A stretch of 64,000 bases of DNA, taken from positions 3,410,001 through 3,474,000 of the forward strand of contig JAJHTX010000003.1 in assembly GCA_032164295.1 (NCBI GenBank), written 5' to 3'. The position numbers were made by a program, and so were the translations under genes. Below the pieces are notes generated by a model. It was given only the letters and a program-made list of their open reading frames with translations, was not told the DNA's origin and ran no database searches. This DNA is from Inonotus obliquus. Lineage: Eukaryota; Basidiomycota; Agaricomycetes; Hymenochaetales; Hymenochaetaceae. Of this stretch, positions 1-64,000 are shown piece after piece. The stretch's first letter is position 1. Each line of letters opens with the position of its first letter.

Positions 1-1367
1 ATAACGGCAGACAGAGACGAACACATTCGCGTTAGCTGGTACCCCGAAGCATATACCATTGAGAGCTACTGTCTCGGGCACAGAAAGTCGGCGCTTGCAA
101 CTTAATCGGATAAAATCACATTACTGAGTGCTAACTATACAGATTCGTTTCCGCCCTTCACATACCAACCTGGGACCCTTCGCTACTCATCTCGGGTGGC
201 GGCGATCCAGAACTCAGAATATGGAACTGGCTGGAAGGAAAACTCCTTTCTGAGGTACCAATATCAGACGTTGTTATGCCATTCGTGAAAGTGGTCCGCA
301 AGAAACCTGGGCGAGGGGAAGATGAAAGTGACGGTGAGGGGGAGGGAGGTGCTTCAAAGGGTGGTTCAAGGGGCAGACGACGAGGTAGGAAGAAGCGGAA
401 AGGGAAGGAAGAAGCCGAACATGACGAAGAGTCTGGCGGGGAATTGCAAGCTGTGAAAGACGACGCAAAAGACGATATGCAGATAGACGAACCGCCTGAA
501 GGACCTGAAGCTACGGAGAAGCCCGAATCAGGATTAACAACCAAACTCCCACCTTCTGAACCATCTCCCCTCCTAGCCATTCAAAAGATAGCAACGATCG
601 AATCAGGATCAAAGAAGTTCTTGATCTTCTCCGCTCACGGGTGAGCTAAAGGCGCTACTCTCCCTTTCTCCACCGACTAATTTTTTCCGCAGTGCAACCG
701 CATTATTCTATTGCAAGTTCCCGGAACTTACGAGTTCGCCTTCATCTCCGGTTCAAGTCCGATACGTCACCCTCGAGCAGCCCATTTTGGACTTCGCTCC
801 TTGGCCCAGCGAAGATGTAATATGGGTTTCTGTTGACGGCAATTGGTCAGATTCTACTTCGATAAATCAACGCGGAGCGAAGTTTGTGAAAACCATCATG
901 GTTGTTGATGATGAGGTGAGCAGATGTGCATTCTGCCTTTGTGAAGGGTCTTCTTGAACAACACCTCCGAAGCTCGTTCTGCGTGACGACGGCACGCACC
1001 AGAGCTTAGTAAATTCATTAAATTCAAACGGTCGAATTGAAGGTATGTCGCATCGTCCTTGCTGGATGAGCAATTGTTCATTGAAATGATAGCATTACCA
1101 GAATCGCTCAACAGCATCGATTTATACTCCGCACTTATTGTCCTCCCAAAGAACGTCGACGTTGAGCACAACGCCATGGATGACGAAGCTCTACTCTCCG
1201 AAGCTACTGCCAATAAACTCAGCGGAAAGGAATTGGGACGACTACAGACGAAGAGGGCAGTCCTTGCTTTGCAAACGGGACAATCAAGCAAACGGGAACA
1301 AAGCGATATATCTGAAGATAGAACTTTAAAAAGGCAAAAGAGTGGAAGTGAAGCTGAGGCCGCGTGA
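1..1367 (+). CDS. TRM82: tRNA m7G46 methyltransferase non-catalytic subunit Trm82/WDR4, 5' truncated by window edge
   Basis: WD-repeat partner of the catalytic subunit Trm8; together they make 7-methylguanosine at position 46 of tRNA. The window opens in frame inside a propeller blade ([15 protein letters not shown]), the hallmark Trm82 blade, followed by GHRKFVS and a [10 protein letters not shown] blade. Exons read as 1-86, 143-640, 693-915, 1003-1042 and 1102-1367; all joins keep frame, introns are 40-87 nt, and a gctaac branch point sits before 143. A lysine/arginine- and acid-rich linker (about 300-540) is typical of fungal Trm82. The C-terminus is acidic and lysine-rich and ends at 1367. 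The first intron donor (gtcggc) is weak. The N-terminal blades lie outside the window. Family assignment is firm; the first exon border is inferred from the frame. Confidence 0.85.
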
Positions 1368-1485
1368 ATGCATTGTACGCGTTTCTACATAACAGTGGTG
1401 CTTGAATGTATACTACACCTACTTGGTGACTCCTCGAACACCTTCCAAGCTAAATCATTATACAGGTGGCAACGATGCGACCTAC

Positions 1486-2880
1486 TTACCACCCTTTCCA
1501 TCCTCCATAAATAGGTGAATGATTAAAAATCACGTCGAGCGCTCCTGGATTTGGATTCGTATCCGCAATACGAACATCAGAATGCATCAAGAGTTCCTTC
1601 CAAATTGCCGGCCTCAAAACCGGTACACCGGCCGGACTGTGTCGTCCCTTTCCGGTGATGATCTGCGTGTGCTTCGCCCCTACCATTCTGCAATAGTCCA
1701 GGTGCAGTCGCGTAACCGCCGAGGCATCACTCACTGAAAGAAGGTGGAGATCCAGTCTGGCAAGGCCTGCAACTGTTTCTGTATCATACAGTGGATTCGT
1801 GTGTCCGAATGTCATGCGGAACGACGAATCTTTGCGTCTTCGGGATTCTTCCATGATCTTCATCCTGAGCATCAGATGTAGCGATTGAACAAGAAGAACT
1901 CCAGGAATCGCAACCTTGCACGTTGCGCATACCGACACCACCATTCGTGCCGAACTCCATGTCTTTCTCCGCCATCGACTCAACTGGCTCGTTGCATAGA
2001 CTGTCTGCTGGCTAATTGCTGTCACCGGCGTCACATGATGCATGGTGTGCAAAGTCCTGGTCAATCGTCGATAAAGTACGAGGATGCGGATGCGGGGAAA
2101 ACAATGAACCAGAAAGCAATGTAAAAGGCTTCGGAAAGTAGGAATCTTGCATGTTTCTCGCACCATCTATTGACAACGGAGAAAGGATATCTCCAGCGGA
2201 TGCGATAAGAGTGCGAAACCAAGCTTCGGTATTATCGTTTGTATTGATTGCGGGCACCAGTTAGCTCCGAACAGCTATGTCTTCCAACTCGAGGACCTAA
2301 GCCGTGACTACTGGCCGTACCACGAGGATGATCAAAGACCCCTGGTAATATTCATAAGGTAAGCTCCATTGATCGATCATGAAAACAGCGTTGACATACT
2401 TCGTCTACTTTGCCAGTTATCAAATTCGGCAAGGCGCTCCCTCGTGATTAACTTGCACACGCTCTGATGTTCGGGCGCCGAATGCTCCTCCAGTTCGGAG
2501 CCATATCCATTCGCGGTGTCGTTGGCACAGTCTGAGAATCCATCTTGGTCACTGTCTATTGCAGCTAAAAACCGGTCGATGATCGCAATGAAGGGATCCA
2601 AGTATGGTGCAACCCAAAGAAGAACTTCGCGGGCATTCATGCTGAGAATGAAAGCGAGGGAGGCCATAATAAGCTGATGAAGTACTAAACCAGGTATCGA
2701 GTGGCACAGAGACCAGAGTAAACAACTGATTGGCAAGGGTATTGTTAAATCATCTGTGAAAATGTAAAAACAGAGGTCTTGTGTCAGACTTTCCATCGGC
2801 GGGATGCTAGCTTCTGAATGAGTCAATGAGGGTGTTGTGGCAGAGGGGGAACTGATAGAGAAAACAAACAAAGCAAGCAA
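1486..2880 (-). CDS. Smr-domain protein, exon structure unresolved (possibly degenerate)
   Basis: The C-terminal part (about 1490-1800, minus strand) has the two Smr signatures: LDLHLLSVSDA (for the LDLHG motif) and TGKGRHSPAG (for TGxGxHS). Smr domains act as nucleic-acid endonucleases or binders. Upstream, 2880-2377 gives an open frame with hydrophobic stretches and an acidic tail, and 2257-2012 gives another open stretch. I could not join the three blocks with one convincing set of introns: the middle frame stops near 2012 and the Smr frame opens without a clear acceptor. It may be one multi-exon gene, two genes, or a decaying paralogue of the Smr gene immediately upstream (3208-4653). The glycine of the LDLHG motif is replaced by leucine. 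The ATG near 2790 is a possible start. Treat the coordinates as an envelope. Confidence 0.45.
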
Positions 2881-3207
2881 CTAGTCCGAATCGAAATTGG
2901 AACTGGACACGCCTCGAATGAGCTTCAACATGGTTATGATGATGATTCTACGAAAGGCGGGGTCATGAAGGACTAGGACTCTACTACATGATAATCCAAA
3001 GGGATGTCCTAGGATTAACTTGGATATGAAAGAACAAATGTAGTGCAGCAAAGCAATATGGCATGATGTGAGTAAACATTGGAAATGAAGTACCAAGCGT
3101 CCGTCGAAAATGTAAAGGATTTAGGTCGAGAATAGATGCATGACCAGATATCAACAAGAGCTGTGTCAATGTGGATGCGAGAAATCTGATGGTGGGGACC
3201 TTTGGAG

Positions 3208-4653
3208 TTATCCCGTAGCAATGAAATCCACGACAATGCAACCTTCATTTTTCTCGTGAACAGTAGCCGCAATCCCTGCGATTCCATCCAACATGGCCAT
3301 AATGGCAGGCTTTATCCTGGCACCGCCCTGTTGGCTATGTGATCCTCTTCCAACGATAAGCATTGTCTTATCCGTACCGGCACCACGGCAGTTGACCAAA
3401 TGGTTCTTAGAATATTCCAAAGCCTCTTCAACATGAAGACCATGTAGGTCGCATCGTGTTAATTGACGACCGGCTGCATTGTATCGTGGATTATTTGCGG
3501 CAAAAATTTCCGCTGCAGCAAGCGAATTATACTTCTTTATATTTTCATCATGGAGTTTCCCTTCATCGCTAAGCTGTGATAAGGAGCGATTATAGCAAAG
3601 TGCGGGCCTGTAATAAATGCGACTCACTCTTTTGGCGTCCGCTTTGCGACCTGACTTGTATGCCCGTTTGGAATTTTCATATGCTGCCTTGCGTAATTTA
3701 CCCTGTTCGACAGCCAAAGAACGATACCGCTTTCCAGGGGCATCAGGAGTAGGAGCAGGCGCAACCCTTGGTAGATCGTAAACATCATCGTGATCGGAGA
3801 AATCTTCCGGATGCTCCACGCGCAGGGTGCCTACTATTCTCTCTACACTTCTCTCAAGTATGAAGCGTAGATCATCTGCAGAAATGCATTTTCCACAGTC
3901 ATCCTCGATTGAGTGAGAAGGATGACCTTACACATGTAGGGTACGTCAATCGCTATTTGACACTCGTCGATGATGAAGTAAACCAGCGCACCATTGGGCC
4001 GATATGGACGCATGCCGTTTCTGCTTCCTGAAAGACTTGATATGCCTCGTTTCTTCCCCACTTCTTCCGAGCGGTCATCCGGATGGGGCAGAGAAGCAGG
4101 TTCATCATGAGTATCTAGAGAACACGAGAAGGTCAACAGGAAGCGCGTGGAGACAAGACGCATGTCCAAGACGAATGTGCCATTAAGACGTACCATGGAA
4201 GGGCAGAACTTGAGAAGAACGCTTTGCAGCCTCCGGACGGTCATAAATGTGGTGGGATGTCCCAGAGTAGTTCGGTTCAGTTAAAGACCTTGAGTGTAAG
4301 AGTCGTTCCGTTTCCCCATGGGTGCCAGAGCTATGTTTTGATCGAGTTCTTGAGCTCAAGGTTTTCGCGTGTTGGTGATGTTGGTGATGATGACGATGGT
4401 GCTGCTCGTGGTGTCCGTGCTCCCGGGTTTCAGAATGGCATTTTCCGTTGGAAGCTCGTAGTTCTGAATGCTCAGAAGCACCGTTATCGTCAGAAACATG
4501 GCTGGTCGGCGGAAGTTGCGCGTTCGATGATTCCCCAGGAGCTCGGTTGCGACCAATCCATCTCCAAGTTTGCCACGAACTAGCTATCAGGAGCGACGCA
4601 CCAGCCAGTGTCGCGAGCACGACAGCGCGCCTTTCCCACAGATCCATGGACAT
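3208..4653 (-). CDS. DUF1771-Smr domain protein with N-terminal membrane segment and His-rich linker
   Basis: The C-terminal ~200 residues match the DUF1771 + Smr architecture: a basic helical region (KLRKAAYENSKRAYKSGRKADAK) followed by CDLHGLHVEEALEY and LIVGRGSHSQQG. The N-terminus (MSMDLWERRAVVLATLAGAS) starts a hydrophobic, anchor-like helix, followed by a histidine-rich linker (about residues 78-95). Two introns join the blocks in frame: donor near 4199 (CATG|gtacgt) to acceptor near 4114, and a donor near 3934 (ATGT|gtaagg) to the acceptor at the cag before 3882. The joined protein is about 420 residues. Most fungal DUF1771-Smr proteins are shorter and I know of no common membrane anchor in them, so the 5' block could be a separate gene. 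It lies directly upstream of the second Smr gene in the same orientation, suggesting tandem duplication. Confidence 0.65.
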
Positions 4654-5665
4654 GGCAGGTCGAAGCGAGGAGGCTTGCGCAGTACATAGCGCAGCGGTGA
4701 GTGGCTATTCAATCAATCAAAGCTCTGACTCGGATCGACGCGGTCCTATTTCGAAAATGGAAGGTGATTTGCGTGTCTTTTTTAGTAAGCAATGGCGTCG
4801 ATCCCAGATATGAGAGGGCTACCCGACGCTTACTGCTATAAGAAGCATGCAAACCTTCCTAAAACGGGGTGCCAAAGACTTAATGTACCAAATATTAATG
4901 GTCTTAAACTCTTATTACATAATATTAGTACAGGAAAATACCGGTCCTTTAAACAGTACCGTACCTTTGAACACCATGACTTTTCTCACTCAATTCTTCA
5001 CTTATCATCTCAGAAACATGCATGAACCAAAGGATAGTATGTATCACTGAGTCTGCAAATTTACAAGAAATTTGAGCAAGCTGTTGAGTCTAGAAAAATT
5101 ATACAGTGCTGATATTTGGTGAAATTCACAGACCTGAGTTGAAACCAATTCCTTCTGCAATTTCCCCTGTTATTCAACTGTATATATAACCTAATAATCT
5201 AAAAGTATGCTACATAGTCTACTTTCACTCCAAGTTTCAGGGAGAAACTGCTGCTCAATCAATTAATATTGTAAGAAAATCTCAAGAGTGTGATAGTCAA
5301 AATGATCGGCGTGCTGACAAAATAAGGTATCTCGGCAATTCATTTACAACCGGAGTGTAATTGATATTGGCGTGACATTACGTCACAAGGTGTTCAAAGG
5401 AGTTGTTTTCCGTGACAGGGGCCCTTGTTTCTTTCCAGGTCCATATCTATTTTTCTAGCACACCTTCCGGCTTAGAGAAAAATCAGCATGTGTCTCCTAT
5501 AGTATACTCCATGAAAATGTATTTTAATTTCTGAAAAGTTGTGTGTGGAAAGATAGGGAGGCAAGTTTGTAATTGGTGTTTAAAGGAACAGTATTTTCCT
5601 GTATCAATATTTTTAGTCGCTCCCTTGCTAAGAGCACGTGTCATGACAACTCACCACTGCACATG
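4654..5665. other. AT-rich intergenic stretch, no gene seen
   Basis: No long open frame with coding character and no recognisable RNA gene. The part next to 4654 is the presumed promoter of the minus-strand Smr gene. The rest is AT-rich, like the mobile element that follows at 5666. Confidence 0.5.
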
Positions 5666-6676
5666 GTGACTGGCAATCCCCTATTGCCGCGCGTGCCATT
5701 TTTTTGAGTCGGAGTTACAAATCTTACTATATGGCTATGAAAGACCATCTGCGTTTACCGCCCCTCTGTCCTCACATCTACAACTCCCAAGCTAGCTTTT
5801 CTTTGACATTCGCTCATGTATATAGATGACATTGCCTCTCATGTCACAAAGATAGAAAGTATTCAATTTATTGCTGAGTTTGACCTGCATATATACTAGA
5901 TGCATGAATCCCTTGCTGCACAACCAACTATAAAGCCAATAATACAGACAATACAGAACATCTTTCTCTTATTTGTGTCCTTGATCTGAATGAGGTTGTT
6001 AATGTCATCTGTGACCATCAAGATTGTGCACATCCAGTTACCGCTGCTAATTCTATTGGACAATTACAGGCTCTCCAAATCAATGAGCAGCAATATTGAC
6101 TCAGTGCATGACTATATATCTTTATATATTGATGCAAAACACTCTCACATGTAATTAACGCCCTTATTGATAATTTTGTGATTTTTTGGCTTCAAGTCCT
6201 GGTCAGTTTGAGTGATCTGAAGTGAGTCGAGCACATTTCTGAAGCAGCACGTGATCTCTTTCTTCCTAATTAGGACAATTTACATCGGCCAAACTGAGCA
6301 GTACAAGTTGCTTTATTCAATGACCACTTGGAGAATCAACCAGCACAAAGCATGGTCATTATTTTCTCACTCAATTCTTCAATTCATATAGAAAAAATTT
6401 CGAATAAACTGTGTACTTCCTGAGATATTGGGTATAAATACCCTGTATCTCAGTGAGGTTTTGTAGAATCACAAAACAAGTCTATATGAATTACTCCAGT
6501 GATGCATTAAAATACATAAATGCATAAAAAATGGCTGTCTCTGCATTGTGAATGGAGGAAGACAGAGTTGAATGTGGGTCTCAAAAACCGGTAAACGCAT
6601 AGTGCTGCGTCGATCGCCGGCACAACGTGGCAGGTCCGTGGGAACGCATGGTGCACAACAGGGAATTGCCAGTCAC
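5666..6676. mobile_element. Non-autonomous TIR DNA element (~1.0 kb), possibly MULE-like
   Basis: The left end at 5666 (GTGACTGGCAATCCCC) is matched in inverted orientation at 6661-6676 (GGGAATTGCCAGTCAC), and the match continues inward for about 21 bp with two mismatches. Both ends are flanked by the same direct repeat CACTGCACATG (5655-5665 and 6677-6687), 11 bp, which fits the 9-11 bp target duplication of Mutator-like elements. No transposase frame exists inside and the interior is very AT-rich. The right subterminal part (about 6540-6650) resembles the subterminal part of the much larger foldback element ending at 53584. Superfamily is an inference from duplication length only. Confidence 0.5.
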
Positions 6677-6686
6677 CACTGCACAT

Positions 6687-7146
6687 GGCGGGCAAATCAG
6701 GATGGAGGTAAGGTCGGAATTTTAAATGTTTCTTTCGCTATCATTTTAAATGCGGTAAGCATATCAACCCATAAGATATTATAAATATAAACCACGTGTC
6801 GATATTTTAAATATCAATAAGGGTATTGATCAGATTGATATTTTAAATATCAGTTGGGTAGATATTCTGTACTAGCATATCTGCCTGAAAGGAATATAAA
6901 ATATCAATCTGATCGATACTCTTATTGGTATTTAAAATTCCTTTCAGGCAGATATGCTAGTACAGAATATCTACCCAACTGATATTTAAAATATCAATAT
7001 GATCGATACCCTTATCGATATTTAAAATATCGACACGTGGTTTATATTTATAATATCTTATGGGTCGATATGCTTACTGGCATTTAAAATGACGGTGAAA
7101 AAAACATTTAAAATTCCGACCTTGCCTCCATCCTGATTTGCCCGCC
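6687..7146. mobile_element. Foldback element: ~210-bp near-perfect inverted arms
   Basis: The left arm (6687-6895, from GGCGGGCAAATCAGG to CTGCCTGAAAGGAAT) is repeated in inverted orientation as the right arm (6937-7146), leaving a 41-bp loop. The arms contain repeated AT-rich palindromes of the type GATATTTTAAATATC. There is no coding capacity. This is a MITE or foldback element that could form a long hairpin in DNA or RNA. I see no clear target-site duplication; the left end abuts the direct repeat that borders the element at 5666-6676. The arms differ at only a few positions, so it is fairly young or kept similar by gene conversion. Confidence 0.8.
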
Positions 7147-8195
7147 GTGGCAATTCAAACGCACTTTCTCGTTACGTTGACTACCTTTGTACATGACATA
7201 CATTCCGTACTGAAAACACGCACAATGGGCCCCTCAGCCCTGGCTCGGAACTATTTCCTATATTATCCGGTTGAACAGTCGCTATGCATTGAAGTCAATT
7301 ACTCTGCTGTTTCAACCTCTGCTAAATTCATAGGGCAATTCTGCTGCTATCTGTGCTCCAGCCAGAGAGTCGGACGTGGTTCCGGGAACTTATGAAACTT
7401 CACGCTGTGGTTATTGATTCTGGGGCTAATTAGCGTGCGTGATCACATACACACTACCACTTCAAGTGGCTCACTGACAGAACTTGAGGTAAACGTGTAC
7501 ATTCAAGTTCATTTGCTGATTAGCGCTTGAACATCTACCATAGTTAGCAATCGCCTCCTTCATTTACTTTACACGCTCATGCACGGATGACCGTGGCAAT
7601 CGGACAAAGTAATAACCTGCGACGGAGAAGATTACCTCGAACACTTGGAAGCCTTTACCTTTCAAAGTTCGACCACAATACATTTGTGTGGGTGAAATTT
7701 CCTTCCGATCCTACACGGTGATAGGCGTCTGTAAATAGCGACGGGGAAATGGTTAACAAACAAACTGCCTTGTTTTAGCAGAGCCATCTATTTCACCTCT
7801 CGACAGCACATTTCGTGAGCACAGCAAGAACAACCACTGCTTCTATCTCCGCAACATCCGCAACATCAAGTAACCCACCGGTTTGAGCTATCAAGTCAGC
7901 AATGATCGGTTCTGGAGAAATCACGGTCCTCAAAGGAGAGGCGTGTTGTTGTGCAGGATTATCCTGCTTATCGGAACTCGCACTGAAACCACTGTGGGCG
8001 TCTTTTTGCGATTCCATTGATGCTCCACTATCAATCTCATACAGTCCATGCTTTATCTCTGGACAGGGGCCTTTGCATCCCACCCTAACTGCTATCAAAA
8101 CTGAAGCAAGGTCCTCCGTTGCTGCAACATTATAAAGGGAATGACCAATATGTTTCTTACCAGCTAAAAGCTTTCGTCCCTCAGTTCAACTCCAA
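7147..8195. other. Intergenic stretch upstream of the first DM9 gene, no supported gene
   Basis: The only notable open frame (7793-8098, minus) has no recognisable domain and sits where a promoter would be expected. The 150 bp before 8196 form the likely promoter and 5' UTR of the DM9 gene. Nothing else was recognised. Confidence 0.5.
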
Positions 8196-9611
8196 ATGTC
8201 GAGATTCGCTGACTTGATGAAGGCCGTCGCTGCCGTCCCTCATGTCGGGCAAATTCTGGCTGTGGCTATCACCATTGCAGTGGGGATCTACGAAGAGGTC
8301 AAGGTGAGTTATATTCCCGCACAGGACTATAAATAAATCGATCGGAGGACGTTTACATTGATATTCCCTAGAACCTTGATTCCAGATTTCAATCTGAAAA
8401 GGAACTTGGAGAACAATTGCACAATATCAAGGGGGACATACTGTCGTACAGCCGGAACCTGACGGTTAGTGACCCAGAACACATTAAAAGATTAGTGAAA
8501 GAGTCCAAGAAACTGGAAGAGTCAGTTTGAGGTTCTATCTTTTAGGTTTCAATCATAACTTACTCACTGTTCTCGACAGAGTTGTTCGAGAAATACAAAA
8601 GTACATGATAGACAGCGCTTGCGCGAGGCAACGTCATGAACGGAAATTCGGACCCGTCCTCGCCGATATGTACGACGCCGTTGTTGAAGTATCAAACGCC
8701 ACAATACTCGAAAGAAGGCTAAGGGAAGCGAAGGTGAAACTTATGGTACGTCTTCGACGCCTTAATCCATACTGTTCTTCTATTCACTGGTGACAGGAGG
8801 AACACAATTGGATCAAGATGTGCGGGAACAACAATGCCGAAGTAGCACCGCCGCCATATGGCGAGGAAGAAGGACATCTCTTTGAAGTCAGCGAATTTGG
8901 ACCAGTCAGATGGGTGAATGAGAAAGAAATAGACAATAATCCCAACATCATACAGAAGATGGTCGCTGTTTGCCACAAGGAAGCATCCGAAGATGGTGAT
9001 CTTTGGTATATCGCCCGTGTACCGTTCTTTGTGAGTATCTTGCGCTTCCTGGAATCCCGATGTTCTGCTTAGCTTGTTGTTTCACATCTATAGGGTGCCT
9101 ATTGTAAGTCTATAATTGGCCCGTAGTGTGAGTGTGGATGTCTGATTGATGATGTACAGTGCCAGGGAAATATAAACCAGGCATTGGTGCATACTTCGGC
9201 TACGGAGGTGAATCATTTGAGGCAGGCGACCGTAACTTCGACGTTCTCGTCGCAGAAACCGGAAGCGTGTCCTGGGTACACATGTCGGGTAAATTCTCCG
9301 AGAGACGTCTCTATCCATATCGTTCCGTCCAAGGCTGCCGTGATAGCGACTTTACCGAACTCGCGATCGCACGAGCATGGGCAAGAGAGCATATGAAAAT
9401 CGGGATACTCACTGGTACTCCATTAGCCGTTCAACCTGGGAAGGCAAGTCCGAATCTCGAGTGCGCGTATGTAATCGCTGGTAGAGAGGAAAAGAAGATA
9501 GAGGTACTCTTGATATCAATGCATCCACTTGCATCCCCAAACTGATCATTTTTCTCATAGAATTACGAAGTTCTCGTACATGCTCTAGACGAGAAATCGG
9601 CCTTTATGTGA
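8196..9611 (+). CDS. Helical N-terminal domain + DM9/DUF3421 protein, paralogue 1
   Basis: Seven exons read in frame: 8196-8303, 8372-8520, 8580-8745, 8797-9030, 9094-9103 (10 nt), 9160-9503 and 9561-9611, giving 353 aa. Residues 1-141 are helical and start with a hydrophobic segment (VPHVGQILAVAITIAVGIYE) followed by charged amphipathic helices. That layout recalls HeLo/MLKL-like four-helix domains of fungal NLRs and cell-death effectors; this is a resemblance, not proven homology. From about residue 177 to the end are DM9/DUF3421-type repeats: VRWVNEKE, LWYIARVPFF, LPGKYKPGIGAYFGYGG, FDVLVAETGSVSWVHMSGKF, ECAYVIAGREE and YEVLVHA. DM9 proteins of animals can bind mannose-type glycans. There is no signal peptide, so the protein is likely cytosolic. 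A paralogue with the same exon plan follows at 10429. Confidence 0.8.
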
Positions 9612-10428
9612 CACATATCGGTGCATTAGTGTTCATGACTGGTTTATGTTGACTGAAATTAACTCTGTATCATCGCCATACCTATTGTATGATAATGTCA
9701 CTAGCACTCTGGTCCACTGACATTCCGCTGAAGATATCAGTGGCTTAGGCACAAGGTCGAAGCAAATGATGCCGCCGACCGTCACACCTCGGGATAAGAA
9801 GGACGGGAACAAGTCCTCCCGACCGTGGTAGACTGACCGTGGAAGCTCAACAATAGTCGACACATTCAGGTGGTCAACTCATACTGAGTAGCCAAAATGA
9901 TGGTTTTCGAAATCAGAGACAAAGGGGTACCTTAAATTTTGTATTCTTGACTACGCATCCGTAGAAGGCATATCCTGAAAGATAGTCTTTCCCCTTCTCT
10001 TTGTCTGGAGGTGCGAAATACGTCGTCCAAAGATGCCTCAAGATTTCGGTAAGACTCGCGGTGGGACTTTCCCCAAGTCACATCTAGCAAGATTTCGGGT
10101 GGCGGTCATGAATGATCTCTAGCAAGTAGAGGACCGCGGGGATCGGAAACACACGAGAGAGCCACGCTCCGCAATATTATTGGCTTCCCTTCGGAGCTTG
10201 CTTTAATAACTGTCATACGAGCAAGTTTCATGAAAATTAATGAACCCCAACTACTGCTTCCGTGATTCAGAAGTGCTGATCTCCCGATAGGTGCCAGCGA
10301 ACTCGCTAATCTTTCGATCAAGGGCAATAGGGTATAATGTGGTTAATCGTATAAAGACATGGCTTGTAGAGAGCAATAAGCTTCACGTTTTCGGGAACTC
10401 TTCTCATTACTCATTAAACTCACGAATC
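9612..10428. other. Intergenic stretch between the DM9 paralogues
   Basis: No coding sequence recognised. It holds the 3' end of paralogue 1 and the promoter of paralogue 2; no obvious repeat or mobile-element end was seen. Confidence 0.5.
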
Positions 10429-11800
10429 ATGGACTTCAACAGCTTGGCGGGAGCCGTCCGAGCAATCCCTCACATCGGCCCGATTCTGGCTGTCACGATT
10501 ACAATAGCGGTAGCAATCTACCAGGAAGCTAAGGTAAGCAAGTTTCTTTCGATGGGGTCATGATCGAGAGAGATACTCACACCACCTAAGAGTCTCGACG
10601 AGAAATTTGAGGCTGAAAAGCAGCTCGTTGAGGAGACAGGAGATATCATCATGGATATTGCAGTCTATAGTCAAAATTTGAGGGCGAGCGATCCCAGACA
10701 TCTGAAAAAATTAGCAAAACAGATGAAGAAGCTTGAAGAGTCAGTTCGCAGTGGTATTCCGGAACCTCGGAAAGTTGCTAACTGCTTATAAAGACTTGCT
10801 CAAGAAATTCGGAAGCACATCTTGGATGCTGCTTGTGCGCGAGAAAGGCATGAGCGAAAATTCGGGCCCATACTTTCTGACTTGTACGAATGCGTCATAG
10901 AAAGGTCTAATGTCCTGACGCTCGAAAAACGTCTGAGCGAAGTCAAGAGGAGATTAATGGCGCGTATTGTGTCGAATTGCGATAATGAGATTACTGATGA
11001 GGCGAATAGGAGGAGTATACCTGGATAAGAATGTTTGAAGGCAACTCTTCAGGGGAGGCAGTTTCCTTGTCGATTAAACCTCTCACCAAGCAAGGTATCG
11101 ACATATCAGACGAGGTGGAGGACTTTGGGCGAGTGAGATGGGCCAACAAGCAGGAGATATACGATAGCCCTAAACTTCTCGAGAAGATGATCCCAGTTTG
11201 TCGTCGGGAAGAATCTGACGATGGTAACCTATGGTACATTGCACGGGTCTTGTATTTCGTGAGTACTACATACATTGATAAGTTTGGGAGACCCTTAATG
11301 ATTTACCACGTCGACAGGGTTCTCGTCGTGAGTATACTGCAGTAAACGATCTGGGTCATAGGCACCAAGAGATCCCTTGTAGAACCAGGGAAATATAGGC
11401 CAGGGGACGGCGTCTACTTTGGCCATAGACGCGAAGTGATCCCCGCAACATACCACGATTTTGACGTGCTCCTTGCAGAGCCTGGCAGTGTACGGTGGGT
11501 ACCAATGTCCGGCAGGTTCTCTGAGGAAGCTCTCTATCCATCTCGACCCGTCAAAGGGTGCCGTGAAAATGAAGGGACGGAGCTCGCGATCGTACGCGCA
11601 CAAGCTAGAGAACATATGCACATCGGATTCCTTACTCCGAAGACCACTGAGCTTGGAAAAGGGAGTCCGAAGCTCGAGTGTGCATATGTCATGGCGGGAA
11701 AAAAGGAGGTGCTGGTCGAGGTAACGTAGTTTAAGAGTCGAGTCGCTTCCCTAATTTGACTCTACAGCACTAGAAATACGAAATCCTCGTGTATGCATGA
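10429..11800 (+). CDS. Helical N-terminal domain + DM9/DUF3421 protein, paralogue 2
   Basis: Exons 10429-10533, 10591-10739, 10794-10968, 11010-11258, 11318-11327 (10 nt), 11383-11720 and 11774-11800 give 350 aa in frame. The order matches paralogue 1: hydrophobic N-terminal segment (IPHIGPILAVTITIAVAIYQ), charged helices with the shared motif ARERHERKFGPILSDLYE, then DM9 motifs VRWANKQE, LWYIARVLYF, QPGKYRPGDGVYFGHRRE, VRWVPMSGRF and YEILVYA. One intron has moved: where paralogue 1 has ATG|gtacgt, this copy reads ATGgcgcgt. A GT donor 9 nt downstream (ATT|gtgtcg, intron 10969-11009, 41 nt) restores frame with three extra residues. The last exon is shorter than in paralogue 1. Sequence divergence is large, so the duplication is not recent and both copies look maintained. 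Confidence 0.8.
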
Positions 11801-11903
11801 CGCATGCGAAATTCGAATAACGATCGTGTAATGGTAAAAGGAGGAGCATTCCGAGTTGGATTCGACCGCGGTCCGCCAGAGTATTCAATAGTAATCAGCA
11901 GTT

Positions 11904-13342
11904 TCATAGTTCCTCGATCATATGCCGTTTGTCCGACTCTTGCTCTACTATATGAGGTACTGGTTTTCGTTCGGGCTTTGTTGTACATCCTTCCTGAACG
12001 ATCGCTGTGCCTTCACTCTCAATATAATGTGCACGAGATCCAACCTCCGTACTAAAAGCGGAGAGCAAAGGCGAAGGGAGCGCCATAATGTGGGCAGCAT
12101 AAAAGCGCAACTTCAGAGATGCTGGTGTCTCCTTTTCCGGTCTTCCTCCACGACTTTTGAATAGCTTAGCCAGATCCGATAGTGCCAACAGACAGACACG
12201 TTGAGGTGCTCCTTCTAAGCTACTACGATCTGATGATGTATCGACCTCGGCTATACGCAGAGGGTCCAAAAGCCGTGCGGCATCTCGCAGGAACAGTGCA
12301 AATAGGGCTCGGTCAGCCCTCTTGCTGTCGACCAGTCGGACCCACATATCTGTGACTACGTCGTCCATGGAACCTAGGAGCACCGTGGAGCGTTTATCCG
12401 CGACGAAAGGCACGAGAATTTGTAGAAGTCCACGAGCTGCAATGAGATCCTCCTCGTCCCTCGACTGAGAAAGTGGTGAGACGCCGAGGTGTCGCGTAGC
12501 AAAAGAGTATGCAATACTGTTCACCCACATCAGTAAGAAGCCAATTTGATAGGCGTAAAAATACGCACAGAACGGCACATATATTGTACAGTAGCGGAGG
12601 GCCAGCATCTGGACCTGGAGACCGTGCCAAAAGAGCCTTTGAGATTTCCTCCATTACTGGGGGAACACCATACGCCATGTTGGTTCTGGCTTGTGAACGA
12701 TAATCCTCCAGAAGATCCTCCAGAGCTTCCCACCACGGAAGAACAATGCTGAGCTCACGACGAAGTAGTTCTTGTACGGACGGAGACGCCGGGTCTGCTA
12801 GTTTGTTGAGGAACGTTTCGCGCTCATCAGGAGTCAGGACGTTCCAGATGTCCGTTGCGGAGGCAGACGCTGGAATAAGTTATCAGAGCATAGTTTGCAT
12901 GCAGCGTCCTGATAAGAGCGCACCTAAATCAACTCTACTCAACCTCTCTGCGAGATCGTCCCGATTTCTCTCCTCGTCATCGCATAGCAAATCTTCATCT
13001 GTAGTTTCTTCCTCGAACCTCCTTAATACTTCCAACATTCGCTTCCGCTCATCCATACCCACTGAAGGCTGTGATCGAATGTCTGACTCAAGCTGCTGCT
13101 TATAGAAGCCCTCAGAGCACTGAGAATGGCCGTTGGAGCGAAAGCATGCGAGGGAGCAGTATGTGACATTGCACGATGGGCAGGTGTAGCGCGAAACTTG
13201 TCTATGGCATCTGAAAGCAAAAGCGACATTAACATGGTGAATCGAATGAGCAGCAAACGGAAAAGGCTGACTACATTCCGCAGGTCGCCTTGTCAGTCAT
13301 ATCGGCTCCGATAAGCAACTTGGTCGCCGACGATGCCATCAT
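11904..13342 (-). CDS. zf-HIT domain protein, ZNHIT2-like
   Basis: Exons 13342-13275, 13210-12924, 12869-12569 and 12516-11904 give 422 aa. Residues ~21-54 form a zf-HIT finger: CGIC, YTCPSC, YCSLACF and a final HSQC, with the first CxxC split by intron 1. A charged linker (EEETTDEDLLCDDEERNRDD) and a long helical C-terminal region follow, containing the TPDERETFLNKL and LPWWEALE motifs of the ZNHIT2 family. ZNHIT2 works with the R2TP/R2SP chaperone and in U5 snRNP assembly in animals; the same role here is by family only. ATG codons occur at 13342 and 13339; the first was used. The length is close to human ZNHIT2 (about 400 aa). Confidence 0.8.
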
Positions 13343-13460
13343 GAATGATCAGAGTAATGATGTGGTGGGCTGTACACAACACTCAGAGTTTGAGTTGAGT
13401 AAGTGAGTACACGTGACAGGATTCGAATTAAAACTCCGATTAAAAATACTCTTGCTGCTA

Positions 13461-14351
13461 CCTCATAAACAGTATTCAATCCATGATTTAGAATGCACGT
13501 CGCCGGAACGAGGAGAAGCCAGGGAAACTCACTTTCATCGTTCAGGGAACGAACGAGTTGTATCTTGTTCACCTCGCATCATTCCACCCACCAAGGCGCT
13601 GATCCCCCGTGACACTTGGAAATGTCGACGATATGCATCTTGGCGATATTGTTAACGGGACCGAGTTCAAAGCTGTTATTACATTCGGAAACCTGTAAGC
13701 CTAGTACTCGTCCTTCCAACTGTCCGCTATATTCATCAGCCACATGTTTCTCAGCCGCATGTTGAGGCATGTGACGGTGACCAATGTGAAGATCATCAAG
13801 AATCGATCACTGAACTCGGAGGACTTCCTCCGAGATTCATGCCATTCTACGTCTATGGATCACTTGCGGACCCACATATTGACCATATTCTGCTCCTCGC
13901 TCCGAATATCCAACTTTCAGCGGGGTCTGTTCAAAGAGGCTCATCTCTGACGGATGCCGATCTTGCGAAAGGCGTTATTGCGATTGCCCAGGACATCCGC
14001 GAGAAGTCGATGCAGCCGTTCCCGACCATCGAGGCAAGTGATGTACCGAGAGGTTTCTTCTTCAAGAAGGGTCTTGTCATGCAAGTTAAGATTTATCGCG
14101 ACCCGTTCCCGGCTTCAACATTGGATTCGATCAGCATTGGCAACGTTGGCACGCTGTTGGGCGAAGGGAGCATAACAATTACTGGTTACAACGTGTAGGT
14201 GGATAGCGCCAAGTTGAACGGCGATGAAGAAGTCTCAAGTGGACATGTCTACAAGAGGTCCGAATTGGGTAGTACCACTGGCATGCCCAGTACTGCAAAG
14301 CTGAAGTGGGTTGAAGCCGTTAATAAGATGCATGATCAAACGAGTAAATAG
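13461..14351 (+). pseudogene. Inverted, broken copy of the decarboxylase C-terminal region
   Basis: Translated pieces match the last two exons of the decarboxylase at 14905-18342, in opposite orientation. The first exon copy starts near 13492 after a matching acceptor (tttag|AATGCACG) and contains VTLGNVDDMHLGDIVNGTEF. The second contains VTNVKIIKNRSLNSEDF, then a frame break near 13835, then FYVYGSLADPHIDHILLLAP onward. A TAG replaces the tyrosine after GYNV (about 14196-14198), and the frame then continues as VDSAKLNGDE to 14351. The catalytic part is absent. The copy and its parent are separated by only 553 bp, forming an imperfect inverted duplication. The stop and the frameshift argue against a functional protein. 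Confidence 0.85.
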
Positions 14352-14904
14352 TCGTGCGCGTTGTAGTAGGCGTAGTCCACGACCTTGAGTCGTCATTGGC
14401 GAATATATTGATGTTCATTTCGAATTAGTCCAAATCCATACGTTTGTTTGGCTTTCCAAAGCTTGCAATGAGCTTTTGTTACACATTGCACTGAAGTAAT
14501 GCATCCAGTATTTCACAAGAGTAGTTATTGCTGGAGTGTAGGGATGAGAGTTATTGCCACAACTTACTTGGTATTCAAGCGCTTTTAGCTAAGTATTGTC
14601 ATGAACATAAATAAGCCTGTCAATATGCATGTAATGAAAACTATTGAATCTTTCACAGTCGTTGAAGTTTTCAAGTTACCCCGAAAAATGAACAAACCTA
14701 CAGTGGTTTTCATGTAATATGTTAGTAGTACATCGACTGAAACGGAAATATAAGGGCTAATACCGCCAAGGTGCAATATTCACGAAAGCGAAAGTTGCGA
14801 ATGAACGAGAACATCCAAAATGTATTCACGAGCGCTATTGGCGACTCGTGATCGCCATAAGCTTACTGCAATTTGCCAATTACATCATATTCATTTTACT
14901 TCAT
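14352..14904. other. Spacer of the inverted duplication
   Basis: AT-rich spacer between the tail pseudogene and the end of the decarboxylase gene. No gene or RNA recognised. Confidence 0.5.
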
Positions 14905-17900
14905 CTACGCGCTCATCGCCTCATGCATCTTATCAACAGCCGCAACCCACTTGACCTTCGCAGTGTTCGACATGGTACTAGTGAAGTTGGACCTCTGGTA
15001 GACACTACCGTCTGCTGTCACTTCGTCGCCGTTCAACCTCTCGCTATCCACATAGACGTCATCACCAGTGATTGTTATGCTCCCTTCGCCCAACAGCTCT
15101 TTCACGTCGTCAATGTTGATCGGATCCGATGTCGAAGCTGGGAAGGGGTCGCGGTAAATCTTAACCCGCATAACAAGACCCTTCTTGAAGAAGAAATCTT
15201 CCGGTATATCGCTGGACTCGATGGTCGGGAACGGCTGCATCGACTTCTCGCGGATGTCCTGAGCAATCGCAATAACGCCTGCCGCAAGATCGGCATCCGT
15301 CACAGACGAGCCATTATTAAGGGTAATCTGAACAGATCCAGCCGAAAGTTGGATATTCGGAGCGAGGAGCAGAATATGGTCAATGTGCAAGTCTGTGAGC
15401 GATCCATAGGTGTAGAATGGCATGAATGTTGGATATGAAGAACTGAAGTCCTCCGAGTCCAATGACCTTTCCTTGATAATCTTCACATTGCTCGCCGTCA
15501 CCTGGAGCACTCTACAACGGACAAAACCAGTGATTAATGAGTATACAAGGCAGTTACTAGAACGGGCGCTGCTCACTGGTCTGGGAATGTGATAGCCACC
15601 GCAAAATTAGATCCATCAGTGATATTGCTAAGAAGCATATCGTCTACGTTCTGAAGTGTCACGAGGGCAGATGGGTTCGACGCCATTGCTGCGGAGCACT
15701 GTGCCATATCAGCATCGGATAGATCGAAGGAAAGGATGATCTGGCGGCGGCCGCTTGCCATATGGAAGGATGCAAGATGAACGAGGTACAGCTTGGCCGT
15801 TCCCTGAACGATGAACGTGTGCTTTCCTGGTTTCTCTTCGTTGCGGAGACGTGCGTTCTAAGCCACGGTTTCAGTATCGTTACGTGCACCAAAGATAATA
15901 GTTCTCACCTCGACTTCCTCTTCAAGTACGGTTTGGAAAACATCAGTCAACTCGCGTAAGAATCCATGAGTGGTCGTGAAGGGTGATTGGACGACATTAC
16001 GCAGGACAAGCAAATCCTGTGAACCTTCCAATCCAAGCCTCTTCTTGAACTCCCTTGCGCAGTCCCCATAGTCTGCTTCGGTGAAAGTAGTCGAGGTGAG
16101 ATAGAATGGTACAGAGAGCGGATCCTCGTCAGGGGATGTCACGGAGAGACGGTCGTAAATGCGACGATTTAGCAGATTGGCCTCTTCAACATCCTTGTTG
16201 ACTGTGCCATCGCTGTATCGGAAGTTACATGCGAAGGCATTGATGTTCAGATCAGAGCCCAGCTTGTTTAGGAATGTCATTGCCTCTTCGTCATTCACTA
16301 GGTCAGCATTCGATACATTCAGGATGCGCTCGCGAATGAATTTCTTGTCGTCGTTGATAGCCTGGGCGTTCCCGGGCTTCTCGATTCCGGAAGGAAGGCG
16401 ATTGAAGGGGACAACAATGAAACTAGTTGTATCGTCCGACATTGCTGCCCAGTGGGAGGAATACTATAGTACTACATCAGCGAAGTCCCATCTGGACACA
16501 ATCGAGGGGTGCTTACCCTGCGGCATGTAAAGGAAGCTTCTCCGAGCAGAACGCCATAGCCATCTGGATTCGTCCCTATGACTTGATGTGCCAGATATAC
16601 GGCGCTCGCGGCTGCCCCTGGTTTACTAACACAGATTGTCTCGCAACTAGCACGCAAAAGTGAATCTGAATCTCTTACCTTCCCTCAACTCCATAGACGC
16701 CGATACTCTCTCCACCCACGCTACCCTGGTCAATGTAGGGCGCAGTCCAGGTGACTAAGTATCTCATTCGGCCGTCCTTATAGCAAAGGCCTCCTGCAGG
16801 GTATGGAACATATCCTGCCTTGTGTGGGTCAATCGTCACGCTGTCCGTATCTTTCAAAGCACGGAGCTGCAGCACCGTGTCATCCTTAAGCCCGACATGC
16901 GGTACAAAAGGAGGCTCCTCTCCCGGGCCCCCTCGAAACAGACCTTTTGGAAGCATTGATGCGAAGTAGCCACCCCAAGCAGCATCGGCGTGAACGGTGA
17001 ACGACAGACCCTCGGCTTTAAGATCGTCACGAATTTGAATGATTTCTGTAAGGCGGTCGACGGCTCCTTCTTCAGTTGTACCTATAACGGCAACAACTTG
17101 GTACACCGCTCTCTGATTCTTCGCACAGTCCATGAGGTAGGATCGCAGCTTTGTCGTGTCCATGCGTGCGTCAATGTCAACATCAATGTTGATGGCGTTT
17201 CCGGACCCAATTCCCGCTAAAGCTAGAGAACATTGTCTTGGCTGGAGGTTGTAAAATTCGAAATATCATATACGCACCTGCACCCTTCGGCCAAGAGTAG
17301 TGCTTCGTGCTGGGTATGATCAGGACAGGTTCAGTGTCGATGCCCCACTTCTTCATGAGGTAGTCCTTTCCGGTGGTCTGCACGAGGTAGTCGTTGATAG
17401 CGGATTCGAGGTAAGACGAGGATATGGAGTATTCGCTGTACAGCCTGTCTGGTATCTCCACAATGACGCGGACAGGAAGATTGAGCATCTCCCATGTGGT
17501 ACAGTCCTTGAGAAGCTTGGTACTTCCATCGCAAAGTTCAACCTTGAAAGTGTCGGAAATGAAATCCAATGCATTGCCTTGTTCCATCGCTTGACGGAGC
17601 GAGAGAGGATAGAACTTCAGGTTGCGAGCTGGGGGTGGAGCAGGAGTCAGTCGGATGTCAAATAAAGAGAAATTCTATCTTACCGGCCCTATTCACCAGG
17701 TGCGAAAAGGTGCAGAGTAGTGATGGTCAGTATAGTCAACACCGCCAAGTTTCATAGTCTTACCAGATTGCCTCAAGGTTTGCTACCGTTCCATCGCATG
17801 TTATATGTCCCCATGCCGATTTATCGTATCCCATCATTTGACTTAGCTGTTGGCCAACTAGAATTTCGAGCCTCGTCGTGTACGGTCCACCCTCGAAGGC

Positions 17901-18342
17901 AACGTTATTGGGATTGTAAAACATGGTGGAGAGGTAGCCAAGGATAGCAGGCAAGTTCTGGTCGACGGCCATGTGTGCGCTGTAGCGCGGGGAGTAGAAT
18001 GGAAGGGACCAGTTTCCGAGGTTTTCCAGAAGGAGTTGGAGTTTGACTTGCATGTCTTGAACCTGCTGCTGATAGGCACTCTGCTCTTGAATCGACGTCG
18101 TTATGAAATCCTGAACGATTACATGTCAAAATGCAAGCTGAATGAATTCAAAACAGGAGAAAACGAACAGGGTCATCTGGAAAGTAAGCCCGGCGCCTTT
18201 CGTACTGCTTGTCGACGATGAGATTGAACATACTACGCAACACCTCATGGTTCTCTGCCCTGGGGCCAAGGAAGAGAGCGGAGACACGTTGGTGGGCCTC
18301 AAGTGCAGAGGCAGAGATGGTAGAAGTATCGCCTGAGCTCAT
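14905..18342 (-). CDS. Group II PLP-dependent (aromatic) amino-acid decarboxylase with appended C-terminal domain
   Basis: Nine exons: 18342-18169, 18110-17764, 17688-17684 (5 nt), 17628-17278, 17222-16679, 16625-16517, 16463-15909, 15857-15577 and 15511-14905, giving 990 aa in frame. The decarboxylase core shows HITCDGTVANLEAIWAARN, HADAAWGG (residues 370-377) and the PLP-lysine motif TIDPHKAG (Lys427), then GSKPGAAASAVYLAH. Ordinary group II decarboxylases are about 500 aa. Here extra sequence follows the core, ending in a beta-rich C-terminal region (residues ~700-990). A long non-canonical aromatic decarboxylase with a C-terminal appendage has been reported from Psilocybe; this looks like that class, from memory and not aligned. 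It probably makes an aromatic amine or aldehyde from tyrosine, tryptophan or phenylalanine; the substrate cannot be told from sequence. Confidence 0.88.
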
Positions 18343-20462
18343 TGCAGATGCCAATCGAGTATCTTTGGATGTGTCTAAGTGTTTGGTTTACTGAAGGATG
18401 AAGCGGTCTGGAATCGGTTTCTTATATACAAAAGTACTGTCCTGCTAACAGCACTCTTGCATGTCCACGTTACCCTTACTCCAAGCTCTGACGCCCACAC
18501 CCTGGTGTTCCATGCCTGAGGCGCGGTAGTATTACGGCTAGAGGCAATAGAGATGTACTCTGTACGGTTCGTTCCGAGCAAAGAATTATCACGTAAACGC
18601 AGAGCAATAGGAGGTGAGAATTGTTTGGTGGCCGCTGACAGGAACGCTCCGTTATCTCAGAGCTTAACGATTATACGATCTGTCACAATTATGAAGAGTC
18701 CATATGTTTGGAAAGAATGCTAAGAGGTCGAATTCAGTGTCACACAACGGCAGCATGCAGTTCAGAATGAATTACTTACGATATAGGCCCTAGATTCGCT
18801 GGATGCTTGCCTTCTCCGCAGGGACACAACCAGCGCTCGATAGCTGGGAATTTGATATCGTCAAGGCAAACAAGATACGAAGGTGAATGTTTCAGCTATT
18901 ACTTCGTGATCGTATAGAAGATAGAGTCGTCATGAGTCCAAAGGATTGGAATGAGTCGCGAGATGCAAGTACCTGGATGAACTATAACATCGTCGAAGCA
19001 AGAGAGGTGCGTCAAATTGAAAACGCGATGTTATCGGACCATCTTATTCGAGAAACGCGAGGTCGGGTTTGACATACGCTATCCTCGTTATAGCAACTTC
19101 ATGGAAGATATTCACTATGTAATGCGCAGCTTCGTACATGTTAGAGGTATCTGGGATTAGTGAAGAAGATAACAAACAACCATAGCTTCCATACCTTTGA
19201 GTACTACCCTAATTCCCCTCACCGTGGACAATTTTTTCACGTAGAATCATCAAGGAGTTTTTCCGAAAATGAAGAAGGTTGGTACCGGAGCCTGGCCCGT
19301 GTTCCAGCAAAGATCCAGAGTCGAGCGCTGGCGGCTATATTCCACAATTACGGGGATGATCCATTCGCTCGACCGTAGCGGACAAACAAGTGTATAGATT
19401 ATAGTAGGTACCTTGGCCCCCGAGGAACGTAATAACAGTAGAGGGAGGAGTGAGCGCTGCGCGCCTGTGAGGCGGCCTTCTGACGCTGGACTCTCCCCAT
19501 AAGATAGAGAAATCACCAGATGTAACCTTCACGGGGCGAGGGCGAATTTGTATCAGCGAGGTGCGCGAGCCATCGCGGCGAACATGAAGTCACCCCTACG
19601 TTGAGGACCGATAGATACACTTTCCAAGCCCTAATTTGTTCTACGAAGCAAAGACAGCGCAGTTGGTGGTGACCTACCAGCACATCCATCCAGTCCAAGG
19701 AGGGAAGATCACATGGGGCACAATGTTCAATCGACTACGGATAAAGTTGATTCACCTCGTTGATATCGTGGGAGTCAGTTATGGAAGTTACAGTCTTCAG
19801 TGCGAAGAAGCAACTCAAGTTTCACCAATATCTATTACTTCGTCATCAGGAAGGGACAATGAAAGCCAAATGCAACATCATCCCACCATTTTTACTCTCT
19901 CCGAAACCTAGCCTCATCGCTAGATCTCCTCCTGGAACGTAAACGCCATGGCTTCCATGCCACGCCCCACAACACCGTTCTCCTACCCCCGCCATAACTC
20001 ATTTCCATACGCGAAGTCCATAGCAGTCAGAACTCACATGAGATACTTTCGATATGTTACCAGATGGAGAGAGTGCGGTACCGATATCCAGTGAGCGTCT
20101 AGCTAGAAGATAGTAGTAAGAAACAAGGGTACTTTATTTGCGTAAGTTGATTTCCCACGCCCTCTACTATACATTGAACGAGCATGCTTAGTACTTACCT
20201 GTATAAAGACACACAAAACTACGATAGGGACAAGGTAGAAACACCAATATTAAAGAATAGCGAATACTCGGAATAAAGTTATACTCTCGCCAAAGCAACC
20301 CAAGAATATCTAGAAGGAAGAAATTGAAAGCAATAGCAATGAAGTGGAAAGCAGTAACGAAGAGGAAAGCAGTCCGGATACACAAGATACATGAATTACA
20401 ACGAACTCCCATCTGAATCACGAAACTGGGGCTTGGGATTAAGTTCAACCCAGCCTCTAGTC
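18343..20462. other. 2.1-kb intergenic region, no supported gene
   Basis: Only short unrelated open frames on both strands (up to ~90 codons), none with recognisable domains or consistent splice sites. It must hold the decarboxylase promoter near 18343 and the 3' UTR of the copper ATPase near 20462. A small lineage-specific gene cannot be excluded. Confidence 0.4.
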
Positions 20463-23400
20463 TCATACAGTTTCGGCCATCTCTACAGGGAGTTGACTGT
20501 ACCCTGTCTTATCCCTCCTCGAGCGTACAAGCGAGCTAACATTCTCCAACGTCTCACCATACAGCTTCTTCGCGCTCTCTAGCATCGTCTCGCCAGGTCT
20601 ACGCTCACCAGGCATCAAGGTATCCTCAGGCCTTCTCCACCAACGCAACAACAAGCTACTTGTCACAACACTGACGCTCGAGAACGCCATCATTGCACCA
20701 GCCATCATTGGGTGGAGATGCAGCCCGAACGGAAGGAACAGACCCATGGCGAGTGGAATGCCTGAGACATTGTAGATACATGCCCAGACAAGGTTCCGAC
20801 GTATTACACCGTAGATAGCACGAGAGAGATGTAGCGCAGCCACGACGTCGAGAAGGTCAGACCTCATGAGGACGATGTCAGCCGCTTCGATAGCGACTGA
20901 AGTTCCGGTAGAGAGCGCGATACCGACATCCGCTGCTACGAGTGCAGGAGAATCGTTTATACCATCACCAACCTAGATCGATAATTGATGAGCGCGGTAT
21001 AGTGAAAGATAATAGTAATGAAATACCATTGCAACACTGCCTTTATCCTTCTCCATCAACTCAGCAACAACCTTTGCCTTGCCCTTGGGACTCATCCGCG
21101 CCCAAACTCCGTCAGGACTAATCCCAACCTCCTTCGCAATTGCAATGGCCGTCGTCCTTCCGTCGCCAGTCATCAAGTTCACTTCAATGCCCATATTCTG
21201 CAGAGACTTTATTGCACGTGCGGAAGAAGCTTTCGGAACATCCGAAAGAGATATCGCCAAGATGGGTCGTGTATGTGTGGAAGACTTCTGTGCTGCAGTC
21301 GCAGAGCTTGCAAGAGACACGAAGATAACCGTGCGACCTTGCTCCTCTTCTTGCTCGGCGAAAGACGAGAGTTCCGTAGGCAAGTGGGAATCGTCATATT
21401 CCGACTGAGAGACGAATTTCGCCGTGCCGATGAGTACCGTATAAAACATACTCGAACCTTCTATTGTGATTCCGGACTTTACACCTGCACCAGTGATACT
21501 TTCGAAAGTAACCACGGTTACATCTGGAGTGTTCGACAGCGACTTCGCCAGGACTTCCTTCCCATATGTCGCAGCTGCCTTGGCAAGCGGATGTTCCGAG
21601 CGCGCTTCCGCAGCAGCAACCATAGCGAGGACCGCAGCGCGGGAAGTCACACCATCCGCACAAGGGGTAGAAAGAGGCTGCTCAACGAACTTTCCCACTT
21701 TTGAAGGTGTATCAGCATGTGGATCGGCCTCGAACCCAGAAGGTACCCAGGTCAACCCAACAACCTGCAGCTTCCCCTCCGTCACCGTGCCTGTTTTGTC
21801 AAGCACGATCCTCTTGATATTCTTGCTTGCCTCCAGTGCCCTTCCGCCCTTTATTAGAATTCCATTCTGCGCGCCGACGCCAGTACCGACCATAATCGCG
21901 GTTGGCGTACTCAGTCCCAGCGCACATGGGCAAGCAACGACCACAACAGAGATACATAACTTGAGACAAACTGCAAGCTTGCTCGTTCCGTGAGCGTGAA
22001 ATACCATGGGAAGATCTATATCAGGAACAACATTTGAGATAATCATCCACCCGGCAAACGTTATTACCGCAAGCGAGATAACGGTAGGGACGAAGAACCC
22101 AGCAACACGGTCAGCGAATGCCTGTATAGGTGCCTTGCTTGTTTGAGCGTCCTCGACGAGTTTTACAATCTGAGCGAGCGCCGTATCCTTTCCGGCTCGA
22201 GTAACTTGCATGTCGAAAGTTCCCAGACCATTAACCGTCCCTCCAATAACGTTGTCTCCAATTTGCTTCACAACCGGAACAGGTTCACCCGTAACGGCAC
22301 TCTCATCAACGCTGGAAGAACCGCGAATGACGGTGCCATCCGCAGGGATCTTATCACCGGGAACGAGTTTGACGATGTCGCCCGGTTGGAGAAGTTCAGT
22401 CGCGATCTTCTTCTCCTGCGTACAGTCCGGGGCATCGGTGTAAATAGTGGCCATACTTGGACTAAGAGCCATAAGGTCCGTGAGCGCAGCACTCGTCTTC
22501 CCTTTCGCCTTGTTCTCAAGGAAACGCCCAAGCGAGACGAACATAATAAGCATGGTACTCGTGTCGAAGAAAACGGACGGTCTACAGTCTTCCGATTCCT
22601 TTGGGCAAAACACTGCCCAAACCATAGCCAGCACCGAATAAACATACGCGGCTGTCGTACCGATCGTAACCAGGACATCCATAGTCGCGGAACCATGTTT
22701 CAGTGCCTTGAACGAGTTCTTGTAGAATCTTTTGCCCAGCCAAAACTGTACTGGCGTTGTAAGAATGAGTGCCAGAACATCGCCGAAGAATAAGCCATGC
22801 ACTATTTGATAGTCCACTATCGGCCGGAGAAAAGATATGTGGTCGAAAACCATGGTTATGAAGAAGACGGGTATAGAGAAAGCGAAGGCGGTCCAGAACC
22901 GAGATCGCCATTCCTGTATCTCTTTGGATCGTGACAGCGAGCGTAGTTGAGTCGCGTCCTCGTGGTCAGAAACAACGGCGTCGAATCCCATGTCCTCGAT
23001 ACGTTCCACCAGCTCCCTCGGACTGACGAGGACGCGGTCGAATTCAATCTGGGCTGTTTCCGTCGCAAGCGAAACGGCGACCTTTGTGACGCCCGGTATG
23101 GATAATAGTCCCGTCTCGATAGTGTTTGTGCACGCCGAGCATGTCATACCAAATATTCGTAGTGTAATACTTTCCGTACGACTCGCTGGAATGAGCGTCG
23201 CATCAAATCCCATGTCGGTAATTTCCTGTGAGTAAACGTCATTAGCCTGATTTGACACCGTCCTTGAGCTTCTCGACGTGCCTCAATAATCTTGTCGGCT
23301 GTCCATAATGATGGATCATACTCAACAACACCTCGCTCAGCAAGCAGTGCCACCTTCACAGAGTGAATACCAGCCTGCACTCGTAACATGCCTTCTATCG

Positions 23401-23644
23401 ACTAGATGACATCCTTTAGCCCCAGCTTCATCCTCTGATGATGGCTAGAGTAACTCACCTCAACGCATGCACCACAAGTCATACCCTCTATTCGTAGGTC
23501 GCATTTCTCCACATCCTTCCCGTCCTTCTGGTCAGCGAGCAAAGACTTGTCTTCGTCCATCGGAAGGCGTACGTTCGCGCCAAAGGTAGCCGACAACGGT
23601 GTCTTTGCCAAAAACGAGTTGAAAGCACTAGTAATTGCAGCCAT
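20463..23644 (-). CDS. CCC2: Cu(+)-transporting P1B-type ATPase (Ccc2/ATP7 family)
   Basis: Exons 23644-23459, 23401-23282, 23225-21027 and 20972-20463 give 1,004 aa. Two N-terminal heavy-metal domains carry GMTCGAC (Cys57/Cys60) and GMTCSAC (Cys131/Cys134). The transport core has the phosphatase loop TGEP, the metal-binding CPC in [16 protein letters not shown] with the phosphorylated Asp, [17 protein letters not shown] and GDGINDSP; the last is split from the rest by intron 3. It pumps cytosolic copper into the late Golgi to load multicopper oxidases and ferroxidases. The length matches yeast Ccc2 (1,004 aa). Intron 2 (23281-23226) has a GC donor (GAG|gcacgt...cacag); no GT donor there keeps the frame, and the join gives the expected [12 protein letters not shown]. 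Confidence 0.95.
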
Positions 23645-24325
23645 TGCGGTCGCTGCGGTGTGTCACTTTAATAGTGTATCGGCTAGTGCGGAATCTATCG
23701 ATCGAAGTACACAGTTCTGCCAGCAAGACAGAAGATAATAAACACGGATTTGAGGCACGTAGGCGGCCGGCGCTCGTGCGATACGGATGGGTGTGAGAAT
23801 GACCTTGATAGTGATAGAACCCAAGCTTACTCAGACTCAGTGCGGAACACAAAAGCGATGACAGATGAAACTGAGCAGTCAGAGAGTGCGCCGGCGCAAG
23901 GCAAAATGAAACTGTGGCGGCGACCTCTGACCTTTTGCACCCGCCCGTCGTCGTCGTTGCCGTCGTTGACGATAACGACGAATTGAAGGGAAAGCTTGCA
24001 GTCAAGTATCGTTTCCAACTTGACGTTCCCTGTGGGAACGGAACGGACAGAGCGGCTATTGATGACTAAGCCACTCGAGCCGTTTCTGCCGGTTCCGAGT
24101 GGGAACGTAGAACATATCAGTATGTATCTGATTCTCAATTGCAATAATCCAAGACTGTGTTCTTTCCCTCAGGAAAACACCCGCAAAATTCAGATGCTAC
24201 CTCCGTTCTTACGCGGGTGCGAATTCAAGGCACACGGAACTCTTATTGAAATACGTATATCTTGTGGGAAGAATCTCATTCTGCCAAGGTCTTTAACCTG
24301 ATCAACAATTTGAGGATGGGCAGCT
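23645..24325. other. Intergenic stretch between copper ATPase start and cytosine deaminase end
   Basis: Contains the presumed copper-ATPase promoter. Short inverted motifs (TTCCCTGTGGGAACGGAA near 24023 and GAGTGGGAACGTAG near 24097) are seen but not assigned. No gene recognised. Confidence 0.4.
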
Positions 24326-25061
24326 TCATGCAGCATCTTCCAAATCTAGCGTCTTCAATCGGAAGAGAGAGTTATCGATTGTACAGGCTTCGGTTCACGG
24401 TTCACCAATATCCTCGTTCCATTCCTACCTTGCTCGTCAGTCCGTTTTACACAAGTAGCAGCTAAAACAACTTGAACGCACCTCTGGATGCTCCTTGATG
24501 AACTTCGCCATTAAGTCTTTGCATTCAGAATCATCCAGTACAATCACATCAACTCCTCGCGAATTGAGATACTCTTCACCGCCGAGAAAGGTCTGGTTCT
24601 CTCCGATGACGACGCGTGGGATGTTGTACAGCAAAATTGCGCCAGTACACATGTCGCAGGGACTTTAAAGCGACATTAATGCCGGTTTAGATCATCTATA
24701 TGCAGTATATTACACTGGTAAGATAAGTACCTGAGCGTCGTATACTAGAACCAAGGTCATTTTAAGAACAAACATCCCGAGGTTGAACAAGACTCACCAT
24801 AGTCGACCTCCTGTAAACATCCGCTTTCAACCTCCCCGCCTGCTCAAGAGTCGCCGTCTCTCCATGCAAAATAGGCGAACCTTTCTGCATCCTTTGATTG
24901 TGACTCGCGGCCAATAGCTTCGGTTCACCATTGGGTTCGTGAGTGACTAGTGCCGAACCAATTGGTATTCCTCCTTCCGCAAGACTCATCTTCGCTTGCT
25001 CGATAGCTGCGCTTATGCCAAGAGTGTCATCGAAGGACTCTCCTACTTTCATAGTAGACAT
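24326..25061 (-). CDS. FCY1: Cytosine deaminase (Fcy1 family)
   Basis: Exons 25061-24798, 24744-24731 (14 nt), 24662-24482 and probably 24352-24326 give 161 aa, close to yeast Fcy1 (158 aa). Zinc and catalytic residues are seen in ILHGETATLE (His and Glu) and in SPCDMCTGAI (both Cys); the second is rebuilt across the 14-nt exon, which supplies YTTLS. Other family blocks are EGGIPIGSALV, RVVIGENQTF and a final LDLEDAA comparable to the yeast tail. The enzyme turns cytosine into uracil in pyrimidine salvage. An in-frame upstream extension to 25139 exists, but the ATG at 25061 fits family length. The last exon is the least certain part. Confidence 0.9.
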
Positions 25062-25421
25062 AATTTGCTGACACGGTACTGGTGCTGGGGGGTTGTCGGT
25101 ATCGTCTTTGAAGCCTGTCCTTATCCGATAAGCATGCACTGCCTTATCTTCCTCTCATCCTTGCTGGGGATGCCTCAAAGTTCAGCAGGATCTTCCGACA
25201 GCGAGTCTTAATTAGCAATTGAAGATCGTAAAGTTACCTCGAGGAGTTGGTTGGGATGGAGGATGGAAGTTCCCTTACCTATCCGCGTTCGTTTGTTTAT
25301 GCGTGCTTGGTTCGGGGCAGATGGCAGATCCGAAAGAGAAAAACTTATGAACTGGTATACATCTCCGAGTGAGAAGAAAGGAAGAACTCTATAAAAACAC
25401 TACCAGTGAATCAAGTACTGG

Positions 25422-26204
25422 TCAACTCTCAAGTGGCTGGAACTGATTGTAGAACGATTTTGTCTCCGCTTCGACCATCTCTTGCGTCGACTCTGGTAGA
25501 TCTTCAACAAACCATCCAGGAGCACCGGCAAAATGTGCTAAAGCTGGAACAACGCTATTCGGCATTAAGATAGTATTATCCGCGATCTTGGCACAGTCTT
25601 TGATGATCGTGAACTTGCTCTGCAACAACGATATGCCAAGCCATAGGTTGATGATTAAAGGGTTAAGAGTGAGGAGCGACGGAATATACGCACTATGATG
25701 CAGTTCTTCCCAATCTCAACGTGACTACCTATCGTTGCTGCCTCGATGATACTACCTGCACCAATGTGCACATGGTCGCCAATTTTCATAGGATAATAGT
25801 TGAATGCTCCACGATATGTCTTGTACGGAGGTCTACGAATTTCATGAACCACATCCATCGCAGTAAAACGCGTCATCAGCTCCTTTCGGCGCGTACAAGC
25901 CAAGTAAGACGCAAACGCACCTTATAACACAATTCTCCCCAATAAGACAGTATCGTCCCAGTGAAATGACAACAGCATGACCGGGACCAGTCCGTCTCAG
26001 GTCACCACGAATAATAGCACCACTCGAGATGATAGTCTTTCCACCGAGGATGATATTCTGAGGACCTGCTATCGTGGCTCGTCGAGAGACTTTGTTCCCT
26101 GTGTCCTGCTTATATTAGTGCTTGAGGGGGAATGCATCGAGTGTATTGCTCACGGTTTCTATGTATTCCGACTTTATGTAGTATATTGGCGGCTGTATGC
26201 TCAT
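25422..26204 (-). CDS. DCTN5: Dynactin subunit p25 (DCTN5)
   Basis: Exons 26204-26154, 26108-25921, 25832-25694 and 25619-25422 give 191 aa. The protein starts YYIKSEYIETQDTGNKVSRR and then shows hexapeptide left-handed beta-helix turns (IAGPQNIILGGKTIISSGAI, MKIGDHVHIGAGSIIEAA, IGSHVEIGKNCII). It ends GWFVEDLPESTQEM and FYNQFQPLES, as in animal p25 (182 aa). p25 belongs to the pointed-end complex of dynactin and helps dynein bind early endosomes in filamentous fungi. A piece of this gene is repeated at 29630-29810. All joins keep frame. Confidence 0.92.
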
Positions 26205-26704
26205 CGTGTCCGATTGACTGAGTATGGGTAAGTAATATGGGTAGCACTATGGGTATAGGAGGCACAAAATGGGTGGCACAAAATGTGATCGACACTCCAT
26301 TCCAATCGCTTACATGAACTTTTCCAGGGTCTCGGAAGATTCCGAGTCAAGTAATTAATTTTAGTACACACTCATTATTTCTCCCTCCCTAAGCTTCGAC
26401 AAGAAACAATAGTTACAGATAAAAAGAAGATCCAAAGAAACGGGCGAATCAGTTCGTTGACTGAACACCCATGGATATAATACAAGGAATCCCAAGAAAT
26501 TTCATGCGAGACTTCGAGTCTGTGCAGGGAATGAATATATGATTATGAGGCATCGAATCACAGACAACAAGAAGTGGCGCATTTGCGCAGGTATATGGGG
26601 AGAGCATCAAAAAAAGGAAAGGGGAGTAAGTGGGATGGAACCGGTTCGCAAGAAATTCGCGCAATAAAGGAACCAAAAAAGTGTGCAATGGCTACGGCTG
26701 CTAG

Positions 26705-28406
26705 TCATTCTATACATAGAGATAAACTCGAATATGAGGATGATATGACCCAAATGCTAATAGAGCATCGAATTCTCACCGATATCTGTGTGTCAGTCGT
26801 GCCGTGGTAAGTCGCATGAAAAGTGGAAATGTCCGTCGCAAGATTTATGTCTCGGCTCTGGTTATAGTACCCTTTCCTAAGCATGACGAAAAGTCGAGGT
26901 GCTATGATTCCTGAAATCGCAATGGAGGCGATCATATGCACCGCTGCAAATTCTATCATCTTCGTATGTGCAGTGATCGGATCCAGTTCTCGGTTATGGA
27001 CATAACACTAGAAACATTTACTCACAAACACAAAATTTAGGAACGCAAAGAATCCGATGGCGTAGACAACAAATATCCTAATTAAGCAGCCCAATCATCA
27101 GTCATTGAATCACTATTCAGTGGAAATCGACCCACAAAGAGAAATAGATCATATTGTCCCTCATCAGACTAGAACGCAAGTTCATCGTCCGTGCTTCCAT
27201 GATAACGTTACGAGATTTTATCTTGCTTCTCATGAACTTGAAGAAAACCAGCAAAAATGTCACCACCTCGTTGAGCAGAAACGGTGCCCAGAATATAGGC
27301 GAGTATGAATGGTTTCCTTTAAGTTCAAAGGATCCCAAGAGTACAAAATTGGAAGCTGCGTGTTGTGCTAATAAGTTTGCTGTCGCCGAAACGCGTAAAG
27401 AGAACATACACTGAAACAGGGTTAATTGTAGAACAAAGCCTACGATCGCCAAGACGTCGAGAATGCAGAACAAACCCATGACGATCTTTCGCTTATTATA
27501 CAGCACATAAGTTCGTAATTGAAGTAGGACTGAATGTGAATGGTAAACATTAGTTATGGGTTTGGCAGCAAGAATGCTGGACTCAACTCATAGCACTAGC
27601 CGCAACGATGGCCCCCGTATAATGCAATACGCTATAAGGAGTCGTCCACTCTCTACCTAGTAGGCGGAGTATAAAACGATTGAGACCAGCAACATCAGAA
27701 TATTGAGCACGTACCGACGCTATTACAAATAGCAAAGCCGTTAGCATAGCATCAGCCAAGGAGTGGCAGCGAGCAACTCACCTATCCAGAAAAGAATAGC
27801 CTTCATCGCAATCTTGGAGACACGGAAACGTAGTATGAAAGTCATTAAACTCATCTATCAAGGTTCATCACATCAGCGCTGCTAAAGTGTTCTGCTATGA
27901 AAACGATATACATTTGTAGGACGCGTATCTAGTTCCAGAAAATATGAGAACATGAGAAGCTAACATCCCGCATATCGCTGAGACTACTTACATAATTGAG
28001 ACGAACGCAAAGTATCTGCCAATCAAGTAGAATCCAGTTCCTAAATTGAATGGTCTGAGCTGCATTTATGCCGTCAACAAAATTGAAAAGCAGCTAGAGG
28101 TGAGGCACTCACCCATATATAAGTGACCTAAAAATTTCGAGGCGACAAGTTCAAGTTGCGGTAGTTGAATCGGATGGAAGATTGAAGTTACCTCGTCTCC
28201 AAAGGTAAGAACTAGAATAATCTAAATCACACATCCTGGATATCTATGCGCTGGAACAATTACCCGAGCTGTAGAAGAACGAAGATGCAACAACCACTGC
28301 TCGTTCGCGTTAGGTACGTAAATGAAAGTGAATTGGGTGACGAACCTCTCAGATAAGCTACTGCAAATTTTAGAGTGTAAAGGTAGCTCACAACATCCAT
28401 GTCCAT
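26705..28406 (-). CDS. DUF6533-type multi-pass membrane protein, many small exons
   Basis: Start ATG at 28406 (MDMDVVSYLYTLKFAVAYLR). Short exons follow, with GT-AG joins seen for GDE|VTYIW|LRPFNLGTGFYLIGRYF (about 28210-27990), in the style of the Agaricomycete DUF6533 family (a DE.xxxW motif followed by an NRY/GRY-like helix). Later exons encode hydrophobic helices (VMGLFCILDVLAIVGFVLQL, PIFWAPFLLNEVVTFLLVFF) and end in ISTFHATYHG at 26705. This is probably a seven-helix plasma-membrane protein of unknown function. I did not fix every exon in the 27530-27990 part. The paralogue at 30226-31886 has the same order of blocks, which supports the gene model. Confidence 0.75.
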
Positions 28407-29629
28407 CTAAGTTGCCCGACAGAGAAAGAAGTATTCGAGTGCGGAGGAAGCTGGAGATATAGAAGTGTCGGTCAGAGGGACGGAGGTGCTTAAAAGCCAG
28501 TGCAACTTACTACTGTGTTGAAATTGTGCGCGGAAGAGCCGAGGATCGGTCTAATTGGCAGAACAGAATGATAATCACTTTTGTTTCATCGGTATGGTCG
28601 TGCTTTTTTTTACTCCTGTCGACGCCCCAAGGAACTGCGCGCTAACATTCCGGACCGACTAGTCCAATCAGATTGCCTGAAGAAGTACTGAAATTCAAAA
28701 ATGCTCAAAGAGCCGACGCAGAGACAAAGCTATCATTGCTCTTGTGCTCCGATATGGACGGATTGTAATGCTATCACGATGGTGAAGGACAAGGAGGAAA
28801 CCTATGGCATTTGGCAAGCATTCGGTCATGACAATGACTCGGTGGCTCACAAAAGTCTTCGCCCCCTGTTTTAGGAAGGTGGATTTGCGTACTTTCTATG
28901 GCATTATAAGCGTCGGGGAACCGTCTGAGATCGACGTGGTTGTTTATCCTGGGCACGCAAATCACCTTCCAAAATAGTAGATGGGAGCAGGGTATGTCGT
29001 AGGGTGCAGTACCAGGGTCCTCTCTTCGGCCTTTCACTTGTATAATACAAATACGCGTACTCACGCGTTCACCAATCCTGCCTGCTTTACCTTATCTCTA
29101 ATCGGGATAATCATGAACCAGCATCGTAGCTACGTGGGATTAATCTATGTGAGTAGGAATGCATCAGTCGGAAGGCCGTAACTGTAGGAAACGACAAAAT
29201 CTTACTGGTAGCTGTTGAAATAACGGACGATGCGATCATCGCTTAAGCATTCGATTAGATTAGGAGAAACTTTGAGGAATCGGGTCATACGGTCCGTTGA
29301 GAAGTAATCAGGCATCAATATGTACAGTGGCCGTGAATCGGGCGAATGGTGACAGTAGTTATGCGGGATAGAATTCCCCAGTTTCGAAATAACCAAAAGG
29401 ATGGCGGGAAAAAGCTGTGGCTGGTGGCTATCATGTTCTACACAAAGAAAAAGAATCGGAAGTGAGATAGGACATCAATTGCTCACAAAGATCCGTATTC
29501 CGGTCTTCGGGAAAGGTAGCGCGGAAGGTGGAAAAGTCCGTTGTGAGCTTTATGTCTTGACCCCGCTTTTCTCGACATGATAGAGAGGTGCGTAACAAGC
29601 GTAGACAGCTTTATTCGGCGCGGATAATA
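28407..29629. other. Intergenic / duplication-border region
   Basis: Holds the promoter of the DUF6533 gene and uncharacterised sequence. A minus-strand open stretch at 29202-29396 (CHHSPDSRPLYILMPDYF) looks protein-like but has no recognised family, and I could not extend it into a gene. Nothing else is supported. Confidence 0.4.
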
Positions 29630-29810
29630 CAGGTGAGACGCAAACGCACCTTATAACACAAATCTCCCCAATAAGGCAATACTCAGGCTGTCCTAACGAA
29701 TTCACAAAGGCGTAGCCAGGACCGCTAACGTGCTTGTCGGGGATATTGGCGCCTATATGCTCATCACGTCCAGGTGGTGTACCGTAGTAGTGATCGATGT
29801 TCCGGTTCTA
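29630..29810 (-). pseudogene. Fragment of dynactin p25 gene (duplicated)
   Basis: The sequence from about 29636 (gagacgcaaacgcacc, ttataacaca) repeats the exon 2/intron 2 border of the p25 gene at 25908-25950 with few changes. The stretch near 29735-29780 (tattggcgcctatatgctcatc) repeats the p25 start region near 26190. Exons 3 and 4 and most of exon 2 are missing, so this is a non-functional remnant carried along with the duplicated DUF6533 copy. Confidence 0.75.
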
Positions 29811-31886
29811 CATAGGCGAAAAGGAGTCTTTTTCAAAAGCTTACATGATGTTTTCCCAAGGCCAAGGTGAAGGAGTCCAGTGGCGACCAGCGTTGATCCT
29901 ACGCAAACCAGTTCTTCACAAGAAGCTATATTTACTAGTCAGAACTAAGACATAAACCCCAACAAAGCGGGCCAAACAGTTCGTTGACTAAACATCCAAC
30001 ATATACACACAACGAAACCCAATAAATAAGAAAGAAACATCCGGGGCACCCAAAACACAGAAAACAAGAAGTGCCACGATTGCGTGACTATGTGGGACGG
30101 TATTCGCCAGATTTCAGGCATCCAAGAATGGAAAGGTAAGTGAATAGGAGAGGATCATTTCGAAAGAAATTCGTGTAATAAAGGAACCAAAATGAGTAGT
30201 GTGCAAGGGCTACGGCTGCCGGGCATCATTCTATACATAGAGATGAACTCGAAAGTGAGGAAACATGACCTAGACACCCATAAAGCATCAATTGCTCACC
30301 GATCTGCGTGTCGGTTCCTTCAGGAAAAGTTGCATGGAAGGTGGAAATATCTGTTGCGAGCTTTACGTCTTGACCTTGGTTATAGTACGCTTTTCTCAAC
30401 TTGATAAAGAGATGGGGCGCCAGGATTCCTGAAATTGCAATGGAGGCAATCATGTGCACCGCTGCAAACATTTCGATCTTTGTATGTCGTCGATGAAATC
30501 CTTAGTCACGGATAGAACGCTAGAAATATTTACTCACAAACATATCGTTTAGGAACGTAAAAAGTCCACTAGCGTAGACAACAAATATCCTATTTCATAC
30601 CCCAAGAATCAGTAATTGACCCGCGATGCAGTGTAAATCGACCTACAAAGAGAAATAGGACATATTGTCCTTCATGAGACTGGAACGCAAGCTCGTAGTT
30701 CGCGCTTCCATGATAACGTTCCGAGACTTTATCTTGCATCTCAAGTACTTGAAGAAAACCATCAAAAACGTTACCATCTCGTTGAGCAGAAATGGCGCCC
30801 AGAATATTGGCGAGTAGTAATAATTTATGAAGTTTCCTTTAAACACTAATTCAAGGGTTCCCAAGGATCCAAATCTAGATGCTATATTGTACTAATAGGT
30901 TGGCTGTCGCCGGAAAAGGCAAAATGCACATACTTTGAAAGAGGGTTAATTGTAGGACAAAGCCTACGATCGCCAAGATGTCGAGAACGCAGAATAAGCC
31001 CGCAACAAACTTCCTCTTATTGTACAGCGCGGAAGTCCGTAATTGAAGTAGGACTGAATGATAAACATTAGTCGACGATTTGGCAGCAGGAATACTGGAC
31101 TCAACTCATGGCACTGGTCGCAACAATGGCCCCAGTATAATGCAACACATTAAATGGTGTACTATCCTCTAGGAGGCATATGAAACAGTTGTGGGAGTGA
31201 TTCGTGATGACATACCTCCGCTAGCAACAAGCCCGGTTAGCACGGCTGCAAGTGGCAGCTGGTGGGTAACTCACCCATTTAGATATTCTGTATGACACGC
31301 CGTAGATATAGTAGAATCAAACGCGTAACGAACTGCCGTTATTCACAGCGTCAGCGAGAGTGATTTGTCCTACTAAGCATGGTCATACAATTATAGGAAG
31401 CAAATCTGGGAAAATATGAGAAAATGACGTTCAGTATGTTCTGAAAGTACTTACATAATTGAAGCGAGCGCAACGTATCTCCCGATTAAATAAAATATGG
31501 TTCCAAATGTAAACGGTTTGAGCTGCGTCTCTACAGTCAGTCAATTATGAGAGTATATTCGAGCAGAGGCACCTACCCATATCCATGTGACCTATAATTT
31601 CGAAGTGGCAATTTGTGAATTGGTGGTCCTGTAATACCTTGGCAAGGGTGGAAGACTGAAGTTACCTCGTCTCCAAGGGCAAGAACTGGGATAATATAAG
31701 ATACACAGCCTAGAAACCCCATGAGTTAGGGAGTAAGAATTACCTGAGCTATAACAAAATAAAGTCGTGACGACCACTGATCGCTGATGTTAGATACTTG
31801 ATCGAAGGAAAGTTGGGTGACAGACCTCTGAGATAGCCTGCTGCAATACCAGTTAAGCTGTAGTGAATGTCCTTGCTGCAAACCAT
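29636..31886. repeat. Segmental duplication of 25908-28406
   Basis: Collinear similarity covers the p25 exon/intron border, the p25 start region, the stretch around 'cagttcgttgact' (26450 and 29980) and the whole DUF6533 gene. The copies are direct, with starts about 3.7 kb apart. The second copy carries deletions in p25 and a frameshift in DUF6533, so the first copy is the one apparently under selection. Confidence 0.75.
30226..31886 (-). pseudogene. DUF6533 paralogue, frameshifted copy
   Basis: Same block order as the gene at 26705-28406: start ATG 31886 (MVCSKDIHYSLTGIAAGYLR), VVVTTLFCYSS, LALGDE|VTWIW|LKPFTFGTIFYLIGRY, IFWAPFLLNEMVTFLMVFF and a C-terminal ISTFHATFPEG ending at 30226. Around 30875-30892 this copy is 2 nt shorter than the intact gene between CAA and GGATCC-like positions, which shifts the frame and gives a TAG. 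I found no alternative splice that repairs it. It is most likely a pseudogene, though an exon-border change cannot be fully excluded. Confidence 0.6.
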
Positions 31887-32518
31887 GTCGACTGCTCGAC
31901 TGAGAAGGAACTATCCGTGAGTGGGAGAGGTTGGGGATACAGAAACGACAGTCAAACAGACGGGCGTATTTGAGCGGCCATCGTTTTCCCAGCCTGATGA
32001 GTGATAATCATACAAGGAAGAGGTGATTATCAGAAAGAAGTCTGGTGGCTGATGATCATCCCTTGTTCTGATACTCTAAGATGCAAGGCAATTTTTTTAC
32101 CGCCGCACACAAGAGGATCGTCTATGTTCTTCGCTTTAAGATGGAGACGGAATGCGAATAAAGCCCTCCAAGAGGTCCTGAATGTTGCCTCGATAGCTGC
32201 AGGATCTTTTCTTTCTTTGCTGATGCTGTGCACAGTGTTAAAGGTCATCAGACCTAATCAGAAGTCAAATGCGCAGAGAGTAGTGCCCGTTATCCCTCCG
32301 GTGCTCCATTAGGAACGAGTCGTGGTGATGACCATGATGGTTTGAAGTGAAGTTGTTGTCACAAGAACGGAGAAGGTCGAAGTGGCAGTGGTGATGTTGT
32401 AAACAAGTATAAACAACACTGACGCGTCCTCGTCACACGCGTTCACTGATTTTGAAGCCAGTATTCTACGTCCACTCCGCCATTTCTTCCACTCCAGTAT
32501 CTATACTTGGGACGAGAC

Positions 32519-34132
32519 ATGGAGAACCAAGCATCAACATCGTCGGGTGGCATGGATGAGGGGATGAATAACGCATTAATTGGCTATCGTAATGTAAGTT
32601 TCCGTGGCGAATTGGATCAGTCTCGCGTACTTATGTGCTGCATGTAGAAAATGAGGGAGCACGAGGCGAGCAGCGAGAGCCTCAAGAACTGTGAGAATCG
32701 ATCAATTTTCATACCGCATTGTCTCTGCTGAAACTGAAATAACGATTAGTACGATTCTCACTTAAGGATCTGGAGAAAGACTTTGAGAAGACGGAGGATG
32801 ATATCAAGGCCGTACAATCTGTCGGCCAAATCATAGGAGAGGTTATGAAACAGTTAGATGACGAACGATGTACGTCTACAACTTGTTCGCTAGCAGAGCT
32901 CGAAGGCTAATTATCATCAATATGAAGTCATCGTCAAAGCATCCTCTGGTCCTCGTTATGTCGTTTCCTTCAGACCTGCCCTGCCAGTCGCGAAGCTCAA
33001 AGCTGGAACACGCGTTAGCTTAGACATGACGACATTAACAATCATGCGAATCCTTCCTCGCGAAGTGGATCCATTGGTATACAAGATGAGTCTTGAAGAC
33101 CCGGGAGGAGTGACGTTTGCTGGTATTGGTGGTCTGGGAGAGCAAGTTCGAGAACTTCGCGAAGTACGTTCGTCTATGGCATCGTAACCCAACCCGCATA
33201 CCTAACGTTATACTTGAAGGTGATTGAACTCCCTCTAATGAACCCTGAACTCTTCCTCCGAGTCGGTATCCAGCCACCGAAAGGTGTCCTACTCTACGGT
33301 CCACCAGGAACAGGCAAAACCCTTCTGGCTCGCGCCGTAGCCGCTACAATCGACACTAAATTCCTGAAAGTCGTTTCTTCCGCCATCGTAGACAAGTATA
33401 TCGGCGAGTCTGCGCGTGTTGTTCGTGAAATGTTCGGATACGCTAAAGAGAATGAGCCATGTATTATCTTCATGGACGAGATTGATGCCATTGGAGCGAG
33501 GAGGTTTAGTGAAGGGACGAGTGCGGATAGGGAGATCCATAGGACGCTGATGGAGGTAAATTCCTCATCTCACCACTTTGGTCTGATCCTCAGAGTGCTG
33601 ATCGACAACGCGTCTTAGCTCCTAAACCAAATGGACGGCTTCGACAGCCTGGGTAAAACCAAACTCATCATGGCCACCAACCGACCAGATACACTCGACC
33701 CCGCTCTCCTCCGACCCGGTCGTCTCGATAGAAAAATCGAGATTCCACTCCCTAACGAACAAGGACGTCTTGAAATTCTAAAAATTCACGCTGGTCCGGT
33801 TAATAAAGGGAAGGATATTGATTACGAGGCTATTGTGAAGTTATCGGATGGGTTCAATGGAGCGGATTTGAGGAATGTGGTTACTGAATCTGGGATGTTT
33901 GCTATCCGTGAGGATCGGTGAGTCGTCTAACCGCTTGATGAGTAGGATAAAGTTGCTCATTTGGATGAATGATGTAGAGAGTATATTACACAAGAAGATC
34001 TCACGAAAGCCGCGCGGAAGGTCGGAGAGGCGAAGAAGCATGAAAGTAAGTACTATTCGTTTATATCGTCTGTTGATCTGACCTTGCACGTTCTCTACTT
34101 CTATAGCCAAACTAGAGTACCAGGCAGCCTGA
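32519..34132 (+). CDS. RPT4: 26S proteasome regulatory ATPase Rpt4 (PSMC6)
   Basis: Eight exons (32519-32593, 32648-32690, 32750-32869, 32928-33163, 33220-33555, 33619-33917, 33978-34045, 34107-34132) give exactly 400 aa in frame. It contains an N-terminal coiled coil, an OB-fold region ([35 protein letters not shown]), Walker A GPPGTGKT, Walker [13 protein letters not shown], a second region of homology [18 protein letters not shown] and the C-terminal [11 protein letters not shown]. The [10 protein letters not shown] and PREVDPLVY motifs separate Rpt4 from the other five Rpt subunits. It is one of the six AAA+ subunits that unfold substrates in the 19S base. The gene looks complete and ordinary. 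Confidence 0.97.
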
Positions 34133-34959
34133 TGACGTATCATCTTATCTTGTACGCTTCTCTGCAGCATTAACTTAAGGATTGTAATGCATTCATCATA
34201 AAGAACCCTACGGGTCGCCTCATTATTGCAAGATGATAAGTGCGTTGACCGTTTGACCCTCGACCTCTGCGCCATCGCTCTGTGTATCATAGATCAAATA
34301 CCGTCGGAATTGGTATGGTAAGCGAAGCCATATTACAGCAGCCGAAATCGGAATAGAACGAATAGAACTTGAACTGATTTGAACGTGGGTGCACAAACGA
34401 AATATACATTGCATGTTATGAACAGAAGCGCAGGCAAGTCGTTGATACAGTAGGGTTATGTACATTACAGAGGCATCGCTACAACAGTCTAAGATTCCGG
34501 GCTGGGTATCACAGTAATATACGCGTCGATGGAAGAATAGTCGCAAAGTGCAAGGGTGAAAGGTCGAAAGGGCTGAAAGCTCTCGAGAGGGATGGCGAGT
34601 ATACGCGAATGAACTACCGGACTGTAAGGTACGATTACTAGCGTGCATCAAGCACGCCGATGGTCTAAGGTTCGAAACGAAACGAATGCGAATGAATACA
34701 AGGGGAGGAGAGTTGAAATAGTAATGATACATGTGAATTAAGTTCCTTCCTTTGGAATGCAGCGAATGGTTGTGAGAAGCTGAATCGAAAGAAGAGATTG
34801 AATGTCGTTTGGAGTAGTAGCTTTGCGATTTGATACACGTCGAAATGCGTCTTAGAGCAGTTGGAAATCGAAAGAATGGAGTTGTTTATCTGAATCTCGA
34901 AGGAAATGACTCGGTCGTTCTGGGTATATGCGTAGAAAGTTGCGACGCCAAGAGAGGAA
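34133..34959. other. Intergenic stretch between convergent RPT4 and C2H2 gene
   Basis: 3' flanks of two convergent genes. A long open frame (34223-34732, minus) has no domain and low coding character, and is taken as chance. Nothing else seen. Confidence 0.5.
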
Positions 34960-35886
34960 TTAACAGATGGTATAGCCAGGAGGTCTCTTGCAACCAGTCG
35001 CCTTGTTGTCCAGGTGCCTTTTCAGGGAGTCCTTCCTGGCAAATCCCTTGCCGCACTTAGGATTAGGGCACGGCCAGTCTGACTGCGATACAAAGTGCGA
35101 GCGCTGGTGACGAAGGAAATCTGGCAGACGCTGAGTGTGCTGGACCCAGGGACAGTGCGGGCATTTCCAGGGATTATCGGAATTCATCATAGCTTGAAGA
35201 AGCTCTGCTGTGGTGCTAGAAGGGTTACTGCCGATAGATGCGATTGAAGAGACAGTAGCAACTGAGGAAGCAGAGTCCGAGCGGCAGAGCTTCTTGCGCG
35301 GGTTGTTTCCTTTTGATCCCTTTCCGCGCTTGCGCTTGTTGCCACCAGTAGCCGACCTTGTCACAATCCGAAGTTTCTTTGTCGCTGTTTCAGTTCCATA
35401 GTCGGACTCCGTTTCAGAATCGCCAGTAGCCGAAGACAGACTATCATCATGACCACTGTCACTGACAAGGGATGGGGTTGACAGAGTGGAGACAGGAGTA
35501 GGCGGAGGGGCACAGGGTGTCATCTCCAAAGTTTCCTCCTCCTTTCCCTGTATCTTCGGTTCCTCTTCAGGGTACTCGAGATTTTCCTCCCCGAGATCAG
35601 GCGTAAGCGCAGGCAAAGGATCAGGTTCAGACTCATTGAACAGTTCGAGTCCACGCGCTAGAAGCTCTTCCCACTCCTTGTCGTCAAAGTAGTGTATATG
35701 CTCTTTAGGGCAGTAACGCTCCTCAATAGCCGTCTCGTGGGCTTCATTGCAGATCATCCCAGACGAGCAGTATGAGCGAGGATAGCAGAAAGAGGAGAAG
35801 TCGGAAGCCGCAGAATGTAAGACTCCAAGCATTTTCTTTCCTAGGTCGTTGGCAAAGTTGACGATGTGACTGGCAGTGCCACTCAA
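34960..35886 (-). CDS. C2H2 zinc-finger protein (putative transcription factor)
   Basis: The open frame of about 308 codons ends in two finger-like units: CPHCPWVQHTQRLPDFLRHQ and CPNPKCGKGFARKDSLKRHL. The second is a good C2H2 finger; the first is degenerate in spacing. Before them lie a basic stretch (KKLRIVTRSATGGNKRKRGK, likely nuclear localisation) and acidic/Ser-rich low-complexity sequence. The frame begins after a possible acceptor (catatag|TTTGAG near 35887) with no ATG, so a first exon probably lies in 35890-36150 and was not placed. Targets are unknown. It borders the large transposon block at 36350. Confidence 0.75.
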   Translation of the reverse strand: MSGTASHIVNFANDLGKKMLGVLHSAASDFSSFCYPRSYCSSGMICNEAHETAIEERYCPKEHIHYFDDKEWEELLARGLELFNESEPDPLPALTPDLGEENLEYPEEEPKIQGKEEETLEMTPCAPPPTPVSTLSTPSLVSDSGHDDSLSSATGDSETESDYGTETATKKLRIVTRSATGGNKRKRGKGSKGNNPRKKLCRSDSASSVATVSSIASIGSNPSSTTAELLQAMMNSDNPWKCPHCPWVQHTQRLPDFLRHQRSHFVSQSDWPCPNPKCGKGFARKDSLKRHLDNKATGCKRPPGYTIC

Positions 35887-36689
35887 ACTATATGCGAATG
35901 TAGCACAGCATTCAAAACTAAGTTAGTTCTTCGCAGAGGATGGATTGAATCAAGTAACATACCTTGGCTCGTCGACAAAAGATTGTCCAGGTCCACGAAG
36001 CCCCTATTCTGTTGCTCACGGCTACAAAGGAGAATGTCGCGACGACGCTATCTGAGGGAAGACAAGCAAGTGAGAACAGGAGCATCGTGGACGGCATCTC
36101 CGCTTACCCAGGTTCTCTAAGAGCAGACCGTCGAGCCTCAGTGCGTTCGGATTCCAGATGGCGGGTGGAGATGGTAGAAGTATAAGGTAAAGAAGAGTTT
36201 CGCGCCGAACAACCCCAGTCACGATTAAGACGCGCTGCCGTGTTCAATCTCCGCAGTCAGCGTGCAAACTCCGCTTCAACTCTATTGGCTAAACAGAAGG
36301 AATGACACGTGATGTAAGCATCACAAGACAACAACCGAGTAACTGAGGATGGGGTCTGGCACGGCCCTAGTAACCGACGTGACAACTAATTTCACTTCGG
36401 AGTCCGAAAATTACCCAAATATAGTAAGTGGTACCTGGCACGGCCTATGTAATTTCCATGACATTCCCACGGTCCCTTCCATGGCTAAGCGGCGATCGAC
36501 ACAGATTCACCTGTTCCACTTTTTGTTTTGAGATTCGAGGGCCCGTCCTCCCTTCCACAACTTTACAAAAAATCTGAAAAAATGTCCAAAAATTATTTTT
36601 CGACACTCTGAACAAGGTGGTAAGAAAAATTACAAAAACTGTCCAACAGATTCCAAGATACGGCGATTTTTGACACATATATAAATAAC

Positions 36690-37760
36690 TATGACACTTC
36701 TTAAGAATTTTTTTTTAACAAAATCTTTATTTTTCGTTAAGATTTATATATCTGAAAGAAATATGACAAGAAAGCCTGAATTCATTGAGCTAGGAAGCAT
36801 ATATGCTGCTGTGTCTACTGTATATGCTAATCTCTCCACCAGTATGTCGATTTTTTTCGCATATAGTTGACAGAACCACCCTAATACACACATACATCAT
36901 GTCCAAGCAGTTTTAAAGGAGTTTTATAAGTGTTTTCAGAGGAAGATATGGTCGTGCAAAAAAGCCAAAATAAGATCACGTGATACATAAGTGAAAATAG
37001 TTATGTATATTCTGCCTGAATATCACCTACAATCGATTCGGATTTGGTATATTTCACATCAGATAGTTATTCCAAGCCTTTTAATGTTGAAAGGAAGGGA
37101 CAAATAACTCAAATTCTGTGGAACTACATATTCAAGGGATTTAGTGGAGGACCGGAAAGTGGGACATGAAGATCGACGCGAGTTACTATAAATAGAAAGT
37201 ATTTAAAACTCCGCCCGGGAAAAAGTGGCACGGATTTTTTATAGGCCGTGCCAGGCACCATAGTAAGTCGTGTCGATCTCTGTGTCCCACTTTCCGTGTC
37301 ACACACAAATCCCTTGAGTACATGGTTTCACAGAATTCAGTCAAATTGTCCCCTCTCTCCAACCTACAAAGACATATTAAAACTAAAAGATGTCTACTAT
37401 TCCAAATCTAAGTCAATTGTACGTGATATTCGGTCAGAATATGCATCACTGATTTGCTTGTGTATCACGTGATCTTTTTTATGGGTTTTTTACATGGCCA
37501 CATTTTCCTCCAAAAACACACAAAACACACTTTTAAAACTGCTTGGGTACCATGTTTATGTATATTAGGATAGTCCTGCGAGCAATTTCCAAGAGAAAGC
37601 AACTTATTGGTGGAGATATCAGCAACTACTGTAGACTCAGCAGGGTATATGCACCCTAGCTCAATGAATTCATGCTTTCTCATCATACTTCTTTCACATA
37701 TATGAATCCTCGTAGAAATTAAAGATTTTGTAAAGAAAAAATTCTTTAGAAGTGTCTTGG
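36690..37760. repeat. Central long inverted repeat of the outer foldback element
   Basis: Left arm 36690-37188 and right arm 37262-37760 are inverted copies with scattered differences, for example ATTCATTGAGCTAG near 36781 and its complement near 37657. The centre (37189-37261) contains GCCGTGCCAGGCACC, a TIR-like motif of the same element. The region is AT-rich with no coding sequence. Confidence 0.8.
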
Positions 37761-38349
37761 TTGCTTGTATATGTTAATTCGGGGAGGCGCTGATCTGGTA
37801 GGATCGGCGTCTAGATCTGGTTGTTACCTCGAAAGAGGGGTTAATCCAAATCCACTATGCTACTATAGCTGTGGAATCAATAGCTACCTTAGGGGATGTG
37901 TTAAGCTCCGTCTAAAACAACTATCAACCAACTTCTGTAGCCTGCGGTCTAATACTATTATCGTAATGTTAGTTATACTGATAACTAAGTGATAACCTTA
38001 ACTGTCTGTACTAACACTTGTTGGACACGATAAGAGAGGTATGAGAGATCAATGCTTACCACACTTTGATCAATTAGCACTCAGGCTGACGATAGGGAGA
38101 GACAGTCTAGCTGCTATCCGTATTTTACCTAAGCTTCAACTCACACTGTTGATTAGCTTAAGGAGTGTCGCTCTCAAGTACTTATTGGGTTCTTAGTGCG
38201 GAGGTTGTTTATCGATCAACTGGAGACTTTCTGTGAGGTTTACTCTGAGTCTCTGGACTTGGATTAAACTGCTGGGTTGGCCCTACGATGGTGAAAGGAT
38301 TGTGCTGAAATTTTGATTCGATTAGGAACGCCGATCGAAACTACCCCGG

Positions 38350-39126
38350 ATGGGACCGGTTAATTTCACTGGCCGGAGACGATCAGGATCGACAGCGAGA
38401 AGCGGAGAACACGCGAATCTAATACAATCCGAAGCCGACGATCAAGAAGCATCGGCTAGCAACGCTAATCCCGACGATCACACTAAACCTTCGCAAACGA
38501 TGCAGCAAGTACAGCAGCCTCCAACGGCTTGCTATAAATGCAGAAGAGTGCGACAGATCATCGAAGACCTACACAAGATAATACTACGGGAGGCAACGGG
38601 CATGTTGACATATCATGTGTCCAGCGAACGAGCAACAGCTTATCGAGAATATCACAATCCCCCGGAGGTCGTTCGAAATCGCACGAGGTCAACAATAGCA
38701 ATGGATACGGCAATAGGCATGCAACCAAAGACGCACTGGACAATAGTAGGAATCCACGACATATTAGCACTCGAGTGCCCAAGCACATTCGTGGAGATCA
38801 GTGCAGACTATGTTACGAACCGCCGCTCACCGATAACAGCGGCATGGGTTGCAAACACACTCAGGGAACTATGGGCATACTGCAAAGCTATTCGACTACA
38901 AGGAGACCTATACCTAGGCTGGAGAATACCTTCGAACGATACTCGACGAAGTGTACGGCTACTCATCGCCATAGGCACATATGTTAAACCACCTTGGTTT
39001 CCCCACGATGATATCCGATGTCGAATCACACTTGACGGCCCCGAACAAGAGTCCCGAGGCGACAAGCAAATCACAGCCTTCATAGCCCCAGATGCTATGC
39101 AACGGAACCCCGACGGAATTCCTTAA
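38350..39126 (+). CDS. LTR (U3)-encoded protein, 258 aa, 5' LTR copy
   Basis: ATG lies 58 bp inside the LTR. The protein has a basic/polar N-terminus, a CxxC motif (Cys61, Cys64) followed by an amphipathic helix (RRVRQIIEDLHKIILREAT), then a mixed alpha/beta region with WTIVGIHDI, FVEISADY, AWVANTLRELWAY and LLIAIGTYVKPP. No known domain was recognised. A 259-aa diverged homologue sits at the same place in the solo LTR (52489-53268). Lying upstream of the LTR promoter, this 5' copy should not be transcribed from the element itself; the 3' LTR copy would be at the 3' end of the genomic RNA, comparable in position to retroviral U3 genes. The function is unknown. Confidence 0.7.
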   Translation: MGPVNFTGRRRSGSTARSGEHANLIQSEADDQEASASNANPDDHTKPSQTMQQVQQPPTACYKCRRVRQIIEDLHKIILREATGMLTYHVSSERATAYREYHNPPEVVRNRTRSTIAMDTAIGMQPKTHWTIVGIHDILALECPSTFVEISADYVTNRRSPITAAWVANTLRELWAYCKAIRLQGDLYLGWRIPSNDTRRSVRLLIAIGTYVKPPWFPHDDIRCRITLDGPEQESRGDKQITAFIAPDAMQRNPDGIP

Positions 39127-39206
39127 ATGCACGAGCAACTGCGGACGAGCGAACTCTAACTACGGCGCAGCCATGCAAAACCAATGGCATACGAACACGC
39201 ATTCAA

Positions 39207-39340
39207 TGACTCACTCACTGACTCACTCCATGCACAGGGCGCAGCACAAGGCCGACCCCGAGCATAGGTTTCAATTCAGTTCAAGTCAAGATGAGTCAAC
39301 GCCGAGTCATCATCCTGCACAGGGCGCAGTCGATGAGTCA
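39207..39340 (+). promoter_or_regulatory. Cluster of four TGASTCA (Gcn4/AP-1-type bZIP) sites in LTR U3
   Basis: TGACTCA at 39207-39213 and 39219-39225 and TGAGTCA at 39292-39298 and 39334-39340, all upstream of the TATA box at 39457. In fungi this 7-mer is the binding site of Gcn4/CPC1, which activates genes in amino-acid starvation. The same sites occur in the 3' LTR (offset 12,372). Confidence 0.6.
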
Positions 39341-39456
39341 ATCCGCAGCAGAACAATGGAATTACCAGACGAGTTTGGAAGCTAGAACAACGAATCAGAT
39401 CGAGAGTAGGAACTACGGAGCGTAGGAAGTGGTCCGTCCACAACATGAGGAAAAGG

Positions 39457-39464
39457 TATAAATA
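39457..39464 (+). promoter_or_regulatory. LTR TATA box
   Basis: TATAAATA, 27-34 bp before the predicted RNA start at about 39491. That start coincides with the first base of the segment complementary to the primer-binding position. The diverged solo LTR has TATAAATA at the equivalent place (52248-52241, minus). Confidence 0.75.
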
Positions 39465-39860
39465 GTTGTAGACTTAGACCGTAGCTCTCCATCTTTCTTT
39501 CGATCGTCTTGTACATCGAGTCCTCTTAGGCATCTAGCTTCTAATCTGAAGACCACCTAATCTGCTTAACCTCTCTTACTCTACGGCGTGGAACGATTGA
39601 TTAGTCGTCCACCGACTAGGGAAGCTTACGAACGGCAGTCGACACTGTCCTACTAGTCTGTCAACGAGGTTGAGGCCCGACTTGATCAGCTAAACGAAAA
39701 CGTCCGAGGCAACGCTTATTATACTTGGGAATCTGCCCTGCTTGTGAAAACCGAGTAGGCTCCGGAAACTCTTAGAAAAGCATCGCCGAACCCGTAACAC
39801 TGGTCTCAGTCCTACTGTGGTTACTGTATAGTCCCTTTAGGGCGAGCGTTTTCTAACATT

Positions 39861-39876
39861 CGATCGAAAGAAAGAT
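39861..39876 (+). other. Primer-binding position, complementary to the RNA 5' end (self-priming)
   Basis: CGATCGAAAGAAAGAT begins 2 nt after the 5' LTR. Its exact reverse complement ATCTTTCTTTCGATCG lies at 39491-39506, 27 bp after the TATA box. In Tf1/sushi-type chromoviruses the 5' end of the RNA folds back onto this place and is cut to prime cDNA synthesis. I recognise no tRNA 3'-end complement here. Confidence 0.8.
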
Positions 39877-40418
39877 CTCCTTCGGGAATCTCAGTAGATC
39901 AGTGTTATCGCTTTCTAACATACGAAGAAGGAAAGATCCACTCGCAATTGGGAGTGTAATAACCAACAGCGTCCAACGCTAGTGAAAGGTGCACGTCACT
40001 ACCGTTCTACAAATTACTCACATCATTATCAAATTAGCCACTGTTATTCTTTACTGGGCTTGCGTAGCAAACGTTAGTCAGGAAGAGTATCAGTTGTATT
40101 CACCCAACTTCGACTTGAGCAGTTGTAATTGCCAGCCACTCGTCGAAGAACCATTACCTGCAGTTCCTACACACGTAGTCGAGCTACAGTGAAACCAGCA
40201 CCGATACGATACACGATCAAGTGTCCCATCGCACATCGAATCGAGTACAAGTCTACTAGAGTCACCTTCATCGGAAGTCGACTGACTCGTAGCTAGTTGA
40301 AGACTGATTCAGAAGGAAACCTGGGCTTACAGGAGGAGAAAAGAATCTGACAACTACGAAGAACATTATCCAGGAAGGATACGAAGTCAACTAAAGAAGC
40401 CAATTCGCTTATCGATAT

Positions 40419-41300
40419 ATGCAACATCAACGACGTAGTAACGGTCGAAGCAACCTACCAAGAGGTCCACGCAACGACACACAAGAACAGCCAGAACGTC
40501 GAGGCAACAATCGAAACGCAAGACAAGCACGAGAGTTGACAAGGGAATACGAAACCCTAGCAAGGATTGCGACACTCGAAAGACAAGTGATCGCACAACA
40601 CAACAGACAAGAGTTATTGGAGATCCACGAGGAACAACGTCAAATCGAAATCGACGAAATCAAATTCTTAACGAGAAGAATTATAGCAGCCGTCGAAGGA
40701 CTCCAAGACAACGTTATCGCAGGAAGCACGCCAGCAAACTTACAGAGGTCTAATCTCCAGGCAGAGCAAACCGCTACAGGAGAAGGAGTTACAGTATCTG
40801 GACTAGCCAAGGATCTCGAGGAATTCGAGCAATCGACAAGACATCGATTCTTCGTCGAACGAACGTTAATCAACGGACTTGTTGATAGAACAAATCAGCT
40901 AGAAGAGCAGAACAAGAAGCTCGACGACCAGTACCAACAACTCACAGAGTTAATCGGAAATATCCAGAGAGAACACATCGAAACAACTCAACGCATTCAA
41001 GAAACACGCAACGAAATCCAAAGGTCATTGGAAAGTAACGAATCGATAGACTCAGGCGAAACGCACATCGAACAGTTCACCTTCATTCCACGTGAACAGA
41101 TCGAAGAAGTCTTGACAAGAATCCGTAACTTGACATTGGAAGAAGAACCCGCGACAGTATCAAGCGGCGTACAGACAAGCGTACCAATCGTTGAAACATT
41201 CGAAACAACTCTATTACCGATCAGACCACCTCGCGTAGTAGCATTTACCGACAATGGCAACACCTCCAACACCAGATCAACTACAAGCTCGGATCAATGA
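40419..41300 (+). CDS. Pre-gag coiled-coil ORF of the chromovirus, 293 aa
   Basis: Basic, Arg/Asn/Gln-rich N-terminus (MQHQRRSNGRSNLPRGPRND), then long heptad-like stretches (EYETLARIATLERQVIAQHN, DQYQQLTELIGNIQREHIE) predicting coiled coil, and an acidic C-terminus. It overlaps the start of gag by 47 nt in a different frame (gag is +1 relative to it). No known domain. It could be an RNA-binding or structural partner of Gag, or an N-terminal Gag part joined by +1 frameshifting or reinitiation. The gag ATG has A at -3 and G at +4, favouring separate initiation. Confidence 0.75.
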   Translation: MQHQRRSNGRSNLPRGPRNDTQEQPERRGNNRNARQARELTREYETLARIATLERQVIAQHNRQELLEIHEEQRQIEIDEIKFLTRRIIAAVEGLQDNVIAGSTPANLQRSNLQAEQTATGEGVTVSGLAKDLEEFEQSTRHRFFVERTLINGLVDRTNQLEEQNKKLDDQYQQLTELIGNIQREHIETTQRIQETRNEIQRSLESNESIDSGETHIEQFTFIPREQIEEVLTRIRNLTLEEEPATVSSGVQTSVPIVETFETTLLPIRPPRVVAFTDNGNTSNTRSTTSSDQ

Positions 41301-42369
41301 GCTTACTAGTCGAATGGCAAGATTGTCGATCAAACTACCAAAGTTTCTAGGCGCACGAGACGAAAGTATCGATCAATGGGTAGACAGGAGTGTGGCGAAA
41401 TTAGTGTCAAACGGAATTAAGGACGAGAAGGAAATTGCGAACGCGCTATTCCTAGCTATCGAGGGAGATGCATTCAATTGGTTCCTCGAAAAGCAACTCA
41501 CCGTATCATTCGACGCTACCACCGGAGCACTCAAAAGCTTACCTACCGTCGTAGATGCAGCAGGAGCGGTTGCGAAACCTCCTACCGCTATGTTCGCATC
41601 ACTCAGGGATATGATTCAATTCATTCGTACCAAAGCAGGCAAAACCGTTCCACAAGAACTCGAGGCCCTGAACAAGATATTCAATATCAAACAGGCCAGC
41701 AAACCTATCGAGAGTTACAATCACGCGTTCAGGCAACTACGAACGAAGATTGCAAGCACAGTGGACGAGAATACGATCAAGCACTGCTACATCAAAGGAT
41801 TGGATCAATGGCTTATCAATCGCGTACTCGCACACGACATGGAAGCATTCACGAAATTCGGTTACGAACAATGGATGGCAATAACGGAGCAATATGCAGT
41901 CATGAACAAGACAAAGGCTCAGCTCACGCAAGGAACATATCAACCACGGTATTCATTTCATGGACAACCGAGGTACGAGCAGCCTACGAGACTAGAAAGG
42001 GATCCGAACGCAATGGACATCGATGCAATCCGAGGCTTGCCGAAGAAGGGATCATCAGGATGTTACAATTGCGGAAGACAGGGTCACTATGCAAGCAAAT
42101 GCCCCGAACCGAGAAGATCACCTACGTCTAAAGGAGCACTAGGTAATCACCGCCAACATCGTCGACCAAACACGTCTAAAGGAGCACGTGGAAGATCGTC
42201 GAAGCATCACAAGAAGAATAGAAGAACCATGCACGCGAGAATTCAAGAAGCCGAATCCGAGGAAGAAGAAGACGACGATCATACGAACAAGCGAAACGTC
42301 AATCCCAAACCACGCGACCAGAAGCCTAACAAAGGAAAGGCTAAGGCACAAGGTCAGGGAAAAGACTAG
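41254..42369 (+). CDS. gag: Gag polyprotein of the chromovirus, 371 aa
   Basis: Retrotransposon Gag core at residues ~30-215 (IKLPKFLGARDESIDQWVDR, FNWFLEKQ, MIQFIRTKAG, IESYNHAFRQLRTKIAS, MAITEQYAVM), followed by a CCHC zinc knuckle CYNCGRQGHYASKC at residues ~270-283 and a long basic/acidic tail. It binds genomic RNA and forms the virus-like particle. The stop TAG (42367-42369) lies 3 nt after the slippery heptamer GGGAAAA, so Gag-Pol is predicted to form by -1 frameshifting. The upstream coiled-coil ORF overlaps its start. Confidence 0.92.
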   Translation: MATPPTPDQLQARINELTSRMARLSIKLPKFLGARDESIDQWVDRSVAKLVSNGIKDEKEIANALFLAIEGDAFNWFLEKQLTVSFDATTGALKSLPTVVDAAGAVAKPPTAMFASLRDMIQFIRTKAGKTVPQELEALNKIFNIKQASKPIESYNHAFRQLRTKIASTVDENTIKHCYIKGLDQWLINRVLAHDMEAFTKFGYEQWMAITEQYAVMNKTKAQLTQGTYQPRYSFHGQPRYEQPTRLERDPNAMDIDAIRGLPKKGSSGCYNCGRQGHYASKCPEPRRSPTSKGALGNHRQHRRPNTSKGARGRSSKHHKKNRRTMHARIQEAESEEEEDDDHTNKRNVNPKPRDQKPNKGKAKAQGQGKD

Positions 42370-42399
42370 CACCTCCGCTCAAGACTGCGAAGCGAGAGG
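42357..42399 (+). promoter_or_regulatory. Predicted -1 ribosomal frameshift signal between gag and pol
   Basis: Heptamer G GGA AAA (42357-42363) sits in the gag frame as X XXY YYZ, 3 nt before the gag stop. After a -1 slip, reading continues AGA CTA GCA and stays open into pol. Eight nt further on, CCTCCGCT (42372-42379) can pair with AGCG-A-GAGG (42391-42399, one bulged A) around an 11-nt loop, the usual spacing for a stimulatory stem. Confidence 0.75.
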
Positions 42400-42419
42400 G
42401 TAATAAGGATTGCGAAGAA

Positions 42420-45400
42420 ATGTACAGTAAAGGATTACCGACATATGCATTACACCCAAGATTGCCTATCAGGATTCTTGTGGGAACGCAAACCTTAGCA
42501 GTCAAAGCACTTATCGACTCAGGAGCAACATGCAGTACTATTCATCCGGAGTTAGTACGGAAGCACGACTTACCACGACGAACGCTATCACAACCTAGAC
42601 CGTTGCGAAATGCAGATGGAACAGCAAACCGAAAAGGAGCAATCAAGTACGAAGTGGACGCACTTATATTTGACGGAATCAAGCCCATCGGTCAAACTCT
42701 GGCAGTCGCACATACGGGAACGGATCAGATCATACTAGGCATCGATTATTTGGGCAAGGCCAACCCAATCATCGATTGGAAGGAACAAGTCATGGAAGGA
42801 AATGGACAAACGATACCATTCGAGCTCAGTATCGTTCGAGCAGAGTCGACAAGCAAGAAACGGAAACGAAAACGGAAAAGTACAAACCGTAATCGTGGAG
42901 GCAGAACAAATAAGCCCTCACCGCGTTCAGGCAGCACCAATAAGACCGAACGGCGGAGTAGCAATGGCAATAAGACTACGAAAGGCAGAGTCAATAAGAC
43001 CTTACGATCGAACCAGAGTAGCAATGGCAATAAGGCTACACGAAACGACCCAAGCGTCAACGGACCAAAGGGAAATCTGGTAACCGACAAGCGCAAATCG
43101 GTAGACGATCAGGAGAACAGTTGTAATCGCGAACAACGAAGGAAAGCTAGGCCCAATCGAATAGGAGAGGCGACTAGTCAGGAGCGACCATCCTGGTACG
43201 GGAATGAAAGAGCCATTACCCAAGACGAAGGCACGAAGACATCGAAAGCTCTATACAAGACAGAGAAACGAAAGGTTCCACAAGTAGATCAACGATCGCA
43301 GCATGGCAGTGGCAATAAGACCAAGCAGGCACAAGGCAGTCGCAATAAGACCTTGAAGAGTCGAGACGATCAACGACCGAAACCACAAGGCATTGGCAAT
43401 AAGCCCTTGAACAGTCAACGCAGTACCAATAAGACGTTGCCGTTGGATAATAAATCACCTGTTACGCGCAAGACAGCCTATGGCAGGAAGACGAAAGCTA
43501 AAGCTACGAAGAGCCCTGGATCCGACTCATCTGACAACTCAGAAACCGACAGCGATAGCGACAACGATAGTGGAATATGGATTAGGCCAGACCTCAACAC
43601 GAAGGAAAGGCAAAGGGACGACCGCCCTAGAGAAGGCAGAAACCGAAGCGAAAGCCGATCGACGAGAAACGAAACAAGGAACGTTTCACCACCAAGAATT
43701 AGACCACGATCAGGAAGTCAATTCAGCAATGCTCCAAGGAAGAGAGCACGGACGCCAGAAGGTGAACGAACGTCGAACGCACCAAGACAAAGCAGCACCA
43801 ATAAGACTTTGCAGTCTAGTCAGAGCATTGGCAATAAGACTCGACAAGACTGGGCAGTACCAATAAGGCCCGAAGACGAATCAAGATCGCCTATATCAAG
43901 ATTCGGGAATGAACAGGCAGAAAGACCTGATACACGAGTACAGAGTCAAGGCAGTCGCAATAAGCCCTTGCAACCGAGTACGACATCGCTAGGAAAGCGA
44001 AGACAAGAATCACCGTCAGTCGAACGGAAGACAACGAAACCACGAGTAGTCAAGGAAGACCCTACATTCAAGCACTGGAAAGGTTATCTTCGAGAAGGAG
44101 AAGAAGCCGTAGGAAACTTTGATCCGAAAGGCACATGGATTATGCCACGAAAGGAACGATTCGAAGACAAACCGATACTAGGACATCGGCGAAGACAGTC
44201 TATCGATAGTACAGGAAGTACACGAACACGAAGCCCCGCACCGAAAAGAACAAGGTGGGAGCACACGGATCAAGACGAAGTTATGGACGAACTGCAAGAA
44301 CCAGGAGGAACCCAACCTCAAGAAGAAATGCATATCGAACGTATGGTAACCAACGAACCATCACCTATTCAACAACGAATAGCGTATCTCGCCACCGAGG
44401 CTCGAGGTAAATCAAAACCCTTACTGCAGAAGGAGGATCTCGCAGAAATGTTTGAGATCAAACGAAATTGGTCACCAAATACGAATCGACAGCATCGCCA
44501 AGAGAAGCAACCATTGAACAAGGTTAGTTCAGTAGCGCAGCAATACTCGCAGCAGAAAGCAGCAGCAGAGGGATTGCTAGACACGCAGAAACGAGATTGG
44601 CGCAAACTGCTACCAAGGCAGATAGCAGACTATGCAGACGTATTCGATCCAGACAGGGCAAGACGACTACCAAGACATACGAAGTATGACATGGTCATAC
44701 ACCTCGATGAGAAGGAACCGTTACCGAAACCACGACCTATTATCAAGCTCACGCCAGTCGAACAGGAAGCACTGGACAACCATGTGGATGAGCTGATGAA
44801 GAAAGGATGGATTACCAAGGTCGAACCACACGAACCATGCCCAGTAGCATCACCCGTATTCTTTGTAGGAAAGAAGGACGGAGGGGCAAGAGTCGTAACG
44901 GACTATCGAGCGATAAACCAAATCACGATACCAGACCCGTACCCAATTCCAATCATGAATGGGTTACCAGACAAGTTGGCAGGCAACAATTACTTCTTCA
45001 CATTGGACATGCGATCCGGATACCACAACTTGCGTATCAAGGAAGGAGATGAATGGAAAGCGGCATTCCGAGTCGGCAACGCAATCTACAAGCCACTCGT
45101 TATGATGTTCGGAATGAAGAACTCACCCGCAATATTCCAACGATTCATGAACGACAACTTTGAGCAATGGCTACGAAGTCAGGAGATACTTATCTACCTG
45201 GACGACATCATCGGAAAGGCAAAGACTGAGGAGGAACACTGGAAACTCCTACGAGCAGTCTTGAAGAAATGCCGAGAACTCGATATCTACTTGAAGATCG
45301 AGAAGTGCCATTTCCTACAGAAGAAGCTAGACTACCTAGGCTTCATAGTGGGCGACAAGGGAGTACAAATGGACCCGTACAAACTCAAAGCAATCGCAGA

Positions 45401-47771
45401 ATGGCCTACACCAACGACGAAACGGGAGATCAGGAAGTTCCAAGGATTTTGCAACTTCTATCGAAGATTCGTGAAGAACTATGCAGAGCGCATACACCCA
45501 ATTAACGAACTCACCAAGAAGGATAGGAAGTTCGTATGGACAACTGAATGTCAGCAAGCATTCGAGGACATCAAGCAAGCGTTTCAAACGGAAATAACGC
45601 TAGGTTATCCGAACCACGATAAACCATTCATCCTCGAGACAGATGCATCGAAATTTGCGATCGGAGCTTTACTCCAACAAGAAGACGACAAGGGCGAACT
45701 ACGACCGTTAGCCACAATGTCGAAGCAGTTGTCAGGAGCACAACTCAACTGGCCAGTTCACGAAAAAGAGATGTTCGCAATTGTTCATTCACTCAACGAA
45801 TGGAGACACTTGCTCGAAGGAACGAAACATCCTTTTGTCATTCGAACGGATCACAAGAACCTGCAATGGTTCATGACAGGACAGAACCTATCTGAGAAGC
45901 TGAAACGATGGATGCTAAAGCTATCCCAGTTTAACTTCAAGATGATACATTGGCCAGGCAAGGAGAACAAAGCCGACGCACTATCAAGGCGAACCGATTA
46001 CGAAATCGGCAAAGATACAGAGAAGATCACTATGCTACCAGCAGACCGCATACAGCAGCAAACGTTGAAACGAACGGAAGTCGCAGGACTATACGAGTTG
46101 AAAACTACGTCAGTCAGAATCACGGACCCGATACTTCGAACTATTCGAAAGGACTATGCGACGAAGGAGGCACAAACCGAATGGAACGTCATACGGAATA
46201 CGAAAGACAGAAGCCACACCTACACGGATGGAACTCGTTATGTAGATGGAAAGTTATGGATCCCGCCGAACGCCAACCTACGAAGTCTACTAATGCGAAG
46301 GCACCATGACCACACAACTGCAGGCCATCCCGGAGTAGCCAAAACCACTGAGCTTCTGGAGAGACGATACTATTGGCCAAACCTTCGATCGGACGTCCGA
46401 GACTACGTAACAACTTGCGACGCATGTCAGCGATCAAAGCCTCTTCGGCAAAATCGCGAGCCACCGATTCAACCGATATCCCCACCTGAAAGGCCATGGG
46501 AAGCCATTTCCTGTGACCTAGTTACAGACCTACCAGTCAGTACCGAGGGATATGACACCATATTGGTTGTTGTGGATAGACTTACCAAGATGGGGAGGTT
46601 CATCCCTACGACGGGTGTACCGAATGCCAAACGCATTGCACAGATGTTCATCCAAAACATCTTCAAGCATTATGGGACCCCAAAGGTTGTACTCTCCGAC
46701 AGAGGAAGCAACTTCACGGCGCAGTTTTTGAAGGAGTTCTGCCGACTCCTCGAAATCGATTGGAAAACTAGCACCGCGTACCACCCACAAACCGATGGTC
46801 AAACAGAGCGACTGAACCAAACGATGGAACAGTACTTACGCTGCTATGTGTCCTACCGACAGACAGATTGGGCACATTACTTGGATCTCGCAGAATTCGC
46901 CTATAACAACAGACAGCATTCAGCGACACGTCAATCACCATTCTACACGTTGTACGGATGGAATCCAACAACTGACTTTGCCAGTCACGACGAAAGCAAC
47001 GTCCCAGAAGCACAAGATTACCGAGAGGAGCTTCAACAAGCGCAGCGACAAGCCTATGCAAGCATTAAGCAGGCTAACGAAGCGATGAAGTTATATGCAG
47101 ACTTACATCGAGGGAAGCTACCAGATTATCGACCTGGAGACGAAGTGATGTTGGATATGAAGAACTTAGCAAGACTCGAACCGACGAAGAAACTAGCCAT
47201 GAAATGGGCAGGGCCTTATAAAGTCGACAAGGCCGTGGGGAAGGTTTCATTTCGACTGAAACTTCCTGAAACAATGGCAATTCACCCAGTATTTCATGCG
47301 AGTCTATTGAAGCCATACAAGCGGAAAGAATTCCCAGGACGTAAACAACTTACGGAACCACCACCAGTAGAAGTGGAAGGCGCAGCCGAATACGAAGTCG
47401 AAGCAGTTCAAGATACCAAACTGCGGCGCAGCAAGGTGCAATACCTAGTCAGATGGAAAGGCTATGCAGAAACAACATGGGAACCGCTGGAGAACCTGAA
47501 GCACACGTACAAGCTAGTTGAGGACTTCCACAAGAAGTACCCTCAGGCGCAGAAGCCACGGAACCTTACGCAATGGTTATCCGCGAGGCGCCGGAATAGG
47601 AAACAAACGAGTCACGAGGACACGGAAGAATCCTCCGACGGATCGGAAGGATCGACGTCAGACTCAGAAGGTAATACTGATACCGAAAGCACAGTATCAG
47701 AAGACAGTCAACGCAGCATGCGCAGTCGAGGAAGGACTACGCGCAGCAGCAGACGACTACGCCCGCAGTAG
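42420..47771 (+). CDS. pol: Pol polyprotein: protease, RT, RNase H, integrase, chromodomain
   Basis: The open frame continues upstream to the frameshift site; 42420 is the first ATG. Aspartic protease at residues ~15-110 with active-site LIDSGATCS. A very long Lys/Arg/Ser-rich linker (residues ~140-640) contains about ten repeats of an xNK[TP]xx motif. Reverse transcriptase ~750-960 has GKKDGGARVVTDYRAIN and catalytic YLDD (~924). RNase H ~1070-1190 has ETDASKFAIGALL. Integrase has an HHCC finger (HHDHTTAGHPG...CDACQRSK, ~1295-1345) and DDE residues in CDLVTDLP, LSDRGSNF and QTDGQTERLNQ. A C-terminal chromodomain (~1655-1715) has VQYLVRWKGYAETTWEP with the aromatic cage pattern. No internal stops. 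The protease-RT linker is unusually long for the family. Confidence 0.96.
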   Translation: MYSKGLPTYALHPRLPIRILVGTQTLAVKALIDSGATCSTIHPELVRKHDLPRRTLSQPRPLRNADGTANRKGAIKYEVDALIFDGIKPIGQTLAVAHTGTDQIILGIDYLGKANPIIDWKEQVMEGNGQTIPFELSIVRAESTSKKRKRKRKSTNRNRGGRTNKPSPRSGSTNKTERRSSNGNKTTKGRVNKTLRSNQSSNGNKATRNDPSVNGPKGNLVTDKRKSVDDQENSCNREQRRKARPNRIGEATSQERPSWYGNERAITQDEGTKTSKALYKTEKRKVPQVDQRSQHGSGNKTKQAQGSRNKTLKSRDDQRPKPQGIGNKPLNSQRSTNKTLPLDNKSPVTRKTAYGRKTKAKATKSPGSDSSDNSETDSDSDNDSGIWIRPDLNTKERQRDDRPREGRNRSESRSTRNETRNVSPPRIRPRSGSQFSNAPRKRARTPEGERTSNAPRQSSTNKTLQSSQSIGNKTRQDWAVPIRPEDESRSPISRFGNEQAERPDTRVQSQGSRNKPLQPSTTSLGKRRQESPSVERKTTKPRVVKEDPTFKHWKGYLREGEEAVGNFDPKGTWIMPRKERFEDKPILGHRRRQSIDSTGSTRTRSPAPKRTRWEHTDQDEVMDELQEPGGTQPQEEMHIERMVTNEPSPIQQRIAYLATEARGKSKPLLQKEDLAEMFEIKRNWSPNTNRQHRQEKQPLNKVSSVAQQYSQQKAAAEGLLDTQKRDWRKLLPRQIADYADVFDPDRARRLPRHTKYDMVIHLDEKEPLPKPRPIIKLTPVEQEALDNHVDELMKKGWITKVEPHEPCPVASPVFFVGKKDGGARVVTDYRAINQITIPDPYPIPIMNGLPDKLAGNNYFFTLDMRSGYHNLRIKEGDEWKAAFRVGNAIYKPLVMMFGMKNSPAIFQRFMNDNFEQWLRSQEILIYLDDIIGKAKTEEEHWKLLRAVLKKCRELDIYLKIEKCHFLQKKLDYLGFIVGDKGVQMDPYKLKAIAEWPTPTTKREIRKFQGFCNFYRRFVKNYAERIHPINELTKKDRKFVWTTECQQAFEDIKQAFQTEITLGYPNHDKPFILETDASKFAIGALLQQEDDKGELRPLATMSKQLSGAQLNWPVHEKEMFAIVHSLNEWRHLLEGTKHPFVIRTDHKNLQWFMTGQNLSEKLKRWMLKLSQFNFKMIHWPGKENKADALSRRTDYEIGKDTEKITMLPADRIQQQTLKRTEVAGLYELKTTSVRITDPILRTIRKDYATKEAQTEWNVIRNTKDRSHTYTDGTRYVDGKLWIPPNANLRSLLMRRHHDHTTAGHPGVAKTTELLERRYYWPNLRSDVRDYVTTCDACQRSKPLRQNREPPIQPISPPERPWEAISCDLVTDLPVSTEGYDTILVVVDRLTKMGRFIPTTGVPNAKRIAQMFIQNIFKHYGTPKVVLSDRGSNFTAQFLKEFCRLLEIDWKTSTAYHPQTDGQTERLNQTMEQYLRCYVSYRQTDWAHYLDLAEFAYNNRQHSATRQSPFYTLYGWNPTTDFASHDESNVPEAQDYREELQQAQRQAYASIKQANEAMKLYADLHRGKLPDYRPGDEVMLDMKNLARLEPTKKLAMKWAGPYKVDKAVGKVSFRLKLPETMAIHPVFHASLLKPYKRKEFPGRKQLTEPPPVEVEGAAEYEVEAVQDTKLRRSKVQYLVRWKGYAETTWEPLENLKHTYKLVEDFHKKYPQAQKPRNLTQWLSARRRNRKQTSHEDTEESSDGSEGSTSDSEGNTDTESTVSEDSQRSMRSRGRTTRSSRRLRPQ

Positions 47772-48083
47772 GCATAACTGCGGCACAGCAAGTAGTACTC
47801 ATCCGCAGCTGATCACAACAGATCGCAGCAGATGATGACATTCTCGCAGCAATGCTTGAGAATTTACGAAGTCACGACAAGTCATGAACAGTCACGAATG
47901 AACGAGAGACACTGCGGCACAGTATACGCAGTAGAGGTCAAGTCATATCGAAAACAACTGGACCGATCACCCAGTCATACGCAGTAACGACGCAAAGCTA
48001 TAAGAACAAGCAGTAACGACCTATGAACGGCACCAACGCCAGAAACAACTCTCATTCGACAAGAAACAAGTCTACATTTCGAA
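47772..48083 (+). other. Chromovirus spacer rich in CGCAG/GCAG motifs
   Basis: Non-coding spacer between pol and the next ORF, with many CGCAG or GCAG words and repeated agtcacgaa-like motifs. No terminator or known element recognised; it may carry signals for expression of the downstream ORF. Confidence 0.4.
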
Positions 48084-49100
48084 ATGCCACTACTCGAAAC
48101 ACTTGCAGAAGTACAGCATGCACAACTCAATGTCACAGAAGTCGACATACAGTCACGACCCGACAAATATCAATGGCCACAGCTAGACGACAGGGAGAAC
48201 ACCGAGATGTTATGGGATGACATCATACCCTCGAACGTCGGCAGATATTTCGACGATTTCATGGACAAGATCAGCATGGCACATCAACGCAGCATGGGAT
48301 ACAATATGCTGCTAATGCCACCGATATTCTTTGGATCTTGGTTTGCCATGACTATAGAAGCTTACAATTCAGTGAGAAGACTCAATGACGACGCTTACAT
48401 CGCATATGCTCTAGATCTCAGCACAGCGATTCTATCGTATCAACCGTTGCTGTTGTCACAACCGGAAACAGTCAACAATTGCGTCGCATTACTCTATGCA
48501 GCAACGAGGATCTGCGCATATCGAGTCGAGCTCACAGAAGCATTCGAACACAAGGTCATGCGATGGTCGCTTATCCACTGTATTACAGCCAAAGAACGCG
48601 ACTACATCGAGTACATCGCGCAGCAGCAAATTCAATATGCACGACTCAAGAGACGTTTCTACTCTACGATCAACATCCTTAGACAAACATGGGAACGAAC
48701 AAAGGCACCAGGAAGGTCTATCCCATGGGACACACCTCATCGAGACTTACCATACTTGGAGGCGTGGAAACTGATCGAGAACGAAGAAACGGAACGCCGC
48801 AACAAAGCGAAAGAAGCAGCGGAAGGATTATGGGAGAACCCTCCGGACAAACTAGACCAATCTATTTGTTGGCCTTACGACGAGGACTACCTCCAGGCAC
48901 TCAATAGTGCGGAATACCGCCTTAGATACACCCTAGGCACAGTACTACATCCTAAAGATAGTAGCTGGTTCACGGACGTATATCAATATCCGCAGAAGCT
49001 ACAATCCCGGAAACCCGAGGACGAGACATCCAATAGTCGCAAGAGATCCCACGATGACACAGAAGAATTCGATCTAGCGCCGACAGATGACGAAGCATAA
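48084..49100 (+). CDS. Chromovirus accessory ORF after pol, 338 aa, unknown
   Basis: Open reading frame with coding character like gag and pol. The middle is helical with one hydrophobic stretch (MLLMPPIFFGSWFAMTI, residues ~75-91), then a long charged helical region (AEAFEHKVMRWSLIH-like and RDYIEYIAQQQIQYARLKRR segments). The C-terminus is acidic with a basic patch (NSRKRSHDD), perhaps a nuclear signal. No recognised domain; it is not a reverse transcriptase, integrase or RNase H. In the position of env in complex retroviruses, but without a signal peptide or clear fusion-protein features. Its own start and expression signals are unknown. Confidence 0.65.
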   Translation: MPLLETLAEVQHAQLNVTEVDIQSRPDKYQWPQLDDRENTEMLWDDIIPSNVGRYFDDFMDKISMAHQRSMGYNMLLMPPIFFGSWFAMTIEAYNSVRRLNDDAYIAYALDLSTAILSYQPLLLSQPETVNNCVALLYAATRICAYRVELTEAFEHKVMRWSLIHCITAKERDYIEYIAQQQIQYARLKRRFYSTINILRQTWERTKAPGRSIPWDTPHRDLPYLEAWKLIENEETERRNKAKEAAEGLWENPPDKLDQSICWPYDEDYLQALNSAEYRLRYTLGTVLHPKDSSWFTDVYQYPQKLQSRKPEDETSNSRKRSHDDTEEFDLAPTDDEA

Positions 49101-49117
49101 CTATGCAACTCATTCTT

Positions 49118-49204
49118 CTATGGTATTTATTGACAGGACAACACATGCACACCCTATGGTATCTATTCAACATTATGCAACCCGAAATCCCCTATGGTAT
49201 TTAT
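49118..49204 (+). repeat. Three spaced copies of CTATGGTATYTAT
   Basis: CTATGGTAT starts at 49118, 49154 and 49192 (spacing 36 and 38), each followed by T or C then TAT, between the two post-pol ORFs. Possible regulatory repeats for the following ORF; no known factor recognised. Confidence 0.5.
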
Positions 49205-49525
49205 GAATGCCAAGTCAACTGCGCACATACATCGAAGAATCACGGGACTATTACGAAGCGACTACGGGCAAGATAATTCGTACACGAATGACAGGATATG
49301 GGAAATCCGCAGCACGACAATAATAGAGTGCGACAGCGAAGCACAGATCGCAGCAAGACAATTGAAAACCGCAGCAACCGCAGCACGGTGAACCCGGGGA
49401 AGACTAGAACAGAGTCACGAAGGGTACGAGTTGGAAACGCATAAATAGAGGCAGGAATCCGACAGGAGAGCCTCAGCTGGAAAAGCACAAGTAGTCTAGA
49501 ACCACCAAACGAAACCTCGAACACC

Positions 49526-50290
49526 ATGAACACCTACTACACCGCACTCCTCATCATCACGGTCTGCACCACAGCCGTAGTGATCGTGGACGTCGTACGA
49601 CGAGCGCTGGAACGCTGGGAGCAGTTAGTAGTGAGGATAGAGGAAATAAACAGAGAGCAGCACGAGATGAGGATAGAGGAGTCACGAAGGACCCAAGAAA
49701 TAAGACGAGCACGAGCCCAAGGCCGTAACCTCACGGTCGAGGCACTCCACCACCTAAGCGCAACGTCCTTCGGACGCATCGAAGACCGCCTTCAAGAAGT
49801 ACTACAGAGCATCCCCGACCGAGCAATCGAAGACCTAGCAACATCGAGCGCAGCAAGACTCGATCAGCTGGTCGATGACGTCGCAAGGATGCGGGCGGCA
49901 ATAGAAGAACTCGAAGCGATCAGGAACACGGCAGAAGCACAACAGGTACAGGCACCGGTAGAAGCACCACCGGCAACGCCCGACGACCTATACGTCGACC
50001 TACCCGGCTACGTACAACCCGAACCAGAAGCATGGCCAGAAGCAGACGCGGCAGAAGCAGAAGCAAACGCGTGGGGCGGCCCGTACATCCTACAGGGTCC
50101 GCAACCACCGGCTAATGCCCCGTGGTGGCCGATGCGAGGAAGACAACGGGTGTCGGAAAGGTCAGGCCTGCACAACCGGGCAGCCGAATCGCCAGAGTCA
50201 GGCGAAGGCTCAGTAAGCCCCGGTGAGAGCCGAGATCGCGAGTGGACAGCGCGTGGATGGAATGACGGTCAGACCCATTGGGAGGACTGA
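49526..50290 (+). CDS. Chromovirus accessory ORF, membrane-anchored coiled-coil protein, 254 aa
   Basis: Residues ~5-23 (YTALLIITVCTTAVVIVDV) form a strong transmembrane helix at the very N-terminus, followed by Arg and a coiled coil (ERWEQLVVRIEEINREQHEM and on to ~residue 140). Next come a Pro/Ala/Glu-rich region (QVQAPVEAPPATPDD, YVQPEPEAWPEADAA) and a Ser/Gly/Arg tail. No cysteines typical of envelope ectodomains and no known domain. It is the last ORF before the polypurine tract. It might tether particles to a membrane or make oligomers; this is speculation from layout only. Confidence 0.65.
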   Translation: MNTYYTALLIITVCTTAVVIVDVVRRALERWEQLVVRIEEINREQHEMRIEESRRTQEIRRARAQGRNLTVEALHHLSATSFGRIEDRLQEVLQSIPDRAIEDLATSSAARLDQLVDDVARMRAAIEELEAIRNTAEAQQVQAPVEAPPATPDDLYVDLPGYVQPEPEAWPEADAAEAEANAWGGPYILQGPQPPANAPWWPMRGRQRVSERSGLHNRAAESPESGEGSVSPGESRDREWTARGWNDGQTHWED

Positions 50291-50650
50291 ACCGGCAGGG
50301 CAAGAGGTGCAGAGGGAGGAAAAATAATAAAGAAAATTTTCTTATTTTGCTTTTGGTGTGACAAGTCTAAGTCCACTAAAGTGAAACTTAAAGGAAATTT
50401 GCAAGAAGAAACAACAATTCGACTGGGAGTCAAGCTATCTCCCTTTACTTTCTTCAAATTACCCTCGAAGCACGCTCTCAAATCGAGCTCAGAATACGAT
50501 TTCAGACTTCGAAAAGTCTTTCAACTGCATCAAGCACACGAATTTCGAAGGAAATACGAAGCAACATCATCACTAATTTCGCACACGATCCTACGATCTC
50601 ATCGCAATTTCAACCCAATTGAGATCTTTTCCCTATCGAGTAAAGATCTT

Positions 50651-50663
50651 GGAGGGGGGCGAG
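50651..50663 (+). other. Polypurine tract
   Basis: GGAGGGGGGCGAG directly before the 3' LTR start (TGAAAGG at 50664); the expected plus-strand primer position. One C interrupts the run. Confidence 0.8.
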
Positions 50664-52230
50664 TGAAAGGATTGTGCTGAAATTTTGATTCGATTAGGAA
50701 CGCCGATCGAAACTACCCCGGATGGGACCGGTTAATTTCACTGGCCGGAGACGATCAGGATCGACAGCGAGAAGCGGAGAACACGCGAATCTAATACAAT
50801 CCGAAGCCGACGATCAAGAAGCATCGGCTAGCAACGCTAATCCCGACGATCACACTAAACCTTCGCAAACGATGCAGCAAGTACAGCAGCCTCCAACGGC
50901 TTGCTATAAATGCAGAAGAGTGCGACAGATCATCGAAGACCTACACAAGATAATACTACGGGAGGCAACGGGCATGTTGACATATCATGTGTCCAGCGAA
51001 CGAGCAACAGCTTATCGAGAATATCACAATCCCCCGGAGGTCGTTCGAAATCGCACGAGGTCAACAATAGCAATGGATACGGCAATAGGCATGCAACCAA
51101 AGACGCACTGGACAATAGTAGGAATCCACGACATATTAGCACTCGAGTGCCCAAGCACATTCGTGGAGATCAGTGCAGACTATGTTACGAACCGCCGCTC
51201 ACCGATAACAGCGGCATGGGTTGCAAACACACTCAGGGAACTATGGGCATACTGCAAAGCTATTCGACTACAAGGAGACCTATACCTAGGCTGGAGAATA
51301 CCTTCGAACGATACTCGACGAAGTGTACGGCTACTCATCGCCATAGGCACATATGTTAAACCACCTTGGTTTCCCCACGATGATATCCGATGTCGAATCA
51401 CACTTGACGGCCCCGAACAAGAGTCCCGAGGCGACAAGCAAATCACAGCCTTCATAGCCCCAGATGCTATGCAACGGAACCCCGACGGAATTCCTTAAAT
51501 GCACGAGCAACTGCGGACGAGCGAACTCTAACTACGGCGCAGCCATGCAAAACCAATGGCATACGAACACGCATTCAATGACTCACTCACTGACTCACTC
51601 CATGCACAGGGCGCAGCACAAGGCCGACCCCGAGCATAGGTTTCAATTCAGTTCAAGTCAAGATGAGTCAACGCCGAGTCATCATCCTGCACAGGGCGCA
51701 GTCGATGAGTCAATCCGCAGCAGAACAATGGAATTACCAGACGAGTTTGGAAGCTAGAACAACGAATCAGATCGAGAGTAGGAACTACGGAGCGTAGGAA
51801 GTGGTCCGTCCACAACATGAGGAAAAGGTATAAATAGTTGTAGACTTAGACCGTAGCTCTCCATCTTTCTTTCGATCGTCTTGTACATCGAGTCCTCTTA
51901 GGCATCTAGCTTCTAATCTGAAGACCACCTAATCTGCTTAACCTCTCTTACTCTACGGCGTGGAACGATTGATTAGTCGTCCACCGACTAGGGAAGCTTA
52001 CGAACGGCAGTCGACACTGTCCTACTAGTCTGTCAACGAGGTTGAGGCCCGACTTGATCAGCTAAACGAAAACGTCCGAGGCAACGCTTATTATACTTGG
52101 GAATCTGCCCTGCTTGTGAAAACCGAGTAGGCTCCGGAAACTCTTAGAAAAGCATCGCCGAACCCGTAACACTGGTCTCAGTCCTACTGTGGTTACTGTA
52201 TAGTCCCTTTAGGGCGAGCGTTTTCTAACA
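50664..52230 (+). repeat. 3' LTR of the chromovirus
   Basis: Same length and, on the parts compared, the same sequence as the 5' LTR; ends TTTTCTAACA and is followed by GATGG. Its U3 would be transcribed as the 3' end of the genomic RNA. Confidence 0.95.
50722..51498 (+). CDS. LTR (U3)-encoded protein, 258 aa, 3' LTR copy
   Basis: Identical translation to the 5' LTR copy. In this position the ORF lies inside the predicted element transcript, downstream of all internal ORFs and 58 bp after the LTR start, so this is the copy that could be expressed from the element. Motifs: CxxC at 61/64, helix to ~83, WTIVGIHDI, AWVANTLRELWAY, LLIAIGTYVKPP. Whether it is read from a separate or spliced RNA is not visible. 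Confidence 0.72.
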   Translation: MGPVNFTGRRRSGSTARSGEHANLIQSEADDQEASASNANPDDHTKPSQTMQQVQQPPTACYKCRRVRQIIEDLHKIILREATGMLTYHVSSERATAYREYHNPPEVVRNRTRSTIAMDTAIGMQPKTHWTIVGIHDILALECPSTFVEISADYVTNRRSPITAAWVANTLRELWAYCKAIRLQGDLYLGWRIPSNDTRRSVRLLIAIGTYVKPPWFPHDDIRCRITLDGPEQESRGDKQITAFIAPDAMQRNPDGIP

Positions 52231-52240
52231 GATGGCCTCC

Positions 52241-52248
52241 TATTTATA
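52241..52248 (-). promoter_or_regulatory. TATA box of the solo LTR
   Basis: TATAAATA on the minus strand, same octamer as in the chromovirus LTR. The chromovirus inserted 6-10 bp downstream of it. Confidence 0.6.
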
Positions 52249-52488
52249 CTATTTTACATGCTTGCCTAGTATAGGAATTATCTACTGTTGGTCCGTTCGC
52301 TTCAATGTAACTACTTTCAGACCTAGTCATACTCGATGCTAGCTGCTGTGCATTGCCGTATGACTTGTTCATATCGGTTCCGGTCATACCTGTTTTCCTA
52401 TGACTCTAAATACCTTATGTCATATTCCTATTACCTTTCAGTCCTCGTCTTAGTAATCTATCCCCATCCACTTAGTCTGGTGCTGCCC

Positions 52489-53268
52489 CTAGTGCATTAC
52501 ATGGTCGAGGTTCATAACGTGTGATCGGCTTCGAAGCCGTCGATCAAACTCTGCCATACTTGGTAATGTTTGGGTCACGTGCCATACAGGTGTCTGTATC
52601 GGCTCTGTCTGTGTTCCTACACTTCGCCATCTTGGTAATGTTATTGCCCCAGGTGTGTCGATGTTATTAATTACTTGCTGCACTCTAATGTATCCTGGTG
52701 CTACTGCTATGTCTGCTAGTGATCTGCCTCGGATTCCTTTGATCCTTATTATTCCTCCATGTCGACCTTCCTTTACTTCTACAACTGTTCTTCCTCCTGT
52801 CAGTAATTGCTTAAGTCTTTGGACTAGATAGTCGGTCCACTTGTAGGCTGACTCTCTTGCGATATGTTCAGGTTCATTCCTGTATGGTATATCGATGTCT
52901 AGTACTGCTACATCGCATTGGTGATTATCTTGTTCTGAAGCTACGTTTCGTATTCCTATTGCCAATAGGAAGTAATGATTATCGTATGAGAGTAATCTGA
53001 CTTCTCGTTCATAAGCCTTCCGTACAGTTGTATTCGGTTCATAGTTCATTACAATGAATCGTCTCCTAATCATAATGTCCGATTGTCCCTTGACGATTGC
53101 TGAGTATGTTATTTCCTTCAGTATCTCTCGAAGTAGCTTTTCTGCTATCTCATGTGCTGGTCTACATATGCTACAATACTGTAACACTCCTGGTCTTGGT
53201 GTTGCTGGTATTATTGGCTGTTGTAGTGCTCGTGTAACCGCATTCAACCTTTCCTGTATCCAATTCAT
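52489..53268 (-). CDS. Solo-LTR-encoded protein, 259 aa, homologue of the chromovirus LTR ORF
   Basis: Intact frame starting 62 bp inside the solo LTR (MNWIQERLNAVTRALQQP). A CxxC at Cys32/Cys35 is followed by a helix (RPAHEIAEKLLREILKEIT) that aligns without gaps with the helix after the CxxC of the chromovirus LTR ORF (8 of 19 identical). Later matching blocks are FLLAIGIRNV, VAVLDIDIPY, AYKWTDYLVQRLKQLL and DIAVAPGYIRV. The two proteins have nearly the same length. The frame runs open 5' of the ATG to 53343, beyond the LTR, so the ATG at 53268 is chosen from LTR position. No known domain. The conserved layout in two LTR families argues for a real protein. Confidence 0.68.
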   Translation of the reverse strand: MNWIQERLNAVTRALQQPIIPATPRPGVLQYCSICRPAHEIAEKLLREILKEITYSAIVKGQSDIMIRRRFIVMNYEPNTTVRKAYEREVRLLSYDNHYFLLAIGIRNVASEQDNHQCDVAVLDIDIPYRNEPEHIARESAYKWTDYLVQRLKQLLTGGRTVVEVKEGRHGGIIRIKGIRGRSLADIAVAPGYIRVQQVINNIDTPGAITLPRWRSVGTQTEPIQTPVWHVTQTLPSMAEFDRRLRSRSHVMNLDHVMH

Positions 53269-53811
53269 ATTGGAGTTACTTCGATTATCAATCAGGCTTA
53301 GTAATAGTGAATTGTATTGCTTTTCTAACAGTATATGTGTCAAAAATCGCTGGATCTTGGAATTTATTGGACATTTTTTCTATTTTTTCTTACCATCTTA
53401 TTCAGAATAGAAAAAAATAATTTTTGGACATTTTATCAGATTTTTTGTAAAGTTGTGGAAGGCAGGATGAGCCATCGAATGTCAAAATAAAAGGTGAGAC
53501 AGATGAATCCGCGCGTCGATCACTGGGACAACTCGGCAAGGACCGTGGGAATGCACGGAAATTTCATAGCCCGTGCCAGACCCCACTGAGGAAATAAATA
53601 TTGTCCAGTCATTATTTTGCTAAGTTAACTATAGTATACATCGAGGGATAGGAACCGGCCATTCTACAATATGCTCGTGGGTAGGTGGGATGCAATGAAT
53701 GTATACGGGTATGAACGACTGTTGATGAGTTGCATAACGAGAGCGATTGAGTATGGGCACAGACTAACAGCAAGGATTATAACGACAAAATGAGGCAAAG
53801 GCTGCTTCACC

Positions 53812-55235
53812 TTAACCAACAACACCATCCGGGAACAACCTCTTAAACCTATCCAAACAACTCTGTCCCTTCGCATCGAAAGCCTGTTCCCTCTTACACA
53901 TACATTTCAACTCGCTATTCAACGGCTCATCAGGACAGTTCCAGAATGGTCCGTGGTAATACCCGATATCTTGGAAATAGTGGATTTGCTCGCGAGGAAG
54001 GAGAAGGCCGACACCGACAGAGTGAACGGGTGCGTCACCCCATCGTTCATAGAAGAATTTGCCAGTGTTGTCAAGATGCGTGAAGAAAGCTTCGTACGTT
54101 GGGGAGCGGAAGAAATCAAGGTCTCCGATTTCAAAGTTAGACCAGACTAAAGAGTAATTACGATCAACTGGTAAGATGAGGAGGAAAATGATCACTTACA
54201 GTGGCATCGGTTGTACGATTCACCGTTGTCGTCGGATAAATACGATAGTGCATTGTTGTCAGGCATAAGATGCGAATATTGTGACTTGAAGTCTGAAGCC
54301 ATCATAAGTCAAAGCTTCAAAACAATCGAGGCAGAAATACGCACCTTTGACGGTATCCCAAAGTGTCGGTATCGTCTCACCATACTCCGGTATGGTGATC
54401 GTGAACGAATACCTCTTATTATTCTCAATCATATAAACAAACGGGTCGTACGGAATCTTGCATGGGAAGTTCACATTCGGTTCCACCCTCCAATACCACT
54501 TGAACTCATCCAATTTCTTCTGTCGATAAAAATATCCCGAATTAAATCGACACATATTTCGATAAGTCATGCTCCCAGCATAAGGAACGAATCGATTTTT
54601 CTCCATTTCTTGACGATCGTGTTCGTATTTCTCTTCATCGATCCATTCGGGTGGGTACCAGTCTTCGGAACGGACTAGACCAAACCGGACTTCACCACTT
54701 GCTAGTTCCTTTACACGTTTCTTGAATTCGAGCGAAAAGGGGACTTCGTTGAGGAAAGTCCAAGGGTAATGATACCGACTATTGAACTGTTGTTCGAGGG
54801 AGTGCATGCTTACGACTACGCCTTGCAGGTCGCTGTTCCGCGCGAGCATGACAATAGTTGCATTTGCTCGGTTCGTCTCCGGGTCGACAGCAGGACTGAT
54901 TGTTACGTTGACTGGTGCGTTCGGCGGCCTCACAACGGGGAACGACCCCGACCCTTTCTCCAGACCAGTCCCGCCCCACCCTTCTTTGAGTTTCTCATAG
55001 GGAACGTATTCTCGTGCCGTTGGCGACATGATCAACAATCCCTTTTAACATTTACGCACAAAGCGATCAATTACTAGCATAGAAAGATCGTTTGAGTGGT
55101 AACAGGACAACTCACCAAACTGACCAACCCGACAATAGCAATAAACAGTCTGAAAGGCCGAACACCCGGCGCACGCAATCTCGTAAGACTCTCCAAGTCC
55201 AAGCGTATCCTCGACGTCGGTGATGACGACGACAT
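53812..55235 (-). CDS. Glycosyltransferase family 15 alpha-1,2-mannosyltransferase (Kre2/Mnt1/Ktr family)
   Basis: Exons 55235-55116, 55041-54345, 54292-54200 and 54146-53812 give 414 aa in frame. It is a type II Golgi protein: a short cytosolic tail, then a signal anchor (LFIAIVGLVSLGLLIMS) rebuilt across intron 1. The catalytic region has ATIVMLARNSDLQGVVVSMH, YHYPWTFLNEVPF, FNSGYFYRQKKLDEFKWYWR, VEPNVNFPCKIPYDPF, HFWSNFEIGDLDFFRS and YYHGPFWNCP, all GT15 hallmarks. It extends O- and N-linked mannans from GDP-mannose. Which Ktr subfamily it belongs to was not resolved. Complete and ordinary; it lies just right of the transposon block. Confidence 0.93.
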
Positions 55236-55795
55236 GGTGAGGAAAACGAAACGAGGAAAGAAAAAGAGTTGTGTATGATGTGGTATGAAAGTAACCGAGC
55301 GTGAGCCGTGTCGCCCAACCTTATGTAAATCAGCCACTACGGACCCATGATGACGGCGATTGCAAGCTCTCGGCAACCCTCGCAACACCATCACCACCCT
55401 CGAAATGAAACACTGCATCAATCAATGATTATCAACATGATCATGATTCACTCCATTGAGATCTGAGAATATGTATTCTTCTACCTATAGACTGCTTGAC
55501 GGGAACACACAGAACACCATACTCCATTAAATAATCACATATTTCATTTCTATCGGCCTACATACAATAATACCTATGCATAGTTAAGGTGATTGATGGT
55601 AATACGTGGGAAGTTTAGTGGGGAACGTGGGAGATGTACAAGTAAAGAAAGCGAGAGCAAGCGTCTAACTTTGAGAGCGGAGCAGGCAGGCGATAAAAGA
55701 AAAATGTGTGATGAGGGATAAATACTATACGTAGGCTTAGTACCAACAACAGATTATTTTTTTCTTTCAACTCCGGTTCCAATTCATCTACTGAT
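55236..55795. other. Intergenic stretch, no gene seen
   Basis: Holds the mannosyltransferase promoter and the 3' flank of the HECT ligase gene. Short open frames only. Confidence 0.5.
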
Positions 55796-58700
55796 TTACG
55801 ATAAGTGGAAGCATCCAACACCCTCAGAGATAGCCGTCTCTAGCCTGTCGCGCAGAACATCTCGCGAGCTGTACTGAGGTAGCTTCAAGTAATTCACACA
55901 AGTCATCACGCTCGGCAAATAATCGTCCGCGCTGAGTGGAGGCTCATGAGGCTTCCGGACGACGGTGAATGGTGGATTCAACCCTCGGAATCCTGAGAAA
56001 AACCCTTAGCGATGGTCGGTGCGGAAGAATAAAATTGACACCCACCTCCAATAGGCAATTTCGGACTTCCAGTGATGAACTGTAAGAACCTTCGTCGCGA
56101 CCTTTCATCGTAGTCTGAGATAATATTTACAAGGTCTCGAATAGCCGGGCTTTCCATGTTGAACCCATGGTCGGCTTTCATCGACTCCATCAAAGCTGCA
56201 AAACCGTTAAGCAAACATACTGCACAAAATATAACAAGTGAACTTACTGTCAACAGTCCAATCCTCGACAGCATTACCAAACAGCACACCCAGCTCATCC
56301 GCCGAGAACGCTAATAGATCCGAAACAGGGAAGACCTTTGAAAACCCTTCTCGGAATGCTCTCGCCGGGTGTTCAGCACCTCTCCCGATTGTCGCGTTAA
56401 TAACTTCTTGAATGTACTCTCTAACGTTTACCGACGTCACTGGTATGTTTTTTCCTCCTTGTCGCAACTCTATTTCATAGCCGGGTAAGGTAAAATCGAG
56501 CATCATGTCTTCAACTGTACCAAGATCCATCTACGAGAACGGTTAAGCATGTTTCTTCGTTGAATCTTTTACATACATACCTTGGCATGATTTGATTCGT
56601 GTGGTTGAACGAACGCCTCGAGCTTAGCCAGCGAGTTAGCTAGTGGAGGATCAACAAGCTGCAAGAATCATCAGCATAATCAGCGTTGATTAGGAAAGTA
56701 CAAAACCTCACCCTTAGCGTCGCAATGGTCAACGGTATCTCCTCTCCGAGGATCATTTTAAGGAAAACCTTATTAAACGTCATATCGATTATCCTTGAAT
56801 CTAACATCGCCTTCGCGACAAACTGGCCAATAATCTTGAAGATATACATCCGCTTTTCTCCTCCTTCAGCCGGGCTGGAATCCGCGGCGACTGGGGCCGG
56901 GAACAATCCATGAGGATGGTGGATATAGACACCTGGGTACGTCTGATCCTCGTCCCGCCAGATCTTCAAATCCCGCCGGGCAAACTCCCGGGAAACTAAA
57001 GAGTAGAACTCGAGCGTCGGACCCAACCCGGTACCAACTTCATCGAAGTACTCCACTTCAAGTATCGAAGAAGATGATCCGTAAAGTTCAAATACCTTGA
57101 AAGCGGATTCCAAGACATGCTTTCTCGAGATTCGAACTTTCTGCCTCTGCAAACGTCCAAGGAAACCAAGTTGCTCATCCCTTCTTGATGACTCCTGCGC
57201 TCGATTCTGGCTCTGCCACTTGAGTATGAGCCTCGCATAGCCAAACGACGTCGACTGAAGGAAGTTGAATCTCGTCGAGAATGGGAACAAGAACGGGAAA
57301 TGCAATGGAAGATCCATTGCCCATTCCGGTAAGCATGAGCTTGCAACAATCATCGGTTCCTCTAGCTGTCTCGTCAACTTCGCCGTCAGCTTGTTGTTAA
57401 TAAAAGCATTTTCCGGTAACGTCTGCAACAATGCAGCGTTCTCCGAAGCCTCAGCGTTCAACCTATGCAACACACGAAGCAACTTCAAGATCTTTGAATG
57501 CGGAGCGTCATCCGGAAGTGAAGCCAGCATCGAAACAGGCGATCTCGTTCGTACACTCGCCTCACCATTATCTACAGTAACAGAAATCAGTTCTTGAACA
57601 TTTGGCAAACTTGGGTCTTGCTGACTTTCAGTAGGCGGGGCTGGCCCCGGTACTTTCTTATACTTCACCGGGAAAACGGATGTGTATAGCATGGATAACG
57701 GAACCGAGCTGCCCGCCGCCTTACGTGCTTCGTGTTGATGGATCGCACCGTAGATCGTCATATCCAAAGGTAGTACATGGTCGTCCATAGAGAACTCAAG
57801 ATGCCAATCCGATGGCTTGCTCTTGAGGGCGGCTGCGTACGAAGACTTTTGATTCGATGAAGCAGTCGAAGGACCTGCAGCGGCAGCAGCCGGGTTTGGT
57901 GTTGCTACTCGTGTCCCTTCTGGAGTTTGTGCAACGACTTTTGATCCATCTGCAAGACGAGGTCGGAAATGGTACTGGGGTATAAAGGCTGTCTTACCAT
58001 CCTCGACTGATAGTGTCACAGTCTTTTCTGCTTCATCATTATGATCATGGTCGCCATCATCCTCAAAGACCTGATTCGTCGGGTCAGTTGGGACGACTAC
58101 CGGAAAGCCAAAGAAACCTACCTCTGCATCAATATCTGCATCCATGAAATCACCATCCGAATCCAAGTCATCGTCATTCGCAACAGTCTCTTCATCCTCC
58201 TTGTCCCCTGATGAATATTTCCTTGACCTTGTCCTAGAAGTTGTTTTCTTTCCTTTATCTTGAAGCGGAGCAACAACGGTAGAAGTCGACGCAGCGGACG
58301 GAGTGTCGACGGGACCTGTGGCTTGTGCCCTAGCCCTCTCTGAGATTGATGCAGCGGAAGCTTTTGCACTAAGGCGCTGACTACGACGACGCTCTGGTCT
58401 CTGATCTGAATCGCCCGATGAATCGCCACCTTGCGCCTGGCTTTGTCCCTGTGACTGAGCCTGGGGTGGTGGAGGCGAGGTGGCCAATGCACCAGAAAGG
58501 CCACCGAAACCTCCTGCCGACAAGACGTCCGGTCCGAAACGACCTGAAGCCAAAGCCGAAAGCACCCCTGACAGTCTTGAACCGGCAGAGCTGGAAAGCA
58601 ATCCCGTTAACCGAGGTCGAAGATAATCGTTCAATGCTTGGAACGTTGCAATTGCGTGAATGGAAACCACCAAATTACTCGATGATGAATCAGAGCCGTC

Positions 58701-61700
58701 TTCGGGAATCAAACGAAGCTTAATTTGACGAGCGAGGAGCGATGGGGTACTACGCTTCGAATCTGCAAATTTAAATTAGCTTGATGTAGCCACGCCATGA
58801 CAAAGGAACGCTCACCCTCCATCCCAGGTGCAACTGTGGTCACTTCAAATGACTCAATCCGACTAAGACTTTCTTGTAATTTCTTCACCAGAACTGCCAA
58901 AGGAGATGGGCCGGCGGCCTTCTCATCATTAATAGCAGCAAGCTTCTCCATCAGCAACTCTTGACGGCGAGTGAGATCCACTACCAAAACTTCATGAACA
59001 CGTCATTACCGCCAGAAAAGAATAAGACAACATACCAGCATATTCCTTCGAAGTGGCGAACTCCAGCAAGCCATCAAGCAGCCCACTCTGCAAGAGCTCG
59101 AAGCTCGATACAGTCTGGTGGGACGAGAATACCCGACTAAGTCCCTCCAGTGTCTCGTCAAGTTGTTGTTCACCCGCATCACTCTGTTTTAATCTAGTCA
59201 CCAGATGACGCAAGCGCGTAAATGTCGCATCACCCTCGTCCTGGACGTCATTCGTCAAGTGCCTGAGCTTGATAACGCGCGCTCGAAGAGTATATGCATC
59301 GTCCGGATCTAGTAATTGAGGTCGGCGACTGCTCGATGTCAAGGAACCAACGGACGCAGGTATAGGAATCGATACGACAGGTGCATCAGAAGGGAGCACA
59401 TAATCGTCCTTGTTTTCTTCTTTGACATTTTCCTTATCTTTCTCTTTTATCCGTGGAGGAATTTGACGGGCAGCCAATGTCTCGATTTCGTGAAGAACTC
59501 CCTCCCTCCTGAACGACGCCCGGTATTCTGCAGGAGCCTTGCTCAAGAGTAGCTCAACCATCTGCAACCCTCCAATCATGAGGTTTGGATTGTCCTTCGC
59601 TGAAAGAATGGAACTCGCGAAGCTTGCGATCGGGACATTCTACAATACATAAGGGTTCTGTCAGCAAGACTCCATGAGATGAACGAAGCAACAAACCTTC
59701 AAGGTATGCTTCAACTGTTCCTCATCCTGGAAACAAATGGCCTTCAAAAGCGAAGTCAACGCCTTCAACTTCACCGACCCAGAGACGCTCGCGGCATAAA
59801 CATCCACCAAGATCGGAACCATCGGAGTAATGAACCGATTCACCGTCTGCTCGTGCTGACGAAGCAAGGTACCTCTATCGATTGGTGTAATGGTCTCCGG
59901 TGTGGAGCCACCGGGTAAAGGAAGAACCGGTGGCTGTTCAGAAAGTTCTGGTCCTGGCGCAGACGTCCCAGAGTCGTCCTCCCCGGGTGCATAAAGACCA
60001 GCTGTCGGAGTTTGCGCACGTGAGGATGCCGCCGATTGCCCGCCCGGGAAAAAGACGGATGCATTGGCAACTGCAGCCCTCGCAGCAGCTCTATCAGCTT
60101 TGTTTTTCGCTTTAATCATACGTTGAAGTGCCCTTTCTGAGTAGCCTTTGTGATCAAAAGTACCATCTACAAAGATCCTTCAACGAGAATACCTCAAGTT
60201 GGCCTCAAAAGAACGCACCTTTTGGAAGAGGAGGCATTAATTCGGAAACAAGACTTAGCGCTTCTTCAACTTGTTCCTTGGGTCTATGCGCAAGATTCTG
60301 CATGACAGTCATATCCGCCAGTCCACCGCCCAGGCCCTGCCCGGAAGCACTACCACCTTGCTCCGAAGCAGCACCTGCGGACGAAGGTGGTAAGACACCC
60401 GTCAAAATCTGGTAAATTGTCGCCACAATATCTGCTTCCAGCAGTGTCAGCGTAATCGAAGGACTGGCCCTTGCTGCAGTCCCAAGCACTTTAATCAACT
60501 GCGTATAAGTGCCTGCGTTTACGACGGGCGATACGCCTGCTGGTAAAAGCAATACATTCACAGCATGAATCAGATCCGCATCGACAAGCACCTCAAGCTT
60601 ATCGGCGTGAGAACGATGGTAGGACTCGATAATCCTGATAACGCATAGCGCCGCATAATCGACAAGTCTCTGATCAGCGTAGCCAAGGCAATTCCGTATA
60701 ATCGGCCAGACGTCCTTGATCATGGCAAAATGGTCAGGAGAGAAATTACGGCAGCAATTTGCTGCAGCTTGCAGTGCTGTTCGTTGGACAGCGATAGAGA
60801 AGAAGTCTAGGTAGTTCAACAATGCAGCCAAGCCACCTTCTCGAACGATCGCGCTGGGATATTCCTCCGATATCTTCTCAAGGGTCTGCATACGTGTCAA
60901 TCAAACGTCACAAACACCGGTCTGAGGCGCGAAATGACTTACAAGAAGTGTTTGCTCGGCTAAGTCAATGTACGAGATTTCAACCAGTTTACTGCAAAGA
61001 ACGGGGATGGCACCATGGTAGACAAGAGTATGGCCGCAGCCAGGCAGAGCCTCCATCAAGTTTGCGAGACAACGACAGGCAAGCAATTGAGCCTCGAGAT
61101 TCTCATCTCCCGAGTACGCACCACCCGAGCTCATGGCGAGCGCCGCCGCAAGAGCTGCGTCCTCATCTGTACCGTCATCGTCATCATCCGCCTCATCCTG
61201 AGCCGCTTCCCCGCCGTTCCCTCCCATGATACGTACAAGTTCCCTGACGAAACTCTCAATCTGGAAGGATCCCGCTAGCGTATCCTCCGTACTGATACTC
61301 AGGAGCTCACTGAGCTCTTGTAAGGCGACCAGCCTTGTGGTCGGATCTGCTGTGGCCTTGATGTTATTCAGCAAAGTCCTTAAACGAGTGTTTACCTGGC
61401 TCATGAAGCCACCCATACGCCCAAAGTCGAACATCGCCATCGTCTCCTCGAGGGTACGACGGGATTCGGATGCTTCTGTAGGCGGTTCTGCTCGCTTCTC
61501 GTCTCCTCCATTACGTTCCTCATCATCGCTTTTCTCCATCTCCTCGTCGTCACTATGATCCTCATCCTCATGCATAGGTTCATCATGATCGTGCATCCCC
61601 ATCTCATAATCGACATCCATCATCTCGTCCTCATCCGGTCGCGATGGACCTGGAGCCGAGATCGACTTCGATTTCGCCGCATTCCTGCCGTTTGGCGAGG

Positions 61701-62395
61701 TCTTAGCACTACAACGTCATAAGCCTTCCAAAACAGTACCCCTAAACATTAATTCAAACTTACGTTGCTTTCTTCGGCATGTGGGACATGGCTCCCTTCT
61801 TAGATCGCCGCGGTCGCTTTGAAGAGGTAGGAGTAGATTCGTCGTCAGTGATAGAATCAGGAACTGCCCGTTTCTTTCCCTTGACGTCCTTTGTAGGTTC
61901 GTTGATTATTGAAGAGGCGATGGTTGGCAGTTGAGCGGGACGCTTTCTTATATGAGGAAACAGCTCAGTCAGCAAATTGCAATGTAACTCGTGCAATCTA
62001 GAATGCAATGCACAAATGACCTCACCTCTTGCTGGATCTGACAGGAGCTGATACGTGTTCTGCAGGGATGTCTTTTGCCTTACCTTTACCTGTATGCTCA
62101 CGACGTCGTCTCTGAGAATTACAGACGAGATAGGCACAGAATGAGTCAAGGTCACACAGAGACACATAGTCAATAACGTTAGCAAAGTAAGGAACAAGCA
62201 GCGTACAGATGAAGATTGCTCAGAACTACTATGACTATTCTCCTCTTTTTCTTTTCCTCTCTCTTGAGCAGCTTTTATACGAGAGCTTGAGCGGAGGCGC
62301 AGAGTCCGTTCGCTGAATACTGCTTGTGGTGCGTTGTTCTGCGTGTGGGACGATGAACTCGACGCTGCTGGCTGATTTAATCGTTCGAAGTCCAT
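55796..62395 (-). CDS. UFD4: HECT-type E3 ubiquitin ligase Ufd4/TRIP12
   Basis: Large multi-exon gene. The N-terminal exons encode Ser/Arg-rich and acidic low-complexity sequence ([17 protein letters not shown]). Armadillo-type repeats follow ([60 protein letters not shown]), typical of Ufd4/TRIP12, then a middle helical region and a C-terminal HECT domain split by introns. HECT blocks are [40 protein letters not shown] and the last exon [14 protein letters not shown] with the catalytic Cys, ending GCFHLS at the stop (55796-55798). The enzyme ubiquitinates ubiquitin-fusion and N-degron-type substrates. Approximate coding blocks: 62395-61760, ~61700-60900, 60890-60205, 60150-59661, 59640-59030, 58985-58820, 58765-56655, 56530-56250, 56190-56040 and 55985-55796. 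The start ATG at 62395 is a choice; the frame is open slightly further up. Confidence 0.93.
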
Positions 62396-62674
62396 TGAAT
62401 TCAGGCCGCCATCGACCCAAGATGGATATCTAGACAATAAGTCCAAGTAGATTGCTGGCCGTCTCGTCGACGATGTGGAAGTCGAGGACGTAGAGGTAGG
62501 TTAGCAAGGAAGATGTGAGCCGGTGCCGTGCGTAAATAATAAAGGGTCAATGATCATCCCCGTGACTGCTTTCTCACGCTATCCTTCTGTGGCGTGCATT
62601 CCTTCATTTTATTATATTTCATTTCTCTCTTTGAAGTCTATTGTCTAAGGAGGAACCGTCTATGCATTGTGTAT

Positions 62675-64000
62675 CTACCGTCTATGAGCATCGAGCACTT
62701 CTGTCACGCTCTTCGCAAACAACTCTACGGCCTTCTCGATTTCTTCATCAGTAATATTATACGGCGGCGCGAAAATCGCATGGTCTCCCTTCGTACCCTC
62801 CAAATTCGCACCACCATTCATACCAAGAATAATCAAGTCATTCTTCATGCACTGAGCCTGCACCAAGAGCCCAAAACTCTTCCCTTTAAAGTCATATACC
62901 TTCGTCACTTCAGACTCGTCCGAGTCAAAGTCGAATTCCACGGCCCAAAAACACCCGGCACCACGAACATCAAACACGAAAGGCTTCGCAGGGTTATTCT
63001 CCGAATACATAACCTCCCTCAAGCGTTCGCCGAACTTCCCACCTTGGACTCGAGCGCTTGTCAAAAGATCTTCCTCGATAATGACCTTTTGGACTGCGAG
63101 AGATGCTGCGCAGGCGATGGGATGGGCCTGGTAGGTGTGCCCATGATTCCAGAATCCGGAGTTATCACGGATGCCTATAGAGACGCGTTCGGACATTAAG
63201 ACGGCGCCAATGGCTGCGTATCTGTATTTGAGAATTAGTCCGAGGCGATTACGGGTGGAAAAGCTTCGTACCCTCCACCTAGGCCTTTAGCAACAGCTTG
63301 AATATCAGGCGCGACATCGCCATACGTCTCCCAGGCGTGGAGCGTACCCATGCCTATGAAGATAGATGAACTCAACGAGCCATGCAAAAAAGCCTGCAAG
63401 ACTTACGACCCATCCCACTCATTACCTCATCGAGGATGAACAGGGCACCATACTTCTCACAGACCGACTTCATTGCCTTTAGATATCCCTTAGGCGGCTC
63501 AACTACTCCGGTAGTTGCGCCAACAACAGTCTCCGCTGCAACTGCCACCATCATCTCTTCTGATCAGCATACAGTTGAAGATGAGTGCAATAGACCACCC
63601 ACATGCGATAACAGTATCTGGTCCAAGCTCCTGAAACTTCTCATCAAGCTCTACTCTCAGCCGTTCAACATATTCCTCCTCACTCTCATCCAGTCTTTGG
63701 AACCTCTTCGCATACGCAGGAGAAACATGATGGAAACACTCGCGATTCAAGTTCACTTCATAGGGAGCCCGTCGGGCGGGATGATAAGATAGACTGAGTG
63801 TTCCGAGTGTGTTTCCGTGGTAAGAAAGATTACGGGCTATGAAATTTACGCGTTGTTTTTGGCCTGTTTCGTAGAAATACTTGAAGTAACGAAAACAACG
63901 TGTTAGATACAGAAACCATGCGCGTAGATTTAGCATTGAAGGTACTTGCCTGTCGTGCCAGCTTGATGGCCGCCTCCATTGCCTCCGAACCTACATACGT
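62675..64000 (-). CDS. Class III PLP aminotransferase, 5' end beyond window
   Basis: Runs off the right edge. Visible exons: 64000-63950 ([17 protein letters not shown]), 63879 to ~63604 ([33 protein letters not shown], ending VIA), ~63560-63408 ([25 protein letters not shown]), 63354 to ~63270 ([20 protein letters not shown] then KGLGG, with the PLP lysine) and ~63220-62675 ([43 protein letters not shown]). The fold is that of acetylornithine/GABA-type class III enzymes; the substrate cannot be told. The first visible intron (63949-63880) has a GC donor, CAG|gcaagt, which matches the GC-AG consensus and is the only join that keeps frame. Confidence 0.88.

What the first reader, a model, noticed from the sequence alone, without database searches (positions are those of the whole stretch)
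38350..53268. A protein family encoded inside LTRs, kept in two different Ty3-type families
The chromovirus LTR holds a 258-aa ORF 58 bp from its start, and the unrelated-looking solo LTR holds a 259-aa ORF 62 bp from its start. Both have CxxC followed by a gap-free 19-residue helix with 8 identities (I, E, L, IL, E and T conserved) and the same later blocks ending [AI]xxGYIxV/IGTYVKP. The DNA is too diverged for chance retention of a frame without selection. Being in U3, the expressed copy is at the 3' end of the genomic RNA, as with U3 genes of complex retroviruses. I know of no described fungal LTR-encoded family of this kind.
Basis: partly seen in the sequence, partly recalled or inferred. 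Interest (0 to 1): 0.87.

Follow-up and report, generated by a model that had tools for sequence, protein, structure and literature searches.

The report
Gene hidden inside retrotransposon terminal repeats
Three related families of fungal retrotransposons carry a protein gene inside their terminal repeats, in the part upstream of their own promoter, and selection has preserved the protein, much as some retroviruses keep accessory genes there.

Summary
The finding is real. The chromovirus LTR (family A) holds a 258-aa ORF 58 bp from its start. The neighbouring solo LTR (family B) holds a 259-aa ORF 62 bp from its start. A third family, C, has a 253-261-aa ORF 43 bp from its LTR start, 43-45% identical to B; six C elements were read with both LTRs. 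All three LTRs carry a TATA box 33-34 bp before a sequence complementary to the primer-binding site (Tf1-type self-priming). This places the ORF wholly in U3, so the genomic RNA would carry it once, at its 3' end. Purifying selection is strong: dN/dS is 0.11-0.16 in C and 0.22-0.30 in B. In A only the core shows it (N/S 0.43 of neutral, p=6e-4). In C the constraint is close to that on gag and pol. Eight database proteins on short contigs belong to the B/C family. The link between A and B/C rests on the CxxC-helix block (0 of 300 shuffles, in two tests); the 'later blocks' are not above chance. No known domain or fold was found. Best reading: a U3-encoded accessory gene of fungal chromoviruses, anatomically like MMTV sag. 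Expression and biochemical role are untested.

The parts
38292..39858 (+). 5' LTR of chromovirus A (1567 bp)
   Evidence: identical to 50664-52230; TG...CA
50664..52230 (+). 3' LTR of chromovirus A
38287..38291 (.). target-site duplication GATGG of A, left copy
   Evidence: read output
52231..52235 (.). target-site duplication GATGG of A, right copy
   Evidence: read output
38350..39126 (+). LTR ORF (258 aa), 5' LTR copy; predicted silent because it lies upstream of the LTR promoter
50722..51498 (+). LTR ORF (258 aa), 3' LTR copy; the one that genomic RNA would carry
39457..39463 (+). TATA box of the LTR promoter (LTR position 1166); same in the 3' LTR at 51829
39491..39506 (+). 16-nt self-primer complement (LTR position 1200-1215), predicted 5' end of the genomic RNA, U3/R border; 3' LTR copy at 51863-51878
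   Evidence: exact reverse complement of 39861-39876
39861..39876 (+). primer-binding site, complementary to LTR 1200-1215
50651..50663 (+). polypurine tract before the 3' LTR
   Evidence: output
40419..41300 (+). ORF of 293 aa before gag
   Evidence: no Pfam match above its cut-off
41254..42369 (+). gag (Ty3_capsid below cut-off, zinc knuckle above cut-off)
42420..47771 (+). pol: protease, RT, RNase H, integrase, chromodomain
48084..49100 (+). ORF of 338 aa, no domain found
49526..50290 (+). ORF of 254 aa with an N-terminal hydrophobic (transmembrane) stretch; C elements have a comparable gene in the same place
52231..53330 (-). solo LTR of family B, LTR positions 1-1099
   Evidence: 98.5% to a B LTR
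37772..38291 (-). solo LTR of family B, LTR positions 1095-1613, cut off by the insertion of A
   Evidence: 98.5% to a B LTR; target duplication GTATA at 37767-37771 and 53331-53335
52489..53268 (-). LTR ORF of family B (259 aa) with CxxC-helix

Best explanation
It is a U3-encoded accessory gene of a group of fungal Ty3-type chromoviruses. Shown: the ORF lies at the same place (43-62 bp from the LTR start) in three families, upstream of the TATA box and of the predicted 5' end of the genomic RNA, and it evolves as a protein under purifying selection. Inferred: reverse transcription copies it into both LTRs, but in the integrated element only the copy in the 3' LTR lies within the element's own transcript. 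It is translated from a subgenomic, spliced or reinitiated message together with, or after, the small membrane-anchored gene just before the 3' LTR. Inferred, weaker: the protein is soluble and basic, with one folded domain that starts with CxxC plus a helix and has a conserved third cysteine (HxxC in most B/C members, a possible zinc site). Of the roles considered I think a regulatory or accessory one in the element's own cycle most likely, acting in trans (for example on LTR transcription, RNA handling or silencing) rather than in catalysis. I give that role about 0.4.
For: Position: ORF at LTR 59, 63 and 44 in A, B and C. TATA lies 33-34 bp before an exact complement of the PBS of 16, 11 and 11 nt in A, B and C. 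Selection: ML dN/dS is 0.109-0.157 in six C pairs (likelihood ratio 33-91) and 0.22-0.30 in five B pairs (24-40). Against each LTR's own noncoding mutation spectrum, core N/S is 0.23 (C, p=6e-17), 0.42 (B, p=2e-8) and 0.43 (A, p=6e-4) of neutral. In six C elements the ORF (0.23-0.25) is nearly as constrained as gag (0.19) and pol (0.17). Spread: 62 C copies match a 123-aa C fragment at 90% or more, and 18 B copies match at 97% or more. 147 A copies were scored of 207 candidates. Eight further database proteins match the B/C profile with E 1e-75 to 4e-38. Some carriers are young: LTR pairs are 99.9-100% identical.
Against: No expression data. In A the pairwise dN/dS is only 0.33-0.60, with a likelihood ratio above 3.84 in two of five pairs, and its N and C tails look neutral. 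Singletons are no less constrained than shared changes in A and B (Fisher p 0.85, 0.69; C 0.065), so the expected relaxation after insertion is not seen clearly. Some copies have lost the ATG: two of 23 B LTRs, both from one young element, and three of 16 A proteins. B copies hold as many stop changes as neutral (17 against 15.9). No fold or domain supports a function.
Confidence: 0.72

Rival explanations
1. A's ORF and the B/C ORF are not homologous: two unrelated genes came to lie in U3 independently.
For: Outside the CxxC helix no similarity exceeds shuffles. A's N-tail is about 26 residues longer before CxxC. A's structure model is unusable.
Against: The CxxC-helix block beat 300 of 300 shuffles twice. 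The host pol genes are 42% identical and gag only 21%, so about 20% identity is what a gene of gag-like tempo would show. Same position in the LTR, similar length, and the same helix-strands-helix-strands order in both models, A's being of low confidence.
Confidence: 0.17
2. The U3 protein limits its own element: a copy-number or superinfection control whose dose would rise with the number of LTRs, as element-encoded inhibitors do in yeast Ty1 (recalled).
For: Each element has two copies and solo LTRs keep the ORF. One young B element lacks the ATG in both LTRs yet inserted, which would fit a protein that is not needed in cis.
Against: Solo and 5' LTR copies have no promoter upstream of the ORF within the LTR, so a dose effect needs outside transcription. 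Constraint close to gag and pol is more usual for a gene that helps the element.
Confidence: 0.2
3. The ORF is read first, from a message that starts at or before the LTR, so it is a leader gene rather than a 3'-terminal gene.
For: In C the open frame continues upstream of the 3' LTR for 41 codons, so the ORF need not start exactly at its LTR methionine there.
Against: TATA and the self-primer complement lie after the ORF in all three families. Only 43-62 bp of LTR precede it.
Confidence: 0.06
4. The frame is a by-product of youth or of constraint on U3 DNA, not a gene.
For: A copies are young (at least 95% identical) and their dN/dS is weakly resolved.
Against: Third positions vary two to three times as much as second positions in all three families (A 0.217 against 0.124, B 0.469 against 0.206, C 0.379 against 0.115). 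B and C share 43-45% of residues. Homologous proteins occur in other database records.
Confidence: 0.05

Closest known systems
MMTV sag (superantigen gene in the U3 of the 3' LTR); passages of PMC12789967 seen
   Same: Whole ORF inside U3, so both LTRs hold it; the 3' copy is the one used. In MMTV it is expressed from a spliced message or a promoter just before the 3' LTR.
   Different: Sag is a type II membrane protein of a mammalian retrovirus. The fungal ORFs show no transmembrane stretch in A or B. No sequence relation was found (one search matched nothing credible in the PDB).
HIV nef (partly in U3); passage of PMC12789967 seen; foamy virus Tas/Bet recalled
   Same: 3'-terminal accessory genes that run into U3.
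   Different: They overlap U3 only in part and belong to Retroviridae; here the whole gene is in U3 of Ty3-type elements.
Additional ORFs (aORFs) of plant LTR retrotransposons and ORF3s of bdelloid rotifer elements (PMC7264820 abstract and sections 3-4, PMC5408684 passages, PMC11963269 passages)
   Same: Extra genes beyond gag and pol, some with transmembrane parts.
   Different: In what I read they lie between pol and the 3' LTR or elsewhere in the internal region, not inside the LTR.
Fungal chromoviruses of Novikova et al. 2010 (PMC2864245 section 5 and passages)
   Same: Ty3-type pol with chromodomain; 'additional ORF of unknown function' is drawn for some; Coprinus cinereus was in their survey.
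   Different: The text I read mentions no ORF within an LTR; figures and supplements were not seen.
Tf1/Tj1 self-primed elements (PMC4600332 passages)
   Same: PBS complementary to the predicted 5' end of the element's own RNA.
   Different: No U3 gene is mentioned in the passages seen.

Membership tests
Ty3-type chromovirus (host elements A and C) | pol order protease-RT-RNase H-integrase with C-terminal chromodomain | tested here: met
   A; C. In C the protease match is 26.8 bits, below its 28.2 cut-off. B was read only over a 901-bp integrase stretch.
Self-primed (Tf1-type) element | PBS complementary to a stretch of the LTR just downstream of TATA | tested here: met
   16, 11 and 11 nt exact, 33-34 bp after TATA, in A, B and C
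Self-primed (Tf1-type) element | cleaved 5' RNA end serves as primer | not testable with these tools
   needs RNA mapping
U3-encoded accessory gene (as MMTV sag) | whole ORF within U3, upstream of the LTR promoter | tested here: met
   rests on sequence-predicted RNA start
U3-encoded accessory gene (as MMTV sag) | codon-level purifying selection | tested here: met
   B and C clear; A in its core only
U3-encoded accessory gene (as MMTV sag) | expression from the 3' LTR copy | not testable with these tools
   no RNA data held
Homology to a protein of known structure (Nef or any other PDB chain) | sequence or fold similarity | tested here: inconclusive
One protein family across A, B and C | significant sequence similarity over the domain | tested here: inconclusive
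   B-C met (43-45%). A to B/C significant only over the CxxC helix

The most novel reading that the evidence does not exclude
Fungal chromoviruses have an ancient, vertically kept U3 gene: a retrovirus-like accessory gene wholly inside the LTR of Ty3-type elements, shared by A, B, C and by elements behind the eight further database proteins, coupled to a membrane-anchored gene just before the 3' LTR. It encodes a trans-acting regulator, so that each LTR carries both the element's promoter and a regulator of the element.
Probability: 0.35. Interest if true: 0.86.

Novelty: new variant of a known kind. Interest (0 to 1): 0.74.

Why it matters
Accessory genes inside U3 are known from a few vertebrate retroviruses. 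A conserved one in fungal Ty3-type elements would show that the retroviral habit of placing late genes in the LTR exists, or arose separately, in retrotransposons. It also means that LTRs and solo LTRs, usually masked as non-coding repeats, can hold a selected gene, so similar genes may be overlooked elsewhere.
Full report
What is there. The window lies in an unnamed 36.07-Mb genome of 30 contigs. Element A runs from LTR 38292-39858 to LTR 50664-52230. The two LTRs are identical over 1567 bp, with TG...CA ends, target duplication GATGG and a polypurine tract before the 3' LTR. Between them lie an ORF of 293 aa, gag, a chromodomain pol, an ORF of 338 aa and an ORF of 254 aa with an N-terminal hydrophobic stretch. 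Each LTR holds a 258-aa ORF 58 bp from its start.

The second LTR of the finding belongs to another family, B. It is a solo LTR (target duplication GTATA) into which A inserted, at B position 1095-1099, so its pieces are 52231-53330 and 37772-38291. A landed between B's TATA box and B's predicted RNA start. Its 259-aa ORF starts 62 bp into the LTR. A full-length B element exists on contig C6: two B LTRs about 9.96 kb apart, 99.88% identical, with a 1328-aa pol frame between them.

A third family. Searching with B's ORF gave 128 matches at E<=10: 18 at 97-100%, further and mostly decayed copies at about 60-90%, and a large set at 42-46%. That set is family C. Six C elements were read with both LTRs. 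The one examined first has LTRs of 1454 bp, 99.93% identical, and target duplication AAGGT. Its 253-aa ORF starts 43 bp into the LTR; in the other C elements the frame is 253-261 aa long, apart from one 3' copy (L054) broken by a stop. A 123-aa piece of the C ORF matches 62 places at 90% or more, 8 of them with a stop inside (counted by eye). For A, 147 of 207 candidates were scored; all are full length and at least 95% identical, 32 of 147 with in-frame stops (counted by eye).

Where the RNA starts. In all three LTRs a TATA box is followed 33-34 bp later by an exact reverse complement of the bases just inside the 5' LTR: 16 nt in A, 11 nt in B and 11 nt in C (B positions there are shifted by two extra leading bases). 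This is the signature of Tf1/Tj1-type self-priming, in which the PBS pairs with the 5' end of the element's own RNA (passages of PMC4600332). The predicted RNA start is at about LTR position 1200 (A), 1116 (B) and 986 (C), well after the ORF ends. So the ORF lies wholly in U3. The 5' copy is upstream of the promoter, and the genomic RNA carries the 3' copy near its end. This is inference from sequence; no RNA was seen.

Is it a gene? ORFs of at least 250 aa arise in 1, 0 and 0 of 1000 dinucleotide-model random sequences of the three LTRs. Within families, third codon positions vary more than second ones (variable fraction 0.217 against 0.124 in A, 0.469 against 0.206 in B, 0.379 against 0.115 in C). 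Pairwise ML dN/dS on chosen pairs is 0.109-0.157 in six C pairs (likelihood ratio 33-91), 0.22-0.30 in five B pairs (24-40), and 0.33-0.60 in five A pairs (1.3-4.6, two above 3.84). Measured against the mutation spectrum of each LTR's own noncoding part, with CpG sites apart and stops left out, core N/S relative to neutral is 0.23 in C (p=6e-17), 0.42 in B (p=2e-8) and 0.43 in A (p=6e-4). A's tails are neutral, at 1.02 and 0.91. In six C elements the ORF (0.23-0.25) is close to gag (0.19) and pol (0.17). Points against: shared and singleton changes do not differ in A and B (Fisher p 0.85, 0.69) and only weakly in C (0.065). B's stop changes (17) equal the neutral expectation (15.9), as old copies decay, while C shows 3 against 7.8 and A 0 against 10.2, but the A copies had mostly been picked stop-free. 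Three of 16 A proteins and one B element (both LTRs) have lost the ATG.

One protein family? B and C certainly (43-45% identity). Eight more database proteins, on contigs of 586-1887 bp without an organism name, match the B/C profile at E 1e-75 to 4e-38 and 32-53% identity to C. In one of them (P0006) the residues before the start resemble the translated LTR start of C, which hints at an LTR there too; I did not see its DNA. A against B/C: BLASTP E is 0.017 and 0.024. hhalign gives E 0.0009 and 0.00066, scores 30.5 and 31.6 against best shuffles of 24.1 and 26.6 (300 each). The same test on the element's other four ORFs gave E 0.18-0.87. The signal is the CxxC helix. Without it, hhalign and global alignment are at shuffle level. 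By eye A's later cysteine block (C143...FVEISADY) can be laid on C121...IVDVDIAY of C; its best local score is ordinary (84 of 150 shuffles reach it). Position, length, related hosts (pol 42%, gag 21%) and the order of predicted helices and strands agree, but A's model is poor (pLDDT 40, pTM 0.40; C 62.5, 0.65). I put homology of A with B/C at about 0.83.

What it may do. No Pfam, NCBIfam, PDB-sequence or fold match is credible. A and B proteins are basic (pI 8.6, 9.5) and lack a transmembrane stretch. CxxC is kept in A, B, C and in the four P proteins that cover it (P0001, P0002, P0003, P0006), and a third cysteine (C121 of C) in A, B, C and in the seven P proteins that cover it, HxxC in most B/C members; a zinc site is my guess. 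Just before the 3' LTR, A has a 254-aa ORF with an N-terminal hydrophobic stretch. C has a comparable gene: a predicted 49-nt intron joins a hydrophobic first exon to an acidic, tryptophan-rich second one (192 aa). The intron sequence was found in four of five C elements looked at. So the 3' end looks like an accessory module: membrane-anchored gene plus U3 gene. I think a trans-acting accessory or regulatory role for the element most likely, with self-limitation as the main rival.

Known or new. MMTV's U3 encompasses the entire sag ORF, and HIV's holds part of nef (passages of PMC12789967). Additional ORFs of plant and rotifer elements lie in the internal region in what I read (PMC7264820 abstract and sections 3-4; PMC5408684 passages; PMC11963269 passages). 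Two fungal surveys, one of which lists Coprinus cinereus and the other Coprinopsis cinerea, mention no LTR-internal gene in the parts read (PMC2864245 passages and section 5; PMC3248453 passages). Nine answered literature searches showed no LTR-encoded protein of a fungal element in their listings. I did not see supplements, figures or subscription papers. It works like a U3 accessory gene of retroviruses in anatomy; it is not shown to be a member of any of those protein families.

Noticed in passing
L039+L040, 9918-10545 (contig C8, family C element): A gene just before the 3' LTR with a predicted 49-nt intron: hydrophobic N-terminal exon plus acidic, tryptophan-rich exon (192 aa). A has a 254-aa ORF with an N-terminal hydrophobic stretch in the same place.
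   Followed up: partly
L039+L040, 10552-11436: In C elements the LTR ORF's frame continues 41 codons upstream of its LTR methionine, across the polypurine tract, starting a few bases after the stop of the membrane gene.
   Followed up: partly
window 38287-38291 and 52231-52235: Chromovirus A inserted into the B solo LTR between B's TATA box and its predicted RNA start.
   Followed up: yes
L014 and L017 (contig C6): A young full-length B element (LTRs 99.88% identical) has ATA instead of ATG at the LTR ORF start in both LTRs, so it may have moved without its own copy of the protein.
   Followed up: no
window 40419-41300 and 48084-49100: Two more ORFs of A without a domain above cut-off (293 aa, whose best Pfam match, Kbp-5, lies below its cut-off; 338 aa).
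   Followed up: no
window about 49440: A TATA-like CATAAATAG about 86 bp before the 254-aa ORF, seen by eye in the output: possible internal promoter.
   Followed up: no
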